A stretch of DNA of 64,000 nt from positions 3,596,001 to 3,660,000 of the forward strand of contig NZ_CP096658.1 in NCBI RefSeq assembly GCF_023238445.1, given 5' to 3'. A program made the translations under genes and the position numbers. How positions within the stretch are numbered: the stretch's first letter is position 1; the number at the start of each line of letters is the position of its first letter. The notes under the pieces were generated by a model. It was not told the DNA's origin. It worked only from the letters and a program-made list of their open reading frames with translations, and did no database searches. Origin of the DNA: Halorussus gelatinilyticus (GTDB lineage: Archaea; Halobacteriota; Halobacteria; Halobacteriales; Haladaptataceae). This document shows positions 1 to 64,000 of this stretch, one piece after another.

Positions 1-157
1 TAGACGAACTGGTCGCTGAGACCGATAAGTTTCATTATCGACAACAGCGAACTTCCGCCACATTAATCTTCCCCCTGAGTTATCAGCTCTGATACTCGCC
101 AGCGCCGAGACCCAAAACGCCGCGAGGGACGCACTGTAACCCGTTTCACGGGGTTTT
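1..157. other. non-coding flank downstream of cheR
   Basis: No gene is supported between the window edge and the cheR stop codon. The stretch is the 3' flank of the chemotaxis operon. I see no clear terminator hairpin in it. Confidence 0.5.
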
Positions 158-982
158 CTACCGGATTGATGTAGTATCTACTTTCTTATATATACGGAGG
201 CGACGAGCGACCGGTTCGAAGGCCGGTTTGAGCGTGTCGGGGAGCGTCTCGGTCTTCCCGATGACGAGGTAGCCGCCCACCGAGAGCGACTTCGAGACCG
301 TCTCCAGAATCGGAAGCTTGTGCTCGGCGTCGATGTAGATGAAGAGATTACGACACACCACGAGGTCGAAGTCCGACTTCGGGTCGCCGTTGATGAGGTC
401 GTGGCGCTCGAACGACACGAGGTCCTTGACGGGGTCGGTCACGGCGAACTCGTCGTCCGTGCGCCGGACGTACCGCTCGTACTCGTCCAGCGGCGCGAGT
501 TGCTCGCCGATGTCGGTCGTCCGAGTGTTCTCGTAGACGCCCCGCCGGGCCGCCGCCAGAATCTCGCGGTCGATGTCGGTCGCGGTTATCCGGACGTTCC
601 CGTCCTTGACCTCCGGGTCGTCCAGCGCGAGCATCGACAGCGAGTAGGGTTCCCGGCCGTCCGAACAGGCCGCGCTCCAGAGCCGAATCCGGTCGCGCTC
701 GGCCGAGAGCGCCCGGAGGACGTTTCGGACCTCCTCCCAGACCTCGGGGTTGCGGAAGAAGCTCGTGACGTTGACCGAGAAGGCGTCCAGCAGGGCCTCC
801 TGCTCGCTCTCGTCGCTTTGCAGGAGGTCGAGGTACGCGGCGTAGCTCTCGGTGTCACTCCGGCGCATCCGCGAGGAGACCCGCCGGTCGAGATACGAGT
901 CGTCGTAGTAGCTCGTGGCGAACCCGAGTTCGTCCTCGACGTACTCCAACAGCCGGTCGAAGGCCTCGTCGTCGGACGTCAC
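158..982 (-). CDS. cheR: CheR chemoreceptor methyltransferase
   Basis: SAM-dependent methyltransferase that methylates glutamates on chemoreceptors, opposing CheB. The 274-residue product has the family landmarks: NVTSFFRN near residues 71-78, the SAM-binding stretch [15 protein letters not shown] near 100-114, and [11 protein letters not shown] near 206-217. I start it at the GTG at 982, because this GTG overlaps the cheD stop as GTGA and has a GAGGAG purine run just upstream. An in-frame ATG at 1027 would lie 45 nt inside cheD and add 15 residues of unconserved look. It is the last gene of the che operon. Family assignment is firm and the start is inferred. Confidence 0.93.
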
Positions 983-1491
983 AGCTCCTCGGCCCCCTTG
1001 TGGGTGCTGGTCACGGTTAGCGTCCACGTCTCGGGAATCAACTCGACCGACCGTCCGTAGTCGCCGCCCACGTCCTCGGCGACGATGGGAACGTCGCGTT
1101 CGCCGAGCGCCGTCCGCGTTCGCTCGACGTTCCGCTCGCCGACGCCCTCGCTGACGCCCGAGAAGTCGAACATCTTGCTTCCGCCCGCGAGTTTGGCCTC
1201 GGCGCGCTCGGGGTCGCCGCCCGCAGCTTCGAGTTCGGCCAGCAGTCGCTCGACGCCGGCCTCGACCGACTTGGCCGGCTTCCCCCGGTCGTCGCCGGTC
1301 GCGTCCGGGAGCATGACGTGGGCCAGTCCGGCGACCCCCGACTCCGGGTCCGCCACGGCGACGCCGACGCAGGAGCCGAGACCGCTGGTCGTGACTCTAG
1401 TCTCGCCGGTGGCGACCGCGAGGTCGGCCACGCCGACTCGCACGCGGTCGGGAACGTCGTCGGCCAAGAAGTGGCGTTCGGCGGTCATCAT
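979..1491 (-). CDS. cheD: CheD receptor glutamine deamidase
   Basis: CheD deamidates receptor glutamines and, in archaea and Bacillus, works together with CheC. The 170-residue product shows the CheD core: GLGSCVGV with the catalytic Cys at residue 41, GLAHVMLP with His at 58, and a later [10 protein letters not shown] segment. The ATG at 1491 overlaps the preceding CheC-type stop as ATGA; a second ATG follows at once, so the protein may begin one residue later. Its position between CheC-type genes and cheR fits the CheC-CheD partnership. A much longer reading frame extends upstream through the tandem cheC gene but is a shadow. Confidence 0.93.
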
Positions 1492-2660
1492 AGCGTGCCC
1501 GCTTTCGTCTTGCGTTCGGCCGTGGCGTCCGGGTCGATGTCCTCTAGCGCGGTCCGGAGGTCGGTCTCGTCGGGGAGCGCGTAGATTCCGCAGTCGAACT
1601 CCCGGTCGTCCGCTCGCAGCGTCGCGTCGAAGAGGAACGCGAACGACTGAGTGCGTCCGAGGCGCGCGACGACCGACTCGGCGACCGCGGGACCCGCGTC
1701 GTGGACGAACTGGGGCGGCGAGATGTCGATGGTCGCGTCCAAGACGTTCGCCCAGCCGTCGATGAAACTGCTGGTCATCACGTTGCCGATCTCCTTCATC
1801 GCGGACTGGGCCTGTTCGTTGAAGGTCGTCACCTCGTCGGTGCCAGGCACGAGCGCCGCGGCCACTTCGCGGGCCGACGCCTCGTCGAACAGCACGAGAA
1901 CGTACCCGCCGAGCGCGCCCTCGGTCCGGAGGACGACCCCGACGTACGGGCGGTCGGCCAACTCCGCTGGCACGTCTTCGATGGGGACGAAGCTCAAATG
2001 CGTAATATCGACGTCCGTGCCGATGCCGGTCATCGCCGAGACCGTCTCGGAAGCGGTCGCCGCGCCGGCCTCGGCCATCTCGCGGAGCGTCGCCAACTTC
2101 TCGACTGAGACGGGGTCGTCGCCGCCCGACAACATCTCTTCCATCGAGTCGCGCTCGGGGAACATGTGAAACTCCACGTCCAACTCCTTGCCGACCGCGC
2201 CGACCTGACTCCGGAAGACGAACGCTCGGTCGCGCTCGAATCCGGCCGCGTCCAGCACCTCTTCGCCGGTCCCCTCGACGTACGCCGGCGGAGAGATGTC
2301 GATGATCGCGTCGAGGTGGTCGGCCCATCCCTCCACGAACCCGCTGGTCACGATATTGCCGATCTCGGCGACGGCGCTCTCTTCGACGCCCTCGCCGGGC
2401 AGGAGCGTGTCCAACAGGACTTCGACGCCCTCGGGCGAGAAGGTCAGGAGACTCGTCCCGTCGATGCCGCCCTCGAAGTCGATGGCGACGCCGACCCGCC
2501 GGTCGCCCCGCGCGAGGTCGTCGGCCGAGGCCAGCGTCACCTCGGTCACGTCCACCGCCGTCTCGATGCCGGTCATCCCGGTGAGATTTTCGGCCGCTCG
2601 CCGTGCGCCCACCTGTGCGGTCCGGTTGAAGGTGCCGAGCGATTCGACGTCCACGTTCAT
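1488..2660 (-). CDS. tandem two-domain CheC phosphatase
   Basis: A 390-residue protein made of two CheC domains in tandem. CheC proteins remove phosphate from CheY-P. Each half keeps the whole catalytic signature S-x3-E-x2-N-x22-P: S95, E99, N102, P125 in the first, and S286, E290, N293, P316 in the second. Neither domain therefore looks degenerate, unlike some CheC-fold proteins with one active centre. It lies 22 nt after the single-domain CheC gene and overlaps cheD by ATGA. Haloarchaea usually carry several CheC-type proteins; I do not assign a numbered symbol. It could also act as an adaptor through binding CheD. Confidence 0.9.
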   Translation of the reverse strand: MNVDVESLGTFNRTAQVGARRAAENLTGMTGIETAVDVTEVTLASADDLARGDRRVGVAIDFEGGIDGTSLLTFSPEGVEVLLDTLLPGEGVEESAVAEIGNIVTSGFVEGWADHLDAIIDISPPAYVEGTGEEVLDAAGFERDRAFVFRSQVGAVGKELDVEFHMFPERDSMEEMLSGGDDPVSVEKLATLREMAEAGAATASETVSAMTGIGTDVDITHLSFVPIEDVPAELADRPYVGVVLRTEGALGGYVLVLFDEASAREVAAALVPGTDEVTTFNEQAQSAMKEIGNVMTSSFIDGWANVLDATIDISPPQFVHDAGPAVAESVVARLGRTQSFAFLFDATLRADDREFDCGIYALPDETDLRTALEDIDPDATAERKTKAGTL

Positions 2661-2682
2661 GCGTTGGACCTCTGGCCGAGCC

Positions 2683-3297
2683 TCATATGTTTATCTGCTG
2701 CATCAGTGACACGAGTTCTTCCAGTTCGGGGAAGGTGTACACCTTCACTTCCACGTCGGCCTCGCGGGCGTGAACGCGCGAGTCAAACACGAGTGCCATC
2801 TCGTCGCGGCGCGCCCCGACCAGGTTCTCAACCATCTTCGACCCCGCGCCGTAGGTGAACTTTGGGGTCGAGATGTCGATGGTCGTGTCCAGCACGTTCG
2901 CCCAGCCGTCGATGAACCCGCTGGTCATGATATTGCCGATCTCTTGGACGGCCGACCGCTCCATGTCCGAGAACCCCTTCGAGGAAGGGTCGGCGCTACC
3001 GGGAAGCATCCCGGTGGCGAGTTTCTTCGCGCTGCTCGCGCTGAACAGGAACAGGATGTAGCCGTGGGGCGGTTCCACGAGTTCGATGTGGGTGCCGACC
3101 TGCTTCTCGTGACCGACGTGAGTCTTGATGTCCTCGATGTCGAGGAAGTTGATCTTCGTGATCTCCATCTCGGTCTCCATGCCGGTCATCTGGTTCAGAT
3201 GGTTGGCGACCGTGTTCGCCCCCTCCTTCGCCATCTGGTTGAACAGGTTCAGCTTTCGTATGTCGATGTGCAAGTTTCGTTCCTCACCTCTGCTCAT
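2683..3297 (-). CDS. cheC: single-domain CheC phosphatase
   Basis: A 204-residue CheC-family protein with one intact phosphatase centre (S115, E119, N122, P145 in the S-x3-E-x2-N-x22-P pattern). It begins 13 nt after the cheA stop and is followed by the two-domain CheC gene, so this operon encodes three apparently active CheC domains. The N-terminal half carries the usual helix and beta-sheet of the fold (MTGMETEMEITKINFLDIED near 37-56). The expected role is CheY-P dephosphorylation during adaptation. The ATG at 3297 gives a slightly long N-terminus; M22 is a possible alternative. Confidence 0.9.
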   Translation of the reverse strand: MSRGEERNLHIDIRKLNLFNQMAKEGANTVANHLNQMTGMETEMEITKINFLDIEDIKTHVGHEKQVGTHIELVEPPHGYILFLFSASSAKKLATGMLPGSADPSSKGFSDMERSAVQEIGNIMTSGFIDGWANVLDTTIDISTPKFTYGAGSKMVENLVGARRDEMALVFDSRVHAREADVEVKVYTFPELEELVSLMQQINI

Positions 3298-3310
3298 ATC
3301 TCGTCACCTC

Positions 3311-5482
3311 TCACAGTGTCTCCACGTCCAGTATCGTCACGACGTCGCCCTCGCCGAGGACCGCGGCACCCGACAGACCGGGAATGCCCGACAGGATGCC
3401 CTCGAACGGTTTGACGACGACCTCTTCTTGGCGGCTCACCGCGTCGCAGTGGATGGCGACCTGGCGCTCGGACTCCTTGACCCGGACCAGCATGCCGTCG
3501 CCGTTCTTGGTCTCGCCGGGCACGTCCAGCGCGTCGCCGAGGCGCACGAGCGGGAAGACCGTGTCGTCGTGGGTGACGACCTCCTCGCCCTCGACGGTCT
3601 GGACCTCCTCCATCCGGCGAATCTCGTCCACGTTCTTGATGGGGATGCCGTACTCCTCGTCGCCCGACTGGACGAACAGCACTTTCACGATGGCGACCGT
3701 GACCGGCAGTGAGAGGCTGAACGTCGTCCCCTCGCCGGGCGCGCTGTCCACGCGAATCTCGCCGTCGAGTCGCGAGACGGTGTCCTGTACGACGTCCATC
3801 CCGACGCCGCGACCGCTCACGTCGGTCACCTCGTCGTTGGTCGAGAACCCGGCGTGGAAGACGAGCTTCTGGGCCTCCTCCTCGCTCAACTCCTCGGCCT
3901 CCTCGCGGGTCATGACGCCCTTCTCGATTGCCTTGTTCCGGATGGCATCGGCGTCGATGCCGCCGCCGTCGTCCTCGACCTCGATGGTCACGCGGTCGCG
4001 CTCGCGGAACCCGCGGAGCCGAATCGTCCCCTCGCGGGGCTTGCCCGCGGCCTCGCGTTCCTCGGGCGGTTCGATGCCGTGGTCCACCGCGTTGCGCAAC
4101 AGGTGCATCAGCGGGTCGCTTATCTCGTCCAAGATGGTGCGGTCCAACTCGATGTCGGTCCCCTCCATCAGGAAGTCCACTTCCTTCTCCTGCTCTCGGG
4201 CGAGGTCCCGGACGAGGCGCGGGAACTTGTTGACGACCTTCTTGAGCGGGACCAACCGCATGTCCATCACGGTGTCCTGCAAGCTGGAGGTGATCTTGTC
4301 CAACTCGTCCAGGTGGTCCTCGGCGCTGTCGAGTTGCGCCTGCTCGACCGACCGCCGGAGCTTGATGCGGCTGGTCACGAGCTGTTCGACCTGTCCGTGG
4401 AGGTCGTCCAGTTGGTCCACGTCCACGCGAACCGACTGAATCTCCTCTATCTCCTCGGCGGTCGAATCGGCGTCCGACGACGAATCACTCTCGTCGGCGC
4501 TCCGTTCCTCGGCCGCCGAGTCGGTCGTTTCCACCACGTCGGCGTCGGTGAACTCGGTGTCGTCTGTCTCGTCTACAGAGTCGGCGTCCGCGCCGTCCGA
4601 CGCGCTTTCGGTCTCGCCTTCGGCGCTCGCGCTCGACTCGTCGGGACTCCCCGCGCCCTCGTCCGACTCGTCGCTCGAACCGCCCGCGTTTGCCACGTCG
4701 ATTTCGTCCACGTCGAGCGCGGTCACGGTCCCGCCGGCTATCTTGCCGGTCGAGGCGACGACCGACTCGACCTCGCTTCGGTCGTCGGCCGCGACGAAGG
4801 CGTCGAAGCCGTCGTCGTACTCGCCGTCGTTGATGGCATCTACGTTGGGGACGGTCCCGAGCAGGTCCAGGTTCTCGCTGAGCCCTTCCAGAGCGAACAT
4901 CCCGTCCACGCCCTTCATTTCGGGGTCGCCCATGTCCACGTCCACGTGGAACGTTTCGCCGTCGGCATCGGCGAGCGCGGCCGGGTCGTCGAGTTCCTCG
5001 ACCGGAACGTCGGCGAGGCTCGTGCCGGTTCCCGCGTCCTCGGTCTCGGACTCGGACGTCTCTTCGGGTTCGGTCGTTTCCCCGGACTCGTCGCCGCCCG
5101 CGTCGTCCTCGCCGTCGATGACGCTCCGGATGTCGGCGATGATGTCGTCGGGGTCGATGTCCGACTCGCCCTCGTCTTCGATCTGGTCGAGCGCGTGGTC
5201 TATCTCGTCCACGCCGGCGAACACGAGGTCCATGACCTCGGGCGTGACCTCCATCCGGCCCTGCCGAATCTCGTCCAGCAGGTCCTCGATGGCGTGCGCG
5301 AGGTCGCTGGCGTCCTGGAAACCCATCGCGCCGAAGTTCCCCTTCAGCGTGTGGGCCGTCCGGAAAATCGAGTCCATCGCGGCCTCGTCGCTCGGGTCGT
5401 CTTCCAGTTCGAGCAGGGAGTTGTTCAACTCCGTGACGTTCTCTTCGCTCTCACGTATGAAGTCCTGAATGTAGTCTTCCAT
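3311..5482 (-). CDS. cheA: CheA chemotaxis histidine kinase
   Basis: Class II sensor kinase, 723 residues. The N-terminal HPt domain has phosphorylation His44 in RTAHTLKGNFG. Two very acidic Ser/Asp/Glu-rich linkers (about 125-158 and 265-345) bracket a P2-like response-regulator-binding domain (about 175-258). Then come the dimerisation helices (about 350-410), the ATPase with N-box HLLRNAVDHGIE (460-471), G1 EDDGGGID, F-box GFSTND with DVSGRGVGMD, and G2 GEGTTFS, and a CheW-like C-terminus. All kinase motifs are present. It sits 6 nt after cheB. The long acidic linkers are a halophile feature rather than an added domain. Confidence 0.97.
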   Translation of the reverse strand: MEDYIQDFIRESEENVTELNNSLLELEDDPSDEAAMDSIFRTAHTLKGNFGAMGFQDASDLAHAIEDLLDEIRQGRMEVTPEVMDLVFAGVDEIDHALDQIEDEGESDIDPDDIIADIRSVIDGEDDAGGDESGETTEPEETSESETEDAGTGTSLADVPVEELDDPAALADADGETFHVDVDMGDPEMKGVDGMFALEGLSENLDLLGTVPNVDAINDGEYDDGFDAFVAADDRSEVESVVASTGKIAGGTVTALDVDEIDVANAGGSSDESDEGAGSPDESSASAEGETESASDGADADSVDETDDTEFTDADVVETTDSAAEERSADESDSSSDADSTAEEIEEIQSVRVDVDQLDDLHGQVEQLVTSRIKLRRSVEQAQLDSAEDHLDELDKITSSLQDTVMDMRLVPLKKVVNKFPRLVRDLAREQEKEVDFLMEGTDIELDRTILDEISDPLMHLLRNAVDHGIEPPEEREAAGKPREGTIRLRGFRERDRVTIEVEDDGGGIDADAIRNKAIEKGVMTREEAEELSEEEAQKLVFHAGFSTNDEVTDVSGRGVGMDVVQDTVSRLDGEIRVDSAPGEGTTFSLSLPVTVAIVKVLFVQSGDEEYGIPIKNVDEIRRMEEVQTVEGEEVVTHDDTVFPLVRLGDALDVPGETKNGDGMLVRVKESERQVAIHCDAVSRQEEVVVKPFEGILSGIPGLSGAAVLGEGDVVTILDVETL

Positions 5483-5488
5483 TTCCGT

Positions 5489-6529
5489 TCACCGTCCATC
5501 GCGTATCGTGTCGAGAATCGCCTTCCCAATCTCGTCGGCCGAACGCACGTCGTCCACGCAACCGGTCTCGATGGCGCGAGCCGGAATGCCGAAAACCGAG
5601 GAGGTCTCCTCGTCTTGGGCGAGCGTCGCCCCGCCTGCCGACTTGATGGCCTCGATGCCCGCCGCGCCGTCGCTCCCCATGCCGGTGAGGACGACGCCGG
5701 TCAGCGGCCCGTCGACCTTCTCGGCGGCGGTCTCCATCGTCACGTCGATGGCCGGGCGGACGCCGTGAAGCGGTTCGTCCTGCGTCAGGCGGATGCGCAG
5801 GCGACCGTTGCCGTAGCCGGCGACCGCCATGTGGTAGTCGCCCTTCGCCACGACGGCCTCGCCGCCGCCGATTCGGATGCCGTCCTCGGCCTCCCGAACG
5901 TCGTACTCGCTCCGGCGGTCCAACCGGTCGGCGAACCGACCAGTGAAGCCGTCGGGCATGTGCTGGACGACCAGCACCCGGAGGTCGGCCGCTCTGGGGA
6001 GACTCGACAGCACGCGTTCGACCACGCGAGGGCCGCCCGTCGAGGCCCCGACGACGAGCGTCGGGTTCTCGACGTAGCCGTGGTCCGTATCGAGCGTGTC
6101 CGAATCGGCGGTGTCCACGTCCTCGACCGACGCGGGGTCCGCCCGCGTCGCCGACTCGACTTTCTCGACCAGCGCGTCGCCGTGGGCCGAAATCTCGGTC
6201 GAGACCTCCCCGCCGGGTTTGGCGAGGAAGTCCACCGCGCCCTTCTCCAAGGCCTCGAACGTCGCGTCGGCACCGTCTTCGGTGTGGGCCGACAGCATCA
6301 GAATCGGCGTCGGATTCGTCGCCATGATCTCCTCGACGGCCTCGATGCCGTTCATGCGGGGCATCTCCACGTCCATCGTCACCACGTCCGGGTCGTGGTC
6401 GGCGACGGCCTCGACGCCCTCTTCGCCGTCGCTGGCCTGCGCGACGACCTCGATGCCGCCCTCTTCGAGGATGTCGGAGATGACCGTCCGCATGAAATGC
6501 GAGTCGTCCACGACGACTGCTCGCGTCAT
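5489..6529 (-). CDS. cheB: CheB receptor methylesterase/response regulator
   Basis: 346-residue CheB that hydrolyses receptor glutamyl methyl esters when phosphorylated by CheA. The receiver domain (about 1-110) has the acidic pair D8/D9, phospho-acceptor D53 and the AKPGG lysine segment. The C-terminal esterase has the catalytic triad Ser163 (GASTGG), His190 (VQHMPDGF) and Asp287 (GMGSDG). Its ATG overlaps the cheY stop as ATGA, so the two are probably translationally coupled. A linker rich in Asp and Thr joins the two domains. Confidence 0.97.
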   Translation of the reverse strand: MTRAVVVDDSHFMRTVISDILEEGGIEVVAQASDGEEGVEAVADHDPDVVTMDVEMPRMNGIEAVEEIMATNPTPILMLSAHTEDGADATFEALEKGAVDFLAKPGGEVSTEISAHGDALVEKVESATRADPASVEDVDTADSDTLDTDHGYVENPTLVVGASTGGPRVVERVLSSLPRAADLRVLVVQHMPDGFTGRFADRLDRRSEYDVREAEDGIRIGGGEAVVAKGDYHMAVAGYGNGRLRIRLTQDEPLHGVRPAIDVTMETAAEKVDGPLTGVVLTGMGSDGAAGIEAIKSAGGATLAQDEETSSVFGIPARAIETGCVDDVRSADEIGKAILDTIRDGR

Positions 6530-6888
6530 GCTGAGACGACGTCTTCGATGGCGTCCATCACGCTAGGTTTCTGGAAGGGTTTGGTGATGTAGCCGTCGGC
6601 ACCCGCCTTGATGGCGGCCTTCATCTTCTCTTCCTGCCCGATGCTGGTACACATGATGATGTTCGAGTCGGGATTCGCGTCCTTGATTTCGGTGGTCGCC
6701 TCGATACCGTCACGGATGGGCATCACGATGTCCATCATCACGAGGTCCGGACTGTGTTCCTCGTAGAGTTCGACCGCCTCGACGCCGTTCTCGGCCTCGC
6801 CTGCGATTTCGAACTCCTCTTCCAGTATCTCCCGAAGTAGATTCCGCATAAATTCCGAGTCGTCTACGATGAGTACGTTCTTAGCCAT
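6526..6888 (-). CDS. cheY: CheY response regulator
   Basis: Single receiver domain of 120 residues that carries the signal from CheA to the archaellum switch. Landmarks are D9/D10, phospho-acceptor D53 in VMMDIVMP, the CTSIG threonine segment and the lysine of ITKPF. I chose the ATG at 6888 (MAKNVLIVDD), since the longer frame to 6951 adds 21 residues unlike any receiver N-terminus. It follows cheW after about 110 nt, so it might also have its own promoter. The archaellum genes it would act on are not in this window. Confidence 0.96.
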   Translation of the reverse strand: MAKNVLIVDDSEFMRNLLREILEEEFEIAGEAENGVEAVELYEEHSPDLVMMDIVMPIRDGIEATTEIKDANPDSNIIMCTSIGQEEKMKAAIKAGADGYITKPFQKPSVMDAIEDVVSA

Positions 6889-6999
6889 GCGATAGTCACC
6901 AAGCGGTTGGTTTGAAACGGGGTGAAATAAATTCTCCCCTCCGATTATCACGACTGATGCTCCCTGCGACGCGCGTTCGACCGGGCGAGGTAATCGTTT

Positions 7000-7527
7000 T
7001 CATTTCAACTGGTCGATGATAGCGTCGATGTCGATCCAGACCACGAGGTCGAGTCCGTCACCGTTGGGCTTGCGGATGATACCTCGGGAGACCTGTTCGC
7101 GGATGCCCCGCGTCTTGAGGTCCGAGAGGTCGTCGTCGGTGTCGATTTTGCTCTCGGGGTAAGTCGTGACCTCCAGCACCTCGTCTACCCGGATGCCGAT
7201 CTTTTGCTTGTCGTCGGCCCGGTCCAACACGAGGACGTTCTGCTCGTCGCCGTCGGGTTGGTCGCCGTCGATGCCGAGGAACGTCCGGGGGTTGATGATG
7301 GCGGTGGTCTCGCCCCGCAGGTCCATCACGCCGTCCACGGAGTCGGGCGTCCGGGGGATGCGCGTCACTTTCTTTATCTCCACGATGCTGTCTACCTCGT
7401 CGATGTCGATGGCGCAGTAGTCCTCGCCGAGGCGGAACTCCACGACCTGTCTCGTCGGTCCCTCGGCGACCTCCGGCGAGTCGGTCTCGTCGGTCCCGTC
7501 ACCAGCGTTGGTCTCCTGAACCTCCAT
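7000..7527 (-). CDS. cheW: CheW coupling protein
   Basis: Adaptor that links chemoreceptors to CheA. The 175-residue product has an acidic, probably disordered N-terminus of about 27 residues, followed by a CheW SH3-like fold (VVEFRLGEDYCAIDIDEVDSI, then VDGVMDLRGETTAIINPR). The last residues DLVVWIDIDAIIDQL are typical of the family. It is the first gene of the minus-strand che operon, with a TATA element about 37 nt ahead of its ATG. The nearest upstream gene is divergent. Confidence 0.93.
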   Translation of the reverse strand: MEVQETNAGDGTDETDSPEVAEGPTRQVVEFRLGEDYCAIDIDEVDSIVEIKKVTRIPRTPDSVDGVMDLRGETTAIINPRTFLGIDGDQPDGDEQNVLVLDRADDKQKIGIRVDEVLEVTTYPESKIDTDDDLSDLKTRGIREQVSRGIIRKPNGDGLDLVVWIDIDAIIDQLK

Positions 7528-7539
7528 AGCAGTCTCTGA

Positions 7540-7568
7540 TTCGATAATCGAACCCCAGCATATAAATC
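7540..7568 (-). promoter_or_regulatory. che operon promoter with palindromic operator-like site
   Basis: On the minus strand an ATTTATATG TATA box lies at about 7560-7568, roughly 37 nt before the cheW ATG. Between it and the start is a perfect inverted repeat, TTCGAT-A-ATCGAA (7540-7552). A related half-site, TTTGATAATCGG, lies upstream at 7587-7598. The placement suggests a regulator site; the regulator is unknown. Confidence 0.55.
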
Positions 7569-7683
7569 CCGGCCTCGCCTCTCGGATTTGATAATCGGTC
7601 TCGGAGGCGGTGGACGCCGCGAACCGTCGGCGCGACGATGCGAGGTGAAAACGTACTTATCAGTAGAGCGTAACGACCGACCT

Positions 7684-9048
7684 ATGACTCGCGCCCTCCA
7701 CTTCGTCGTCTGCGCGCTCGTCGTCTGCTCGGCCCTCGGCGTCGTCGCCCCCGGTAGCGCCGCGCCGCCGCCGCGACCGCTCTGCGACGCCTGCGGAGAC
7801 TCCTTCGAGGAGACCGCCGCGGCCCACGGCGTCACCGTCACCGTCGAGCGGTCCACAGCCACCGTCTCGGTCGCCCGGAACGGCACCGCGACGTGGGTCG
7901 TCCGCAATCGACTCGCCGGCGGAGCGGGCACGGAGCGTCTACGCGAGAACGACACGCTCCGGGCCGAAATCGGCGAGCGCGCGATGTGGGACACCGAACT
8001 CGTCGCCGCGAACGTCTCGTCCGCGGGCGTCCTGACGCTCCGCTACCGCGAACCCGACTTCGCCGAGGCGTCGGTCGGCGGGACGCTCCGGTCGGGCGAG
8101 TTCACCGACGCCTACGGCTACTGGAACCTCCACGGACTCGGCGCGGACCGACTCGTCGTCGTCGCGCCCGAGCGGACCGAAGTCGGGTGGACGGTCGCCG
8201 GCGCGACCGTCTCCGACGACGGCCGCCGGATGATTCTCACCGACTTCGAGGACCGCGGCTTCGTCACGTTCGTCCCCGAAGACACCGCACTCGGACCGCT
8301 GCTGAGTCTGCTGTCGGTCGGGGCGCTGGTCGCGCCACGAATCGGGAGCAACCTCGTCGCCGTCGTCCTGTTCCCGACCGCGCTATTCGGTCTGTTCGTC
8401 GGGTCGGTCGGCACGTTCGTCTCGCGGTCGGACGGACTCGGCGCGCGCGTCGGCGAGACGGTCGGGACCGTCCTCGCCGCCGTCGGCGTCCTGCTGACCG
8501 CCGGGGCGCTCCTCGCGGGCGGCGGTCTGTCGTTGCTGGGCGGGGCCGCCGCACCGCTGTTCGGCGTCGGCGCGACCGCGGTCGTCTTCGGAGCGCTTCT
8601 CCGGCGGCCCGCAGTCCGAGCGCGGGCGACCTACTGGCGACTCGTCGCGGCCGGGGCGGTCGGCGTCGCGCTGGCGGCCGGAGCCACGCTCGTCGGGGCG
8701 CTGGCGTTCGACCGGAATGGACTGACCTACTCGCTTCTGAGCAGTTTCCCACTACTGGTCGCCGTCTTCGCCCTGCTCCCGGCGGGGTACGCCTTCGGCC
8801 GTGGGAATCGACGGCTGGCCGTGGCGACGGCGGCGGTCGGGTTCGCACTCTCGACGCTCCCCTTCGGGTCGCTCCTCTCGCCGACGACCGGGTTCGGCCC
8901 GTTCGTCGCCGTGTTCGTCGCGGTGTACGCTGGCGTGGTGGCCGCCGTCGGCGCGCCGTTGCTCGTCGTCGGCGCGTCGCTTGCCGGGTCGTCCGGCGAT
9001 GCCAGAGCGTCGCCGGACGACGACCGGCCGACTCCGGCGGCAGAATAG
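7684..9048 (+). CDS. multi-pass membrane protein with exported N-terminal domain
   Basis: 454 residues, function not recognised. It begins with a signal peptide (hydrophobic LHFVVCALVVCSALGVV, cleavage likely near GSAAPPP). A roughly 170-residue soluble domain follows, with a CDACG motif and beta-rich sequence, and then about eight hydrophobic helices from residue 195 to the end. The tail is acidic and probably cytoplasmic. I use the ATG at 7684, since the upstream 32 codons overlap the promoter region and lack a signal-like start. It is divergent from the che operon with a 156-nt gap. A role in envelope sensing or transport is possible but unsupported. Confidence 0.75.
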   Translation: MTRALHFVVCALVVCSALGVVAPGSAAPPPRPLCDACGDSFEETAAAHGVTVTVERSTATVSVARNGTATWVVRNRLAGGAGTERLRENDTLRAEIGERAMWDTELVAANVSSAGVLTLRYREPDFAEASVGGTLRSGEFTDAYGYWNLHGLGADRLVVVAPERTEVGWTVAGATVSDDGRRMILTDFEDRGFVTFVPEDTALGPLLSLLSVGALVAPRIGSNLVAVVLFPTALFGLFVGSVGTFVSRSDGLGARVGETVGTVLAAVGVLLTAGALLAGGGLSLLGGAAAPLFGVGATAVVFGALLRRPAVRARATYWRLVAAGAVGVALAAGATLVGALAFDRNGLTYSLLSSFPLLVAVFALLPAGYAFGRGNRRLAVATAAVGFALSTLPFGSLLSPTTGFGPFVAVFVAVYAGVVAAVGAPLLVVGASLAGSSGDARASPDDDRPTPAAE

Positions 9049-9152
9049 CTCGTTCTACGTTTCTTCGAGGCAGTGCTCTGTTCTTCAACGGAGGGAATAG
9101 ATGCCCGAGCGCGCCGGGGAGCGGTCGGCCGAAGCGCGGTTCGGCAGTTCCC

Positions 9153-9812
9153 CTACTCGACGTTCTCGGGCGGGAACACCATGCCGCGGTCGTCCTGAAC
9201 CGCCTCGAAGAAGTCGGCGATGGAGTCGTCCGGGCTCAGGTCGTAGGTCTCCAGAATCGCTTGCAGGCAGGACGGCGAGTAGCGAACCCGGACGTTCGAC
9301 TCGGTGAGCAGGATGCCCAGCACGTCCTCGACGGCGGTCTCGGTGGTCAACTGCTGGGCGTACCACCGCAGGAGACCGTCGAACACCGTGCCCACGTCGT
9401 CGGAGAACATCTGCTGGTGGCTGATGGCGTCGTCGGCCTTGGCGGTGACGTGGAACCCGTAGCGCGAACTCGCGCTGTCGAGGTCGTCTTCGAGTCGCCG
9501 TTTCACCGCGCCCGAGTCCGCCGGTGCGGTCGATTGCCGACCGCGGCCGTCGTCGGCCGACTCCTCGTCCGGGGCCGACTCCGCGGCGTCGTCGTCCGAT
9601 TGCGACCCGTCGGGCGAGGCGTTGCCGTCGGGGACGTTCGGTCGCTCGTCGGTGCCGATGACGTATCGGCCGGGGTCGAGCGAGACGACGTTCTCCTCGT
9701 CCTCGATGTCGAGTTCGTCGGGGGCGAGTGCGCCGTCGTCGCGCGACCGGTCCGCGGAGTCGAGGGGCGACCGGTCGTCGGGGTCCCGACCGCCGTCGGG
9801 CATCGGACACAT
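9153..9812 (-). CDS. conserved haloarchaeal acidic protein, unknown function
   Basis: 219 residues with two parts. The N-terminal 100 residues are acidic and low in complexity but contain a compact motif, DELDIEDEENVVSLDPGRYVIG. The C-terminal 110 residues look folded (GFHVTAKADDAISHQQMFS through FFEAVQDDRGMVFPP). The ATG at 9812 is favoured: a minus-strand TTTATGTG TATA box at about 9837-9844 puts the transcript start near 9812, and the longer ATG at 9848 lies upstream of that box. The DPGRYVIG-type motif recurs in haloarchaeal proteins of unknown role, to my memory; I do not assign a function. Confidence 0.7.
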   Translation of the reverse strand: MCPMPDGGRDPDDRSPLDSADRSRDDGALAPDELDIEDEENVVSLDPGRYVIGTDERPNVPDGNASPDGSQSDDDAAESAPDEESADDGRGRQSTAPADSGAVKRRLEDDLDSASSRYGFHVTAKADDAISHQQMFSDDVGTVFDGLLRWYAQQLTTETAVEDVLGILLTESNVRVRYSPSCLQAILETYDLSPDDSIADFFEAVQDDRGMVFPPENVE

Positions 9813-10049
9813 TGGCAGTGAGTACCGTTCGGTTTCACATAAACCCACCGCCTACCCCGGCTTGCGGTCCGATATTCGACCCCTCGCGGACGCTCTGATT
9901 TCCCGGTTCGCCGAGAACTCGCCGTCGTACTCCCGTTTCGAGCGACGGATTCCGTCGGCGAACGCAATTTTTGCTACGACCCGCCGAGTTTTCGACAATC
10001 GTTGTAGACGGGATTTATTATCGTCGAAGCTCTCGACACGAACATCGAA

Positions 10050-10274
10050 ATGAGCGTTCAACGTCCGACGACACACACCGACGAACTGCCGACCGAACTG
10101 GAGTCGCCGCGCGCGAAACTTGTCTACCTGTTCCTGCAGACCCGCGAAGCGTCGATAGACGAGCTTCAGACGGGACTCGGCGTGAAGAAGATCACGCTGT
10201 ACAGCATCCTGCGGACGCTTCGTGAGCGGGAACTCGTGGAGAAGCGGGACGGACGGTTCGCGGTTGCCGAGTAG
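10050..10274 (+). CDS. small winged-helix transcription regulator
   Basis: 74-residue winged helix-turn-helix protein. After an extended 20-residue N-terminus come helix 1 (AKLVYLFLQT), the turn and recognition helix (ASIDELQTGLGVKKITLYSILRTLRERELV) and a beta wing (EKRDGRFAVAE). It resembles TrmB/MarR-type one-domain regulators of haloarchaea. A TTTATTATC element at 10014-10023 is spaced about 33 nt from the ATG. Its stop codon abuts that of a tiny convergent gene. The target is unknown. Confidence 0.8.
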   Translation: MSVQRPTTHTDELPTELESPRAKLVYLFLQTREASIDELQTGLGVKKITLYSILRTLRERELVEKRDGRFAVAE

Positions 10275-10379
10275 CTACTCTTCTTCCTCTTCCGGGCAGA
10301 GTTGGTCGGGTGTACGCTGGTAGCGCGGCGTGGCGACGAACTGCTCGATGCGTTCGCGTTCTTCTTTCGAGAGAGCCAT
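10275..10379 (-). CDS. 34-residue acidic small protein
   Basis: A short gene starting at the ATG at 10379 and ending with TAG at 10277-10275, directly abutting the stop of the winged-helix gene on the other strand. The product begins MALSKEERERIEQFVATPRY and ends in a run of glutamates (CPEEEEE). It has an amphipathic helical start and reads as a genuine small haloarchaeal protein rather than random sequence. There is no TM segment and only one cysteine. The function is unknown, and expression evidence is needed to be sure of it. Confidence 0.55.
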   Translation of the reverse strand: MALSKEERERIEQFVATPRYQRTPDQLCPEEEEE

Positions 10380-10595
10380 AGCCGAAGGAACTCACGGCAA
10401 CACCAAAAAGACAGCGGCCATCCCGACTTCGGGTAGCCGCCTCGGGGCGGAACGCGAGCGGAGTCCGTCGAATGCGGCGCTATCCCCGACGCGACGATTC
10501 TCCCTCCCGACAGGTCTTTTGTCACAGAAGCCCCAGCGGTACTGTGGGGTTACGAATGTTCGACAGTAACGCGACCGCGGTTCGGGGGGAGACGG

Positions 10596-11450
10596 ATGGC
10601 TGAGGCAGACGACAAGTATCCCGCGGAGTCCGGGCGGCGGCGGTTCATCAAAGGCGTCGTCGGGAGCGCGTCTCTCGCCGGACTGGGAACGGTGGCCGCC
10701 GCGGGCATCGACACGACGACCTCGCCGACCGGGGCCGGCGGCGGCATCACGCAGTACTACGGTCCGGAGAACATCGCCGGGCCAGCGCCGCGCGCGATGC
10801 CCCAGATTCCCATCGAAGTAGACGACGAGGGGTTCGTGAAGGGCATCTGGCCCGAACCCGAGACGGTAACCGAGCAGGGCCGCGAGGTAACCGTCGCCCG
10901 GATGGAACTCGGCGGCATCACGTACACCAGCGAGTGGTTCCAGTACTGCGGCGTCCAGACGTACCCCGGCGTGGACCCCGACGCGGACCAGGACAACTTC
11001 TTCCGGTACGCGAGTTCGCCGCCCTACGAGTGGCAACAGGAGGAGGTCGAACCCGGCGAGCGAGTCAAGGTCGAACACTTCGAGGACTACGCGACGTGGG
11101 GCAACGGCATCGGCCGGGACGGACTGGGCAAGCCCGCACTGGTGACGTGGCGCTCGCAGGACGTGCCGCCCTCGGGCACGTTGCCGGTCCAGATAATCCG
11201 AAGCACTCGGTTCGAGGAGTTGACCGACCAGGGCAGCGACTGGATTTCGGCAAGTACCGACCAAGGGTTCTACGCCAATCTGAACAAGTGTACCCACTTC
11301 TGTTGCGTGCCGGGGTACAAGGCGCTCGGGTCGAGCGCGCGGTTCAACGCCGAGAACGAGATCTACTGCCAGTGTCACCAGTCGGTGTACGACCCGTACA
11401 ACATCGTGGAGGTCTCGTTCGTCGCGCTCCCCCGACCCGAGGAGGACTGA
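10596..11450 (+). CDS. Tat-exported Rieske iron-sulfur protein
   Basis: 284-residue Rieske [2Fe-2S] protein. A Tat signal (RRRFIKGVVGSASLAGLG) anchors or exports the N-terminus. The cluster ligands are clear: box 1 KCTHFCC with C232 and H234, box 2 CQCHQS with C258 and H261, plus the two disulfide cysteines C237 and C260. It resembles the Rieske subunit of haloarchaeal bc1-like or nitrate respiratory electron-transfer complexes. Unusually, no cytochrome b gene sits beside it in this window. It is followed by a zinc-ribbon gene. The acidic surface and 50-residue TSPTGAGGG-containing neck are typical of halophiles. Confidence 0.85.
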   Translation: MAEADDKYPAESGRRRFIKGVVGSASLAGLGTVAAAGIDTTTSPTGAGGGITQYYGPENIAGPAPRAMPQIPIEVDDEGFVKGIWPEPETVTEQGREVTVARMELGGITYTSEWFQYCGVQTYPGVDPDADQDNFFRYASSPPYEWQQEEVEPGERVKVEHFEDYATWGNGIGRDGLGKPALVTWRSQDVPPSGTLPVQIIRSTRFEELTDQGSDWISASTDQGFYANLNKCTHFCCVPGYKALGSSARFNAENEIYCQCHQSVYDPYNIVEVSFVALPRPEED

Positions 11451-11499
11451 TGCGGATCGGGAACCGAACCTATCAGTTCCAGTAGCTGGCAACAAACGT

Positions 11500-11506
11500 T
11501 TTATAT
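11500..11506 (+). promoter_or_regulatory. TATA box for the 64-residue zinc-ribbon gene
   Basis: TTTATAT lies about 35 nt ahead of the ATG at 11538, placing the transcript start near 11530. This supports the ATG rather than the TTG at 11529. Confidence 0.5.
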
Positions 11507-11537
11507 CCGCGGTAAGCATCCACGAACGTTGAAGCGA

Positions 11538-11732
11538 ATGCTCTCGACAGTCCTCGACAGACTCAGGCGAATGGTGGGGTCCCCCGAGTCGAATTCCGAC
11601 GACGGCGACGCCCGAGACGACGGTCCGGACCTCTACGAGTGCGAGGGCTGTGGCTCAGTGTTCATCTCGAAACCAGACCAGTGTTCGACCTGCGAGGACG
11701 ACGACTTCTCGAACGTCGGAAAGTTTCAGTAG
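11538..11732 (+). CDS. small zinc-ribbon protein
   Basis: 64 residues. An amphipathic N-terminal helix (MLSTVLDRLRRMVG) is followed by an acidic linker and a C-terminal zinc ribbon with CEGCG and CSTCEDDDF, two C-x2-C knuckles. Such one-domain zinc proteins are numerous in haloarchaea and mostly uncharacterised. It stands between the Rieske gene and the beta-propeller gene with its own TATA element. Start at ATG 11538; a TTG at 11529 would add three residues. Confidence 0.75.
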   Translation: MLSTVLDRLRRMVGSPESNSDDGDARDDGPDLYECEGCGSVFISKPDQCSTCEDDDFSNVGKFQ

Positions 11733-11825
11733 CGGAGCAGTCGCTCCGCGAGACGACGTCGGATAGCGACGCTTTTCCCGACGGGCCACCGAGTTCCGAC
11801 CGATGGTCGTCTCCCGACCGGCATC

Positions 11826-13184
11826 ATGAACCGAACCAAATCGCTCGTGCTCGCGGTCGTCGTCGCCCTCACAGTCCTCTCCGGGGCCGGAGCCTACGCG
11901 CTCACCCAGACCGACGACGCCGGGGGCCAGTCCGACCAGACACCGGCGCTGGCCGCCAACTGGCTCAGCGACACGGGCAGGAACATCACCGGGAACCACC
12001 ACGTCGCGGTCGGCGGGCAGGTCGGCAACCGGTCGCTCGTGTTCGCACCCATCAGCGGCGCGGCACCGAGCGGCGGGGGTCACGACCACGACCACCGCGA
12101 CGCCGCCTCGGACGAGTCCAGCGCCGCGTCGGACGCCGCGGCAGGGTGCGGGCTGGTCGCGCTCGACGGCGCGTCGGGCGCGGCCCGGTGGAGCTACGAG
12201 GTCCCCGCCGAGAACTGCACCATCCACGCCATCGCCGACCCGACGCTCGCGGACCTGAACGGCGACGGAACCCGAGAGGTGCTGGCGACCTCCACCGAGA
12301 AGACCGTCGCGGCGTTCGACCCGGCGACCGGCGAGCGCTCGTTCGAGCACAACCTCTCGGCGTACGGCTACACCCGGCCGCTCGTGGCGAACTTCACGGG
12401 CGACGGCGACCCCGAAGTCGTCGTCGTGGACGTTCACGGCACCGTCTTCGTGGTCGAACCCGACGGCGAGACCGTCTGGACCCGCAAGCTCCCGGCGAAC
12501 TACGTCTGGGGCCAACCGCACGTCGAGGACTTCGACGGGGACGGCACGTCCGAGTTGGCCGTCGCGCTCGGCAGCGGCCGCCTCGTGATGCTCGAAAACG
12601 ACGGGACAGTCGCGTGGAACCGCTCGGTCGGCGCGGGCGACTCGGTGACGTGGTTCGCCACGGGACAGGCCGACAACGACTCGCCCGCCGAACTCGTGAC
12701 CGCGACCTCCGGCGGCAACGTCTCGCTGTTCGAGGGCGACGGCTCGCTGGTCTGGCGTCGGTCGCTCGGCGCTTACGCCGCGGTTGACGCGGTCGGCGAC
12801 GGCGACGACGACGGCACGCCAGAGGTCTACGCGACCGCCCGCGACGGCGACCTCCGCGCCATCGACGCCACCGACGGCTCCGTCGAGTGGTCCACGAGTC
12901 TGACCACGGTCAACGCGCAGATGACGCCGCCGCCGGTTCTCGGCGACGTGGACGGCGACGGCGACGACGAACTCGTCGCGGCGTCGAACGGCGGAAAAGT
13001 GGCAACCGTGGACCCGAAGTCGGGCGAGATTCTCGCGGAGTACGAGCGCGACACGCCAATCTGGACGAACCCGACGCTCGGCGACGTGGACGACGACCCC
13101 GCGCCGGAGATTCTAGTGATGTACGGCGACGGCCGGGTCGCGGCGCTCTCGTACGGCGACGGCGCGACGCAGAAAAGCGCGTAG
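11826..13184 (+). CDS. secreted FG-GAP/PQQ-like beta-propeller protein
   Basis: 452 residues. An N-terminal signal or anchor helix (SLVLAVVVALTVLSGAGAYAL) is followed by repeated propeller blades. Several blades carry Ca2+-binding-like loops with the pattern D-x-N/D-x-D-G-(T/D): LADLNGDGTREVLA, VEDFDGDGTSELAV, LGDVDGDGDDELVA, LGDVDDDPAPEILV. A His/Asp-rich loop (HDHDHRD) sits near residue 90. These features fit an extracellular adhesion or scaffold propeller; no enzyme motif is seen. It is monocistronic, with no related neighbour. Confidence 0.8.
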   Translation: MNRTKSLVLAVVVALTVLSGAGAYALTQTDDAGGQSDQTPALAANWLSDTGRNITGNHHVAVGGQVGNRSLVFAPISGAAPSGGGHDHDHRDAASDESSAASDAAAGCGLVALDGASGAARWSYEVPAENCTIHAIADPTLADLNGDGTREVLATSTEKTVAAFDPATGERSFEHNLSAYGYTRPLVANFTGDGDPEVVVVDVHGTVFVVEPDGETVWTRKLPANYVWGQPHVEDFDGDGTSELAVALGSGRLVMLENDGTVAWNRSVGAGDSVTWFATGQADNDSPAELVTATSGGNVSLFEGDGSLVWRRSLGAYAAVDAVGDGDDDGTPEVYATARDGDLRAIDATDGSVEWSTSLTTVNAQMTPPPVLGDVDGDGDDELVAASNGGKVATVDPKSGEILAEYERDTPIWTNPTLGDVDDDPAPEILVMYGDGRVAALSYGDGATQKSA

Positions 13185-13573
13185 ACGCGCTCGTTCGACC
13201 GTCGTCTCGACGGGAACGAGAAATTGCATACAGGTCGAACGGAGAGTTCGGGGTCCGCCGAGCGAGGAGAGTGCGCCCGGCAGACCGACGGCGACACGGG
13301 CCGAATCGAATCTCGCGGGAGTCGATTCGAGCGGTTTCGACGTGGGCGCTGGCACGCGAGTCGGCACGTCGAGGCGGTCTATCACCGCCCATTCGGGCGA
13401 TTGTACCGGAGTCATGTAAACCGGCGTCAGACTCCCGGACCGTTTCACATTAAGTGGGGACCGAGGCATCTGGGCGACGGTCGCCGCGAACGGTCGGAAC
13501 TACCACGAGGATTCATAACCCTCGCTTGGGACGTACCGACCAGCGCACGCGACCCCCGCGTGCTCCGCCACCC
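13185..13573 (+). other. intergenic region without a supported gene
   Basis: About 390 nt between the propeller gene and the next winged-helix gene. Open frames here are short and look random. A TTCATAAC sequence near 13514 may be the TATA box of the downstream gene; I see no RNA gene or repeat. Confidence 0.5.
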
Positions 13574-13918
13574 ATGGACTTCGAAACCGCGTTCGACTTA
13601 CTGAGTAACGAGTACCGACGCGCCATCGTCGCGCTCTTAGACGAGGAAGGGTCGGTCCCCCGCGAACGACTGCCGAGGCGCCTCCTCGCGCGCGGCGTTG
13701 GCCCGGACGACGACCGGACCCGACGTCGGTTGCGCATCGCGCTCCACCACAACCACCTGCCGCGTCTGGCCGACGCTGGCGTCCTGACGTACGACGACGA
13801 GGCGGTGACTGCGACCGCGAAAGTAGCGGCGGTCGCGTCGTGGCTCGACGGGTCGAACCACACCCCGACGACCGCGCGGAGCGACCTCGACGAGCAACTG
13901 ACCGCGTTCTACGCGTAG
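13574..13918 (+). CDS. DUF7344-like winged-helix regulator
   Basis: 114-residue haloarchaeal winged-helix protein. The start MDFETAFDLLSNEYRRAIVALL and the later HLPRLADAGVLTYDDEAVTAT (recognition helix end and wing) match the pattern of the DUF7344 DNA-binding domains that regulate many haloarchaeal genes. The ATG at 13574 was chosen over an upstream frame start at 13454, which would add 40 Arg-rich residues unlike the family. The same domain type recurs at the C-terminus of the protein at 30711-31616. The target is unknown. Confidence 0.75.
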   Translation: MDFETAFDLLSNEYRRAIVALLDEEGSVPRERLPRRLLARGVGPDDDRTRRRLRIALHHNHLPRLADAGVLTYDDEAVTATAKVAAVASWLDGSNHTPTTARSDLDEQLTAFYA

Positions 13919-13992
13919 ACTCGCTTCTCTTTTTCGCGGTGGGACGTTCGAGAGAATCGATTCCGTCGCTGGCGACGTTGCCAGTGACAGGA

Positions 13993-14066
13993 AGCCAGGG
14001 GTGGGATTTGAACCCACGAACTCCCGATTACAAGTCGGGTGCTTGAACCGCCCAAGCTCCCCTGGC
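13993..14066 (-). tRNA. tRNA-Thr (anticodon UGU)
   Basis: On the minus strand the 5' acceptor GCCAGGG pairs with CCCTGGC at the 3' end. The anticodon stem CCCGA/TCGGG encloses CTTGTAA, giving anticodon TGT (Thr). The T arm is GTGGGTTCAAATCCCAC. No CCA is encoded and no intron is visible. Confidence 0.93.
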
Positions 14067-14107
14067 GCGCTCGTCACGGACCGCCGTAGCGCAGTCCCAC
14101 GTTCTGG

Positions 14108-14617
14108 CTACTCCTTTGTGAGCGTATCGCTTTCGACCGATTTTTCCAGTTCGACGCGGTGAGGAGCGTAGCCGTGGCGGCGGTAGAATCGGCGCGCGTC
14201 GGCGTTCTCGGCCATCACGTCGAGCGAGACGGCGTCGGCCCCCGCCTCGGCGAGTCGGGTCTCCGCGGCGTCGAGGAGCGCCGACCCGACGCCCTCGCCG
14301 CGGCGCGCGGGCACGACGTAGATGTTCCGGACGACGCCGCGAACCGCGTCCTGCTCGTAGCCGCTCGACTCGATGTCGACGGTCACGAAGCCGACGATTT
14401 CGCGGTCGTCCGACTCCCCGTCTGCGTCCGACTCGTCGGCGCGAGCCACGAGGAGTTCGTCGGCCACCGCGTGCTGGGCGATGGACTCCCGGAGTGTCTG
14501 GCGGTTCTCCGCGGGCAGGAGGTGGGAGTCGTACTCGCGCTGTCCCTCGGCGAGTTCGACCCACAGGTCGGCGGCCGCGTCGGCGTCCGCAGTCGTACCG
14601 ACCTCGATGGAGACCAT
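14108..14617 (-). CDS. GNAT-family N-acetyltransferase
   Basis: 169 residues with the GNAT fold: strand-helix start (IEVGTTADADAAADLWVELA), acetyl-CoA pyrophosphate loop in VVPARRGEGVGSALL, and the C-terminal YRRHGYAPHRVELEKS segment after NADARRFY. The acyl acceptor is unknown. Its ATG directly follows the pgk stop (TGA then ATG), so it is probably co-transcribed and translationally coupled to pgk. A short acidic insertion (ADESDADGESDD) lies between core strands. Confidence 0.85.
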   Translation of the reverse strand: MVSIEVGTTADADAAADLWVELAEGQREYDSHLLPAENRQTLRESIAQHAVADELLVARADESDADGESDDREIVGFVTVDIESSGYEQDAVRGVVRNIYVVPARRGEGVGSALLDAAETRLAEAGADAVSLDVMAENADARRFYRRHGYAPHRVELEKSVESDTLTKE

Positions 14618-15817
14618 TCAGTTCCGGAGCGCCTCGACCGCCGGCAGGTCCTCGCCGGTCAGCATGTTGAGGGCCGCGCCGCCGCCGGTGCTGACGTGGT
14701 CGAAGCCCTCGACGTCGAACTCGCGGATGGCCGCGGCGGTGTCGCCGCCGCCGACGACGCTGAACTCGGCGTCCGTGGCGGTCTCGAACAGTTCGCGCGT
14801 GCCGCGGGCGAACGTCTCGTCCTCGAAGACTCCCGCCGGACCGTTGAGGACGACCGTGCCGGAGCCTTCGACGGTCTCGCCGTAGGCTTCTATCGTCGCG
14901 GTCCCGACGTCCATCGCGGCCTCGCCCTCGCGTGGCGGCAGGTCCCCGGCGGCGATCTCGTGGCGCTCGCCGTCGCGCTCGACCGCCAAATCGACGGGGA
15001 GGCGGATTCGGTCGCCGTACTCCGCCAGCAGGTCGGCCGCGCGGTCGATTTCGTCCCAGTAGCCCTGTTCGTACACGAAGTCCGCGCTGGCGTCGCCGAG
15101 GTCGGTCCCGTCGGCGAGCAGGAAGACGTTGGCGACGACGCCGGTCGTCAGCACCTCGTCGGCGAGGCCGCGTTCGAGGACGCTCTCGGCGACCGCCAGC
15201 GAGTCGGGGACCTTCGCGCCGCCGACGACGTAGGTCCGGGGTTCGGGCGTCGATTCGATGTCGCCCAGCACGTCGAGTTCCGACTCCATCACACGCCCGG
15301 CGTAGGCCGGAATCCGGGTCGGGAAGCCGACGATGGAGGGCTGAGAACGGTGGGCCGCCGCGAAGGCGTCGTTGACGTAGGCGTCCAAGACGGGGGCGAG
15401 TTTGTCCACGAGTTCCGTCTCTCCGGCACGGTCGGCGGGAAACTCCATATACTCCTCGCTGTAGAATCGCGTGTTCTCCAGCACGACCGCCTGTCCGTCG
15501 TCCAGATTCTCGATTTTGCGGCGGGCCTCCCCCGAGAACGTGCCGTCGGCGTACCCCACCGGCGCGTCGAGCAGTTCGTCGAGGCGGTCTGCGTGCGGGC
15601 GGAGGTCTCTGAACTCGTCGCCGCCGGGACGGCCTTGATGGGCGAGGACGGCCACCCGGCCGCCGCGGTCGAGCAGTTCCGAGAGGGTCTCGACGTGAGC
15701 GCGCAGTCGGGCGTCGTCGGCCAGCGCGCCCTCGTCGGTCAGGGGGCTGTTGATGTCGATACGCACTCCCAGCGTTGTCCCTTGGACGGCGAGGTCGTCC
15801 AGGGTCTCTATCGCCAT
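14618..15817 (-). CDS. pgk: phosphoglycerate kinase
   Basis: Catalyses 1,3-bisphosphoglycerate + ADP to 3-phosphoglycerate + ATP in glycolysis, and the reverse in gluconeogenesis. The 399-residue product has the family motifs: RIDINSPL near residue 19, AHQGRPGG near 59-66, ENTRFYSEEY, NDAFAAAHR, VVGGAKV, NGPAGVFED and the C-terminal VVGGGDTAAAI with STGGGAALNML. The length is normal for an archaeal PGK. The next gene downstream is a coupled GNAT. A CACATATTTC element about 33 nt upstream of the ATG is a candidate TATA box. Confidence 0.97.
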   Translation of the reverse strand: MAIETLDDLAVQGTTLGVRIDINSPLTDEGALADDARLRAHVETLSELLDRGGRVAVLAHQGRPGGDEFRDLRPHADRLDELLDAPVGYADGTFSGEARRKIENLDDGQAVVLENTRFYSEEYMEFPADRAGETELVDKLAPVLDAYVNDAFAAAHRSQPSIVGFPTRIPAYAGRVMESELDVLGDIESTPEPRTYVVGGAKVPDSLAVAESVLERGLADEVLTTGVVANVFLLADGTDLGDASADFVYEQGYWDEIDRAADLLAEYGDRIRLPVDLAVERDGERHEIAAGDLPPREGEAAMDVGTATIEAYGETVEGSGTVVLNGPAGVFEDETFARGTRELFETATDAEFSVVGGGDTAAAIREFDVEGFDHVSTGGGAALNMLTGEDLPAVEALRN

Positions 15818-15956
15818 GTAGGTCTGTCCAACGGCGGGAGGGAAATATGTGTCGGGCTATCCGACAAATAAAAATTCGATTCCGAGTGAACTTTCCGGTG
15901 ACGAGCGTCGGATTCGCGCGCCGAGGGATATGAGTGAGGTTCACAATTTGCAAACT

Positions 15957-15964
15957 TTTTTATA
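15957..15964 (+). promoter_or_regulatory. TATA box of the first binding-protein gene
   Basis: TTTTTATA is centred about 30 nt upstream of the ATG at 15991, which points to a leaderless mRNA starting at that ATG rather than at the ATG at 16000. Confidence 0.6.
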
Positions 15965-15990
15965 CCCCGTGTGAGACCTTCTGGTAGACT

Positions 15991-17262
15991 ATGACAGGCA
16001 TGGAAGAGTCGCGGCGCGCGTATCTGAAGACGACGGCGGCGGTAGCGGGGGCCGGACTCACCGGCCTCTCGGGATGTATCGGAAGCATCTCAGGCGGCGG
16101 TGGCGGCGGTGGCCCCATCCAGATGGGGTCGATTCTCCCGATTACGGGGTCGCTGAGTCCCTACGGACAAGGGATGCAGGACGCGGTGAACCTCGCGAAG
16201 AAGCACATCAACGACGCGGGCGGACCGCTCGGTCGGACCGTGAAGGTCACGAACAAAGACAGCGAGACGAAGCCGAGCAAAGCCTCTCAGAAGTACAAAT
16301 CGCTGGTCAACGAGCAGGGCATCGTCGGCTTCGTCGGGGCGGCGTCCAGCGGGGTCTCGGTTCCCCTCGCCAAGAACGTCGCCTCCGACGGCGTGATGCA
16401 GGTGAGCCACGCGAGTACGACCCCGGCACTCGCCGAAATCGGCTACAACGACGACGAGAGCATCAAGTACTTCGGCCGGACGGCACCCAACGACGGCCAA
16501 CAGGGACTCGTGATGGGCCGCACCATGAACGAGGACAAGTACATCGGCGCGGACAAGGCCGCGTTCCTCTACGTCAACAACGCGTACGGCAAGGGACTGG
16601 CGAAGAAGGCGAAGGCCGCGTTCGACGGTGAGACGGTCGGGATGGTTCCCTACGACAAGAAATCGACCGACTACACCTCGACGCTCGACAAGCTGTTCGA
16701 GAACGACCCCGACGCCATCGGGTTCGTCGGCTACCCCGGCAACGGAAAGACCATCCTCAAGCAATGGAACAACGGCGGCTACGGCGGCGAGTGGGTCCTC
16801 AGCGAGGGTCTGAACGACAAGGGATTCTTCCAGAACCTGAAATCCATCACCGACGGGATGTATCTCGCGTCGCCGAGTCCGGAGTCCGCGAAGAAGAGCA
16901 CGAAAGCATTCAACGAAGGAATGGGCGACAAGTCCGGAACGCTGTTCGCCGCTCACGCTTACGACGGCCTGTTCCTGCAAGCGCTGGCCATGCACAAAGC
17001 AGGGAAAGCGTCCGGCAAGGCCATCGCCAAGAACATCCGGTCGGTCTCCCGCGAGGGGACGAAGGTGTACGCCGGACAGTTCAAGAGGGCCAAGGACCTT
17101 CTCGACGACAGCGAGGACATCAACTATCAGGGCGCGTCCAGTCCGGTGGACATGAACGCGAACCTCGAACCGCTCAACAAGTTCGCCATCATGCAGGTCC
17201 AGAAGGGCAAGCGCAAACAGATCACCGAAATCGAACGCTCGTGGTTCGAGGGCAAGCTGTAG
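15991..17262 (+). CDS. branched-chain amino acid ABC transporter, lipoprotein binding protein
   Basis: 423-residue periplasmic-binding-fold type I protein of the LivK/amide-urea-binding class. It has a Tat-type signal (SRRAYLKTTAAVAGAGLTGL) and a lipobox ending at Cys (LSGC), so it should be lipid-anchored outside the membrane. A glycine-rich tether (ISGGGGGGG) leads to PIQMGSILPITGSLSPYGQGM, the usual start of the mature domain. A close paralogue follows downstream. The pair converges with the livHMGF genes, which probably encode their permease. The substrate cannot be read from sequence; branched-chain amino acids or urea/amides are plausible. Confidence 0.88.
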   Translation: MTGMEESRRAYLKTTAAVAGAGLTGLSGCIGSISGGGGGGGPIQMGSILPITGSLSPYGQGMQDAVNLAKKHINDAGGPLGRTVKVTNKDSETKPSKASQKYKSLVNEQGIVGFVGAASSGVSVPLAKNVASDGVMQVSHASTTPALAEIGYNDDESIKYFGRTAPNDGQQGLVMGRTMNEDKYIGADKAAFLYVNNAYGKGLAKKAKAAFDGETVGMVPYDKKSTDYTSTLDKLFENDPDAIGFVGYPGNGKTILKQWNNGGYGGEWVLSEGLNDKGFFQNLKSITDGMYLASPSPESAKKSTKAFNEGMGDKSGTLFAAHAYDGLFLQALAMHKAGKASGKAIAKNIRSVSREGTKVYAGQFKRAKDLLDDSEDINYQGASSPVDMNANLEPLNKFAIMQVQKGKRKQITEIERSWFEGKL

Positions 17263-17397
17263 CCGTCTCGTCACTGACGCACGGGTGACATCTATGCCGA
17301 CCGAGGGCGAAACCGCCCACCGACGACGCTTTCTTTCGGGCCTGTCGCCGAACGCGATTGAACTATCCCGACGTGTCACCGGAATCATACACAATAG

Positions 17398-17406
17398 TTT
17401 ATTATC
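17398..17406 (+). promoter_or_regulatory. TATA box of the second binding-protein gene
   Basis: TTTATTATC lies about 30 nt ahead of the ATG at 17431. The second binding-protein gene therefore has its own promoter and is not only read through from the first. Confidence 0.6.
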
Positions 17407-17430
17407 ATCGCGTCGTGTGTCACGTCGGAG

Positions 17431-18801
17431 ATGTCAGAGAAATATCGAACGACGCGACGGGTGTATCTAAAGGGCGCAACGGCCGCGGGGGTGGCCGGAC
17501 TGACCGGACTGTCGGCGTCCGCGGGTGCGGCGCAGGGAGGTCCGATTCAGATGGGGTCGATTCTCCCCATCACGGGCGCACTCAGCGCGTACGGGACCGG
17601 GATGCAGAAGGCCGCGAACCTCGCGGCGCAGAACATCAACGACGCCGGGGGTCCGCTCGGCCGGCAGATCAACATGAACAACGCCGACAGCGAGACCAAG
17701 CCCGCGCGGGCCATCCAGAAGTACAACTCGCTGGTCAACGAGGCGGGCATCATCGGCTTCGTCGGCGCGGCGTCCAGCGGGGTCTCGGTCCCGCTCGCAC
17801 AGAACGTCGCCTCCGATCAGGTTATGCAGATGAGCAACGCCAGCACCTCGCCCGCGCTGGCGCAGATCGGGTACAACGAGGACAAGACGGTCAAGTACTT
17901 CGGCCGGACCGCGCCCAACGACGCCCAGCAGGGCATCGTGATGGGCCGCATCATGAGCGACGACAAGTACATCGGCGCGGACAAGGCGGCGTTCCTCTAC
18001 GTCGACAACCCCTACGGGCAGGGGCTGGCCGAGAAGGCCAGCGCCCAGTTCACCGGCGAGACGACCGCGATGGTCGGTTACAGCAAGCGGTCGAGCGACT
18101 ACACATCGACGCTCGACAAGGTGTTCAACGGAAATCCCGACGCGGTCGGGTTCGTCGGCTATCCCGGCAACGGTCGGACCATCCTCAAGCAGTGGAACAA
18201 CGGCGGCTACGGCGGCGAGTGGGTCCTCAGCGAGGGGCTCAACTCCTCGGAGTTCCTCAGCAGTCTGAGCAACATCACGGCGGGGATGTACCTCGCCTCG
18301 CCCGACCCCGAGCAGACGAAGGGTGCGACCAAGTTCGAGCAGATGATGGGCGACCAGGCGGGCACCCTGTTCGCGCCCCACGCCTACGACGCCCTGTTCC
18401 TTCAGGCGCTGGCCATACAGGCCGCCGGGGAGGCGTCCGGACCGGCCATCGCCAAGAACATCCGCCGCGTCTCGCGGGCCGAAGCCGGAAGCCAAGCAAC
18501 GGCGACCGAGACCACCACGGCCGACATGTCGGGTGGCCAGTCCTCCCCGCCGCAGGGGGACATCGTCACGGTCGACGAGTTCCAGAAGGCCAAGGATCTG
18601 CTGTCGAACGGCCAGGACATCAACTACCAGGGCGCGTCCAGCCCCGTCAATCTCAACGAGCAGCTGGAACCGCTCAACCAGTTCGCCATCATGCAGGTGC
18701 AGGACGACGGTTCGACGAAGGTCCTGGAGACGATTCCGCGGAGCTTCTTCCGGGGCAAACTCGGCGAAGGCGGCTCAGGGACGACCACGACACAAGGATA
18801 G
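17431..18801 (+). CDS. branched-chain amino acid ABC transporter, binding protein without lipobox
   Basis: 456-residue paralogue of the preceding gene, with long shared blocks (PIQMGSILPITG, AASSGVSVPLA, NNGGYGGEWVLSEGLN, DINYQGASSPV). Its Tat signal (TTRRVYLKGATAAGVAGL) ends in SASAGAAQGG with no lipobox cysteine, so the mature protein should be released or held by other means. It carries a roughly 30-residue Thr/Ser/Gly-rich insertion (about 350-380: QATATETTTADMSGGQSSPP) that the lipoprotein lacks. It may serve the same permease with a different ligand, or act as a soluble scavenger. Confidence 0.87.
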   Translation: MSEKYRTTRRVYLKGATAAGVAGLTGLSASAGAAQGGPIQMGSILPITGALSAYGTGMQKAANLAAQNINDAGGPLGRQINMNNADSETKPARAIQKYNSLVNEAGIIGFVGAASSGVSVPLAQNVASDQVMQMSNASTSPALAQIGYNEDKTVKYFGRTAPNDAQQGIVMGRIMSDDKYIGADKAAFLYVDNPYGQGLAEKASAQFTGETTAMVGYSKRSSDYTSTLDKVFNGNPDAVGFVGYPGNGRTILKQWNNGGYGGEWVLSEGLNSSEFLSSLSNITAGMYLASPDPEQTKGATKFEQMMGDQAGTLFAPHAYDALFLQALAIQAAGEASGPAIAKNIRRVSRAEAGSQATATETTTADMSGGQSSPPQGDIVTVDEFQKAKDLLSNGQDINYQGASSPVNLNEQLEPLNQFAIMQVQDDGSTKVLETIPRSFFRGKLGEGGSGTTTTQG

Positions 18802-19065
18802 CAACTGAATTCATCGCAGATTTTTACGCGAACTCGACGATCCGCCAGCCGACGCGACCTCGGTGGGTCGAAACGGGGCGATCAGCGGCACCGGACGGTA
18901 GGTGAGACGAAGGTCGAGGTGGGAAGCCGTGACGAACTCGAACCGGACGTCTCGCGCGGCTCCGCCCGAGGGCAGTCCATGCGTGCTGTGGGACCGCCAC
19001 TCCGACCCGAGAGCTGAGCCACTGCTACGGGACGGGGTAGCGAGCGAAAAGAAACTGGAACGTCG

Positions 19066-19812
19066 TCAGTCGTCAGTCGCGGCCTCGCCGGTCTCGCCAG
19101 CGTCGCCGCCAGCACCGAGGTAGAGTTCCGTGACCTCGTCGTTGTCGAGCAGGGCCTCGCCCGTGTCCTCGAAGCGGTTCTCGCCCATCTCCAGTACGTA
19201 GCCTCGGTCGGAGTTCCGCAGGGCTTTCCGGGCGTTCTGTTCGACCATCAGGATGGCCGTGCCCGACTCGTTGATCTCGATTATCTTCTCGAACACCTCG
19301 TCCACGAGGTCCGGCGCGAGTCCGGCGCTCGGTTCGTCCACCAGCATCAGGTCCGGGTCCACCATCAGCCCGCGGCCCATCGCCAGCATCTGCTGTTGGC
19401 CGCCGGACATGGTTCCGGCCTTCTGGTTCTGGCGCTCTTCGAGAATCGGGAAACGGTCGAACACCTCTTGGAGGGCGTCCTCGGGCATCGAGTCGAGGAT
19501 GTACGCGCCCATCTCCAAGTTCTCCCGGACGGTGAGGTTCGGGAAGACGTTGTCCACCTGCGGGACGTAGCACATCCCCTCGCGGGTGATCTCGTCCGGA
19601 CGGAGGTCGGTGATGTCCGCGCCGTCGAAGTTCACCGACCCGTCCCAGCAGTCGATGAGACCGAAGACAGCCTTCATGAAGGTGGACTTCCCGGCCCCGT
19701 TCGGGCCGATGATGCAGACGATTTCGTCGTCGCTCACGTCCATCGACACGCCGTGAAGGATTTGGGCGTCGCCGTACCCCGAGACGATGTCGTGGGCTTC
19801 GAGTAGCGCCAT
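19066..19812 (-). CDS. livF: LivF-type ABC transporter ATPase
   Basis: 248-residue ATPase of normal size for LivF. It has Walker A GPNGAGKST, Q-loop YVPQVDNVFPNLTVRENL, signature MSGGQQQML, Walker B LMLVDEPSAGLAP and the glutamine-type H-loop region LMVEQNARKAL common in LivF. The acidic Gly/Glu-rich tail is a halophilic extension. It starts 3 nt after the livG stop and ends the livHMGF operon. Unlike its three partner genes it carries no insertion. Confidence 0.93.
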   Translation of the reverse strand: MALLEAHDIVSGYGDAQILHGVSMDVSDDEIVCIIGPNGAGKSTFMKAVFGLIDCWDGSVNFDGADITDLRPDEITREGMCYVPQVDNVFPNLTVRENLEMGAYILDSMPEDALQEVFDRFPILEERQNQKAGTMSGGQQQMLAMGRGLMVDPDLMLVDEPSAGLAPDLVDEVFEKIIEINESGTAILMVEQNARKALRNSDRGYVLEMGENRFEDTGEALLDNDEVTELYLGAGGDAGETGEAATDD

Positions 19813-19815
19813 CGA

Positions 19816-20820
19816 TTATCCCCCCAGATAGGCGTCCACAACTCGCTGGTCGTTCTGTACCTCCTCGGGCGTGCCTTGCATCAGCTTCTTTCCTTGGTCC
19901 ATGACGATAATCGTGTCCGAGAGGTTCATGATGACCTCCATGTCGTGTTCGACGATGCAGAACGTGTAACCCTGCTCGCGCAGGTTCTCGATGCGTTCGA
20001 GCAACTTCTCGGTCAGCGCGGGGTTGACCCCGGCAACCGGTTCGTCCAGCAGGATGAGGTCCGGGTCGGTCATCAGCACGCGCCCGAGTTCCAGCAGTTT
20101 GCGCTGGCCGCCCGAGAGGTTGCCGGCGTACTCGTTGGTGAGGTGGTCGATTTCGAGGAACTCCAGCATCTCGACGGCGCGCTCGCGCACGTCGTCCTCC
20201 TCGTCTTCGACCGCGCCGCGACGGAACCACGCGTTGGTGAGACTCTCGCCGCGCTGGTCCTGGGGCGCGAGCATCAGGTTCTCCAACACGGTCAGCCCCT
20301 GTAGCTCGCGAGTCAACTGGAACGTCCGCGAGAGACCTTCCTGCGAGACCCGGAACGGGCGCTTGTTCTTGACGTCGAGGTAGTCGTTCTTGACCTTCTC
20401 CTCGGCCCGATAGACGCCCGCACCGAGTCCCGCGCCGACGAGCGCCGCGCCACCGGTCGCGAGCGTCGAGACGCCCGCGGAGGCCGCGGCAGCGAGCCCG
20501 ATACCGCCGAAGGTCATCCCGGACGCGCTCATCCAGATGCCCTGCTCGGTGCCGCTCGGGCGCATGATGTCTTGGAGGTCGGTGCCGCGGTAGCGAACTT
20601 CCCCGCCGTCGGGTTCGTAGAAGCCGCTGATGAGGTTGAACGTCGTCGTCTTCCCGGCACCGTTCGGGCCGATGAGGCCCGTGACAGTGCCCTCCTCGAC
20701 CTCGAAGGTCGCGCCGTCCACGGCGGTAATCCCGCCGAACGTCTTGCGCAGGCCCTCGACTTCGAGTATCGCTTCGCCGGTTCCGTGGGTTCGTTCTTCG
20801 GATTCGACTGTCTCGCTCAT
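19816..20820 (-). CDS. livG: LivG-type ABC ATPase with a glycine/alanine-rich insertion
   Basis: 334 residues; a standard LivG is about 250-260. Walker A GPNGAGKT (51-58), signature LSGGQR (235-240), Walker B LILLDEP (255-261) and H-loop His292 are intact. Between the G-F-Y-E-P segment (67-70) and RTFQ (165-168), which lie about 30 residues apart in ordinary LivG proteins, there is extra sequence of roughly 65 residues (about 88-158). It includes a hydrophobic Gly/Ala stretch (GGIGLAAAASAGVSTLATGG) and a basic segment. The ATG at 20820 overlaps the livM stop as ATGA. A far longer frame upstream is a shadow of livM. Confidence 0.9.
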   Translation of the reverse strand: MSETVESEERTHGTGEAILEVEGLRKTFGGITAVDGATFEVEEGTVTGLIGPNGAGKTTTFNLISGFYEPDGGEVRYRGTDLQDIMRPSGTEQGIWMSASGMTFGGIGLAAAASAGVSTLATGGAALVGAGLGAGVYRAEEKVKNDYLDVKNKRPFRVSQEGLSRTFQLTRELQGLTVLENLMLAPQDQRGESLTNAWFRRGAVEDEEDDVRERAVEMLEFLEIDHLTNEYAGNLSGGQRKLLELGRVLMTDPDLILLDEPVAGVNPALTEKLLERIENLREQGYTFCIVEHDMEVIMNLSDTIIVMDQGKKLMQGTPEEVQNDQRVVDAYLGG

Positions 20821-22751
20821 TCTTCGGCCACCTCCGCGACGGTTCGTTTCTCGCCCCACAGCCCTTCGGGGCGGTAGTAGAGGATGATGATGAGCAGGGC
20901 ACCGATGAACGCCAACCGGAGCGCCTGCACCGACGAGCGCGCCGCCGTCGGGAAGAACCCGGCGATGTCGGCGGTCGCCTTCTGGAACGCCCAGTAGATG
21001 GTCGCGCCCAGAATCATCCCCTTGTTGTTCGCCGTGCCGCCGATGATGAGCGCGAGGAACGCGATGAACGTCACTCGCGGCGCGAACATCGTGTGGACCA
21101 GACTCTGGAAGTAGATGGCGGTCAGGCCGCCGGCGAATCCGGCGAGCGCCGACCCGAGCATCATGCTCTGGACCTTGTAGGCGAACGTGTTCTTGCCCAG
21201 CGAGGTCGCCACGTCCTCGTCCTCGTGGATGGCCTTCAGCACCCGGCCGAACGGCGATTCGACCGTGATCTCCGCGAGGTAGTAGAGCATCCCGAGCGAC
21301 GCCAGCGTCAGCACCAGCAGGAACCGCGCGTAATCGAACTCCGCGGTCCCGCTTTGGAACTTCAACAGCCACAGCAGGTTCTGAATCGTGTTGTCCACGA
21401 CCGCTCCCACGCCGTTGCGCTGGAACGGGACGATGCTGGCCATCACGAAGTACCGGATGGCGAACAGCCAGATGGCACCGACGCCGACGATGCGAACGAA
21501 CTCGACGCCCGACCCGAACCGACTCCAGTTCGACCCGACGTAGTAGACGCCGTAGAGGAACGCGACGAGCATCCCCATCGTGACGAACAGGCCGATACTG
21601 CTCATCGCGTCGCCAGACCCGCCGCCCAACACGATGAGCGGCGCGAAACACGCGACGAACACGATAGCGAGCGCGAACGAGACGCCGAAGTCCCGGCCCG
21701 ACAGGTCGCTGTACTTGCGGACGACCGCGACCGCGCCGAATATCCACGTGAACAGCGAGATGGCCGCGAGGAAGACGAACGCGACCATCGGCGAGTCGCC
21801 CGCGACGAACGCCGCGCCGAAGGCGGCCGCGGCCGTAATCGCGCCGGCCATCGGCGCGTACCGCCGGTTCGCGCCGTAGAAGCCCGTGGTAATCGCCGCG
21901 AAGACGACCAGCCCGAACAGCCAGTCGAGGTTCACGCCGAACAGCGTCCACCACTCGAAGGCCTGCCACGCGACGACGCCGGCCGCGAGACCGAAGAGCG
22001 CGCCCCCGCCGAGCAGGAGTTTCTGTTCGGACTCGCTGGTCTCCGTCCGGGAGCGACGCGCGGCGACGTAGCCGACGCCGAGCGTCGTCAACGCGAGCAG
22101 GCCATCGACGACCCACCCGCCGACGCCGGGCGTGCCCGAGATGGTGCGGCCCGCGGCGACGCCGCCGTCGGTGGCTTTCGCTTCGCTCGCTCCGCCGCCG
22201 TCGGCCGACACCTCGGTCTCGCGCTCGGTGCCGACCTGCGCGAGCAGGAACGTCGCCACCGTCCAGAGGACGAGGACGACGAACCCGAGGAGCGCGGCGG
22301 CCGCGAGGGTGTCGGCGGGCAGCGGGAAGTGGTCGCGGAACGGTTGGCTGAACCCGCGGAGCGACCCCGGCCCGTTCGCCAGCCAGCCTTCGGACTGGAC
22401 GACGCGTTTCAGGATGACCGAGATTCCCAGCACCGCGATAGCCAGATAGTCCTCCCGGAGTCGGATCGCCGGGAGCGCGACCAGCATGCCGAGCAGGCCG
22501 GCGGCCAGCGTCCCGACCGCGATGGCCGGGAGCCACGGCCAGTTCCACCCGAGGATGTACGTGGCGAACTGTTGGGTGCTGGCGGGTGGGAGGACCAGCA
22601 GCGCGGTGACGTACGCACCGACCAGATAGAACGCCACGTGGCCGATGTCCAACAGTCCGGTGTAGCCGAATTTGATGTTCAGTCCGAGGGCGAGTATCGC
22701 GTAGATGCCCACGATGATGCCGAGCGAGACGAGGCTGGAGGACAGCGCCAT
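20817..22751 (-). CDS. livM: LivM-type ABC permease, enlarged
   Basis: 644 residues against roughly 300-430 for usual LivM. The N-terminal 125 residues are ordinary (LGLNIKFGYTGLLDIGHVAFYLVGAY). The C-terminal 170 residues are also ordinary, with the ATPase-coupling stretch SPFGRVLKAIHEDEDVATSLGKN. Between them lies about 330 residues of extra, mostly hydrophobic sequence with perhaps eight additional membrane helices and a Ser/Thr/Glu loop (about 175-205). The core motifs argue for a working permease. It overlaps livG by ATGA and starts close to the livH stop. The joins are in frame with no sign of a frameshift. Confidence 0.88.
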   Translation of the reverse strand: MALSSSLVSLGIIVGIYAILALGLNIKFGYTGLLDIGHVAFYLVGAYVTALLVLPPASTQQFATYILGWNWPWLPAIAVGTLAAGLLGMLVALPAIRLREDYLAIAVLGISVILKRVVQSEGWLANGPGSLRGFSQPFRDHFPLPADTLAAAALLGFVVLVLWTVATFLLAQVGTERETEVSADGGGASEAKATDGGVAAGRTISGTPGVGGWVVDGLLALTTLGVGYVAARRSRTETSESEQKLLLGGGALFGLAAGVVAWQAFEWWTLFGVNLDWLFGLVVFAAITTGFYGANRRYAPMAGAITAAAAFGAAFVAGDSPMVAFVFLAAISLFTWIFGAVAVVRKYSDLSGRDFGVSFALAIVFVACFAPLIVLGGGSGDAMSSIGLFVTMGMLVAFLYGVYYVGSNWSRFGSGVEFVRIVGVGAIWLFAIRYFVMASIVPFQRNGVGAVVDNTIQNLLWLLKFQSGTAEFDYARFLLVLTLASLGMLYYLAEITVESPFGRVLKAIHEDEDVATSLGKNTFAYKVQSMMLGSALAGFAGGLTAIYFQSLVHTMFAPRVTFIAFLALIIGGTANNKGMILGATIYWAFQKATADIAGFFPTAARSSVQALRLAFIGALLIIILYYRPEGLWGEKRTVAEVAEE

Positions 22752-22752
22752 C

Positions 22753-24198
22753 TCAGCTACCCCCCGTGATGCCTTCCGGCTTGACTAGCAACACGACGAA
22801 CAGGATGGCGAACGCGATGGGGATGCGGTACGTCGAACCGATGTTCGGAATCGCGTAGATGCCCACGTCCATCGACAGCCCGACGATGTAGCTCCCGAGA
22901 ATCGCGCCGTACACCGACTGGAGACCGCCGAGGATGACCCCGGCGAACATCGGGAGCAACAGGAAGAATCCCATGTTGACCGTCAGTTGGCTGAACAGCA
23001 CGCCGAGCATCACGCCGCCGACCGCGGCGAACGCCCCGGCGATGATCCACGTCGCCATCATCACGCGGTCGGTGTTGATGCCCGTAATCTTCGCGAGGTC
23101 GATGTTGTCGCTGGACGCCCGCATCGCCTTCCCGAGTTTGGTCTCCTGCAACAGGAAGTGGAGCAGTGCCATCATCGCGATGGCGATGAAGAACACCGAC
23201 GCCCGCATCAGCGACAGGCGGATGCGAGTCGAGAACGCCGACGAGTCGGGCACCGACCCGCCGCCCGAGAGAGCGAACAGGAGCGCGACGAACGTCACGA
23301 CGCCGCCGACGGCCGCGGCGAGTTTCGGGCCGACGGTGTGGCTCGTGCCGTAGCCCTCCGCGCCGCCGCTCCGCCAGCGGTAGAGCGCGGCGGCGACTCC
23401 GACGGTCAGGACGACCAGCGCGACGAGCGCGAGCCACGAGTAGGCCGCGGTGAACATCGCTTGGTCGGGTTCCGGCCCGGTGTCGATGACGTGCAGGCTC
23501 AGGCCGCTCCCGGTGACGTAGAAGTCGAAGAACTTCGCCGCCGAAAGGCCAACGTCGTAGCCGAAGACGGTGCCGACCTGCGGGACGACGTAGGTCCGGA
23601 CCTGTCCGCCGTAGAACGCCTGCGTGCCGAATCGAAGCACGAACGAGAGGCCGAGGGTGACGATGAGCATCGTCGCCAGCGAGGCGTCTTTCGCGCGGAA
23701 CTTCTGGAAGATGACTTTTTCGAGGAACGGTGCGATCCACGCCAGCATCAGAGCCGAGAGCAGCAGTCCGGCCCAAATCGACGGGAATCCGAGCGTGACG
23801 ACGACGCCCAGCGCCGCGGCGGCGACCGCGTGGACGCCGAGGGCGAGCGCCGGACTGGGGTCGCCGGGCCACCACGACCCCTTCAACGCCGGTAATCCGC
23901 CGAGTAAGTACACCGCGGCGAGCACCGACCCCGCGGCCAGCACGAAGAGGATGGCCATCCCGACGCCGGTGAGTTCGCGGGTCGCCGCCTCGGTGAACAG
24001 TTCGAACACCGGTACGGTCGTCGGTTTGTTGACGAACAGCGCCATGTACGCCCCGAGCATGAGGAGTTCGCCGTGCGCGAAGTTCGGGACCTCGGCGATG
24101 TTGTACACCAGTGCGAGTCCGATAGCGCCCAGTGCGACGATGCTCCCGGTGACGAGACCGGTCATAATCGCGTTGGCCAACCCGGTACTAGGTGGCAC
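22753..24198 (-). CDS. livH: LivH-type ABC permease, enlarged
   Basis: 481 residues from the GTG at 24198; standard LivH is about 290-310. Core LivH sequences are present (VYNIAEVPNFAHGELLMLGAY, then ETKLGKAMRASSDNIDLAKITGIN, the ATPase-contacting loop). Extra hydrophobic segments fall after the second helix (about 75-140) and in the middle (about 190-325). GTG 24198 is favoured over GTG 24228 because the TATA box at 24237-24243 places the transcript near 24213 and a GAGGTG Shine-Dalgarno lies 7 nt upstream of 24198. ATG 24165 is another option but would clip the first helix. First gene of livHMGF. Confidence 0.87.
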   Translation of the reverse strand: MPPSTGLANAIMTGLVTGSIVALGAIGLALVYNIAEVPNFAHGELLMLGAYMALFVNKPTTVPVFELFTEAATRELTGVGMAILFVLAAGSVLAAVYLLGGLPALKGSWWPGDPSPALALGVHAVAAAALGVVVTLGFPSIWAGLLLSALMLAWIAPFLEKVIFQKFRAKDASLATMLIVTLGLSFVLRFGTQAFYGGQVRTYVVPQVGTVFGYDVGLSAAKFFDFYVTGSGLSLHVIDTGPEPDQAMFTAAYSWLALVALVVLTVGVAAALYRWRSGGAEGYGTSHTVGPKLAAAVGGVVTFVALLFALSGGGSVPDSSAFSTRIRLSLMRASVFFIAIAMMALLHFLLQETKLGKAMRASSDNIDLAKITGINTDRVMMATWIIAGAFAAVGGVMLGVLFSQLTVNMGFFLLLPMFAGVILGGLQSVYGAILGSYIVGLSMDVGIYAIPNIGSTYRIPIAFAILFVVLLVKPEGITGGS

Positions 24199-24205
24199 GC
24201 GGAAC

Positions 24206-24243
24206 CACCTCGCATGTCTGCTTGTCACAACCTACCATATAAC
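24206..24243 (-). promoter_or_regulatory. livH promoter and ribosome binding site
   Basis: Minus-strand GTTATAT at 24237-24243 (TATA box), and GAGGTG at 24206-24211 ahead of GTG 24198. A short leader with a Shine-Dalgarno site contrasts with the leaderless binding-protein genes. Confidence 0.55.
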
Positions 24244-24354
24244 GTATCTCGCAAGCCCGACCTATTTGTGTCTTGCGCTTTTTCACACTCGCGTTCCGAC
24301 CGGATACGGTTCGCTCGTCGCGGCGACGTGTGAGGGTCGAGCGGCCGGCCTCGC

Positions 24355-24984
24355 CTACACTTCCCGGCAGTCCGCACAGATGAGTTGGCCGTTGACGTTG
24401 GCGAGTTCCCGACTCAGCGTTCCGCAGGTCTCGCAAATGCTCCGGTCGGAGTACTCACCGTGGTCGCCGTTCTCGCCGACTGTCTCGGTCGGGTCCGAGG
24501 GTCGGTCGCCGGTCATCGGGTCGCCGCCCATCCGGTCGTCTGCCATCGGGCCACCGCCGGTCACGTCGCGGGCCGAGTCGCCGCGGACCGACGGGACGCC
24601 GGACAGCGACGCCGACGCCGAAATCACGTCGCGCTCCGAGAGGACGCCGACGAGTTCGTCGCCGTTGGTGACCAACAGTCGCCGGATGTCCTCGCGAGAC
24701 ATCGTGCCCGCGGCGTCCGAGAGTTCGCGTTCGGCGTCCACCGAGACGACGGGTTCGGACATCACCGCCGACACCTCCGTCTCGGCCGGTTCGCCCTCCT
24801 CGGCGACGAGCGCCAACACGTCGGATTCGGTCATGATGCCCACCGGTTCGCTCCCCCGGAGAACGACCACGCACCCCGTTCCCTCCTCGTTCATGAGTCT
24901 CACCGCTCCGAGAACCGTATCCGACTCGCTGACGCCCACGTAGTCTCGGGTCATCACGTCCCGGACGGTCACTTCGCCTTCCAT
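24355..24984 (-). CDS. CBS-pair protein with C-terminal zinc ribbon
   Basis: 209 residues. Two CBS motifs (TVRDVMTRDYVGVSESDTVLGAV... and VSAVMSEPVVSVDAERELSDAA...) form one Bateman module that typically binds adenylates. A flexible Gly/Asp/Met-rich linker (about 130-170) follows, then a C-terminal zinc ribbon with CETCG and CADC. It is probably a ligand-sensing regulator, but the partner is unknown. Immediately upstream on its strand is an ACTTTTTAG TATA-like element. The neighbouring livH gene is separately transcribed. Confidence 0.85.
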   Translation of the reverse strand: MEGEVTVRDVMTRDYVGVSESDTVLGAVRLMNEEGTGCVVVLRGSEPVGIMTESDVLALVAEEGEPAETEVSAVMSEPVVSVDAERELSDAAGTMSREDIRRLLVTNGDELVGVLSERDVISASASLSGVPSVRGDSARDVTGGGPMADDRMGGDPMTGDRPSDPTETVGENGDHGEYSDRSICETCGTLSRELANVNGQLICADCREV

Positions 24985-25248
24985 GTGCGAAAGATTGCCA
25001 TAGGTTCTCTAAAAAGTATCCCCGGCAAGTTTATGCGTGTAAGAAACCTACGTTAGAGGTTATCTGTCTAACGACCGTTTTTACGCTCGACTCGACGACG
25101 AATTACCAGCGGGGAGCGAGGTCGGTCCGGGGGTTCGCACGGCGATATCGGACGTGGCGCTCCGCGAACCGTCGGCGACTATCGAGACGCGCTCGACTCG
25201 ACCCAACTCCGCGATGCGCTCGACTCATGTTTTCTTCCGGGCGCGTGC

Positions 25249-25507
25249 GGGCGCGTCGCCTACGGACGACGCGCCCACCGCGCGAGGTCGTCGTGAACGG
25301 ACGTGAACGACGTCTCCGAAAATCTCCGATTTTCGGGATGTGGCGAATCGATGATTCGCAACAGCTCGGAAGATACGGGGTGTCCTCCGGTGGCCGAGTA
25401 GCGCAGTGAAACGAGCAACGCAGATGGGTAGGGAGGCGCGAGGCCTGCGGTCGCGGTGCGATGCTGTGCGGTCGCGGTGTCGTGTGGGCTGATTTGCTCA
25501 AACCGGA
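25249..25507 (-). repeat. dispersed intergenic repeat, copy A (core plus two hairpins)
   Basis: Read on the minus strand, it begins TTGAGCAA, continues with ACCGCACAGCATCGCACC and CCTCCCTACCC...TGCGTTGCTCG, and ends with two perfect hairpins. The first has a 9-bp stem (25316-25336, arms CCGAAAATC/GATTTTCGG). The second has a 10-bp stem (25249-25276, arms GGGCGCGTCG/CGACGCGCCC). The core is shared with copies B (27057-27332) and C (50574-50760). Open frames here (for example 25103-25561) are Arg/Ser/Pro-rich and I judge them spurious. The rest of 24985-25680 holds no supported gene. Confidence 0.65.
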
Positions 25508-25680
25508 TTCGCTTCCTCCGGTCCAGTTCGAACCTCGCACTCTCCCGTTCGAATCTCGCACTCTCGGTCAAGTTTGACTCTCGGCCCGTCACCGACGCTA
25601 CACTCGTTACAGCAATACAGGGGTTTCTCTACCGATTCTTTAGACACCGAAAAGACATCTGCACGAGCCTCTAAACCGCG

Positions 25681-26439
25681 TTAGTCGATGACTACGCGGT
25701 CACCGTCGTCGCGGCAGACTTCGAGCGCGTGCTTGGCCGCCATCCCGGCGCTCTGGGCCGTGGCGGCCTGTCCGACGCCTACCTTGAGTTCGACCTCGAC
25801 GGTCTCCTCGACGTGTCGGATGGCGTCCTCGTAGGCCGCCGCATCGAGGTCCGGGCAGAGCGCGATGACGTTGTCCCCGCCGACGAAGAACGACAGGCCC
25901 TCGTGGGCTTGCCGGAAGTACCGCATCAGTTCGGCGTAGCCCTGTTCGATGTGGATGAACGAGTCGAAGGCGTTCATCTGGTCGGTGTACTTCCCGGTGG
26001 CGTCGTTCACGTCGAAGTGCGCGATTTGCACGTCGTCGTCCGCGCGCTCGTCGGGGTCCAGCGTCGCACCCCGGAGGATTTCGGTCCGATCGGCCTGCTG
26101 GGCGCTCCCGGCGTCCTGAATCTGCTCGGTCGCCGCCGAGAGCGCTTCGACCGGGCTCGGGTCCACGCCGACGCCGAAACTGACGGTCACGGGGTAGCGG
26201 TTGGCGACCGACTCCTGCACGAGCGCGTGGTCGGCCTCGTCCATCCCGTTCGTCACGGCGATCATGTTGTCGAACCGAGTGAAGAAGACGTACCCCTCGC
26301 GGTTGCCGACCAGTTGAGCGAGGTCGGCGTACAGCCGCGATTGCAGCGTCTGGAGGTCTACTTCGCGTCGCGGTTCGGGCGTCACGGTCCACGGTCCGTA
26401 GTTGTCGATCTGAATCAGGGTGACCTGCGCGTTCGTCAC
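25681..26439 (-). CDS. gch3: GTP cyclohydrolase III (ArfA-type)
   Basis: 252-residue archaeal GTP cyclohydrolase that converts GTP to the formylated pyrimidine FAPy, the entry step to archaeal riboflavin and F420 (deazaflavin) cofactors. The start VTLIQIDNYGPWTVTPEPRRE is diagnostic, followed by LQSRLYADLAQLV, FFTRFDNMIAVTNG and a second half with SFFVGGDNVIALCP. The two halves are the family's tandem palm-like domains. The start is GTG at 26439, set by a TATA box about 30 nt upstream (leaderless). Monocistronic, between repeat copies A and B. Confidence 0.95.
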   Translation of the reverse strand: MTNAQVTLIQIDNYGPWTVTPEPRREVDLQTLQSRLYADLAQLVGNREGYVFFTRFDNMIAVTNGMDEADHALVQESVANRYPVTVSFGVGVDPSPVEALSAATEQIQDAGSAQQADRTEILRGATLDPDERADDDVQIAHFDVNDATGKYTDQMNAFDSFIHIEQGYAELMRYFRQAHEGLSFFVGGDNVIALCPDLDAAAYEDAIRHVEETVEVELKVGVGQAATAQSAGMAAKHALEVCRDDGDRVVID

Positions 26440-26465
26440 TGTTGGCCGGTGGTTCGTGGTACTCG

Positions 26466-26473
26466 CTTATAAG
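26466..26473 (-). promoter_or_regulatory. TATA box of gch3
   Basis: The palindromic CTTATAAG is centred 30 nt before the GTG at 26439 and fixes that codon as a leaderless start. Confidence 0.6.
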
Positions 26474-26731
26474 TTGTCCTAATTCTGGTAGTGTTTCCAG
26501 AACTGAGAACAGAAACGAAGGCAATTGCGGAACCCGGCTCCGTCAATTGTCGATACGGACAGAATATTGGATAAAGCCATAGATTCCAGTTCGATTCGGC
26601 CCCGAACTGACTATCCGGTCGGTATGTGGCGACAGAGAGCCGGAATCGGAAAATAACTGTTCGGTTTTCCGGCGATTTCGTAGGCGTATCACGCAATACT
26701 TATCCGTGCGGCGGACATTCGTAAACTTGCT

Positions 26732-26926
26732 ATGGCAGAAGGAACCGTTGATTTCTTCAACGACACAGGCGGTTACGGCTTCATCGACACCGAGGACGCG
26801 GACGAGGACGTTTTCTTCCACATGGAAGATATCGGCGGCCCGGACCTCGAAGAAGGCACTGAGGTAGAGTTCGACATCGAGCAGGCCGACAAAGGCCCGC
26901 GCGCGACCAACCTGACGCGACTTTAA
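26732..26926 (+). CDS. cspA: cold-shock domain protein
   Basis: 64-residue CSD protein that binds single-stranded nucleic acid and acts as an RNA chaperone. RNP1 is GGYGFID near residues 13-19 and RNP2 is DVFFHM near 26-31. The remainder (EEGTEVEFDIEQADKGPRATNL) is a standard cold-shock fold. An ACTTATC TATA box (26698-26704) is spaced about 31 nt from the ATG, so the mRNA is probably leaderless. It is monocistronic and lies just upstream of repeat copy B. Confidence 0.94.
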   Translation: MAEGTVDFFNDTGGYGFIDTEDADEDVFFHMEDIGGPDLEEGTEVEFDIEQADKGPRATNLTRL

Positions 26927-27056
26927 AATAGCGTAGTTGTCCGCTTGACGGCGGTACGACTCGTGATTTTCTCTGGAGACCGCTCGTGAGTAGCGACGGC
27001 TGTCCAGTACGAGATTTTTTGCAGATACGTGTTACTCGAGAAGGCTCGGAGAGTTC

Positions 27057-27332
27057 AACTTCAGGCTTGAGCCACGGAGTCACCGCACAGCATCGCACCC
27101 GTATAGCACCGCACCCGCACAACACTGCACCCGCACAGCACTGCACCGCAAACTGCGGGCCGGCACACCTCCCCAACCGCTTGCGGTCCTCGGTCTCCGA
27201 CCTGCAGTCCTCACCCTCGCGCGCTGGGCGCGGCGCGAACGCGCCGTGCCGTGGGAGACACGCTCCCACAAGCCGTGCGCTTGCATCTGCTCGCGGTTCC
27301 ACCGCTCGCCAGTCGCGGCGCTTCGCGCCGCG
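27057..27332 (+). repeat. dispersed intergenic repeat, copy B (core plus two hairpins)
   Basis: The core begins CTTCAGGCTTGAGC, runs through imperfect CACCGCACAGCA(T/C)CGCACC units (27080-27150) and CCTCCCCAACCGCTTGCG. Two perfect hairpins follow: 27251-27269 (arms GTGGGAG/CTCCCAC) and 27314-27332 (arms CGCGGCGC/GCGCCGCG, 3-nt loop). A CGCGCAGACGCC stretch after the hairpins (27340s) is also echoed in copy C. Copies A and B face opposite ways on either side of gch3 and cspA. The element occupies most of the 590-nt gap before udk. Confidence 0.68.
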
Positions 27333-27517
27333 CACCGCTCGCGCAGACGCCCACACGCCCTGGGAGGAAAACGAGATCGAGCGCGTCCGTGCAGTTCGGT
27401 GAAATCGAGCGCGTTCCGACGCTCCCGTTTACCTCCGGGCGCTCGACATCTCCGGCAGGGAGAACGAGAAATCCGATTCCGGGGGATTCAAACCGGAGTC
27501 CGCCCTGCACCTCACCA

Positions 27518-28309
27518 ATGACCATTCCGTCGTTCGTCGTCGGCATTGCGGGGGGAACCGGGGCCGGAAAGACGACGGTCGCCCGCGAAATCACCGAGGA
27601 GGCCGCCGACGCCGTCACGCGCATCCCGATGGACAACTACTACGAGGACTTGAGTCACATGGACTTCGAGGAGCGCGCCGAAGTCAACTACGACCACCCC
27701 TCGGCGTTCGAGTGGGACCTCCTGCGCGAACACATGGACGCCCTGCTCTCCGGCCAGTCCATCGAGATGCCTCAGTACGACTTCGAGATCCACAACCGCA
27801 AGGACGAGACCCTCACGGTCGAACCGACCGACGTCATCGTGCTGGAGGGCATCTTCGCGCTCTACGACGAGGAGCTAAACGAGATGCTCGACATCCGGGT
27901 GTACGTCGAGACCGACGCCGACGTGCGCATCCTCCGGCGCATCGAGCGCGACGTGGTGGACCGCGGCCGCGACCTGGAGGGCGTCATCGACCAGTACCTC
28001 TCGACGGTCAAGCCGATGCACGAGCAGTTCGTCGCGCCGACGAAGAAGCGCGCCGACCTCATCATCCCCGAGGGTGCCAACGCCGTCGCGGTCAACCTCC
28101 TCGAAGAGAAGGTCCGCGCGGAGACCTACACCGACTCGGGGTCGGCGTGGACGCTCGGCGAGGAGGGCGTGGAGCGCGAGGAGACCGAACGCCTCGCGGT
28201 GGCGAGCGCGGGCGAGGCCGAGCGCGAGTCCCGAGACGCCGACGGTCGAACGTCTACCGACCCGGACGACGCGGACCCGGAGAAGTGGAACAGCGAGAGC
28301 GCGGAGTAA
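27518..28309 (+). CDS. udk: uridine kinase
   Basis: Phosphorylates uridine/cytidine with ATP or GTP in pyrimidine salvage. The 263-residue product has Walker A GIAGGTGAGKTT (9-20), the substrate region RIPMDNYYEDLSHMDFEER, YDHPSAFEW, and VILEGIFALYDEEL, all typical of Udk. The C-terminal 60 residues are acidic and variable, as in halophiles. ATG 27518 was chosen, because the upstream in-frame extension from 27251 translates repeat copy B and lacks protein character. The DUF5785 gene converges on it. Confidence 0.93.
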   Translation: MTIPSFVVGIAGGTGAGKTTVAREITEEAADAVTRIPMDNYYEDLSHMDFEERAEVNYDHPSAFEWDLLREHMDALLSGQSIEMPQYDFEIHNRKDETLTVEPTDVIVLEGIFALYDEELNEMLDIRVYVETDADVRILRRIERDVVDRGRDLEGVIDQYLSTVKPMHEQFVAPTKKRADLIIPEGANAVAVNLLEEKVRAETYTDSGSAWTLGEEGVEREETERLAVASAGEAERESRDADGRTSTDPDDADPEKWNSESAE

Positions 28310-28361
28310 CGAGAGTACGGCGTAGAAAACGCGACGCTTCGACTGCCCGACTGCCGAGCGC

Positions 28362-28682
28362 TCAGGCGCTCTTCTTCTCGGGCGACTCGCCCTGCGGGTG
28401 GTAGTCCCAGAATCCGCCGCTGCGCATCCCCGCGCCGACGGCCTTGTGGAAGTCGAGGATGCTCTCGAACGTCTCGCCCTCGACGTGTTCGAAGATATCT
28501 TCGACGCTGACGACGCGCTGGTAGTTGATGCGAACCGGTTCGTCGGCGTGTTCCTCGACGAACTCCCGCTTGTCGAGCGGGAAGTCCTCGTCCTCGTCGA
28601 GTTTCTTGGCGAGAATCGCCATGCCGTACTTGCGTCCGCCTTCGCTCCCCTCTTCGCCGTCGGGGTCGTGCGGCCAGTCCAT
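28362..28682 (-). CDS. DUF5785-like conserved haloarchaeal protein
   Basis: 106 residues beginning MDWPHDPDGEEGSEGGRKYG. The sequence KREFVEEHADEPVRINYQRVV and the segment VEDIFEHVEGETFESILDFHKAVG are, to my memory, hallmarks of a small conserved haloarchaeal family (DUF5785) of unknown function. I place the start at ATG 28682; the open frame continues upstream through the tRNA-Ser gene and that part cannot be coding. It converges with udk. No catalytic motif is seen. Confidence 0.75.
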   Translation of the reverse strand: MDWPHDPDGEEGSEGGRKYGMAILAKKLDEDEDFPLDKREFVEEHADEPVRINYQRVVSVEDIFEHVEGETFESILDFHKAVGAGMRSGGFWDYHPQGESPEKKSA

Positions 28683-28870
28683 GTGCGAACGGTTGGGTGG
28701 GTAGAGGAAAAGGATTTCTCTCTCGGCGAGACGGTTCGGGTGGTTCGTGTCGGCTTCGAGTTCGGAGGTCGGAGAGATATCGGTAAGATGGACAGACTGC
28801 CTCTCAGACTGGAAACGTCGAAGAGGGTAGCGGCGAACAGATGAACTCCTCGCTCTGTGTCCGTCGGAAA

Positions 28871-28957
28871 AGCGGTGGGATTGGGATTTGAACCCAAGAG
28901 GCATGACGCCACCTGCTTTCAAGGCAGGCGCAATAGGCCGCTCTGCCATCCCACCGC
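28871..28957 (-). tRNA. tRNA-Ser (anticodon UGA)
   Basis: On the minus strand the acceptor GCGGTGG pairs with CCACCGC. The anticodon stem CCTGC/GCAGG surrounds CTTGAAA, giving anticodon TGA (Ser). A long variable arm (TGGCGTCATGCCTC) marks it as class II. The T arm is TTGGGTTCAAATCCCAA. No CCA or intron is visible. Confidence 0.93.
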
Positions 28958-28983
28958 GCACTCCTAATTTCCGACTCGTTCGT

Positions 28984-29760
28984 CTAAGAACTGTCGGTCT
29001 GCGTTCGGGTCAACTCGGGGCCGGCGTCACCCTCCGCGACGCGGACTCCCCACTCCCGGAGCAGAGTCGCGGTGTGTTCCGGGACGATGCGCCCGGCCGC
29101 GACGCGGGCGTTCATCTCGGGGACGAGCGAGAGCAGGTCGGCCCCCGTCGCCACGCTGGTCGCGGTCGGGAGGAACCCGACTTCGTGGCCCGCATCGACC
29201 GCTCGATTCGTCAGCGTCTCGATGGCGGGCGTCTCGTAGGCGTCCGCGAAGTCCACCGACTCGGTGAACCCCGCGAAGTGGACGCGGCCGCGCTCGCTCG
29301 GGCCGAGGACGACCTCGTTGCGCCGGAGTTTCATCGCGGCGCTGTCTATCTCCTTCCGGGTGAGCATCGGCGCGGTCCCCGGAACGACCGCGGCCGACTG
29401 GGCGTCCTCTTCGCCGAGCAGGTGCGAAATCGTGTTGCCGGCGCGCGCCGAGAGCGTCGAACCGACCTGCACCTCGAAGCGGGCCTCGTCGGGGTCGTCG
29501 AGCGCGTCGGTCGCCAGCGCGCGGACCTCCGCCTCGGCGCTCCCCTCGCCCGCGTCCGCGAACTCGTCGGGCAGCGACTCCTCGTCGCGGTAATTGACCA
29601 GCAGTTCGCCGCCGCTGCGCTCGACCGCGCGCATCGTGTCTTTTAGCATCGCGGCGTAGAGGTCGGCGGCCTCCGCCGCGGAGAGCGGCGACGAGTCGGC
29701 GAGGTCCGGCAGTACGAGTCCCGGCCGCGGCGGGTCGGCAAAGACGGCGATGACGGTCAT
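28984..29760 (-). CDS. DUF2064/CofC-like nucleotidyl- or glycosyltransferase-fold protein
   Basis: 258 residues. The start IAVFADPPRPGLVLPDLADSSPLSAAEAADLYAAML resembles the DUF2064 glycosyltransferase-A-like family, in which the first strand is followed by a P-G-x-V/K loop. Later segments (VVPGTAPMLTRKEIDSAAMKLRRNEVVLGPSERGRVHFAGF) fit the core where other members have a D-x-D-like nucleotide site. The classical glycine-rich activation loop is weak, so the chemistry is uncertain. It is divergent from a small membrane gene, sharing an AT-rich CTTTTAATTC region near 29790-29800. Confidence 0.65.
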   Translation of the reverse strand: MTVIAVFADPPRPGLVLPDLADSSPLSAAEAADLYAAMLKDTMRAVERSGGELLVNYRDEESLPDEFADAGEGSAEAEVRALATDALDDPDEARFEVQVGSTLSARAGNTISHLLGEEDAQSAAVVPGTAPMLTRKEIDSAAMKLRRNEVVLGPSERGRVHFAGFTESVDFADAYETPAIETLTNRAVDAGHEVGFLPTATSVATGADLLSLVPEMNARVAAGRIVPEHTATLLREWGVRVAEGDAGPELTRTQTDSS

Positions 29761-29821
29761 GCCTCCATCTCGGTGGGCGCGACCCTTGAAGCTTTTAATT
29801 CGCGGTCCCCTTCCCTCGCGT

Positions 29822-30025
29822 ATGAACTGGTCGAGACTCCTCGGCGCGCTCGCGGTTGCGACGGTCGCGTTCGTCGCGGTCGGCGCGCTCGTCGGACTGG
29901 TCGCAGCGGTCCTCGGAAACGTCGCGGCGCTGGCGGTCGTCGCCCTGCTCGTCGTGGCCGTCCTCGCGGCGAGTCGGACGGGCGCGTCGCCGACCCGGCG
30001 GTTGTCGAACCCCTACTGGGGGTAA
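29822..30025 (+). CDS. small two-helix membrane protein
   Basis: 67 residues with two hydrophobic helices (GALAVATVAFVAVGALVGLVAAVLG and AALAVVALLVVAVLAAS) and a short polar tail (RTGASPTRRLSNPYWG). The ATG at 29822 follows a CTTTTAATT TATA-like box by about 27 nt, which implies a leaderless mRNA. A longer frame from 29750 would overlap the divergent gene. The function is unknown. The tail ends 2 nt before the stop of the convergent UDG gene. Confidence 0.7.
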   Translation: MNWSRLLGALAVATVAFVAVGALVGLVAAVLGNVAALAVVALLVVAVLAASRTGASPTRRLSNPYWG

Positions 30026-30026
30026 C

Positions 30027-30659
30027 TCATCGACCCCGCCGCCCCTTCGTCTGGCGGTAGTCCCGGTCCATCAGCGCCTCGAAGTGGTCTAAGAACGCCT
30101 CGCGCTTGCTCTCCGAGCAGTCGAGCGGGTCGGCCATGGGGACGATTTCGAAGCCCCGGCCCCGAATCGTCGTCGCGTGGTCCGCGGTGACGTCGAACTC
30201 CTCGGCCGGGGTCGTGGTGTACTCGCTCGCTATCTCGGTCAGCGCGCGCTGGCCGACCGGCACGAGGATTTCCGGGTTTATCATCCGAACCTCGGCGTTG
30301 AGGTAGGGTTCACAGGTCAGAATCTCCTCGTCGGTCGGCGGGCGCTCGGGGTCCCGACACCGCGCGAGATACGTCAGAAAGGCGTTTTCGAGTTCCGGCT
30401 CGTCGTCGCTCGGCAGGGAGTTGTTGAGACCGAGCAGGCCGAGGAGGTGCTGGAGGGCCTCCCCGCGCTCGTCGCCCGTGAAGGGGACGCCCGTCCGGTC
30501 GGCACCCGGACCGGGGGCTTCGCCCACGAACAGGAAGTCCGCGCCCACGTCGCCGTACCCGTGGACGACCTGCTCGCGGGTCGCACAGAGTTCCGGGCAG
30601 TTCTCGCAGTCGGCGTCCATCCCGAACGGGTTCGAGCGAGTCTGCTGGTTCGCGTCCAT
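30027..30659 (-). CDS. divergent uracil-DNA glycosylase superfamily protein
   Basis: 210 residues with the UDG fold signature GEAPGPGADRTGVPF (motif 1, about 46-60) and four cysteines spaced as in Fe-S family 4 enzymes (C18, C21, C101, C116). The usual motif 2 His-Pro-Ser is replaced by ADPLDCSESKREAF (about 176-189), so the catalytic or base-flipping histidine is absent at that place. It may still bind DNA or act with another residue. A GGTTTTTACC TATA-like box about 29 nt upstream supports ATG 30659 as a leaderless start. Confidence 0.75.
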   Translation of the reverse strand: MDANQQTRSNPFGMDADCENCPELCATREQVVHGYGDVGADFLFVGEAPGPGADRTGVPFTGDERGEALQHLLGLLGLNNSLPSDDEPELENAFLTYLARCRDPERPPTDEEILTCEPYLNAEVRMINPEILVPVGQRALTEIASEYTTTPAEEFDVTADHATTIRGRGFEIVPMADPLDCSESKREAFLDHFEALMDRDYRQTKGRRGR

Positions 30660-30710
30660 CGTCGGTACCGAGGGACGCGCGCGGTAAAAACCGGTCGAAG
30701 CCGAGGGTGC

Positions 30711-31616
30711 TCAGTACCGGTCGTCGTCGGTGCCGCGTAGCTTCCGGAGGTACGGTTCGACGCGCTCGTAGTAGTCGCCGGGTTCGACGCGGTCGGCGTT
30801 GCGGTCGTGGACGACCACGCCGTACTCGGCGAGTTTCGGCAGGTGGACGTGGCGAAGCGAGGTCGCGGCCCGTTCGCGCTCCACGGAACACCGGTCGGCG
30901 ATTCGCCCGGTCAGCTCCGAGACCGTCGTCGCCTCGCCGTCGGCCAGCACGTCGAGGACGGTCCGGCGTCGGGGGTCGGCGACGACCTCGAAGCAGTCGT
31001 CCACCGAGGGGCGAGCGACCGACGGGGTCACCGTCTCGACGGTCTCTACTACGGTGTCGAACAGCGAGGCGACTTCGCGGACGACGCGACGCTCGTGAGC
31101 GCCGGGTCGCAGACAGAAGTGGCCGACCGCGCCGCGGGCGTCCAGTCCGCGCAGGAACTCCCGGAGGAAGTCGGTGACCGTCGCGGCGTCACCGTGAGCG
31201 AGGAGGTCGGTCAGCGAGTCGAAGTAGACGACCTCGTCGCCGCCGGTAGTCCATCCGTCGAGGTAGTTCGTCACCGCGGCGCGTATCTCGTCGGTGTCGG
31301 TCGGGTCCGCGACGCCACAGAGCGGCGTCCGGTCGGCGGGCAGCGGCGCGCTCGCGGCGGTGGACGACCGCATCTGTTCGCCGACGCTGACGACGCCGAC
31401 GTTCTGCGGCGGCTGGTCCACGCGCTCGCGCCACTCGTGGAGGAAGCGCTCGGACCGTCTGTAGGTCACGGCTACCGCGTCGGTGAGGTCTTCGGTCAGC
31501 AGGTCGAGCAGTACGTCGAACCGCGAATCGTCGTCGGTCGTCCGGCGCAGAATCAACTTGTGCGGGTCGCAGTCGATGCAGGTCCGGACGAGTTTCGTAT
31601 CTTGCACACCACTCAC
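30711..31616 (-). CDS. DUF7504/DUF7344-like two-domain regulator
   Basis: 301 residues. The N-terminal 190 residues look like an inactive RecA/KaiC-type domain of haloarchaeal regulators (KLVRTCIDCDPHKLILRR, VVYFDSLTDLLAHGDAATV); there is no Walker A motif. The C-terminal 100 residues are a winged helix of DUF7344 type (DDCFEVVADPRRRTVLDVL ... LRHVHLPKLAEYGVVVHD). It follows the HalOD1 gene by 4 nt, so the two probably form an operon. A signal-sensing DNA-binding role is inferred. Confidence 0.75.
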   Translation of the reverse strand: MSGVQDTKLVRTCIDCDPHKLILRRTTDDDSRFDVLLDLLTEDLTDAVAVTYRRSERFLHEWRERVDQPPQNVGVVSVGEQMRSSTAASAPLPADRTPLCGVADPTDTDEIRAAVTNYLDGWTTGGDEVVYFDSLTDLLAHGDAATVTDFLREFLRGLDARGAVGHFCLRPGAHERRVVREVASLFDTVVETVETVTPSVARPSVDDCFEVVADPRRRTVLDVLADGEATTVSELTGRIADRCSVERERAATSLRHVHLPKLAEYGVVVHDRNADRVEPGDYYERVEPYLRKLRGTDDDRY

Positions 31617-31620
31617 CTCT

Positions 31621-31953
31621 TCAGTCGTCTGAAACGGGTTCGTCTACGATTCGGACGCGGCCGTCGCTGCGTACGAGGACTTCGAGGCCACAGACCCGGA
31701 AGGTGGTCTGGGCCTTGCCCTCGTCGTCGGCGAACAGCGAGTCGAGTGCGTCCGGGTCGATTCTCTCTGCGATAGGGATGACCGTCTCCGTCGGGTCCAC
31801 GTCGGCGACTTCGGCGATGGCTTCGATGATGACGTCGCTCAGCGTCGCCGGACCGTCCGGGTCGTAGGTCGCTCGGTAGACGCCGGAACGGTCGGGTGAT
31901 TCGGTCAGCCGCGGGTTCTCGTTGGTATCGTTTCCCATGTTGCTTTTAGACAC
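31621..31953 (-). CDS. HalOD1 output-domain protein
   Basis: 110 residues. The segment GVYRATYDPDGPATLSDVIIEAIAEVADVDPTE and the C-terminal TTFRVCGLEVLVRSDGRVRIVD match the haloarchaeal output domain 1 family, found as single domains and as C-termini of response regulators. The role is unclear but is thought to be signalling. The start is GTG 31953, with ATG 31938 a near alternative. It is the first gene of a two-gene unit with the DUF7504/DUF7344-like regulator. Confidence 0.8.
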   Translation of the reverse strand: MSKSNMGNDTNENPRLTESPDRSGVYRATYDPDGPATLSDVIIEAIAEVADVDPTETVIPIAERIDPDALDSLFADDEGKAQTTFRVCGLEVLVRSDGRVRIVDEPVSDD

Positions 31954-32225
31954 GTTTCCCGACCCTACCCATTATTCAATACGAAGGGGCAATAAATTTA
32001 CGGCGGATCGGCCCAGGTGTTTCGAACGAAGAAATCGGCCGACGGAAGGGAGTCGTCTCCGGTCTCGTGACAGGTCTGCGGATTAGGGAGACGGCGGCGG
32101 GGTTAGTCGCGCGAAACGGTTGCTATCGAATAGAAAGGTTCCATTACGACAGTCCCGACGATTGAAAGCGTACAACGATTGCACCCATTTAATCCGCTCG
32201 CCGAGAATCTATCGGTGGGGGTTTC

Positions 32226-32873
32226 ATGACACAGAAGTCATCCCGTCGCCGCTTTCTGAAAGTGGCGGCAGCGACAGGTGCATTGGCCGGTGTAAACGCG
32301 ACGGTCCTCGCTCAGGGCCAGAGCCAGAACGAGGAAGTCATCCTCCTCGGAGGGTACACGAGAGGGTGGCAGGGGTATCGTCTCCCCGGAAGCGCGGAAG
32401 CGAGCGGAACCGCGAATCCGACGCTGAACTTGCAAGCGGGGACGACGTACACCCTGATGTGGCAGAACGGCGACGGGGTGGGCCACAACTTCGCGATTCA
32501 GGACTCGCAGGGCAACAACCTGCAGGTCCTCGAACCGCTCACCGTTCAGGCGGACACGTTCTCCCAAATCAACGAGAGTCAGGCCGGGCAGAACGTCTCG
32601 CTGGACGTCTCTAGCGGGAACATCACCGGAGTTAGCATCGGGGATAGCGGAAACGCGACCGGTGGCGGGAACGCGACCGGCGGCCAGCAGTCCACCGAGT
32701 CGCTGGTCGCCCAGACGGAGATTCTCTCCGAGCAGGGCGCGGTTCAGGCCGTCCAGTTCACCGCGAGCCCGGAGATGGCCCAGTACATCTGTGTCGTCCA
32801 CCCGAACACGATGGTCGGCGACGTAGCGGTGTCCGGCGGCGGCAGCGGCGGGAGCAACAACAGTTCGATGTAA
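32226..32873 (+). CDS. Tat-exported cupredoxin-domain protein
   Basis: 215 residues. The Tat signal SRRRFLKVAAATGALAG is followed by a single-domain cupredoxin with copper ligands in VGHNFAIQD (His) and YICVVHPNTM (Cys, His, Met), the type-1 blue-copper set. A Gly/Asn-rich insert (about 140-155) lies between strands, and the C-terminus is Gly/Ser/Asn-rich. Residues 58-85 (NPTLNLQAGTTYTL...) closely match the C-terminal domain of the protein at 61059-62450. A CATTTAATCC box about 35 nt upstream is a likely TATA element. Electron-transfer role by family. Confidence 0.85.
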   Translation: MTQKSSRRRFLKVAAATGALAGVNATVLAQGQSQNEEVILLGGYTRGWQGYRLPGSAEASGTANPTLNLQAGTTYTLMWQNGDGVGHNFAIQDSQGNNLQVLEPLTVQADTFSQINESQAGQNVSLDVSSGNITGVSIGDSGNATGGGNATGGQQSTESLVAQTEILSEQGAVQAVQFTASPEMAQYICVVHPNTMVGDVAVSGGGSGGSNNSSM

Positions 32874-32949
32874 CGCCGAACCGGGGGTCGGCGCTCGTCT
32901 CTTTTCTCTCGCTCCGTGTTCCGATTGCTCCGTGTGCCGTTCGCTCGCG

Positions 32950-34116
32950 CTACTCGTTTCGCGGACTGCTCGGATGATACTCCGTGTCGTACTCGCCCGG
33001 CCGGTCGTCCACGCGGTCGGGGTTGATGCGACCGCCCAGCAACATGAAGTCCACGAGCGTCAGCGCGAGCATCGCCTCCACGACCGGGACGCCGCGCGGG
33101 GGCAACACCGGGTCGTGGCGGCCGATGACCTGTTCGTCGGTCTCTTCGCCGGTCTCCCAATCGACCGTGGTCTGGGTCTTCGGAATCGAGGTCGGCGCGT
33201 GGAGCGTCACCTCGCCGTAGATGGGTTCGCCGGTCGTGATGCCGCCCTGTAGCCCGCCGTGGTCGTTCTCGGTCGGTACGGGGTCGCTCTCGTCGGGGTT
33301 CTCGGGGTCCTCGAACTCCCACTCGTCGTTGCGCTCGCTCCCGGTGTACTCGCGGGCCTCGCGGCCGAGTCCGAACTCGAAGGCGGTCGAAGCCGGCACG
33401 CTCATCATCGCCTGCCCGAGTCGCGCCTCGACCGAATCGAACCGGGGTGCGCCGAGACCGCGCGGCACGCCGCGGGCCTCAAAGTAGATGGACCCGCCGA
33501 TGGAGTCGCCGTCCTGCTGGTACTCGTCGATGCGCTCGCGCATCTGCTCGGCGGTCTCGGGATGCGCGCAGCGGACTTCGTTGTCCTCACTGTGTTCTTT
33601 GATCTCTTCGAAGGAGACCGCCGGGGCCTCGATGTCGCCGATCTGGTTGACGTGAGCCTTGAGTTCGACGCCCTCCTCGGCGAGAATCTTCTTGGCGACC
33701 GCGCCGGCCGCGACCCAGTTGACCGTCTCGCGGGCCGACGAGCGCCCGCCGCCGCCCCAGTTTCGCGTGCCGAACTTCGCCGAGTAGGTGAAGTCGCCGT
33801 GAGAGGGCCGGGGAGCGGTGACGAACGGTTCGTACTTCTCCGAGCGGGCGTCCTTGTTCTCGATGACCATCCCGATGGGCGTGCCGGTGGTGTAGCCGTC
33901 CTGGAGGCCGGACTTGATGGACACGTGGTCGGGTTCGCCGCGGCTCGTGGTTATCATCGACTGGCCGGGTTTCCGCCGGTCGAGGTCGGCCTGTACGTCG
34001 TCTTCGTCCAGTTCGAGACCGGCCGGACAGCCGGAGACGGTGACGCCCATCGCCTCGCCGTGACTCTCGCCGAAGGTCGTCACCTGAAAGAGGCGTCCGA
34101 AGCTGTTTCCGTTCAT
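32950..34116 (-). CDS. aroC: chorismate synthase
   Basis: 388-residue enzyme that converts 5-enolpyruvylshikimate-3-phosphate to chorismate, requiring reduced FMN. Diagnostic motifs are GESHGEAMGVTVSGCPAG near the N-terminus, RRKPGQSMITTSRGEPD, FGTRNWGGGGRSSARETV and the C-terminal RHDPVLPPRGVPVVEAM. The acidic insert WEFEDPENPDESDPVPTEND is halophilic. The start at 34116 lies about 29 nt downstream of a minus-strand ACCATAAATA box, so the mRNA is leaderless. aroA lies 3.3 kb away on the same strand and tyrA 14 kb away. Confidence 0.97.
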   Translation of the reverse strand: MNGNSFGRLFQVTTFGESHGEAMGVTVSGCPAGLELDEDDVQADLDRRKPGQSMITTSRGEPDHVSIKSGLQDGYTTGTPIGMVIENKDARSEKYEPFVTAPRPSHGDFTYSAKFGTRNWGGGGRSSARETVNWVAAGAVAKKILAEEGVELKAHVNQIGDIEAPAVSFEEIKEHSEDNEVRCAHPETAEQMRERIDEYQQDGDSIGGSIYFEARGVPRGLGAPRFDSVEARLGQAMMSVPASTAFEFGLGREAREYTGSERNDEWEFEDPENPDESDPVPTENDHGGLQGGITTGEPIYGEVTLHAPTSIPKTQTTVDWETGEETDEQVIGRHDPVLPPRGVPVVEAMLALTLVDFMLLGGRINPDRVDDRPGEYDTEYHPSSPRNE

Positions 34117-34140
34117 TGCAGGAGTGTTGGTCGGGGCGGG

Positions 34141-34150
34141 TATTTATGGT
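34141..34150 (-). promoter_or_regulatory. TATA box of aroC
   Basis: Minus-strand ACCATAAATA, centred about 29 nt from the aroC ATG. It lies in the intergenic space between aroC and the divergent antiporter gene. Confidence 0.55.
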
Positions 34151-34232
34151 TTGGAGAACGCGCAAATGGCACCTCGACGGGGCGTCCGCCCGCAGAACTT
34201 TGCCGTCGGAAGCCGAACCGTCCCGCAGAGCC

Positions 34233-35282
34233 ATGATAGCTGCCGGGGTCGTCCTCTTCACGGCCCCCACCGCAGTCGTCCCAGTTGCGGTCCCCTCCAC
34301 AGTCGTCCAGTTGGGAGTCCTCGTCGGGACGGTCCTCGGTCTCTGGGCCGGGGCGCGACTGCTGGTCGATTCCGCCGTCCGACTCGCGCGGCGGGCGGGA
34401 CTCTCGGACCTCGTCGTCGGCCTCACAGTCGTTGCGATAGGCACCTCGACGCCCGAGTTGGTCGTCAGCCTCGACGCCGCGCTCGCCGGGGCGGGCGAAA
34501 TCACGGTCGCCAACGTCGTCGGGTCGAACATCTACAACCTCGCGTTCATCCTCGGCGTCGTCTCGCTGGTCCGGATGATTCCCGTCGAGCGGTCACTGGT
34601 CCACCGCGACGGTCTCGCGCTGGTCGTGACGACGCTCGCCGGAGTCGCCGCGATGGCCGACCTGCGGGTGAGTCGAGTCGAGGGCCTGCTGTTCGTCGGT
34701 TCGTTGGTCGGCTACACGTGGTATCTGATTCGGTCGGGGTCGAGCCCCGAGACCGACGGTGGTGGGGGTGGCGGCGGAGAGGGCCGGGCCGCGGCGGAGT
34801 CCGCCCCGTTCGACGCCGAGCGCGACTCCTCCAGCGTCCGCGACGTGGCGACGCTGGTCGTCGGACTCGCCGTCGTGCTGGTGAGCGGTCACTTCATGGT
34901 CGAGGCGGCGACCGAACTCGCGCTCGCGGCGGGTATCTCCCAGTGGGTCGTCGGCGGAACCATCGTCGCCGCGGGTACCTCGACGCCCGAGTTCGCCGTC
35001 TCGCTGGTAGCGATGCGCCGCGGGAGCGTCGGCGTGTCGGTCGGCAACGTCGTGGGGAGCAACGTGTTCAACATGGTCGGCGTCCTCGGTCTCGCCGCGG
35101 TCGTCCGCCCGCTGTCGGTTCCGGCCGCGGCGCTAGAGAGCGTGGCGTGGCTCACGGTCCTCGTCGTCGTGATGGTCGCGGCGCTCTGGTCCGGGCGCAA
35201 ACTCTCGCGCGCCGAGGGCGGCCTGTTCGCGCTCTCGGAGATACTCCGGTGGATTCTGGGGTTGTCGGGCATCGTCGGGTAG
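34233..35282 (+). CDS. CaCA-family Ca2+(K+)/cation antiporter
   Basis: 349 residues, two inverted repeats of five helices. The alpha-1 repeat carries VVAIGTSTPELVVSLDAAL with NVVGSNIYNLAFILG, and the alpha-2 repeat carries IVAAGTSTPEFAVSLVAMR with NVVGSNVFNMVGVLG, both holding the ion-binding GTSTPE glutamates. A glycine-rich, acidic cytoplasmic loop (about 170-210) separates them. Family role: Ca2+ or other cation extrusion against Na+ or H+. The start was taken at ATG 34233; longer in-frame starts exist but are Arg-rich. It is divergent from aroC. Confidence 0.9.
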   Translation: MIAAGVVLFTAPTAVVPVAVPSTVVQLGVLVGTVLGLWAGARLLVDSAVRLARRAGLSDLVVGLTVVAIGTSTPELVVSLDAALAGAGEITVANVVGSNIYNLAFILGVVSLVRMIPVERSLVHRDGLALVVTTLAGVAAMADLRVSRVEGLLFVGSLVGYTWYLIRSGSSPETDGGGGGGGEGRAAAESAPFDAERDSSSVRDVATLVVGLAVVLVSGHFMVEAATELALAAGISQWVVGGTIVAAGTSTPEFAVSLVAMRRGSVGVSVGNVVGSNVFNMVGVLGLAAVVRPLSVPAAALESVAWLTVLVVVMVAALWSGRKLSRAEGGLFALSEILRWILGLSGIVG

Positions 35283-35330
35283 GAGAGAAATCTCTGCCCA
35301 TCTTTCGCAACGATATGTATTCCCGAAAGC

Positions 35331-36608
35331 TCACTCGACCAGTTCGTCGGCGCGGACCGCCGCGAACGGGACCAGCATCTCGTCGGGGTGCAGGCCGCCG
35401 TGCATCCCGACGTACGCGAGTTCGCCCGGTTCCTCGTTGCCCCACCAGACCCCGAGGTCCCGGTGCGAGACCACCGCGTCGCCGAGTCGTCGCCGGAACG
35501 TCTCGGACGCCGGGGCGTCGCCGAACAGGTGGCCGTCGAACCGGTCCCCGCCGGACGCGTCGCCGTCGAGGATTTCGGCCCGCTCGAAGACTCGCGCGTC
35601 CAAGTCCGCTCGCAGGTCCGCGGCGACTTCGGCGGCGTTCTCGGGAGAATCGTCGCGCAGGTGGAGGTGGCCGTTCCGCATGCTCCCGGCGAACTTGACC
35701 GGCGTGCCGTCGTCGCGTCGGCGGAGCGCCGCGAGCAGGTCCTCGCGCCGGTCGAGGTTCACGTTGCGCTCGGGGTCGGTGTTGACGTGGCCGTGGTCGG
35801 CCGTGACGACCAGCAGGGTCTCGTCGGCGGTGCCCTCGGCGTCGAGTTTCGAGACCACCGCGTCGAGCGCGTCGAACACCTCGCCGACAGTCTCGCGGTA
35901 GTCGGCCGACTCGGTGCCCGACTCGTGGGCCGCGGCGTCCACGTGGTCGAGGTAGGCGAAGCAGTAGGCGGGGTCGGCGGCGTCCGCGACGGTCTCGGCG
36001 ACGGTGACCGGGAACTCGTCCAGCGACTCGTAGACGCGGGTCGTCGCGCCCGCCGTCGTTTCGTCGAAGGGCACGACGTGGTGAGACGACACGCCCGCGT
36101 CGGCCAGTTCCGGATAGAGCGGGTCCGCGTCGGCCACCTCGGAGCGCGAGACGGCGGGTTCGTCGCCGTCCTTCGTCTGGAACGGGAGCGCCTCGAACGC
36201 CTCGTCGGTCGTCGGTTCGTAGACGTTCCACCCGACGACGCCGTGTTCGACCGGGAGCGCTCCGGTGTGGAACGTCGTCATCGCGGCGGCGGTCTCGCTC
36301 GGATAGACCGACGTGAGCGGCGTCACTCGACCCACCGTACTCAGGCGGTCGAGGAGCGGGTGGCGGTCGCGCTCGCGTCGCCACTGCCGGAAGCCCAAGC
36401 CGTCCACCAGCACGACGAGGACCCGTTCGAACTCGTCGGAGACGCCGGCCAGCGCGTCGTCGGGCAGGGTCCGTCCGGTCTCGACGCCCAGTGCGGCGGC
36501 CACTGTATGCGGAACGTTAGCGAAGCAGTAACCCTCGTAGTCCGGGAAGAGATAGCCGTCCGCCTCGAACGCCCGCCGGAGGTCGTCGGCCACGTCTGTC
36601 CGAAGCAT
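35331..36608 (-). CDS. alkaline-phosphatase-fold hydrolase (nucleotide pyrophosphatase-like)
   Basis: 425 residues of the alkaline phosphatase superfamily. Metal and catalytic positions are visible: VLVVLVDGLG (first Asp), SVYPSETAAAMTTFHTG with the nucleophilic Thr/Ser region, YLDHVDAAAHESG (Asp/His) and VVTADHGHVN (Asp-His). The end GMHGGLHPDEMLVPFAAVRADELV supplies the last metal His. It is close to archaeal nucleotide pyrophosphatase/phosphodiesterase-like proteins; the substrate is unknown. Isolated gene between the antiporter and an AT-rich island. Confidence 0.87.
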   Translation of the reverse strand: MLRTDVADDLRRAFEADGYLFPDYEGYCFANVPHTVAAALGVETGRTLPDDALAGVSDEFERVLVVLVDGLGFRQWRRERDRHPLLDRLSTVGRVTPLTSVYPSETAAAMTTFHTGALPVEHGVVGWNVYEPTTDEAFEALPFQTKDGDEPAVSRSEVADADPLYPELADAGVSSHHVVPFDETTAGATTRVYESLDEFPVTVAETVADAADPAYCFAYLDHVDAAAHESGTESADYRETVGEVFDALDAVVSKLDAEGTADETLLVVTADHGHVNTDPERNVNLDRREDLLAALRRRDDGTPVKFAGSMRNGHLHLRDDSPENAAEVAADLRADLDARVFERAEILDGDASGGDRFDGHLFGDAPASETFRRRLGDAVVSHRDLGVWWGNEEPGELAYVGMHGGLHPDEMLVPFAAVRADELVE

Positions 36609-36772
36609 TCGGCGGGGGTTCGACTCGTCCGGGAAAGTACGTTTCGATGGTGTGGGGAGGAGTTACGAGAAAATCATGCGTGAGTCAATCGGCTTCTGAC
36701 TCCGTCCCAAATTAAGCGACGGCTAGTTACGAACCCTGAAATTGATGTTTCACTATAACGTTTCAACGAATA

Positions 36773-36994
36773 ATGAGTGCCGAGCAATCAGTCATCGTGA
36801 CTATTCAGTTAGCGATTATCATGCTATTAGGAATTACAATTCTTTCTGCTATACCCGCCCCTGCTCCTAACGAACCATTACATCAACTCGCCACGAAAAT
36901 GAAAGCTGAGTATTCACAGACGTTCGTACTGGCGTTCGCACTCCTTGGAGGATTTGGATTCACGACAATTTCTTTACTTACTAGATTACGATGA
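36773..36994 (+). CDS. 73-residue membrane protein in AT-rich island
   Basis: Two hydrophobic segments (IVTIQLAIIMLLGITILSAI and FVLAFALLGGFGFTTISLL) flank a short polar loop. The DNA is clearly less GC-rich than its surroundings and codon endings are A/T-rich, so recent transfer is likely. The stop overlaps the start of the next small gene as ATGA (36991-36994), the mark of a coupled pair. No relative comes to mind; it could be a toxin, channel or phage-type membrane protein. A CACTATAACG sequence ahead of it is a weak promoter candidate. Confidence 0.65.
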   Translation: MSAEQSVIVTIQLAIIMLLGITILSAIPAPAPNEPLHQLATKMKAEYSQTFVLAFALLGGFGFTTISLLTRLR

Positions 36995-37224
36995 GCTGGG
37001 TAAATCTCATGAAAAGTATTGGCGGCGGCGTAATCGTGGTCATTTGCGTAGTCGCGGTTTTTCAGGGGATAACTTCTGTCGGGCTGGCACCCCAGCCGGG
37101 TGAGTGGGGCTATCTCATTTGGAAACAACTGAAGAACATGGGATTTCTAGCACTCCTTCTTTCCATGACAGGGGTAGCGGCTGTAGCAAAGTTTCTAAGC
37201 GATAATCTGGGTGGTGGATTCTAG
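36991..37224 (+). CDS. 77-residue membrane protein coupled to the previous gene
   Basis: Starts inside the TGA of the preceding gene (ATGA overlap). Two hydrophobic segments (SIGGGVIVVICVVAVFQGI and GFLALLLSMTGVAAVAKFL) are separated by an aromatic polar loop (PQPGEWGYLIWKQLKNM). Base composition is again AT-rich relative to neighbours. The two proteins probably act together in the membrane; the function is unknown. Nothing recognisable follows before the aroA stop at 37393. Confidence 0.65.
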   Translation: MSWVNLMKSIGGGVIVVICVVAVFQGITSVGLAPQPGEWGYLIWKQLKNMGFLALLLSMTGVAAVAKFLSDNLGGGF

Positions 37225-37392
37225 CCTGAAGAACGAGTATTCTGGCAGCTTTAGATTATTCAGAAACTCCCGACGGAGTTGGCCGCTTTTCGGATTTAGT
37301 TCGAGCCATCAGACGCAGGAGAGGTGGAATCCCGGCGAACGACCGCCGAGAATCCGGAAAGGGATTAGAAAGCGAAGTCGCAGCGAGCGGCG

Positions 37393-38694
37393 TCAGCGAT
37401 TCACGGTCGCGCCGAGGTCGTACAGCACGTCGAAGAAGTCCGGGAACGACACGTCCACGTGTTCGCCGCCCGAAATCGTCGTCGGGCCGTCCGCGGCCAG
37501 CGCCGCGACCGCCAGCGACATCACGACGCGGTGGTCCCCGCGGCCGTCGAGTCGCGCGCCGGTCAGCTCCGACTCGCCGCCCCGAATCGTCAGCGTCTCC
37601 TCGGTCTCCTCGGTCGCCGCGCCGAGTTTCTCCAGCTCCTCGGCCATCGCGCTCACGCGGTCGGTCTCCTTGTACCGGACGTGTTCGCAGTTGACGATGC
37701 GGGTCTCGCCCTCGGCGACCGCGCCGAGCACTGCGACGGTCGGCAGGAGGTCGGGAGTATCGCCCACGTCCACCTCGACGCCCGAGAGGGCCGAGCGCTC
37801 GACCGTCGCCACGCCGTCGTCGCGGTTCCAGTCCACGTCCGCGCCCATGCGCTCCAACACGCCGACGATCTTCGAGTCGCCCTGCGCGCTCGGATACGCG
37901 CCCCGAACCCGGACCTCGCCGGACTCGTCGGCCGCAATCGCGCCTGCCGCGAGGAGATACGAAATCGAGGAGAAGTCGCCGGGGACGTGGTACTCGCCGT
38001 CCGCAGGTTCGTAGAACTGCCCGCCCTCGACGCGATACACGTCGCCGCCGTCTTCCTGACGTTTGCCGGCTTCGACGCCGAACTCGTCCAGCAGTTCGAG
38101 CGTGATGTCCACGTACGGCGCGGACTTGAGTTCGGTTTCGAGTTCGACCTCGATTCCCTCGTCGGTGACCGCGCCAGCCATCAGCAGGGCGGTCACGAAC
38201 TGCGAGGAGACGTCGCCGGGCATCGACACCGTGCCGCCCGAGATGGGACCGTCCACGACGAGGGGAGCCTGCCCGTTCTTCCGCGTGCTTCGGGCGCTCC
38301 CGCCCAACTCGTCGATAGCGCGGAGGAGCGGACCGTGGGGCCGCGAGCGAAGCGAACTGTCGCCGGTCAGGACCGTCCCGCCGTCCGCGAGCGCGGCAGC
38401 GCCGGTCACGAGTCGCATGGTCGTCCCGCTGTTCCCGCAGTCGAGCACGTCGCCGGGCACCTCGGGGCGGCCGTCGAACCCGTCCACGACGAGGTGGTCG
38501 GACTCGCGGGTGACGTCGCCGCCGAAGGCGTCCACGACGCGCATCGTCGCTTTCGTGTCGGCGCTCACCAGCGGGTCGTACACCAGCGCGCCGCCGGAGT
38601 AGCCCGCGGCCAGAATCGCCCGGTGGGTGTAGCTCTTCGAGGAGGGCGCGCGGGCCGTCCCCGAGAGCGTCGAGGGAGTTATTCCTACGTCCAT
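37393..38694 (-). CDS. aroA: 3-phosphoshikimate 1-carboxyvinyltransferase (EPSP synthase)
   Basis: 433-residue enzyme that transfers the enolpyruvyl group of PEP to shikimate-3-phosphate. Motifs: [17 protein letters not shown] near the N-terminus (the phosphate-binding Lys/Ser), [15 protein letters not shown] (about 84-98), [28 protein letters not shown], and the C-terminal [11 protein letters not shown] and [14 protein letters not shown]. The enzyme immediately precedes AroC in the shikimate pathway. Isolated transcription unit between the AT-rich pair and a Usp gene. Confidence 0.97.
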
Positions 38695-38839
38695 GTCCGG
38701 GGCGACGGTCCGGGGGCGTATCAGAATACCGGAGGTGGCGAATTATCCGACCGGCGAGAAATCTCGCGGCGGGGTCGGCCGTCGAAGCGGCCGACCCCGC
38801 CGCGCGAGGGCCGGTTCGCCGAACGACCGTCGCGGGCAC

Positions 38840-39289
38840 TCACCGGACCACGGTCACGGGCACCGTCGCGCGCCCGACTATCTCCTTCGCGGTCGAACCG
38901 ACCAGTCCCTCGTAGCGTTCGGAGTGTCCCCGGTGGCCGACGAAGATGGCGTCGTAGTCCTCGTCGGCGGCGAACTCGCTTAGCACCTCGACCGGTTCGC
39001 CGTACAGCAGGCCGGTCTCGACTTCGACGCCGGTCTTCTCCCCGATTTCGGCCGCCTCGTCGAGTACCTCTTGGGCCTCCTCCTCGGCGTCTTCGACGTC
39101 CTCGGCGACGAGTTCGTCGGCGGCCGCGGCGTAACTCGCCGGCGGGTCGTCCCCGCCGGTGAAGAACTGCTCGGGCACGACGACGCTGACCGCGGTCACC
39201 TCGGCCCCGGTCGCGGCCGCCTGCTCGACCGCGTACCGGAGCGCGTCCATGCTCGATTCGGAACCATCGACCGCGACGAGGTACTGCAT
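38840..39289 (-). CDS. universal stress protein (UspA family)
   Basis: 149-residue Usp domain. The start MQYLVAVDGSESSMDALRYAVEQA carries the first nucleotide-contacting Asp. The ATP-binding motif G-x2-G-x9-G-S/T appears as GHRGHSERYEGLVGSTAKEI. An acidic helix pair (ELVAEDVEDAEEEAQEVLDEAAE) is typical of halophiles. Role by family: stress-linked nucleotide-binding protein. Monocistronic. Confidence 0.92.
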   Translation of the reverse strand: MQYLVAVDGSESSMDALRYAVEQAAATGAEVTAVSVVVPEQFFTGGDDPPASYAAAADELVAEDVEDAEEEAQEVLDEAAEIGEKTGVEVETGLLYGEPVEVLSEFAADEDYDAIFVGHRGHSERYEGLVGSTAKEIVGRATVPVTVVR

Positions 39290-39412
39290 GCGAGCGACTT
39301 CGACGCGACGGCTGATTTGAATTGGGGCTGTTTCGCCGCGGGCGGGCCGCGGGGAGAACGCCGGCGACCGGGCCGCCCGCGAGCGGAACCCGGCGGCCGG
39401 CGCTTCCGCGAG

Positions 39413-39655
39413 TCAGTCGTCCGCGTCCATCGCGTCGGCGATGCGCTCTACCGCCGCGACGAACTGCACACCGAGGAGGAACCACCGCCACGCGAGGTAC
39501 GCGCCGAACAGCAGCACCACCAGCATCACGCCGAGGAGCGGCTGAGTGGCGATGAGGACGCTGTACAGCAGGACGAGGACCCCGAGGACGCCGAGCGCGA
39601 CCCGGAGACCGGTGGAGGGTTCGCGGCCGCGCGACGGGTCGTCTTCGGCTGACAT
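39413..39655 (-). CDS. 80-residue two-helix membrane protein
   Basis: A polar N-terminus (MSAEDDPSRGREPSTG), two adjacent hydrophobic helices (LRVALGVLGVLVLLYSVLIATQPLLGVMLVVLLFGAYLAW) and an acidic amphipathic C-terminus (FVAAVERIADAMDADD). It resembles the many small haloarchaeal membrane proteins of unknown role. Divergent from the lipoprotein gene at 39740. Confidence 0.7.
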   Translation of the reverse strand: MSAEDDPSRGREPSTGLRVALGVLGVLVLLYSVLIATQPLLGVMLVVLLFGAYLAWRWFLLGVQFVAAVERIADAMDADD

Positions 39656-39702
39656 GTGTCAGGGTTCACAGGCGGGGGCCGAAAAGCTTCGGTCGCACCT
39701 CG

Positions 39703-39714
39703 GAGAAAGTATTT
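39703..39714 (+). promoter_or_regulatory. promoter of the 178-residue lipoprotein gene
   Basis: GAGAAAGTATTT, with its first base exactly 37 nt upstream of the GTG at 39740. The same 12 bases with the same 37-nt spacing precede the next lipoprotein gene (40341-40352). Confidence 0.6.
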
Positions 39715-39739
39715 ACCTCGCCCGCGAGAGTCCCCCGAC

Positions 39740-40276
39740 GTGCCACCGTCGAGACGAACCGCCCTCCGACTCTGCGCAGTCGCGCTCGCCGGGTCGGTCG
39801 CCGGATGCACCTCGGGAACGCTGGACGAGGAGTCCGGCGAGACGGCGACCGACGAAGCGACGACCGACGAGACGGCCACGGACGCGACCGCCGACGCCAC
39901 GACCCACTCGCTCGGCGTCGATACCTCGCTCCCTGAGGGGTCGGTCACCCTCCCCGAGGGGCCGAAGTCCCGCCCCGAGCGCCCGGCCGACCTGACCGCC
40001 GAGTCGGTCCGGGCGTTCGTCGCCGCCTTCGAACGCCGGTGGGTGTACAACGAACTGTACCGTGGCGAGTCGAGTTCGGTTCATCAGACGTGCGGCGTCG
40101 AGTCGGTCCGGGAGTACGGCGAGGGGTACCGCGTCGTCGCGCGGTGTACGGCGTGGGTGAACTCCGGGACGGGCGAGACGACCGTCCACGCCGACTACTT
40201 CACCCAGTACGCGACGTACTTCGTCGGGGAGAACTCGACCGTTCGTCGGGAGGGGAGAGCGGAAACTCGGGGGTGA
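39740..40276 (+). CDS. Asp/Thr-rich lipoprotein
   Basis: 178 residues from GTG 39740. An Arg-pair signal (SRRTALRLCAVALAGSVAGC) ends in a lipobox cysteine, so the mature protein should be lipid-anchored outside the membrane. A low-complexity Thr/Asp/Glu/Ala linker (about 28-60) leads to a small domain with ESVRAFVAAFERRWVYNEL and two cysteines (HQTCGVES, VVARCTAW) that may form a disulfide. The promoter spacing decides the start. No enzymatic motif is recognised. Confidence 0.7.
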   Translation: MPPSRRTALRLCAVALAGSVAGCTSGTLDEESGETATDEATTDETATDATADATTHSLGVDTSLPEGSVTLPEGPKSRPERPADLTAESVRAFVAAFERRWVYNELYRGESSSVHQTCGVESVREYGEGYRVVARCTAWVNSGTGETTVHADYFTQYATYFVGENSTVRREGRAETRG

Positions 40277-40340
40277 GGTTTCCGCCCGTGAAGTGCAGCG
40301 TGTCCCCCTATGCTCTCGGTAAAACGAGCGTTTGACTCTC

Positions 40341-40352
40341 GAGAAAGTATTT
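40341..40352 (+). promoter_or_regulatory. promoter of the 142-residue lipoprotein gene
   Basis: GAGAAAGTATTT, with its first base 37 nt upstream of GTG 40378, matching the promoter at 39703-39714 in both sequence and spacing. Confidence 0.6.
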
Positions 40353-40377
40353 GTCCATAGCTTCCCGGATTCGAGAC

Positions 40378-40806
40378 GTGAAGCGACGGACCCTCCTTGC
40401 GACGGCCGGATCGGGTATCGGTATCACGGCGAGTTCGGGGTGTACGCAGTTATCGCGAGTAGTTCCGGGGTGCGACAGCATGCACAGCACGACGATAGGC
40501 CTCGAACCCGCGTCGCTCTCCGACGAGCAGGTGTCGCACCTCTTTCCGCTCGTCTTTACCGAACTCCGAGAAGCGCATCAGCGGATTATCGAGGAGGCTA
40601 GCGACGAGAGGTACAAGGCCTGCCCCCCGATTCCCGATTCGGTTCAGTCCTTCACCGACCTCGCGCGGAAGCGTATCGACCGACAACAGAGCGAGTACGG
40701 CGGTGAACCGGAGAACCGTCCGGATTACCTCCGAACCGCGTACCTGAAGCGGGAGAACTCGTACTCCGAACTGCAAATCGCTATCGAAGACGTAGTCGTC
40801 TCCTGA
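40378..40806 (+). CDS. small secreted lipoprotein
   Basis: 142 residues from GTG 40378 (KRRTLLATAGSGIGITASSGC), a Tat-like signal with a lipobox cysteine. The mature part has further cysteines (VVPGCDSM, YKACPPIP) and a helical, charged body (REAHQRIIEEASDERY ... YLKRENSYSELQIAIEDV). A TTG at 40351 could extend the frame but lies inside the promoter element. Not recognised functionally; the shared promoter suggests coexpression with the lipoprotein gene at 39740. Confidence 0.7.
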   Translation: MKRRTLLATAGSGIGITASSGCTQLSRVVPGCDSMHSTTIGLEPASLSDEQVSHLFPLVFTELREAHQRIIEEASDERYKACPPIPDSVQSFTDLARKRIDRQQSEYGGEPENRPDYLRTAYLKRENSYSELQIAIEDVVVS

Positions 40807-40943
40807 CGGTCGAATAGGGAGTGACGCGTCCTGTTGCACGGATTTATCGTCTCTTTCCAGGTCGACATTACGTAGAGGGCTACGTCAGGAACTACCGTTC
40901 CGGAACCCGTATCGTTTTGCCGCTCGCGGGGCTTGCTGTCGGT

Positions 40944-42119
40944 ATGAACCCCGACCTGTCGCCGTTGGCGGACGCGCTGCGCGAGGCCGACGCGGACGGC
41001 TACCTGCTCGACGCCAGTTCCGAGGAGTCCGACCAGTTGTACCTCTCCGGATTCGACGCGCCCGACCCCTTCGTCACGCTCTACACGCCGGACGGGACCC
41101 ACCTGCTGGTCTCCGGCCTCGAATACGGCCGCGCGACCGAAGAGAGCAGCGCGGACTCGGTGGCCCGCCTCTCGGAGTACGGCTATCAGGAGAGGGTCGC
41201 CGAGTACGGTCGCACCGAGGGCACACACCGCGTGGTGGCGGCGTTCTTGGACGACCGCGGCGTCGCGTCGGTCGCCGCGCCCGAGCGGTTCCCCCTCGGT
41301 ACCGCCGACGACCTGCGCGAGCAGGGCGTCGCCGTGGAAGTGCTGGACGAGGACGTAGTGACGGAGATTCGCGCGGTCAAGACCGACGAGGAGATAGACC
41401 ACGTTCACGCCGCACAGCGGGCCAACGAGGCGGCGATGCGCGCGGCCGAGGACCTGCTCGAAGCCGCCACCGTCGAGGACGGCGTGCTGTACCACGACGG
41501 CGAGGAGTTGACCAGCGAGCGCGTCAAAGAGGAGATAGAGGTCACGCTCCTCCGGCACGGCTGCGCGCTGGACGAGACAATCGTCGCCTACGGCGCGGAC
41601 GCCGCCGGGCCGCACAACCGCGGGAGCGGGCCGCTCCGGGCGGACGAGACCATCGTCATCGACATCTTCCCGCGCGACAAGGCGACGAAGTACCACGGCG
41701 ATATGACCCGAACGTTCGTCAAAGGCGAGGCCAACGAGGAGATTCGGCGGCGCTACGACGACACCTACGACGCCTTCGAGGCGGCCCTCGACGCCGTGGA
41801 ACCCGGCGCGACGGGCAAGGAGGTCCACGACGCGGTGTGCGACCTGTACGAGGACCGGGGCTACGACACCCTCCGGAGCGACCCCTCCGCGGAGACCGGG
41901 TTCATCCACAGCACGGGCCACGGCATCGGACTCGACGTTCACGAGCAACCCTCGGTCAGTCCGGACGGCGGCGAACTGAAGCCGGGCCACGTCGTTACCA
42001 TCGAACCGGGTCTCTACGACCCGGACGTGGGCGGCATCCGCATCGAGGACCTCGTGGTCGTGACCGAGGACGGCTACGAGAACCTGACCAACTACCCGAT
42101 TCGGTTGGAACTGGAGTAG
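40944..42119 (+). CDS. M24-family Xaa-Pro peptidase
   Basis: 391-residue creatinase-fold metallopeptidase of the aminopeptidase P/prolidase type. The metal ligands are all visible: Asp in VIDIFPRDKATKYHGDMTRTF (two aspartates), His in STGHGIGLDVHEQ, Glu in TIEPGLYDPDVG, and Glu in IRIEDLVVVTEDG. The N-terminal 170 residues form the usual non-catalytic domain. ATG 40944 is used; the upstream in-frame 41 codons are Arg-rich and not family-like. The 3' flank (42120-42166) is the original target site of the transposon that follows. Confidence 0.92.
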   Translation: MNPDLSPLADALREADADGYLLDASSEESDQLYLSGFDAPDPFVTLYTPDGTHLLVSGLEYGRATEESSADSVARLSEYGYQERVAEYGRTEGTHRVVAAFLDDRGVASVAAPERFPLGTADDLREQGVAVEVLDEDVVTEIRAVKTDEEIDHVHAAQRANEAAMRAAEDLLEAATVEDGVLYHDGEELTSERVKEEIEVTLLRHGCALDETIVAYGADAAGPHNRGSGPLRADETIVIDIFPRDKATKYHGDMTRTFVKGEANEEIRRRYDDTYDAFEAALDAVEPGATGKEVHDAVCDLYEDRGYDTLRSDPSAETGFIHSTGHGIGLDVHEQPSVSPDGGELKPGHVVTIEPGLYDPDVGGIRIEDLVVVTEDGYENLTNYPIRLELE

Positions 42120-42158
42120 GTCGTTCGGAGCGTTTTCGGGCGACTTTCAGTGCTTTTC

Positions 42159-42166
42159 CCGAGAGT
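42159..42166 (+). repeat. target-site duplication, left copy
   Basis: CCGAGAGT directly precedes the left terminal inverted repeat and is repeated exactly at 45965-45972 after the right one. Confidence 0.8.
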
Positions 42167-42297
42167 GGCTCTGTTGAAACCCTTCAGCGGTTGATAGGAA
42201 CGAGTTGCTGAATACAGAGGACGGAGGATGAGTTTTGCATAGGAGTACGTTCGTTTCGGCATGGACGATCGAAACAGGCGAAAGGTACGTTGCATGC

Positions 42298-42945
42298 CTA
42301 TTTGCTTGTGTCCGCTTTCCGATCGCCACGAGCTCCGAGCCAGAGTGTCACCGTCCCAGTTATCACGACCATGCCTGCATTGAGGACGAGTAAGAGCAGG
42401 CCACCACTGGCCTTAACAGGCGCTCGTGACAGTAATGTTATTCCCCCAGCAGCTGCGGCCGGGACGAGTGCGAGGGCAGCGACGACGCCGACTAGCGTGT
42501 CTTGCCGTTCTTTGTCGGTCGTTATCCCCGCCGCGATACCCGCCGCGGCAGCAGCAACGACGCTGTACCAGCCGGCCGTAATGCGTTCCTCGAGTAGTGG
42601 TTTATCAACGAGGTTCTCCGCAGGTGGGAGAACTCCGGTCATGTTCAGTGTCACCGTCGTCACGACAGCCCCAGCAGTCGCAGCCAACAGACCGACGAAC
42701 GCGACCAAGACCCCGAATCCGGCTCGCTTCAACCGGTTGGCAGCAATGCCAGCAGAAACGAGTTCCAACGGCGTCAATGCCGGGGCAATGACCATCGCCC
42801 CGATGAGGATTGGAATCGAGTTGGTGAGGAGAGCCACGCCAGCAAGCACACCGGACATCGTCATCAAAACAAGATACGACGTATCAAGGGCGACCTGTTC
42901 GTACTTGTTCTCGCACTTTTCGGTAAGTGAGACTCTAGGAGACAT
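42298..42945 (-). CDS. DUF389 family membrane protein
   Basis: 215 residues with six or so hydrophobic helices. The segment YLVLMTMSGVLAGVALLTNSIPILIGAMVIAPALTP is characteristic of DUF389 (TIGR00341-type) proteins, whose function is unknown. ATG 42945 gives MSPRVSLTEKCENKYEQVALD. It is the first cargo gene of the transposon and faces away from the M24 peptidase. Its codon ends look less GC-biased than the flanking chromosome, consistent with foreign origin. Confidence 0.82.
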   Translation of the reverse strand: MSPRVSLTEKCENKYEQVALDTSYLVLMTMSGVLAGVALLTNSIPILIGAMVIAPALTPLELVSAGIAANRLKRAGFGVLVAFVGLLAATAGAVVTTVTLNMTGVLPPAENLVDKPLLEERITAGWYSVVAAAAAGIAAGITTDKERQDTLVGVVAALALVPAAAAGGITLLSRAPVKASGGLLLLVLNAGMVVITGTVTLWLGARGDRKADTSK

Positions 42946-43150
42946 CTCGAAGAAATACGGGCGTGCCGGGTGAAACAATTGCGACGATGCGAGAGTGTCT
43001 ACTAATGGAACTCCGTCCGTAATATTCCACTCTTAGGCGCCCCATCTACCCTCTGTACCGGTCACGCTACTTTTGACAGAGAAACGGTAGTCGAGAGCGC
43101 TTGTGCAAGATGGAGGGCGCGAATCTTGTAATCCAGATCGTGCTGAAATC

Positions 43151-43425
43151 ATCAGTAACGATACCCGCTTCGGTTTCAGTCTCCCTTCAGTTCAGCCATA
43201 CACTCGGCGCAAACTTTCATATCACCCTGCCTGGCAAAGTCTTCTTTACCGTGATCGATTGAGTCGATTAGTTCTTTCGTGATAACATCTGGCGAGATGG
43301 TTTGAAGATCGTCCACATCGCGGCCGCATCGAGCACATTCTACCATGTGAATAAGCAACAAGGTCGCGGGTTATTATTATTAGCCACGAATCATACCGTC
43401 AACGCTGTAGCCTATCGTTACTGAT
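43151..43425. repeat. nested unit with perfect 13-bp inverted repeats
   Basis: ATCAGTAACGATA (43151-43163) and TATCGTTACTGAT (43413-43425) are exact inverted repeats on either side of the CXXC zinc-protein gene. A 10-bp direct repeat, TGAAATCATC, occurs at 43144-43153 and 43430-43439, close to both ends, and GCGCGAATCTTG recurs at 43117-43128 and 43506-43517. Confidence 0.6.
43176..43346 (-). CDS. 56-residue CXXC zinc protein
   Basis: Two zinc-binding knuckles, CARCG near the start (MVECARCGRDVDDLQ) and CAEC near the end (GDMKVCAECMAELKGD), are separated by about 35 residues rich in Asp, Ile and Lys. It resembles small plasmid-borne haloarchaeal zinc proteins that may bind DNA or proteins. 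ATG 43346 is chosen over 43361. It lies inside the inverted-repeat unit and is transcribed leftwards. Confidence 0.7.
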   Translation of the reverse strand: MVECARCGRDVDDLQTISPDVITKELIDSIDHGKEDFARQGDMKVCAECMAELKGD

Positions 43426-43702
43426 CTGTTGAAATCATCCTCTAAGTCGGCTACGCCTGTTCTGACAATAGCCTGGGACTTCGTTCAGCGTCTGCTACAG
43501 CGAAAGCGCGAATCTTGCATGGGAGTCCGTTGGCAAGCTAGGCAAGTCACCTTGACTGTTCGTCCCGGGACTGGGAGCGGTGCTCGGGAGGGTGTGTCCG
43601 CAGAGCGTGTCGGGGAGCGACCTGTCGATTACCACTTCACCCGGATTCCCTTCTCGTGGAATCGCTACGGGCCTTTATTGTCGTGCCCGCTCTACTATCG
43701 GT

Positions 43703-44173
43703 ATGACACTCGACGTATCCATCCCGGAGCCACCCGATCTCTCGAACCGGGGGCGACCGAGCGGTTTCGACTGGGAAGAATCGGAGACCCTCGGATCCGA
43801 GGACTTCTACCGCGAGGATCTCGAGAACCTCCTCCAGGAAGGCGCGTGGCGTGAGGGGTTCGAGGAGTGGGCGGAGTACACGAATCTCGACGAGGAGGAG
43901 GTCCGAGTCGTCGACGACCTTGACCTGTTCCAGGCCTTCGACTTCTACCGTGATCCAACGGACGACCACCTCCGCTTCGACGCCCCGACGGTGCCGGAGG
44001 ACTGGCGCGAGCGCGACGTGACCGAATCGCTCGATTCGAGTTCGGTCTCGGCCATCAACGGCGAGTTACATGACCTCGGCCGGGCCGTCCACGAGACACT
44101 CCAGAACTACCTCCAGCGGACCCGCGACGCCTCCGACCGGAACGAGGAACCCTTTGGCGAGCGCGAGGAGTAG
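43703..44173 (+). CDS. acidic cargo protein of unknown function
   Basis: 156 residues, strongly acidic, with a clear start MTLDVSIPEPPDLSNRGRPS. Blocks such as DFYREDLENLLQEGAWREGFEEWAEYT, DLDLFQAFDFYRDPTDDHLRFDAPT and the C-terminal helix AINGELHDLGRAVHETLQNYL look conserved rather than random. I have a memory of similar proteins on haloarchaeal plasmids but cannot name the family. ATG 43703 sits about 27 nt after a CTTTATTGTC TATA-like box, so it is probably leaderless. Transposon cargo. Confidence 0.7.
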   Translation: MTLDVSIPEPPDLSNRGRPSGFDWEESETLGSEDFYREDLENLLQEGAWREGFEEWAEYTNLDEEEVRVVDDLDLFQAFDFYRDPTDDHLRFDAPTVPEDWRERDVTESLDSSSVSAINGELHDLGRAVHETLQNYLQRTRDASDRNEEPFGEREE

Positions 44174-44607
44174 AGCGAGGTAACGGAGGAACGCGGGCGG
44201 TAGTACGGTGGGCGTAGGTGAGGCGGAGGGTGGAGTGGCGGACGGTGGTGAGCCGAGCGGTGGATTGGCGGGCGTTGGTGGGGTCAAGAAGCTCCAGAAG
44301 GTGGTCCGGGATGAAACCCTAACCGTAGCTAAATCCACCGAATACCGCGCGCGAACTACATGGGTCGTGCTCCCGAGCCATTGGCGACTCAGGAGGCCCT
44401 CTCGATCCAAGAGGTCTACACCCAGCAGTGGGAACCGAAGACCAGCAACAGCGCCAGGGCCGCCGGGATCGCGTCCGTCGGCGACTGAATCGTTTTCCTG
44501 GTCTTGGGGAGTGGCTTCGAGATCTGGGTCAGTCGGGAGGGGAAGTTCGACCCACATCTCCGATAGGCAGCCCTACTGTTATCCGTCTGAATCCCCTACC
44601 ATGATAT
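44174..44607 (+). other. cargo region without a supported gene
   Basis: About 430 nt between two cargo genes. A 44174-44280 stretch is G-rich with GGT/GGAG/GGC repeats. A 42-codon frame near 44359 (MGRAPEPLATQEAL...) reads as protein-like but has no neighbour or homologue known to me. No inverted repeat or RNA gene is seen. Confidence 0.4.
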
Positions 44608-44940
44608 ATGGCAGATGATAAACAGGGCCGAGATGAGCAAGCGGATGATCAAAAACGTCGCCAGCGAGAGCGGATGCAAGAGGAGGCACATACCCGTGCC
44701 GATGAAGAAGAGCCGATGCGCGTCGACTCTGGTGAGGGGCTTGGTGATCTTGATGAAGCGCTCAAATCGCACGACTATCCAGCCACGACAAATGAGTTGG
44801 TTGAAGCCTATGGCGATTATGAACTTGAAACTCAGGGCGGCAAGAAATCCCTGGAGGACGTGTTCGCTTTAACTGATGACGAAATGTATGACTCAGCCGA
44901 GGACGTTCACAGACGGCTACTGGAACTCATAGGCCGATAG
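44608..44940 (+). CDS. DUF5789-like small protein
   Basis: 110 residues. The first 45 residues are highly charged (DDKQGRDEQADDQKRRQRERMQEEA). The rest (LGDLDEALKSHDYPATTNELVEAYGDYELETQGGKKSLEDV) matches the pattern of the haloarchaeal DUF5789 family of unknown function. It is the last cargo gene before the transposase and is convergent with it. Codons are relatively A/T-ended, again hinting at transfer. Confidence 0.75.
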   Translation: MADDKQGRDEQADDQKRRQRERMQEEAHTRADEEEPMRVDSGEGLGDLDEALKSHDYPATTNELVEAYGDYELETQGGKKSLEDVFALTDDEMYDSAEDVHRRLLELIGR

Positions 44941-45059
44941 CACAACGGTCCAACACACTCATCTCGCAAATTGGACCGCCCGTGCTGAGGTAAACTCCGT
45001 CTGTGGTTACCTCTCTGCTGAATCCACTCTCTATATTCAGCAGTCCGTTCATCTCGGAA

Positions 45060-45911
45060 TCACGGACATTTGCCCCTCTCGTGTGAAATGGCGAGGCTTC
45101 GCTCCAGATTGTGAACGATGCACTTGATGACGAGTTCGCGGAACTGCTTCCACCAGAGGCGTGACCGAACGAATGCACCGAATTTCTGTTTGATCGCTGC
45201 ATTGACTGTCTCGTTCATATTCCGTCTATGGTAAAGATCGTTGTCCAGTCGTGCATTCCACGCCGTGTGGAGTGGGGTAAACTCCCGGTGCTTTATGAGC
45301 GGCCGAATATCGTGATTTCGGGCTAGCTGCCGGATCTTCTGGTCGTCGTATCCCTTGTCACCGGTCAACACCTCGATGGACGCTGCGTTCCGTTTCACCA
45401 CCTGTGGTGCAATCTGCGTATCGTGTTTTCGTGTCGTCGTCACGTGAACATCGAGCACGGCGTTGGTTGCTGTATCGACTAATAGCGTTGTCTTCAACTG
45501 CTGGATGGAGAGATTCGTTCGCTTCGTGTAGTGAGTTGATGCATGCGCCCGATCAAACCCGGATGCATCGATACCGGTGACACCGTTTAGCGGCAAGTCC
45601 GCAAGTGAAACGTTCAGCAGAACCCGCCAGACGGCCATCTCCAAGCGGGCGAACGCCTTACAGAGTGTCGAGGGTGCAGGGATCGAATCGAGATCGAGAG
45701 CGTCTCGAATCCGAGGCATCTCGATAAGTTCGTCAACGAGGTCGCGGTGCGTTGTCGTCTTCTTTACTTTCAGACAAAGCAAGACGACGTGTTGGCGAAG
45801 CGTGAACCGCTTCCGTGAATAGCGGGTTGAAAACCGTTCCACAGTACGGCGAGCCAACACCATAGCGCGTTCAACGAATCGAAGGAGTCGTGACTTCGGG
45901 AGAGCATCCAT
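45060..45911 (-). CDS. IS5-family transposase
   Basis: 283 residues from ATG 45911 (MDALPKSRLLRFVERAM); GTG 45929 would add six. The DDE catalytic set is visible: Asp in GIDASGFDRA, Asp in LTGDKGYDDQ, and Glu in the Y-x2-R-x3-E-x6-K signature YHRRNMNETVNAAIK. The N-terminus is the DNA-binding domain of the haloarchaeal IS5 group. The reading frame is intact, so the element may be active. It is transcribed away from the right end, whose inverted repeat starts 35 nt upstream of the GTG option. Confidence 0.93.
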   Translation of the reverse strand: MDALPKSRLLRFVERAMVLARRTVERFSTRYSRKRFTLRQHVVLLCLKVKKTTTHRDLVDELIEMPRIRDALDLDSIPAPSTLCKAFARLEMAVWRVLLNVSLADLPLNGVTGIDASGFDRAHASTHYTKRTNLSIQQLKTTLLVDTATNAVLDVHVTTTRKHDTQIAPQVVKRNAASIEVLTGDKGYDDQKIRQLARNHDIRPLIKHREFTPLHTAWNARLDNDLYHRRNMNETVNAAIKQKFGAFVRSRLWWKQFRELVIKCIVHNLERSLAISHERGKCP

Positions 45912-45964
45912 CTTCCCCCAACTACTCACCCGTCGTGTTTGTCAGCAAGGGTTTCAACAGGGCC

Positions 45965-45972
45965 CCGAGAGT
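45965..45972 (+). repeat. target-site duplication, right copy
   Basis: CCGAGAGT, identical to 42159-42166 and adjacent to the right inverted repeat of the transposon. Confidence 0.8.
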
Positions 45973-46054
45973 GATTTTCTACCTCGGCGCGTGGTGGCGC
46001 GTCGTCTCGTTCGCCGACAGAGAAACCGAAGCAATCAGTCGAATCCGCCGAATC

Positions 46055-47467
46055 TCAGACCGGAATCCGGTCTACGATGGTGTCCTCGTCCACGACCAGA
46101 TTGTAGGCCTCCTCGTCGTCGTTCCACAGCACCAGCACGTTTTCGAACGAGAGCAGGTCGCCGTACGCCGCACTCGCGAGGTCGGCGTTCATCGAGGTCT
46201 CGCGGGTCAGCACGGCGAAGTGGTCCTCGGCCTCGCTCCCGTCGCTGATTTTGAACAGGGGATTGCGGTCGCCCTCCGACAGCGAGTGGCTGAGTTTGAG
46301 CGCCACGAGGTCGATGCGCCCGGTGACGTGGCGGTCCATGTCGGCCATCTTGGCGACGTGTTCGGTGTCGAGGTCGAACTCGACTTTGCGGGTCCCGTCG
46401 GGGCGCAGAATCGAGTAGGAGAACTGCACGTCCACGTTGACGAACTCGCCCGACGCGCCCGCGGCCTCGTCGAGTTTGCGCTGGAACGCGGGCACCTCCA
46501 CGTCGGGTTTCACGTCGAAGGACCACCCGCGGTCGGTCGGGCGCTCGCCGGGCCAGAGCCGGAGCGTCGGGGAGAACACCGTCGCGGCCCCGGCGTCGTC
46601 CGCCACGGCGCGCTCGACCCGCCGAAGCCCGATGCTGGTCTCGCGGTCGGCGGGTTCGAGCGCGACGACAGAGCCGTCCTCGGCGAGGAAATCGAGGTAG
46701 CGCCGGACGACCGCGGCGGGGTCGTCGAGTTCGTTCAGGACGTTGGCGAACAGCACGAGGTCGTACGGCTCGTCCGAGTCCGGTTCGAACTCCTCGGCGC
46801 GCTCGCGGTGGACGTCGGCGTGGAAGTTCCGGTCGGCGTCCGCCAGCAGGTGGTCGAACACGTCCGCGGCGGCGCTGGGTTCCACCGCGTCGTACTCCAC
46901 GAGAGCGTCGTCCGGCAGGTAGTCGGCGAGACCGAGCGCCGGACCGCCGACGCCCGCGCCCACGTCGAGAATCCGGAGTCGGCGGTCGAGTAGGCCTTCC
47001 TCGGCGAGTTCGTGGACGACGTACTGGACCGCGGCGTAGTTGTCCGGCAGGTGGTAGATGGCGTAGGCGAGCGCGACCACCTTGTCGTACTCGACGGGGT
47101 TGTTCCGGAAGTAGTCGGATTTGAGTCGCTGGATGGTGTTCCGAAGCCGGTTGCCCGACTCGCCCTCGTGCCAGTCGGGACCGAACCGCTCGACCAGCAG
47201 GTCCTCAAGCTCCATGCCGTACTCCGGCGGGAACGCCTCGACGCTCCGGAACGTCGGCGCGATAGGCCCCTCCGCGACCGGTTCGAAGGTCCGGTCCTCG
47301 CGCTCGACCAGTCCGAGCGAGGGCGCTTCCTCGCGGAGAATCTGGCGGACGACGCCGGGATGCGGCCGGCTGTCGATGTATTCGGAAATCTCGTCGGCGT
47401 CGATGGGTCGGACCTCCCGGAGGTACTTCGCGTTCTCCCGGACCTTCCGTCGTAGTTCGTCGTTCAT
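46055..47467 (-). CDS. Rsm22-like class I methyltransferase
   Basis: 470 residues. A helical N-terminal domain includes ALAYAIYHLPDNYAAVQYVVHELAEE, the stretch that defines Rsm22-type small-ribosomal-subunit-associated methyltransferases. The SAM-binding Rossmann core follows (ILDVGAGVGGPALGLADYL, then DLVLFANVLNELDDPAAVV and VVALEPADRETS). The C-terminal 150 residues are beta-rich. Its ATG overlaps the tyrA stop as ATGA. The four-cysteine cluster of some Rsm22 proteins is not evident. A role in ribosome or rRNA methylation is inferred only. Confidence 0.75.
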   Translation of the reverse strand: MNDELRRKVRENAKYLREVRPIDADEISEYIDSRPHPGVVRQILREEAPSLGLVEREDRTFEPVAEGPIAPTFRSVEAFPPEYGMELEDLLVERFGPDWHEGESGNRLRNTIQRLKSDYFRNNPVEYDKVVALAYAIYHLPDNYAAVQYVVHELAEEGLLDRRLRILDVGAGVGGPALGLADYLPDDALVEYDAVEPSAAADVFDHLLADADRNFHADVHRERAEEFEPDSDEPYDLVLFANVLNELDDPAAVVRRYLDFLAEDGSVVALEPADRETSIGLRRVERAVADDAGAATVFSPTLRLWPGERPTDRGWSFDVKPDVEVPAFQRKLDEAAGASGEFVNVDVQFSYSILRPDGTRKVEFDLDTEHVAKMADMDRHVTGRIDLVALKLSHSLSEGDRNPLFKISDGSEAEDHFAVLTRETSMNADLASAAYGDLLSFENVLVLWNDDEEAYNLVVDEDTIVDRIPV

Positions 47468-48279
47468 GAGTCGTCTGCCTCCGTCGGGGTCGCTTCGCTC
47501 GCGTTCGCGTCCTCGTCGGCCGCGTTCTGCCTCTCCTCGCTCGCTTCTCGGTACAACTGCGCGAACTCGTCTCCGTCTCCCGCCGCGTCGGCGAGGCGCG
47601 CGGCCGCCTGTGCGACCCGGTCCGCGCCGTCGAACGTCGCCTGAATCTCGGCGTAGACCGCGGGCGCGTTGCCCGTGACCTGCTCGGCGACCGCCGAGAG
47701 GTCCTCGAATATCGGCGTCGTCAGTCCCTCGGGCACCTCCTCGGCGGCCAGCGCGAACGAGAGGACCGCGGCGTGGGTCCCGGCCTGAACCGTCTCCATC
47801 GCCGAGTCGTGTTCGTCGGGCGTCGTCTCGACCAGTCGGTTGCCCGCCGTGGCGAGCGCGTCCAGAATCCTCTCGGTGACGGGACCGGACTCGTCGGCGA
47901 CGACCGCGACGTTGCCGGGCGCGTTCGACGCCGCGAACAGCGGGTGGAGGCTCACGCGCTCGCGGTCCGGCGCGACCTCGCCCATCGCGGCCACGGGGTC
48001 GGCCATCCGGCCGGTCACGTCGAGTAGCGCGCGCTCGGCGTTCGGCGCGTGGCGCTCGATGGCCTCGCCGGCGGCCGACATCGGGACCGCGACGCAGACC
48101 GCCTCGAACGACTCGTCGGTCGAGAGCGGGACCGCGCGGCCGCCGACCGCGTCGGCGGCGGCTTCCGCGACCTCGGGGTCGGTGTCGGCGAACGCCACGT
48201 CCGCGTCGTCGAGTTCCGCGGCGACGACGCCGCCGACCCACCGACCCATCTCGCCCGCGCCGACGACGAGTAGCTTCAT
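47464..48279 (-). CDS. tyrA: prephenate dehydrogenase
   Basis: 271 residues. An N-terminal NAD-binding Rossmann fold (LLVVGAGEMGRWVGGVV), then LLDVTGRMADPVAAMGEV and the catalytic-region motif SLHPLFAASN with the conserved His. Converts prephenate to 4-hydroxyphenylpyruvate, the committed step to tyrosine. The length and the absence of a fused chorismate mutase fit a single-domain archaeal TyrA. The C-terminus is an acidic tail. It is coupled (ATGA) to the Rsm22-like gene downstream. Confidence 0.88.
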   Translation of the reverse strand: MKLLVVGAGEMGRWVGGVVAAELDDADVAFADTDPEVAEAAADAVGGRAVPLSTDESFEAVCVAVPMSAAGEAIERHAPNAERALLDVTGRMADPVAAMGEVAPDRERVSLHPLFAASNAPGNVAVVADESGPVTERILDALATAGNRLVETTPDEHDSAMETVQAGTHAAVLSFALAAEEVPEGLTTPIFEDLSAVAEQVTGNAPAVYAEIQATFDGADRVAQAAARLADAAGDGDEFAQLYREASEERQNAADEDANASEATPTEADDS

Positions 48280-48331
48280 CGAGAGGGGATAGCCGGTCGG
48301 GTCTCAAAAGGGGTTCGCTACGAGTCGTTCG

Positions 48332-48994
48332 CTACTGCAGCGAGCGCGCCATCTCCAGTTCGCCGACCGCGCCGCCGGTCGGCTCGAACCCGGCCCCGCG
48401 GTAGAGACCGACCGCCGGGCGGTTCGTGCGCTCGACCGAGAGCCAGACGCGCTCGACGCCCGCCGACCGGCCCCGGCCGAGGAGCGTCCGGAGGAGCGCG
48501 GTCCCGACGCCCGCCCCGCGGTACTCGGGGTGGACGAACAGCGCGAGTTCGTGGCCCGGCCCGCCGTCGAGCAGGATGCCGTGGCCGACCGCGCCGTCCC
48601 CGTGCCACGCGACGACCCCGATGCCCTCGTGGAGTCTGTCGAGCCACTCGGCCCGTCGCCGGGGGTTCGCGGGCGGGATGCCCTGCGCGCGTCCGCCCGA
48701 CTCGAAGGCGTCGTACATCGCCCCCAGCGCGTCGCGGGCGTCCGAGGCGGGAGCGTCGCTCGCGGACTCGCTCGCCGACTCACCATCGGATTCCACCGAC
48801 TGCACGTCGGAATCCGCCGACTTTCCGTCTGACTCCGCCGATTCCTCGCCCGACTCCGCCGACTCCCCGCCGGCGCAAAGTCGGAGTACGCGACCCTCGT
48901 CGTCGGTGAACGTCCGCGGCGGCGCGGGGAACTCCTCGGCGTCTACTTCCGCGTCCGCCGCGTCCAGTTCGGCGTCGGTGGCGTCCGCGCTCAT
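48332..48994 (-). CDS. GNAT acetyltransferase with acidic serine-repeat insertion
   Basis: 220 residues. The C-terminal half is a clear GNAT domain (ALFVHPEYRGAGVGTALLRTLL with the acetyl-CoA loop, VWLSVERTNRPAVGLYRGAGFEPTG). Between the first strand and the second helix there is a roughly 35-residue Ser/Glu/Asp-rich segment (about 44-80) built from repeats such as SAESGEESAESDGK. It probably loops out as a disordered acidic tether. The acceptor is unknown. Confidence 0.82.
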   Translation of the reverse strand: MSADATDAELDAADAEVDAEEFPAPPRTFTDDEGRVLRLCAGGESAESGEESAESDGKSADSDVQSVESDGESASESASDAPASDARDALGAMYDAFESGGRAQGIPPANPRRRAEWLDRLHEGIGVVAWHGDGAVGHGILLDGGPGHELALFVHPEYRGAGVGTALLRTLLGRGRSAGVERVWLSVERTNRPAVGLYRGAGFEPTGGAVGELEMARSLQ

Positions 48995-49221
48995 CGTCCT
49001 CCGGCGCGCCCGCGCAGACCGAGCGGGTCGGAAAGCGGACCGTCAGTCGGCCCGGTGCGAAGCGAGTTGTACGGGGCTATCGACGTGAGTCGTCGTCCCA
49101 TTGCGACCCGACCCAGAACGTAGCGGGAGTTAAAGATAATGGTCTTTCATGATAAAAGTCGTAATATGCCCTTAGTTCACACGCTCGATGCGGGGCGTCC
49201 GCGACCCGGCCCGTCTCCGGG
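48995..49221 (+). other. intergenic region, AT-rich at its right end
   Basis: No supported gene. An AT-rich stretch at about 49134-49165 (TAAAGATAATGG..., TGATAAAAGTCG) stands out from the GC-rich surroundings and may contain promoter or terminator signals. Confidence 0.35.
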
Positions 49222-50451
49222 CTACTGGTTCCACGGCGCTTCGTCGGGGTCCACGATGCGTCGGCGCTCCTCGATGGCGTCGATTTTCTCCACGTCCTCG
49301 TCGTCCAGTTCCACGCCGAGGCTGAGCCAGTTCTCCCGGAGGTGTTCCTCGCTGGTCGCCTTCGGGATGGCGGTGACCCCCTTCTCGCGGAGCCACGCGA
49401 GACTGACTTGTTGGGGCGTCGCGTCGTGCTTCTCGGCGACCTCCTGTAGCGCGTCCACGTCCGACACGTCGCCGCGGGCGATGGGCGAGTAGGCGACCAG
49501 TTCCACGTCCACGTCGTCCTGCGCGCAGAACTGCTGGAGTTCGGTCTGCGGGAGCAGCGGATGCATCTCGACCTGATTGGCGAAGACGGGGTCGTCCGAG
49601 ACCTCGACGGCCTCTTCGAGCAGGTCCACGGTGAAGTTGCTCACGCCGATTTCGTCTATCGTCCCCTCCTCGCGGAGTTCGGCGAAGGCGTCGAGCGTGT
49701 CCTCGGCCTCGTACTCGTCCGTGGGCCAGTGGACGTACAGCAGGTCCAGCGACTCGACGCCGAGGCGGTCCAGGCTCTCCTCCGCGCTGGTCAACACGTG
49801 GTCGAAGTCGAGGTTGTCGGGACTGACCTTGGTCGCCAAGAAGACGTCCTCGCGGTCCACGTCGGACTCCGCGATGGCGTCGCCGACCGCTTCCTCGTTG
49901 TGGTACCCCTCGGCGGTATCGACGTGCCGGTAGCCCATCCCGAGCGCCCGCCCGACCGCCTCGACGCACTCGTCGTACTCCTCCATCTGGTACGTGCCGA
50001 GTCCGAACATCGGCATCCCGTGGGTCGTCGGCGGCGAGAGCGCGGCGACCTCCTCGTCACGCTCCTCGGTCTCGGATTCGCCCGTCTCGGAGTCGGTCGC
50101 CTCCGTCTCCTCGGCGGCCTCCGCGTCCTCGGCCTCGATTTGGCTCTCGGCGTCCATCTCCTCGCGGTCGGTCTCCCCGCGCTCGGGGGGTTCCTCCTCC
50201 GCCTCGGCCGCTCCGGACTCGCCTTCCTCCGTCTCGCTCTCGCCGGGAGTCGCGCGCTCGCGGATTTCGCTGGCGGCCTCGGTCAGTTCGTCGTCCCCGC
50301 CCTCGATGGCCTCCGCCCCGTCGTCCTTCTGTCGCCCGAGGACGAACCCCATCGCGAAGGCGAGCGCGAACGGCAGTCCTTTCCGGAGAATGCCGCCGCC
50401 CTCGCCCGGTTCCTCGCGTGGCTCCTCGGTCTGAAGTCGCTGTCGAAGCAT
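49222..50451 (-). CDS. membrane-anchored aldo/keto reductase with long acidic linker
   Basis: 409 residues from ATG 50451. The N-terminus has a basic stretch and one hydrophobic helix (GLPFALAFAMGFVLGRQ, about 25-42). About 95 residues of Glu/Asp/Ser-rich low-complexity linker follow, and then a complete aldo/keto reductase (from about 140: GMPMFGLGTYQMEEYDECVEAV). The AKR tetrad is intact: Asp and Tyr in YRHVDTAEGYHNEEA, Lys in LATKVSPDN, His in YVHWP. NADPH-dependent carbonyl reduction is the family role. An alternative is separate initiation at an internal Met, giving a soluble AKR, but the frame is continuous. Confidence 0.85.
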   Translation of the reverse strand: MLRQRLQTEEPREEPGEGGGILRKGLPFALAFAMGFVLGRQKDDGAEAIEGGDDELTEAASEIRERATPGESETEEGESGAAEAEEEPPERGETDREEMDAESQIEAEDAEAAEETEATDSETGESETEERDEEVAALSPPTTHGMPMFGLGTYQMEEYDECVEAVGRALGMGYRHVDTAEGYHNEEAVGDAIAESDVDREDVFLATKVSPDNLDFDHVLTSAEESLDRLGVESLDLLYVHWPTDEYEAEDTLDAFAELREEGTIDEIGVSNFTVDLLEEAVEVSDDPVFANQVEMHPLLPQTELQQFCAQDDVDVELVAYSPIARGDVSDVDALQEVAEKHDATPQQVSLAWLREKGVTAIPKATSEEHLRENWLSLGVELDDEDVEKIDAIEERRRIVDPDEAPWNQ

Positions 50452-50573
50452 GGTCGGAGTTCGGCAGTCCCACACTTGCCGGTTGTGGCTGGTCTCCGGG
50501 CGGAACAGGGAGAGAGGGCGTGAATTGTCGAGATGACGAATACAGCTAGCCGGAAAGCCGAGTAAACGTCAGC

Positions 50574-50760
50574 TTCAGGCTTGAGCAACGGATTCTACCG
50601 CACAGCACCGCACCGCGACAGCCACGTCCTCCCCAACCGATTGCGTTGCTCGGTCTCCACTCCGTTCCGACCTGCGCTACTCGTCCACCGTCGGACAAAC
50701 CGCGTCCGACGAGTCGTGCACTCACGTCCGTTCGCACAGACGCCAGCGCGCGCCGGGAGG
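50574..50760 (+). repeat. dispersed intergenic repeat, copy C
   Basis: CTTCAGGCTTGAGCAACGGA, ACCGCACAGCACCGCACCGCGAC, CCTCCCCAACCGATTGCGTTGCTCGGTCTCC and CTGCGCTACTCG repeat the core of copies A and B. A perfect hairpin follows at 50690-50710 (arms GTCGGAC/GTCCGAC), and then CGCACAGACGCC...GGGAGG, shared with copy B. The second hairpin of copies A and B is not clear here. It fills most of the 440-nt gap (50452-50894) before the ATP-grasp gene. Confidence 0.65.
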
Positions 50761-50894
50761 TCGGTGTCCCGAAGTCCACGCAAACCAACACCGAGAAGTC
50801 GCCGGAGAGATTCCGACCGGCCCGAATCGTCGTAGTCCCCGGACGGCCTTGCCGACTCGGACGGCTTTTAGCACGCGAGACGCCAACCTCGGGT

Positions 50895-52208
50895 ATGGCT
50901 ACGTTCCGTTCCTTCGAGGGACTCCGCGACGCGCTCGCGGACGCCGAGTTCGACCGACCGCCCGCAATCGTCTGCAACGCCCACATCACCGGCCTGAGCG
51001 TGGCCCGCGCGCTTCAGGCCCGCGACGTGCCGGTAATCGCCATCGACCGCAACGAGAAGGGCGTCGCGCCCTACTCGGACGCCGTCGATTTCGCGGGGCG
51101 AGTCACCTACCCGCTGGACGACGAGGCGGGCTTCTGCGAGGACGTGGAGGCCCTCGCCGCCGAGTTGGACCACGAACCGGTCGCGTTCGGGTGCATGGAC
51201 GAGTGGGTCCACGCCTTCTCCCGGACCGAACCCGAGGGCGTGGTCCTCCCGTTCGCCGAGCGCGCGACCATCGACCGCGTGCTGGACAAAGAATCGCTGT
51301 ACACCGTCGCCGAGGAGTTGGGCGTTCCCTACCCCGAGACCTACCGCATCGCCGAGACCGACCCCACAGAGACCGGCGGCGAGCAGGGACCCGCCGGGCG
51401 TGAGGGCGGACCGGGCGGCGAGGGCCGCGAGAGCATCCCCGCCGCGGAGGCCGCTGAACGACTGGGCTTCCCGCTCGTGGTCAAGCCCGCCCTGAAGCGG
51501 AAGTTCGCCGAGGCGGTCGGGACCAACGTCATCGAAGTCGCCGACGAAGCGGAGTTCGAGGACGTGGTGGCCAACGCCGCCGCGGAGGGCGTCCGCGTGA
51601 TGGCCCAAGAGAAGGTCCCGGCCGTACAGGGAGAGGACTGCTCGCTGGCCTCCTACGTGCCCGAATCGGGCGACGCCGTCTCGTTCGTCGGGAACGCCCG
51701 CGTCCGGTACCCGCTCGGCTACGGCACCTCCTGCGTCGTCCGGCGCGCCACGGGCGAGGACGCCCGAGAGGTCGAGGAGAACGCGCTCGCGGTCCTCGAC
51801 GAGACGGGCTACTACGGCATCAGCGAGGCCGAGTTCCTCTACGACGGCGACCGCGAGCAGTACGCCCTCATCGACGTGAACACCCGGCCGTGGAAGTGGA
51901 TTTCACTGCCGGTACAGGCCGGCGCGAACCTCCCGCTGGCGGCCTACAGCGATGCAGTCGGCGAGGACTACGAGGCCGACGAGGTACGTGACGCGAGTTG
52001 GGTCTACCTCGCGGATTACCTGAAAGCGCTCGGAACCGAAGGGTTCGCGGACGTGCTGAGCCGCGACGACTGGCTCTCGCTCATGTCCGGCGACTTCGAG
52101 GCGAGCGCCGACCTGACGACCGGCGTGTACCGTCCCTCCGACCCCGCACCGGCGTACCAGCTTCTCACGACGGAGTTCGGGACGCAGGAGTACTACTGCT
52201 CCTGTTGA
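50895..52208 (+). CDS. ATP-grasp ligase
   Basis: 437-residue ATP-grasp enzyme similar to carboxylate-amine ligases. An N-terminal Rossmann-like domain (AIVCNAHITGLSVARALQ) is followed by the ATP-grasp core (GFPLVVKPALKRKFAEAVG, VMAQEKVPAVQGEDCSL) and metal-binding end (ALIDVNTRPWKWISLPVQAG). A Gly/Glu-rich insert (about 155-175) is variable. The substrate is unknown. ATG 50895 was used; the in-frame extension upstream is repeat DNA. It is followed after 8 nt by an EamA exporter, so the pair may make and export a small conjugate (inference). Confidence 0.85.
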   Translation: MATFRSFEGLRDALADAEFDRPPAIVCNAHITGLSVARALQARDVPVIAIDRNEKGVAPYSDAVDFAGRVTYPLDDEAGFCEDVEALAAELDHEPVAFGCMDEWVHAFSRTEPEGVVLPFAERATIDRVLDKESLYTVAEELGVPYPETYRIAETDPTETGGEQGPAGREGGPGGEGRESIPAAEAAERLGFPLVVKPALKRKFAEAVGTNVIEVADEAEFEDVVANAAAEGVRVMAQEKVPAVQGEDCSLASYVPESGDAVSFVGNARVRYPLGYGTSCVVRRATGEDAREVEENALAVLDETGYYGISEAEFLYDGDREQYALIDVNTRPWKWISLPVQAGANLPLAAYSDAVGEDYEADEVRDASWVYLADYLKALGTEGFADVLSRDDWLSLMSGDFEASADLTTGVYRPSDPAPAYQLLTTEFGTQEYYCSC

Positions 52209-52216
52209 CGCCGAAC

Positions 52217-53143
52217 GTGAACGACCGCACCGCGACCATCGGACTGTTCGCCTCGCTCGCCGTGCTCTGGGGGTTCTCGTTTCTGGCGATTTCCGTCGGT
52301 CTCGAATCGCTGGCGCCCGTGCTGTTCGCCGCGTTCCGGTACGACGTCGCCGCCGTCCTCCTGCTCGGCTACGCGTTCGTCCGCGACACCGCACCCTGGC
52401 CGACCGACCGCGCCAGCGCGAGCGCCGTCCTCGCGGGCGGACTGTTCCTGGTCGCCGCGAACGCGTTCCTCTTCGTCGGCCAGCAGACCGTGCCCAGCGG
52501 GGTAGCGGCCATCATGCAGAGCCTCGTTCCCATCGCGACATCGCTGTGGGCGCTCGCGTTGTTGCCGGAAGAGCGCGTCTCGGCCCGCGGTGCGGTGGGC
52601 ATCGCGCTGGGCCTCGTCGGCGTCGGACTCATCGTCCGGCCCGACCCCGCGAACCTGCTCGGCGACGACGTCATCGGGCGACTGTTCATCCTGCTTCAGG
52701 TCGCCGGCGTCGCGCTCGGGGGCGTCCTGATTCAGCGCGCCCGACCCACGCTCGAACGGACCGCGCTCACGGGATGGTCGATGCTCGTCGGCGCGCTCGT
52801 CCTGCACGGCGTCAGCGCGGGTCTCGGCGAACCGTTCGCGCTCCCGCGGACCCCGGCGGCCGCCGGGGCGGTCGCGTACCTCGGGGTCTTCGCCACCGCG
52901 ATAGCCTTCGTCATCTACTTCACGCTCCTCGAGGTCCGGGGCGCGCTGGAGACGTCGCTGGTCGCCTACCTCGTCCCGGTCGTCGCCACCGTCGTCGGCG
53001 TCGCGGTTCTCGGAGAGTCTATCACGGCATTCACCGTCCTCGGTTTCGTCCTCGTGTTCGCCGGATTCGTCGTCCTCAAGCGGCGGGCCATCGCCGACCT
53101 GGCGGGCGACACGCGGCGGTTCGTCGCGCGCGCCGACGACTGA
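52217..53143 (+). CDS. EamA/DMT-family exporter
   Basis: 308 residues, ten hydrophobic helices in two EamA repeats (first ATIGLFASLAVLWGFSFLAISVG, second IGRLFILLQVAGVALGGVLIQRA with TSLVAYLVPVVATVVGVAVLGE). DMT-superfamily transporters export amino acids and metabolites. The start is GTG 52217, 8 nt after the ATP-grasp stop; it may be translationally coupled to it. The proximity suggests a shared pathway with the upstream ligase. Confidence 0.88.
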   Translation: MNDRTATIGLFASLAVLWGFSFLAISVGLESLAPVLFAAFRYDVAAVLLLGYAFVRDTAPWPTDRASASAVLAGGLFLVAANAFLFVGQQTVPSGVAAIMQSLVPIATSLWALALLPEERVSARGAVGIALGLVGVGLIVRPDPANLLGDDVIGRLFILLQVAGVALGGVLIQRARPTLERTALTGWSMLVGALVLHGVSAGLGEPFALPRTPAAAGAVAYLGVFATAIAFVIYFTLLEVRGALETSLVAYLVPVVATVVGVAVLGESITAFTVLGFVLVFAGFVVLKRRAIADLAGDTRRFVARADD

Positions 53144-53242
53144 CCGGCGCTCCCGGAGCGACCCCCTGTCGCCGTCCGAGGTCGGCCGCACGTCTCGCCG
53201 GTTTCCCGGTCTTTTCCCGCGGCGACGCCCACTTCCAGAGCA

Positions 53243-54604
53243 ATGAGCAGCGACTACATCCACCTCAACCTCTTCACGATGAACTCGGTCGAACACGTCA
53301 CGACCGGCAACTGGCGGACGCCGGGCGACCAGTCCCACCGTTACACCGACGTCGAGTACTGGCTCGACGTGGCCCGGACCGCCGAGCGCGGCGGGTTCGA
53401 CGCAGTGTTCTTCGCGGACGTGCGTGGCATCTACGACGTGTTCGGCGGCGACAGCGACACTGCAATCGAGAACGCGGTCCAGACGCCCGCGAACGACCCG
53501 CAGGCGCTCGTTCCCGCGATGGCGACCGTCACCGACAATCTGGGGTTCGCCGTGACGCGCTCGACGACCTACGTCCACCCCTACCAGTTGGCCCGCGAAC
53601 TCTCGACGCTGGACCACGTGACCGACGGCCGCGTCGCGTTCAACATCGTCACCTCCTATCTGGAGAGCGCGGCACGGAATCTGGGGCTAGACGAGCGGAT
53701 GGACCGCCAGACCAGATACGACCGGGCCGACGAGTTCATGGACGTCTGCCACCGCCTCTGGGAGGAGAGTTGGGAGGACGACGCCGTGGTCCGGGACCGC
53801 GAGTCGGGCGTCTACACCGACCCGGAGAAAGTCTCGGACATCGACTTCGAGGGCGAGTACTTCTCGGTCCCCGACGCCCACAGTTGCGAACCCTCGCCCC
53901 AGCGGACGCCCGTACTGTATCAGGCCGGGTCCTCGGACCGCGGACGGGACTTCGCGGCGAACAACGCCGAGGCGGTCTTCGTCAGCCAACCCACCGAGGA
54001 GGGCGTCCGGGACTACGTGGCCGACCTCCGCGAGCGCGCCGAGGCGCGCGGCCGCGACCCCGACGAACTCCGCTTCTTCCCCGGCATCGTCCCGGTCGTC
54101 GGCGAGACCGAGGACGTCGCCCGCGAGAAGTACGAGACCTACGCCGAGAACGTCGATTACGAGGCGACTCTGGCACTACTTGCCGGTTTCACCGACATCG
54201 ACTTCTCCGAACTGGACCCCGACCAGAAGGTCGAGCACATCGAGACCGACGCGATTCAGGGCGCGGTCAACGCCTTCACGCAGAACGACCCCGACCGGGA
54301 CTGGACGGTCGGCGAAGTCGCGGAGTTCGCGGGATTGGGGTCCACGTCGCCGGTCGTCGTCGGGAGTCCGGAGCAGGTCGCCGACGAACTCCAGTACTGG
54401 TACGAGGAGGTCGGCGTGGACGGATTCAACGTCAAGGAGGTCGTCCGGCCGGGCACCCTCCGGGACTTCGTGGACATGGTGGTGCCGGAACTGCGCGAGC
54501 GCGGACTGGTCCGCGACGAGTACGAGGGCGAGACGTTGCGCGAGAACCTGTTCGAGGAGGAAGGCCGGACGCGACTGGCAGCGGACCACCCGGCGTGGAA
54601 CTGA
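53243..54604 (+). CDS. LLM-class FMN-dependent monooxygenase (NtaA/SnaA/DszA family)
   Basis: 453-residue bacterial-luciferase-fold flavin monooxygenase. The N-terminus (GNWRTPGDQSHRYTDVEYWLDVARTAERGGFDAVFFAD) and RSTTYVHPYQLARELSTLDHVTDGRVAFNIVTS are typical of the nitrilotriacetate/dibenzothiophene-sulfone monooxygenase group. They use FMNH2 from a separate reductase; none is adjacent. TLALLAGFTDIDFS and the C-terminal VVVGSPEQVADELQYW complete the fold. The substrate is unknown. Confidence 0.9.
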   Translation: MSSDYIHLNLFTMNSVEHVTTGNWRTPGDQSHRYTDVEYWLDVARTAERGGFDAVFFADVRGIYDVFGGDSDTAIENAVQTPANDPQALVPAMATVTDNLGFAVTRSTTYVHPYQLARELSTLDHVTDGRVAFNIVTSYLESAARNLGLDERMDRQTRYDRADEFMDVCHRLWEESWEDDAVVRDRESGVYTDPEKVSDIDFEGEYFSVPDAHSCEPSPQRTPVLYQAGSSDRGRDFAANNAEAVFVSQPTEEGVRDYVADLRERAEARGRDPDELRFFPGIVPVVGETEDVAREKYETYAENVDYEATLALLAGFTDIDFSELDPDQKVEHIETDAIQGAVNAFTQNDPDRDWTVGEVAEFAGLGSTSPVVVGSPEQVADELQYWYEEVGVDGFNVKEVVRPGTLRDFVDMVVPELRERGLVRDEYEGETLRENLFEEEGRTRLAADHPAWN

Positions 54605-54655
54605 GGTCGGGCGCTCCCCCTTCTCACGAAACGGTGGTTTAGATGAAATAACCAA

Positions 54656-54665
54656 AGTTTTTAAC
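54656..54665 (+). promoter_or_regulatory. TATA box of the 246-residue membrane protein
   Basis: AGTTTTTAAC lies about 34 nt before the ATG at 54695 in an AT-rich stretch. Confidence 0.5.
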
Positions 54666-54694
54666 ATCGGAGCGTGCGCCGCCACTGTTAGAGT

Positions 54695-55435
54695 ATGGCA
54701 ACCACGTCACGAAGTTTCGTCGGCGGTATGGCGAACCGGGCGAACCCGGCGTTCGCGGCGGGCGTCGTCGCGGTGCCGCTGGTCGCGCTGGCCTACGGCG
54801 TCACGGTCGGCCCGCTCCGGCACCTGACCTACGTCCACGTCATGGCGGGCGTCCTGTGGACCGGCATCGACCTCTTTCTGGGACTGGTCCTCGGGCCGGT
54901 CATCGGCGGACTGGACGAGTCCGAGAAGGCGTCGGTGTTCCGGCGGCTCACCCCGAAGACGACGTTCCTGATGCCGTCGCTCGCGCTCGTGACCGTCTTC
55001 GGCGGCATCACGCTGGCCCAGGAGTTGGGCAAGTTCCCCCACGCCGGCCCGTGGATAGCGCTGATGAGTACCGCCATCGCGCTCCCGGTCGTCCTGCTGA
55101 TGGCGCGGCAGTTCGACGCGCTGACCGACCGGCGGACGCTCGCGGCGTTCGGCCTCCTCGCGGTCGTCCACGCGGCGTGGTTGTTCCGGACCCTCCCGGA
55201 GTTCGCCATGACCTCGCCCGAGATCGCGGCCGCGCTCGGCATCGTCGTCCTCCTGTCGATTCAGGGCTTCGGCGTGCTCCTGCCGGGCGAACTCCGGATG
55301 TATCGCGAGATGACCAGCGCGAACCCCGACGAGGAACTCATCGGTGCCATCGGGATGCGGAACGCCAAGCTGAGCGGGATTCAGGGCGTGCTCCAGTTGG
55401 CGATAATCTTCGTGATGGTGTACGTTCGGTTCTGA
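54695..55435 (+). CDS. CopD/DUF2269-like multi-pass membrane protein
   Basis: 246 residues with about six to seven hydrophobic helices. VHVMAGVLWTGIDLFLGLVLGPVIGGL has the His and the G-x-x-W-x-G context of the CopD/DUF2269-type membrane family. PKTTFLMPSLALVTVFGGITLAQEL and the end SGIQGVLQLAIIFVMVYVRF complete the membrane core. A role in copper handling or redox at the membrane is possible but not shown. Monocistronic with its own TATA box. Confidence 0.7.
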   Translation: MATTSRSFVGGMANRANPAFAAGVVAVPLVALAYGVTVGPLRHLTYVHVMAGVLWTGIDLFLGLVLGPVIGGLDESEKASVFRRLTPKTTFLMPSLALVTVFGGITLAQELGKFPHAGPWIALMSTAIALPVVLLMARQFDALTDRRTLAAFGLLAVVHAAWLFRTLPEFAMTSPEIAAALGIVVLLSIQGFGVLLPGELRMYREMTSANPDEELIGAIGMRNAKLSGIQGVLQLAIIFVMVYVRF

Positions 55436-55501
55436 ACCGACGGTGAAACGCGACTTTCGGTCTCGGCAAGGTTTTCGTTCCCGACGGTCCTCCGGTCGGA
55501 C

Positions 55502-56866
55502 GTGGACCGCCGCCAGTTGCTCTCCTCGCTCGCCGGATTGAGTGCCCCGGTGTCGCCGGGTGTCTCGGCACCGGGGACCGCCCCGAAACCGGGAAGTGTT
55601 CCCGCGATGAACGTTCCGGAAGACGTGAACGCACCGGCCGACAGCTACGTCGCCGGGAACGCGGACTTCGGCCTCGCGCTCCTCGACCGCCTCGCCGACG
55701 AGTCGCCCGACCGGAACCGGTTCGTCTCGCCGTACAGCGTCGGCGTCGCGCTGGCGATGACCTACGCCGGGGCGCGCGGCGAGACCCGGACCGAGATGGC
55801 CGAGACCATGCGGTTCCACCCGACCGGCGACGAGTTACACCCGACGGTGGCCGCCCTGCGCTCGGCCCTGCCGCTCGCCGACTCGGACTCGTCCGAGTCG
55901 GCGACTACCGCTGGCGATAGCGACGAGAGCGATGGCGACGACGGGGCCGAGCAGCGCGGCGACGGCGTCCCCCTCCGACTCGTCGGCGCGAACGCACTCT
56001 GGGGGCAGGAGGGCTACCCCTTCCGCGAGGAGTTCCTGCGGAGGCTGGAACAGCACTACGGCGCGGGTCTCGGCCGGGTGGATTTCGCGGGGAATCCGGA
56101 CGAAGCGCGGCGGGCCATCAACGAGTGGATCGCCGACCGGACCCGCGAGAAGGTCCCCGAACTGTTCCCGGAGGGAGTCATCGACCAGCAAACACGGCTC
56201 GTCCTCGCCAACGCGGTCTCCTTCCGGGCGAACTGGGCCGACACCTTCGACGAGGAGACCACCGGGCCGAAGCCCTTCACAGCGCTCGACGGGACGACCG
56301 ACGAAGTGCCGACGATGTACCAACAGGAGCGGTTTCCCTTCACCGAGGTGGACGGCGTGAAGGTCCTCGAACTCCCCTACGCCGGCGGAAACACCGACAT
56401 GGCCCTCTTCATGCCGCCGCGCGGACGGGAGCAGTTCCGCGAGTTCGAGCGGCACCTCGACGCCGACCGCCTCACGGAACTGCTCGACGCGACCGAGGCG
56501 CGGGAGGTCGAGGTCCGACTCCCCCGGTTCGAGTTCCGGTCGGACCTCGACCTCGCCGAGCGGTTGGCGACGATGGGGATGCCCACCGCGTTCACCCGCG
56601 AGGCGAACTTCGACGGGATGGCCGACGACGACGACGCCAGCGAATCGCCGAAACTCAGGTCGGTGATGCACGAGGCCTACGTCCGAGTGGACGAGCGGGG
56701 AACCGAGGCCGCGGCGGCGACCGGCGTGGAGGCCGAGGCGCTGGGCGCCCCCCGGAACCCCGCGACGTTCGTCGCGGACCGGCCGTTCCTGTTCGTGATT
56801 CGTCACCGTCCGACCGGGACGGTGCTGTTCCTCGGTCGGGTCGCGGACGCCGCGGCGGCGAACTGA
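55502..56866 (+). CDS. secreted serpin protease inhibitor
   Basis: 454-residue serpin from GTG 55502. A short RR-containing signal (DRRQLLSSLAGLSA) suggests Tat export. Serpin landmarks are FVSPYSVGVALAMTYAGARGET (helix), FRANWADTFDEETT, MYQQERFPF, and the hinge of the reactive loop DERGTEAAAATGVEAEALGAP, where GTEAAAA is the inhibitory P15-P9 pattern. Counting from P15 Gly puts P1 at the Leu of EAL-GAP. The C-terminus FVADRPFLFVIRHRPTGTVLFLGRV is normal. An acidic Ser/Asp insertion (about 125-150) is halophilic. Expected to inhibit extracellular subtilisin- or chymotrypsin-like proteases. Confidence 0.9.
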   Translation: MDRRQLLSSLAGLSAPVSPGVSAPGTAPKPGSVPAMNVPEDVNAPADSYVAGNADFGLALLDRLADESPDRNRFVSPYSVGVALAMTYAGARGETRTEMAETMRFHPTGDELHPTVAALRSALPLADSDSSESATTAGDSDESDGDDGAEQRGDGVPLRLVGANALWGQEGYPFREEFLRRLEQHYGAGLGRVDFAGNPDEARRAINEWIADRTREKVPELFPEGVIDQQTRLVLANAVSFRANWADTFDEETTGPKPFTALDGTTDEVPTMYQQERFPFTEVDGVKVLELPYAGGNTDMALFMPPRGREQFREFERHLDADRLTELLDATEAREVEVRLPRFEFRSDLDLAERLATMGMPTAFTREANFDGMADDDDASESPKLRSVMHEAYVRVDERGTEAAAATGVEAEALGAPRNPATFVADRPFLFVIRHRPTGTVLFLGRVADAAAAN

Positions 56867-56937
56867 CCGGCGAAGCGGGAAGCGGCGGTGCGCGGCGAGC
56901 AGTAGGACTTTTGACCGGCCCGCGCAACCACACCAAC

Positions 56938-57747
56938 ATGACCGATTCCCGCGAGATACTGCTGACGAACGACGACGGGATAGACAGCCCCGGCATCCGC
57001 GCGCTCTACGACGCCCTCTCGGAGGTCGGCAACGTCACGACGGTCGCGCCCGCCGACGACCAGAGCGCGGTCGGCCGGGCGATGACGTACGAGGTCCCCG
57101 TCGAGGAACACGAACTCGGCTACGCCGTCGGCGGGACGCCCTCCGACTGCGTGGTCGCGGGACTCGCGGAACTCGGGCCGTACCCCGACATCGTAGTCTC
57201 GGGCTGTAACAAGGGCGCGAACATCGGCGCGTACGTCCTCGGACGCTCGGGCACCGTCAGCGCCGCAGTCGAAGCGGCGTTCTTCGGCGTCCCCGCTATC
57301 GCGGCGTCGCTCCACATCCCCCAGAGCGAGTGGCCCCGCGACACGACCGTCGAGGAGTACGCCGAGGTCGCCGAGGCGGTCCGCTACCTCGTGGAGCGCG
57401 CGCCCGACGCCGGAGTCTTCGAGCAGGCGGAGTATCTGAACGTCAACGGACCCCTGCCGAGAGACGCCGGCGCGGTCGGCGACCGCGGCGGGGCGGACGG
57501 CGGGGTGCGAACCCCGATGGAAGTCACTCGGCCCTCGCACGTCTACGACATGGACGCGACCGAGGAGGACGGCGTGGTGACGCTCCACGACCAGACGTGG
57601 GGACAACTGGAGGGCGACACGCTCTCGGACCCGGAGGGCACCGACCGCCGGGCGGTCTTCGAGGGGAAGATAAGCGTCTCGCCGCTGACCGCTCCGCACA
57701 CGACCGAGCGCCACGACGCGCTGGACGACCTCGCCGAGCAGTTCTGA
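56938..57747 (+). CDS. surE: SurE 5'/3'-nucleotidase
   Basis: 269-residue SurE phosphatase. The nucleotide and metal site motif LLTNDDGIDSPGI (8-20) is intact, with later APADDQSAVGRAMT (about 38-51) and VSGCNKGANIG (about 82-92, the metal Asn). It hydrolyses nucleoside monophosphates and short polyphosphates. A Gly/Asp-rich loop (DRGGADGGVR) is present near 183-192. ATG 56938; a long frame upstream is a shadow of the serpin gene. Confidence 0.93.
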   Translation: MTDSREILLTNDDGIDSPGIRALYDALSEVGNVTTVAPADDQSAVGRAMTYEVPVEEHELGYAVGGTPSDCVVAGLAELGPYPDIVVSGCNKGANIGAYVLGRSGTVSAAVEAAFFGVPAIAASLHIPQSEWPRDTTVEEYAEVAEAVRYLVERAPDAGVFEQAEYLNVNGPLPRDAGAVGDRGGADGGVRTPMEVTRPSHVYDMDATEEDGVVTLHDQTWGQLEGDTLSDPEGTDRRAVFEGKISVSPLTAPHTTERHDALDDLAEQF

Positions 57748-57816
57748 GTTCTGGAGAGGATTCGAAGCGGACGGCGGACGGAGCCGAGTTCCCCCACGGC
57801 TGATTCGCGTTCGCAC

Positions 57817-57990
57817 CTACGGCGACCCGTCGAACCCGCTGTCGAAGCGGTCGCCGGTCTTGCTCAGGTGTTCGATGCCGGGACAGTCGTGCTTCTCGGG
57901 GAGTTGGTGGTGCGGGCAGAACGTCCCCTCGCAGTACGAACAGCCACGCGCGCTGACTAATTTCTCGCCGCACTGATTGCAAGTGTCCAT
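57817..57990 (-). CDS. AN1-type zinc finger protein
   Basis: 57 residues holding the AN1 zinc pattern: CNQCG, CSYCEGTFC, HHQLPEKHDC and a C-terminal acidic tail. Archaeal AN1 proteins of this size are small zinc-binding adaptors of unknown role. The start was taken at ATG 57990 (MDTCNQCG) rather than the longer frame. It is convergent with surE. Confidence 0.87.
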   Translation of the reverse strand: MDTCNQCGEKLVSARGCSYCEGTFCPHHQLPEKHDCPGIEHLSKTGDRFDSGFDGSP

Positions 57991-58159
57991 GGGAGACATA
58001 CACAACCAAACACCAAGGAAGTATGGGAGGGTTCGATTCGTCCGCGTAGCGTCGGAAAACCGAGACGCGCGCGGGCTTCGACGGGGCGATACGTCACTCG
58101 CCGCCGACCCGAGTCAGACGTTAGCAAACTTTATTTAACAGTCTCGAGAAGAGACGCAC

Positions 58160-58579
58160 ATGGTCAAGAGTACCGTCCGATTTCCCGAACCCGTCGTCGA
58201 GGAAATCGAAGCGCTCGTCGAGGACGGCGTCGTCGAGAGCAAGTCGGAGTTCCACCGCTTCTGCTCGGAGTACGTCCTCGCGCAGTTGGACCCCGACTTC
58301 GAGCCGGAGACGCTCGACTTCGAGGAGTTGGAAGACGCGCTCATCCGCGACGCGGGTCCCTCCGAGGAGGAGGGCCTCTCCTTCCTCGAATCGGTACTCT
58401 TCATCCGGAAGCACGCGCTCCGTGGGAACGTCCAAGACGCCGAGGACTTCATCGACCACCATTACGACCCCGCGGACCGCGACGCGGTACTCTTGGAGGA
58501 ACTCCTCTCGTTCTACCACGAGTCGTCGCCGGACTCGGCCGCGACCCCCCGCCGCTCGGTCCAACCCGAGCAGCGGTGA
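58160..58579 (+). CDS. ribbon-helix-helix DNA-binding protein
   Basis: 139 residues. The N-terminal 50 residues are a ribbon-helix-helix (STVRFPEPVVEEIEALVEDGVVESKSEFHRF), the CopG/MetJ-type dimer DNA-binding fold with beta strand VRF. The remainder is acidic and helical (FEELEDALIRDAGPSEEEGLSF, FIDHHYDPADRDAVLLEELLSFYH). The length and acidity resemble haloarchaeal RHH regulators, but it is not next to ftsZ2 as in the cdrS locus. An ACTTTATTTAAC TATA box (58128-58139) is placed for a leaderless ATG at 58160. Confidence 0.82.
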   Translation: MVKSTVRFPEPVVEEIEALVEDGVVESKSEFHRFCSEYVLAQLDPDFEPETLDFEELEDALIRDAGPSEEEGLSFLESVLFIRKHALRGNVQDAEDFIDHHYDPADRDAVLLEELLSFYHESSPDSAATPRRSVQPEQR

Positions 58580-58698
58580 ACGGGACGAGAGCGGCGGCCG
58601 CGTGACCGAGTCCCACATCGAGAACGTGATTCGGAGACGCTCGTCCGCGGACGACTGGAAACCGAGGAGTGATTTTCCCGGAGGGAGTTCAGTCGACC

Positions 58699-59379
58699 AT
58701 GCACCAGACGTTCGTGGAGTTGCTGGAGCGCAACGCCGAACACGCCCAGGAGTTCCGGTCGCGGTTCGGCGACGTACAGGACTCACAGCACCCGGCGGTC
58801 GTCACCGTCTGTTGCTCGGACTCGCGGGTCCTGCAGGACGAGATGTGGGGAAACGACGAACCGGGCCGGGTGTTCACCTGTAGCAACATCGGCAATCGAG
58901 TCGTCCAGCGGACCGAAGCGGGCGAGGCCGTCTCGGGTGACGTTCTCTACCCGGTGGCGCACACCGGCACCGACACCGTGGTCGTGGTGGGCCACACCGG
59001 CTGTGGGGCCGTCACGGCGACCTACGACGCGCTGACCCACGGCCTCGCGGAGCCGCCGGGCATCGACCACTGCCTCGGCCTGCTGAAGCCTCGCCTCCAA
59101 GCGGGCGTCGAGGCGCTCCCCGAGGGCGTGGACCGGACCGAGGCCATCAATCGGCTCGTGGAGTACAACGTCGACCGGCAGGTCGAGTTCCTCCTGGAGA
59201 GCGACGAGATTCCCGACGCCACCGACGTCATCGGCGTCGTCTACGACTTCCAAGACGTGTACGGCGAGCGTCGCGGCGAGGTCCACGTCGTCAACGTAGA
59301 CGGCGAGACCGACCCGGACGCCCTGCGCGAGGAGTATCCGGACATCGGCGACCGGATAGCGCGACTCTGGACGTACTGA
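58699..59379 (+). CDS. beta-class carbonic anhydrase
   Basis: 226 residues. Zinc and catalytic motifs are CCSDSR (C-x-D-x-R, about 38-43) and GHTGCGAVTATYDAL (H-x2-C, about 97-101), the four-ligand pattern of the beta family. It interconverts CO2 and bicarbonate. The start is ATG 58699; the ten residues upstream in frame are unlike the family. An FNT-type channel gene follows 98 nt later. A divergent relative appears to begin at 63640. Confidence 0.93.
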   Translation: MHQTFVELLERNAEHAQEFRSRFGDVQDSQHPAVVTVCCSDSRVLQDEMWGNDEPGRVFTCSNIGNRVVQRTEAGEAVSGDVLYPVAHTGTDTVVVVGHTGCGAVTATYDALTHGLAEPPGIDHCLGLLKPRLQAGVEALPEGVDRTEAINRLVEYNVDRQVEFLLESDEIPDATDVIGVVYDFQDVYGERRGEVHVVNVDGETDPDALREEYPDIGDRIARLWTY

Positions 59380-59477
59380 GAGCGACCCGAGTGGCGCTCG
59401 GTTCGTGAGGGTCGCGAGGGGCGCACGACCACCGGGCGACGGGTCCGTCGCCACAAGTCCCATGTCCGCTCGGAAGA

Positions 59478-60485
59478 ATGGATACGCCGAAAGGGACCAC
59501 CGTGAGCGAAGAAGCCGAGGAAGACGAGGAATCGACGCCCAGAGTTCGGAGAAGCGACCGAGCGGCGTCCGGTGCCCCGGCCGCCGGGTGGGCGCTGGGC
59601 GACCGGTTCGCGTGGGAGGAGATTCACCAGCGACTCCTAGCGTCGGCCGAAGAGGCGATAGACAGCACCACCAGGGAGCTGTTTTTCAGCGGCCTCACCG
59701 CCGGGTTCGCCATCGTCCTGACCTTCATCGGATACGCGGTCGGGAGCGCGAACTTCCCGAACAACCACTTCCTCGCCACCGTCCTCTACCCCATCGGGTT
59801 CCTCTACATCATCCTCGGTCGGTACGAACTCTACACCGAGAACACGCTCCCGCCGGTCAAGTTGGTGTTGACCAGACTCGCCAGCCTCCCGCTCCTGTTG
59901 CGCATGTGGACCGTCGTCTTGACGGCGAACATCGTCGGGGCGGCCATCGGCGCGTTCGTCCTCGCCAACACGCAGGTCCTCTCGCCGGAGGCGATGCGGG
60001 CGGGTGTCGGACTCGTCCAGCACGGCCTCGAAGTGGGCTGGTGGGACGTGTTCTTCAAGGCGGTGTTCGCGGGGTGGCTGGTCGCCGGCGTGGTGTGGCT
60101 CGGAACCGGCGCGCGCGACACGATTTCCCGACTGATAATCATCTATCTCGTCTTCTACATGATACCCACCGTCGGCCTGTTTCACGTCGTCTCCTCGGGG
60201 GCCGAAGCCCTCTTCTTCGTCTTCCTCGGCGTTCCCGGTCCGGGACTGCTCACTATCGCCTACGAGTTCTGGCTCCCAGTACTGCTCGGGAATACGTTCG
60301 GCGGCGTGGTGCTGGTCGCGCTCGTCAGCTACGCCCAGTCCGAACACCGTCGCTACCCCGAAATCCGCGTCCTCTCGACGCGCGAGTTGCTGTTCAGTCT
60401 GAAGGGCGGCCGCCCGTTCGACACTCCCAGACCGGGGATTCGGCTGACGGACGAGAGCGAGGAGACCGGCACGGAACACGACTGA
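59478..60485 (+). CDS. formate/nitrite transporter (FNT) family channel
   Basis: 335 residues. An acidic N-terminal extension (about 60 residues) precedes a six-helix FNT core: ELFFSGLTAGFAIVLTFIGYAVGSANFP, YPIGFLYIILGRYELYTENTLPPVKLV, and ANIVGAAIGAFVLANTQV. FNT proteins move formate, nitrite or related weak-acid anions. Downstream of the carbonic anhydrase, it might move formate or bicarbonate, an inference from position only. The C-terminus is acidic. Confidence 0.88.
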   Translation: MDTPKGTTVSEEAEEDEESTPRVRRSDRAASGAPAAGWALGDRFAWEEIHQRLLASAEEAIDSTTRELFFSGLTAGFAIVLTFIGYAVGSANFPNNHFLATVLYPIGFLYIILGRYELYTENTLPPVKLVLTRLASLPLLLRMWTVVLTANIVGAAIGAFVLANTQVLSPEAMRAGVGLVQHGLEVGWWDVFFKAVFAGWLVAGVVWLGTGARDTISRLIIIYLVFYMIPTVGLFHVVSSGAEALFFVFLGVPGPGLLTIAYEFWLPVLLGNTFGGVVLVALVSYAQSEHRRYPEIRVLSTRELLFSLKGGRPFDTPRPGIRLTDESEETGTEHD

Positions 60486-60552
60486 GTCGCCCGGGAACCG
60501 AACTGGTTCGGTATCCAAACACTCTTGACTCGTTCGGCGTGATGACGCGGTG

Positions 60553-61005
60553 ATGCGACAGGACTCAGGTTCCGAATCAGCGAGGAAAGATTCCTCGTTC
60601 GTTCGTCTGCACTCCGTCTGGGTTCTCGTCGGGTCGTCGCTCTGTGGTCTCGGGTGGAACGTCGCCGATGCGGTCCCGGTCGTACTCCCCGTCTCCTCGA
60701 TGGACGCCGGACTGCTCGTCGGAACGGTCGTCGTCGCTCTGTTCTGGGTGGCCGGGTTCCGTCCCTCGCTCTCGGCGAGCGGCGGATACTTCGTCGCCGA
60801 ACAGGCGCTTCACCCGTTACTGGCCCTCGGCAGTGGTCTGTTCTCCGGTGGCGCGCTCGGACCGTGGCGAGAGGTCTGTCTCCGAAGTCTGTCGGTCGGA
60901 CTCGCGGGGGCGCTGGTCTTTACCGGGTCGGGGAAGCGACTCCGCGACTGCGTACGGACGCGCGCCGAGGGACTCGTCGGGACGCCTCCCGAGGCGAATC
61001 GGTAG
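60553..61005 (+). CDS. small multi-pass membrane protein
   Basis: 150 residues with about four hydrophobic segments (VRLHSVWVLVGSSLCGLGW, LLVGTVVVALFWVAGF, LLALGSGLFSGGALG, LSVGLAGALVFTGSG). No family is recognised. ATG 60553 was used; GTG 60550 adds one residue. It follows the FNT gene by 67 nt and could be co-transcribed. The C-terminus is Arg-rich. Confidence 0.65.
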   Translation: MRQDSGSESARKDSSFVRLHSVWVLVGSSLCGLGWNVADAVPVVLPVSSMDAGLLVGTVVVALFWVAGFRPSLSASGGYFVAEQALHPLLALGSGLFSGGALGPWREVCLRSLSVGLAGALVFTGSGKRLRDCVRTRAEGLVGTPPEANR

Positions 61006-61058
61006 ACGAGGTGTCGATAGGAGTATCCATATCGACCCTCGCGTTGCTCCCGCGTTCC

Positions 61059-62450
61059 TCACCCGGAGGGGAACGCGATGTCGCCGCGCATCGATATCGG
61101 GTGGACCTCGCAAAGATACTCGGCCATCGCCGATTCAGCGGTAAACTCCACGGTCTGGGTCGCGCCCTGTTCGGAGATAACCTCCGTACTGAGGAGTGTA
61201 CTGCCCTGTTCGCCGACGATGGCGAAGTTATGCGGCCCACCGTCGAGGTTCTTCCAGACGAGCGTGTACTCCGTTCCGGGTTGCAGATTCAACGTCGGGT
61301 TCGTTTCGCCGTCGATAGAATCGGGGGAGATGCCCCGCCAGCCGTCGACTCGCCCGCCGAGGACGAAGTCCGCGTCCGGGGCGACGGCCTGCGTCGTCCC
61401 GGCCTGCGTAGTCGTGGCTGTCGTGGTCTCGGCGGCCTGGGTGGTCGTCGCCGCGTCCGGGAAGTCGGGCGACACCGCGACCGTCGCTCCCTCGATGGTC
61501 TCCTCGTCCCACATCACGTGGAGGAACGGCTGTGGCCGACCGGTCGGCAACTCGAAGGCCGTGTGAACCGGTTCGGGTTCCGGGCCGCGTTGCGTGACTT
61601 TGATCGGCGGGACGAGGACGTGCGTGTGGTGGAGGTTGCCGAGATACGCCTCGTCGGGCGACAGTGGAAGTTCCTCGTCGATTGCCAGCGCATAGTTACC
61701 GGCTTTCCGAATCATCTGGGTGGTCATGAAGTGGACGACTTGGCGTCGGTTGACCACTTCGCCGTTGACGATGACGTTCCCGACTCCCCAACACGCACCG
61801 TACGCAAATTGGGTCGGCATCAGGGGCGTACCGGTGCCGGTGACGCCGTGGAGCCACGACCCGGTAACGACGCCGCCGCCCGTGTTCCACGGCGGAATCG
61901 GCGGCTGAAACACCTGTTTGATTTCGAGTCGATACTGGTTGCCCGCCGGGTCGGTGAACCGGGCGTCGAGGTCCACGTCGTCGGGCGTCTCGGTTGGGCT
62001 ACCCGCCGGGATGTCGTAGGGCCGGCGGTCCTTGTACGTCAGGTCGAGTCGCCCGTCGACCGTCCGGGCCGAATCGCTGAACGCCGAGTTGAACGTCGTA
62101 ACGGTGTACGCACTCTCGTCGGCGTTGGTTCGGCGCTTGTCCAACGGTAGTCCCACTTGGTAGGTCTGTTCCCGAAGCAGGTCGGCCACCGGCCCCTCGG
62201 CCACGTTGACCCAGTGTCGGCCCGTGTTGATCGGATAGTCGGGCGTACCGAACACGTACTCGCTGATTTGGCGCTTGCCGGGGAGGACCCAGTTGACGGT
62301 CTTCCCCGGTTCTTGCTGCACCCGGAGGTCCACCCCTGTTTGGCCGTCGTCCGCTTGACGAAACTCCACGGGAACGTCCGGGAAGTAGTTACCGCCCAGC
62401 GCGCCGAACGCAGTCGTTCCCCCCAATCCGAGGAATGTCCGACGGTCCAT
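61059..62450 (-). CDS. Tat-exported multi-domain protein with C-terminal cupredoxin
   Basis: 463 residues from ATG 62450. A Tat signal (MDRRTFLGLGGTTAFGALGG) leads to a 300-residue domain I do not recognise, with His-rich stretches (VVHFMTTQMIRKAGN, NLHHTHVLVPP, PFLHVMWDEE). A low-complexity Thr/Ala linker (about 333-357) precedes a cupredoxin domain with copper ligands in GPHNFAIVG and YLCEVHPISM. The end is highly similar to the cupredoxin at 32226-32873. An extracellular copper redox or oxidase-like function is plausible; the His clusters could bind metal. Confidence 0.78.
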   Translation of the reverse strand: MDRRTFLGLGGTTAFGALGGNYFPDVPVEFRQADDGQTGVDLRVQQEPGKTVNWVLPGKRQISEYVFGTPDYPINTGRHWVNVAEGPVADLLREQTYQVGLPLDKRRTNADESAYTVTTFNSAFSDSARTVDGRLDLTYKDRRPYDIPAGSPTETPDDVDLDARFTDPAGNQYRLEIKQVFQPPIPPWNTGGGVVTGSWLHGVTGTGTPLMPTQFAYGACWGVGNVIVNGEVVNRRQVVHFMTTQMIRKAGNYALAIDEELPLSPDEAYLGNLHHTHVLVPPIKVTQRGPEPEPVHTAFELPTGRPQPFLHVMWDEETIEGATVAVSPDFPDAATTTQAAETTTATTTQAGTTQAVAPDADFVLGGRVDGWRGISPDSIDGETNPTLNLQPGTEYTLVWKNLDGGPHNFAIVGEQGSTLLSTEVISEQGATQTVEFTAESAMAEYLCEVHPISMRGDIAFPSG

Positions 62451-62505
62451 GAATACCCCTCTGCGACAGATTCTATTGCCCCTCACAAACCCATTGTGGC
62501 CATTG

Positions 62506-62518
62506 TTATATATTAACA
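62506..62518 (-). promoter_or_regulatory. TATA region of the cupredoxin-fusion gene
   Basis: GTTAATATATAAC on the minus strand, nearly palindromic, about 60 nt upstream of the ATG at 62450. Confidence 0.45.
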
Positions 62519-62630
62519 TGGTATCTGTCGGCTGTCGTCGAAGGAGTCCGCCGGACGCGGGTGAGCGACTTGCACGACGTATTTTTCGCTCGGTAGCAAG
62601 CAATCGAACGCCGCGGTGGGCACGGGCTCT

Positions 62631-62765
62631 TTCGACGGTTCTCACATCGTTGCCTCCGGGGTTCGAACGGAAGACGGTACAGTGTACGAGGGCGTGAGTC
62701 CACCGGCGAGCATCGGACGGGCCTCGGCACGTGGAGAACCCGTCGCAGTCGGTGCTGCCGAAAAA
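62631..62765 (+). pseudogene. cytidine/blasticidin deaminase-like relic
   Basis: A frame (62616-62879) encodes the stretch SHIVASGVRTEDGTVYEGVSPP and then ASIGRASARGEPVAVGAAE. This resembles the catalytic core of cytidine-deaminase-fold proteins (ASVGRAxxCAEP), but the zinc Cys/Ala are replaced by Arg/Gly and the PCxxC half is missing. With its ends lost and the frame running into the Lrp promoter, it looks like a remnant. Confidence 0.5.
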
Positions 62766-62848
62766 CGAGTCGTCACGGCCACCGACCGTCTACCGACTCG
62801 TCCGGCAACGTCGGCGATTGGAGACGGTGTCACAGCAGCCGAAGCTCC

Positions 62849-62857
62849 TTATATCGC
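62849..62857 (+). promoter_or_regulatory. TATA box of the Lrp-type regulator gene
   Basis: CTTATATCG ends about 20 nt ahead of the ATG at 62876, in a stretch overlapped by the deaminase relic frame. Confidence 0.5.
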
Positions 62858-62875
62858 CGAGAGCAAGCAGGAAGT

Positions 62876-63358
62876 ATGACCGAGTACGAACTCGACGATA
62901 TCGACCGAGAAATCCTCTACGCACTACAGGAGGAGGCTCGAAACCTCTCGTCCTCCGAGATTGCCGACCGTACCGAAGCGTCGTCGAGTACAGTCCGAAA
63001 GCGCATCCAGCGCCTGGAGTCTGAGGGTGTCATCAAGGGCTACAGCGCCGACGTGGACTATCAGAAATCGGGATACCCACTTCGGATGCTCCTGTTCTGT
63101 ACGGCACCGATTCCGGAACGGGGTGAGCTCATCGACGACATTCTCGAGATTCCGGGAGTCGTTTCCGTCCAAGAGCTGGTCACCGGCGAGAAGAACTTGC
63201 TCGTGACTGCTGTCGGTGAAACCGACGACGATATCACGCCGGTCGCGCAGGAACTCCTCGAGATGGGTCTGACTGTCGCCGACGAAGTGCTCGTCCGCAG
63301 TCACGAGACGACACCCTTCGACGACCTCACCTCGCCGCCGAACCAGCGAGACGAGTAG
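62876..63358 (+). CDS. Lrp/AsnC-family transcription regulator
   Basis: 160 residues. The N-terminal winged HTH (LDDIDREILYALQEEARNLSSSEIADRTEASSSTVRKRIQRLES) is of Lrp/AsnC type, and the C-terminus carries a RAM-like alpha-beta ligand domain (YPLRMLLFCTAPIPERGELIDDILEIPGVVSVQELVTGEKNLLVTAV). It may sense an amino acid or other small effector. The next gene downstream is a carbonic-anhydrase-like frame on the same strand. Confidence 0.85.
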   Translation: MTEYELDDIDREILYALQEEARNLSSSEIADRTEASSSTVRKRIQRLESEGVIKGYSADVDYQKSGYPLRMLLFCTAPIPERGELIDDILEIPGVVSVQELVTGEKNLLVTAVGETDDDITPVAQELLEMGLTVADEVLVRSHETTPFDDLTSPPNQRDE

Positions 63359-63639
63359 ACTTCCGCGAGTTCGTCTCGGAACTACTGGAGTACGCGTTTC
63401 ACGTCCTGAGCGCCAGCCCGACGGACGATTGCCACAATCGGGTCGACCGTCTCCAGCAATAATCGTCCCTCCGTGTTGCCCGACGTTCACTCGCGAGGGA
63501 GGAGTCGATGCCGACTAACCGAACGTTTTGTTCGATATCACCGTTGTCAGTGTCGGATTGTTCCATTCGGAAGGAGTTATATCCATCCTGTTCCAACGCG
63601 ACAGGTACGGACAGCCGCTCGGGTTTGGAAGCAAATCCA
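63359..63639 (+). other. intergenic region before the truncated gene
   Basis: No supported gene. An AGTTATATCC sequence near 63575-63585 could be the TATA box for the gene at 63640. Confidence 0.4.
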
Positions 63640-64000
63640 TGACGAACGACACGCTCTTGGAGTTCCTCGACAGAGAGGGACGCTCCCTCGAACCAACCGA
63701 TAGCGACCGCGAATCGGGCGGTGGAGCAGTTGTCGGTCTCGTCGTTACGTGTCCGATGGCACAGCAAACATCGAGACAGCTGTGGCCGCTCGACCCGATT
63801 GGTGCGGTTTCCAACGTTAGCCGACTCGCCAGCCAACCCTGGAAATCCGTCGAAGACAACCGTGTACTCACACCGGATATCGCTCATCTCACGCACAGAC
63901 ACGAGTTAGAGACGATACTCGTCGTCGGCCACTCCGACTGCGACGTCGTTGCAGACGCGTACGACGAGTACGTCGCCACTGACCAGACTGTGCCGGCGGG
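63640..64000 (+). CDS. carbonic-anhydrase-like protein, truncated by window end
   Basis: Frame from ATG 63640 running off the window, about 120 residues so far with no stop. LETILVVGHSDCDVVADAYDEYVA holds the H-x2-C of a beta-class carbonic anhydrase. The usual C-x-D-x-R is not present as such; VVGLVVTCPMAQQTSRQLW contains a Cys at the equivalent region. It is therefore a divergent relative of the enzyme at 58699, perhaps not catalytic. The reverse-strand frames here are shadows. Confidence 0.6.

Follow-up and report, generated by a model that had tools for sequence, protein, structure and literature searches.

Gene cassettes bounded by paired dif-like arms and carried by IS5-type transposons: a probable site-specific cassette system of Halobacteria

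The window analyzed here, a stretch of 64,000 nucleotides (positions 3,596,001 to 3,660,000 of NZ_CP096658.1, in the 3.67-Mb single-contig genome of Halorussus gelatinilyticus), contains an IS5-type transposon whose passenger genes are punctuated by pairs of short, inverted arms. Its anatomy and that of its relatives make it quite probable that haloarchaea possess a gene cassette system comparable to integrons and dif modules, mobilized by IS5-type transposition, with a small tyrosine recombinase that we call INT as its likely enzyme.

The element is flanked by exact copies of an 8-bp target duplication, CCGAGAGT, abutting both of its 18-bp ends (GGCTCTGTTGAAACCCTT at 42167-42184 and GGCCCTGTTGAAACCCTT on the minus strand at 45947-45964), which are identical at 17 of 18 positions. 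At up to 3 mismatches, the 18-bp end had just these 2 matches in 64 kb, against 0.01 expected from shuffles. The intact transposase at the right end passes the NCBIfam model NF033579 "IS5 family transposase" (210.9 bits, cut-off 140) and also matches Pfam DDE_Tnp_1. A first-pass annotation had proposed the ends, the duplication and the transposase, together with four cargo genes coding for DUF389, CxxC, acidic and DUF5789 proteins, and all of them were found as described. The DDE transposase, the terminal inverted repeats and the target duplication are those of the IS5 family, but a compact, transposase-only element was not found among the copies listed. The features are as follows.

42159-42166, no strand: left target duplication CCGAGAGT, same as 45965-45972
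42167-42204, plus strand: left terminal inverted repeat, outer part, GGCTCTGTTGAAACCC... (37-38 bp in the family)
42205-42232, minus strand: degenerate R arm (28 bp, dif-like), assigned by comparison with relatives
42298-42978, minus strand: cassette gene 1, DUF389 membrane protein, 226 aa (Pfam E 2e-17)
43038-43130, plus strand: putative recombination site 1, L arm 43038-43065, R arm 43103-43130, 37-bp center
43176-43361, minus strand: cassette gene 2, 61-aa CxxC (zinc-ribbon-like) protein
43427-43519, plus strand: putative recombination site 2, L arm 43427-43454, R arm 43492-43519, 37-bp center
43580-44173, plus strand: cassette gene 3, acidic protein, 197 aa from the first start
44608-44940, plus strand: cassette gene 4, DUF5789 protein, 110 aa (Pfam E 8e-16)
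45016-45043, plus strand: L arm at the cargo/transposase junction, TGCTGAATCCA-CTCTCT-ATATTCAGCAG, 28.3 bits
45060-45929, minus strand: IS5-family transposase, intact ORF, 289 aa (NF033579, Pfam)
45947-45964, minus strand: right terminal inverted repeat, 17/18 identical to the left
45965-45972, no strand: right target duplication CCGAGAGT, same as 42159-42166

The five window arms scored 16.3 to 30.8 bits, compared to a maximum of 13.6 in five shuffles; those of site 1 reached 19.8 and 30.8 bits, and the arm at 45016-45043 kept its score even though it was outside the profile training set. The left end of the transposon bears one arm and the transposase junction the other. The R arm at the left end retains an intact inner half (TTGCTGAATAC), its outer half has diverged, and the best profile score in this region was just 8.9 bits, in another frame. 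Judging from the sequence, it looks like the arm of the end fused with that of the DUF389 cassette: near the left end of a related element (L166, genome G265), at the place of the single window arm, two of the R type lie about 49 bp from each other. The start of the acidic protein gene is uncertain (an ATG is found at 43703), and a Pfam search of its product gave no match. Genes 3 and 4 may form one cassette, as the arm profile found no recognizable site separating them. An Rfam search of 42000-46100 detected no known RNA element. Outside the element, a lone weak arm-like sequence (30215-30242, 15.2 bits) scored just above the shuffled maximum and may be due to chance.

To place the element among its relatives, copies of its transposase were gathered from 392 genomes of the class and from the genus set. 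Among those listed, the transposase unit starts at the equivalent of position 45016, with the conserved sequence TGCTGAATnnACnCTCTRTATTCAGCAG. A left end was accepted when the 8 bp before an upstream end matched those of the right flank, which was the case for 31 of 77 copies, representing 30 distinct elements including that of the window. Their length ranges from 1.2 to 6.8 kb, the left end is remote from the transposase, and the 8-bp duplication is exact in 28 and has one mismatch in the other 2; an exact 8-mer beside a 17-bp end-like sequence within 5 to 10 kb should arise by chance very rarely. Alignment between elements is limited to the ends and the transposase unit, the cargo being unrelated. 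The common layout and matching duplications of these 30 elements, which are copies of the kind that the annotation had suggested looking for (same ends, other cargo), support its view that the whole unit moved with its cargo. The annotation had also seen no left end adjoining the transposase, and none exists in the window or the related copies listed, nor did the latter include an IS-only copy whose left end would lie near 45000. A plain IS beside unrelated genes was ruled out because the related copies listed have no adjacent left end, and chance insertion of cargo into one IS because all copies, with different cargo, share the same boundary. No orthologous empty site was found in the 17 other genomes of the genus, where the two flanking genes are not separated by a conserved spacer.

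Several elements showed peculiarities of their own. A second element was found in the same genome outside the window (G000 1405815-1407264, L180), with a length of 1450 bp, an exact duplication (AAACTGCT) and a transposase 68% identical to that of the window. At L084 (4953-7333), a second transposase (39% identical) is located at the other end, and both use one end pair. The cargo bay of a 3903-bp element (L115) contains a 346-aa IS110-like transposase-like gene, and that of a 3269-bp element (L132) a second DDE-type transposase-like gene.

What the transposon carries is organized by a repeat of about 93 bp that separates the genes of L166 and that a profile search found to be widespread, occurring twice in the window. 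An alignment of 21 93-bp sites showed a compound structure, with an L arm of 28 bp, a center of 36 to 38 bp and an R arm of 28 bp, the arms being inverted. Each arm consists of two 11-bp half-sites around a 6-bp spacer, as in dif, and the offset from L to R was 64 to 66 bp in 29 of 31 unique pairs. The first-pass annotation had missed the two compound sites of the window, 43038-43130 and 43427-43519, as well as the arm at 45016-45043. Its reading of a transposon with cargo stands as regards the movement of the unit and is incomplete in lacking the exchangeable cassettes, the arms and the dedicated tyrosine recombinase of the wider system.

A census with a sequence-only model of the compound site, in which counts per genome and totals are lower bounds, detected sites in at least 145 of 242 Halobacteria genomes and at least 52 of 73 genera. 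In a sample of 148 genomes of the phylum, at least 12 had sites (one of them at least 28), all belonging to the order of the window, and none was found outside the class. Neighboring sites form head-to-tail arrays: at 40 array loci, 116 of 117 neighboring full sites less than 4 kb apart had the same orientation, and as many as 12 or more full sites were found within one 20-kb stretch. Arrays are frequently located between terminal repeats without a transposase, and two of them (L252 and L263) have full terminal repeats and exact duplications. Their cargo includes regulators, transporters, P450, metallo-beta-lactamase-fold proteins and stress proteins, and cassette genes run along the array in 19 cases and against it in 34, with 58 undecided. 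A defense island was ruled out as an explanation, with 1 PADLOC match among 74 cassette ORFs.

The cassettes have changed neighbors at the arms. The window cassette with the CxxC gene (43131-43426) was found again in other genomes with arms at its bounds, and cassettes present in several genomes beside other neighbors remain common through the proximal half-site and the spacer, after which a few alternative half-sites follow. For 82 cassette sides with different neighbors, identity was 0.83 in the proximal half, 0.84 in the spacer, 0.62 in the distal half and 0.33 over the next 37 bp beyond the arm, versus 0.55, 0.68, 0.68 and 0.32, respectively, for unrelated cassettes. Exchange within the arm is indicated, since the proximal half and the spacer are kept while the distal half is at background. 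The clearest case is L166, an element in another family with the same four genes (cargo 94.5% identical) and an exact duplication, AAACGGCT. It has two additional cassettes (2.9 kb) exactly between the L arm of DUF5789 and that of the transposase, so that on the transposase side the two elements differ precisely by the cassettes between two L arms. Neither an excised circle nor a before/after pair of one strain was seen. Homologous recombination between the short arms could imitate part of the exchange pattern. Some rearrangement was not site specific, because an element with two of the genes (L173, 6005-6110, genome G327) lost two cassettes via GTTAC microhomology rather than an arm, leaving a hybrid zinc-gene/DUF5789 end beside a truncated transposase; a simple site-specific origin of this junction was ruled out.

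INT, a XerA-like tyrosine recombinase of 234 aa that recurs at arrays, comprises the catalytic part only. It belongs to the tyrosine recombinases by its Phage_integrase domain (PF00589, 55.9 bits), and the catalytic residues R65, K124, H181, R184, W207 and Y216 are conserved in 24 sequences. XerA was the nearest solved chain by sequence (E=0.008) and also by fold (E 2.4e-6), using a predicted model (pLDDT of 82.8 with 24 sequences and 44 with 6), with the integron integrase 2a3v among the top hits. Three cysteines, C92, C94 and C97 (within residues 92-97), are invariant in this family in an otherwise standard catalytic domain and could represent a metal site. In a phage collection, the nearest relatives were phiCh1 Int1 (44%) and the HCTV-5 integrase (range of 44 to 49% identity); a DNA inversion system is on record for halovirus phiCh1 (Rossler 2004 and Klein 2012, as cited in PMC8371274). 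The two viral regions scanned, from phiCh1 and HCTV-5, contained no arm-like site above 8 bits.

INT is linked to the arms by its position. Its gene has an L arm on one side and an R arm on the other, in the place of the 36 to 38 bp of an ordinary site. A class-wide search recovered 19 INT loci at 72% identity or more, and an arm was directly beside the gene in all of them (on both sides in 12), while the same was true for none of 11 distant relatives (41 to 54% identity). The L arm lies 44 to 81 bp upstream and the R arm mostly 32 to 37 bp downstream, although two of the 19 arms are weak (13 to 14 bits) and L291 has just one arm beside the gene, an L arm located downstream. Examples are found on plasmids of Haloarcula marina DT1 (NZ_CP100405.1) and Haloprofundus halobius (NZ_CP083667.1), and in genome G017 (L153) an intact INT and an IS5-type transposase are within about 3.2 kb. 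The number of sites per genome (lower bounds) was higher where INT is present (median of 9 versus 1; Mann-Whitney p=4e-5, uncorrected for relatedness). The reading is weakened, however, by the detection of INT in just 17 of 242 genomes compared to at least 145 with sites. No close INT was found by the class-wide search in the window genome, and many arrays are likewise without one. Hosts whose arrays have no close INT do contain other tyrosine recombinases, and ten array-bearing genomes had 4 to 19 Phage_integrase matches each. At L249, L250 and L263 (G175), different tyrosine recombinases of about 350 aa (49 to 59% mutual identity) adjoin the array ends and possibly derive from integrated elements.

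The mechanism that we propose is as follows. An IS5-type transposon holds gene cassettes in a bay between its two ends; inverted 28-bp arms bound each cassette, and a compound site joins neighbors. A tyrosine recombinase would exchange strands at the spacer; two like arms in direct repeat, flanking one gene and one compound site, would allow excision, probably as a circle, followed by insertion elsewhere. The likely enzyme is INT, which may still be active; some arrays have its gene flanked by an L and an R arm, in the slot that otherwise contains the 36-to-38-bp center and, at the right end of the transposon, the transposase gene. The window cassettes would need an enzyme in trans, because this copy has no INT. 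The IS5-type transposase moves the ends and everything between them, as bacterial transposons move mobile integrons.

Among known systems, dif modules are a close match. Acinetobacter plasmid dif (pdif) modules have 28-bp sites with a 6-bp spacer in inverse orientation round each module, two types alternate, and adjacent pairs are excised (PMC13141974), while the dif layout in bacteria and archaea is 11 + 6 + 11 bp (PMC8371274). The haloarchaeal arms share the length, the layout and the inversion round modules. However, the second module is nearly always a 36-to-38-bp spacer, or else INT or the transposase; arrays reach at least 12 full sites per 20-kb stretch; a dedicated recombinase is located inside the array, unlike pdif, which relies on host XerC/XerD; and an archaeal IS5-type transposon acts as the carrier. 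We know of no chromosomal dif for these haloarchaeal hosts.

The likeness to integrons is evident in the head-to-tail arrays with one compound site per gene, the two inverted simple sites in each compound site, the diverse cargo, the carriage by transposons and the tyrosine recombinase, whose fold neighbors include an integron integrase. A true integron-type system, with folded single-stranded attC-like sites and an IntI-like enzyme, is nevertheless very improbable. INT scored 20.1 bits against integrase_gron (cut-off 265), and neither an IntI with the family-specific domain nor any recombinase of that type is present in the window element. Pairing between L and R arms was found in 60.5% of cells, compared to 61.1% in shuffles, with a covariation score below the shuffled mean, and a folded attC-like site was discarded as unlikely because of this absence of covariation. 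In addition, cassette genes occur in both orientations and INT is inside a site instead of at the array head. An archaeal integron survey does not mention haloarchaea or Halobacteria in its text (PMC9668308). By integrase type and folded site, then, the system is outside the integrons, and its closeness to dif modules is high.

More weight, although still a small share, goes to the idea that the arms are simply the inner parts of long transposon ends. Arrays would then go back to old transposon insertions, tandem or nested, whose outer repeats have disappeared and which homologous recombination has reshuffled. The 36-to-38-bp center does resemble the outer part of the terminal repeat, fully in length and partly in sequence, and the transposase-free elements L252 and L263, as well as the GTTAC deletion, would fit such a history. 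The nearly uniform orientation and fixed 64-to-66-bp spacing of the sites, the limit of exchange at the spacer and the confinement of adjacent arms to close INT copies argue against it. Transporter IS (tIS) and mobile insertion cassettes (MIC) have passenger genes, as the window element does. That the latter is an ordinary element of this kind with incidental arms agrees with its transposition as a unit with passenger genes, and is if anything the least probable of all, as it leaves unexplained the shared compound sites, the transposase-free arrays and the location of INT between arms. The NF033579 transposase, the terminal repeats and the 8-bp duplication are shared with IS5-family insertion sequences; in the present family, the left end is always remote and the passengers are exchangeable cassettes. 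The sequence anatomy fits cassettes that are exchanged site-specifically and an IS5-type transposon that serves as their vehicle.

Haloarchaea exchange genes widely. In the open-access PMC literature that we searched, no dedicated gene cassette platform has been described for them; an earlier description elsewhere is possible, as the search covered this text alone. The cassette arrays look like an archaeal equivalent of the bacterial integron, separate from it. With somewhat less assurance, we favor the view that haloarchaea own an independent system, distinct from integrons and from host Xer/dif, with dedicated minimal XerA-like recombinases acting on paired 28-bp sites, a recombinase gene inside a site, IS5-type vehicles and an influence on the accessory gene content of over half the Halobacteria genomes sampled. 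If confirmed, it would provide a concrete mechanism of accessory gene turnover in haloarchaea and could be compared, in evolutionary terms, to integrons and dif modules. The 93-bp site would serve as a marker delimiting cassettes in any haloarchaeal genome, and the small recombinase could become a genetic tool for halophiles.
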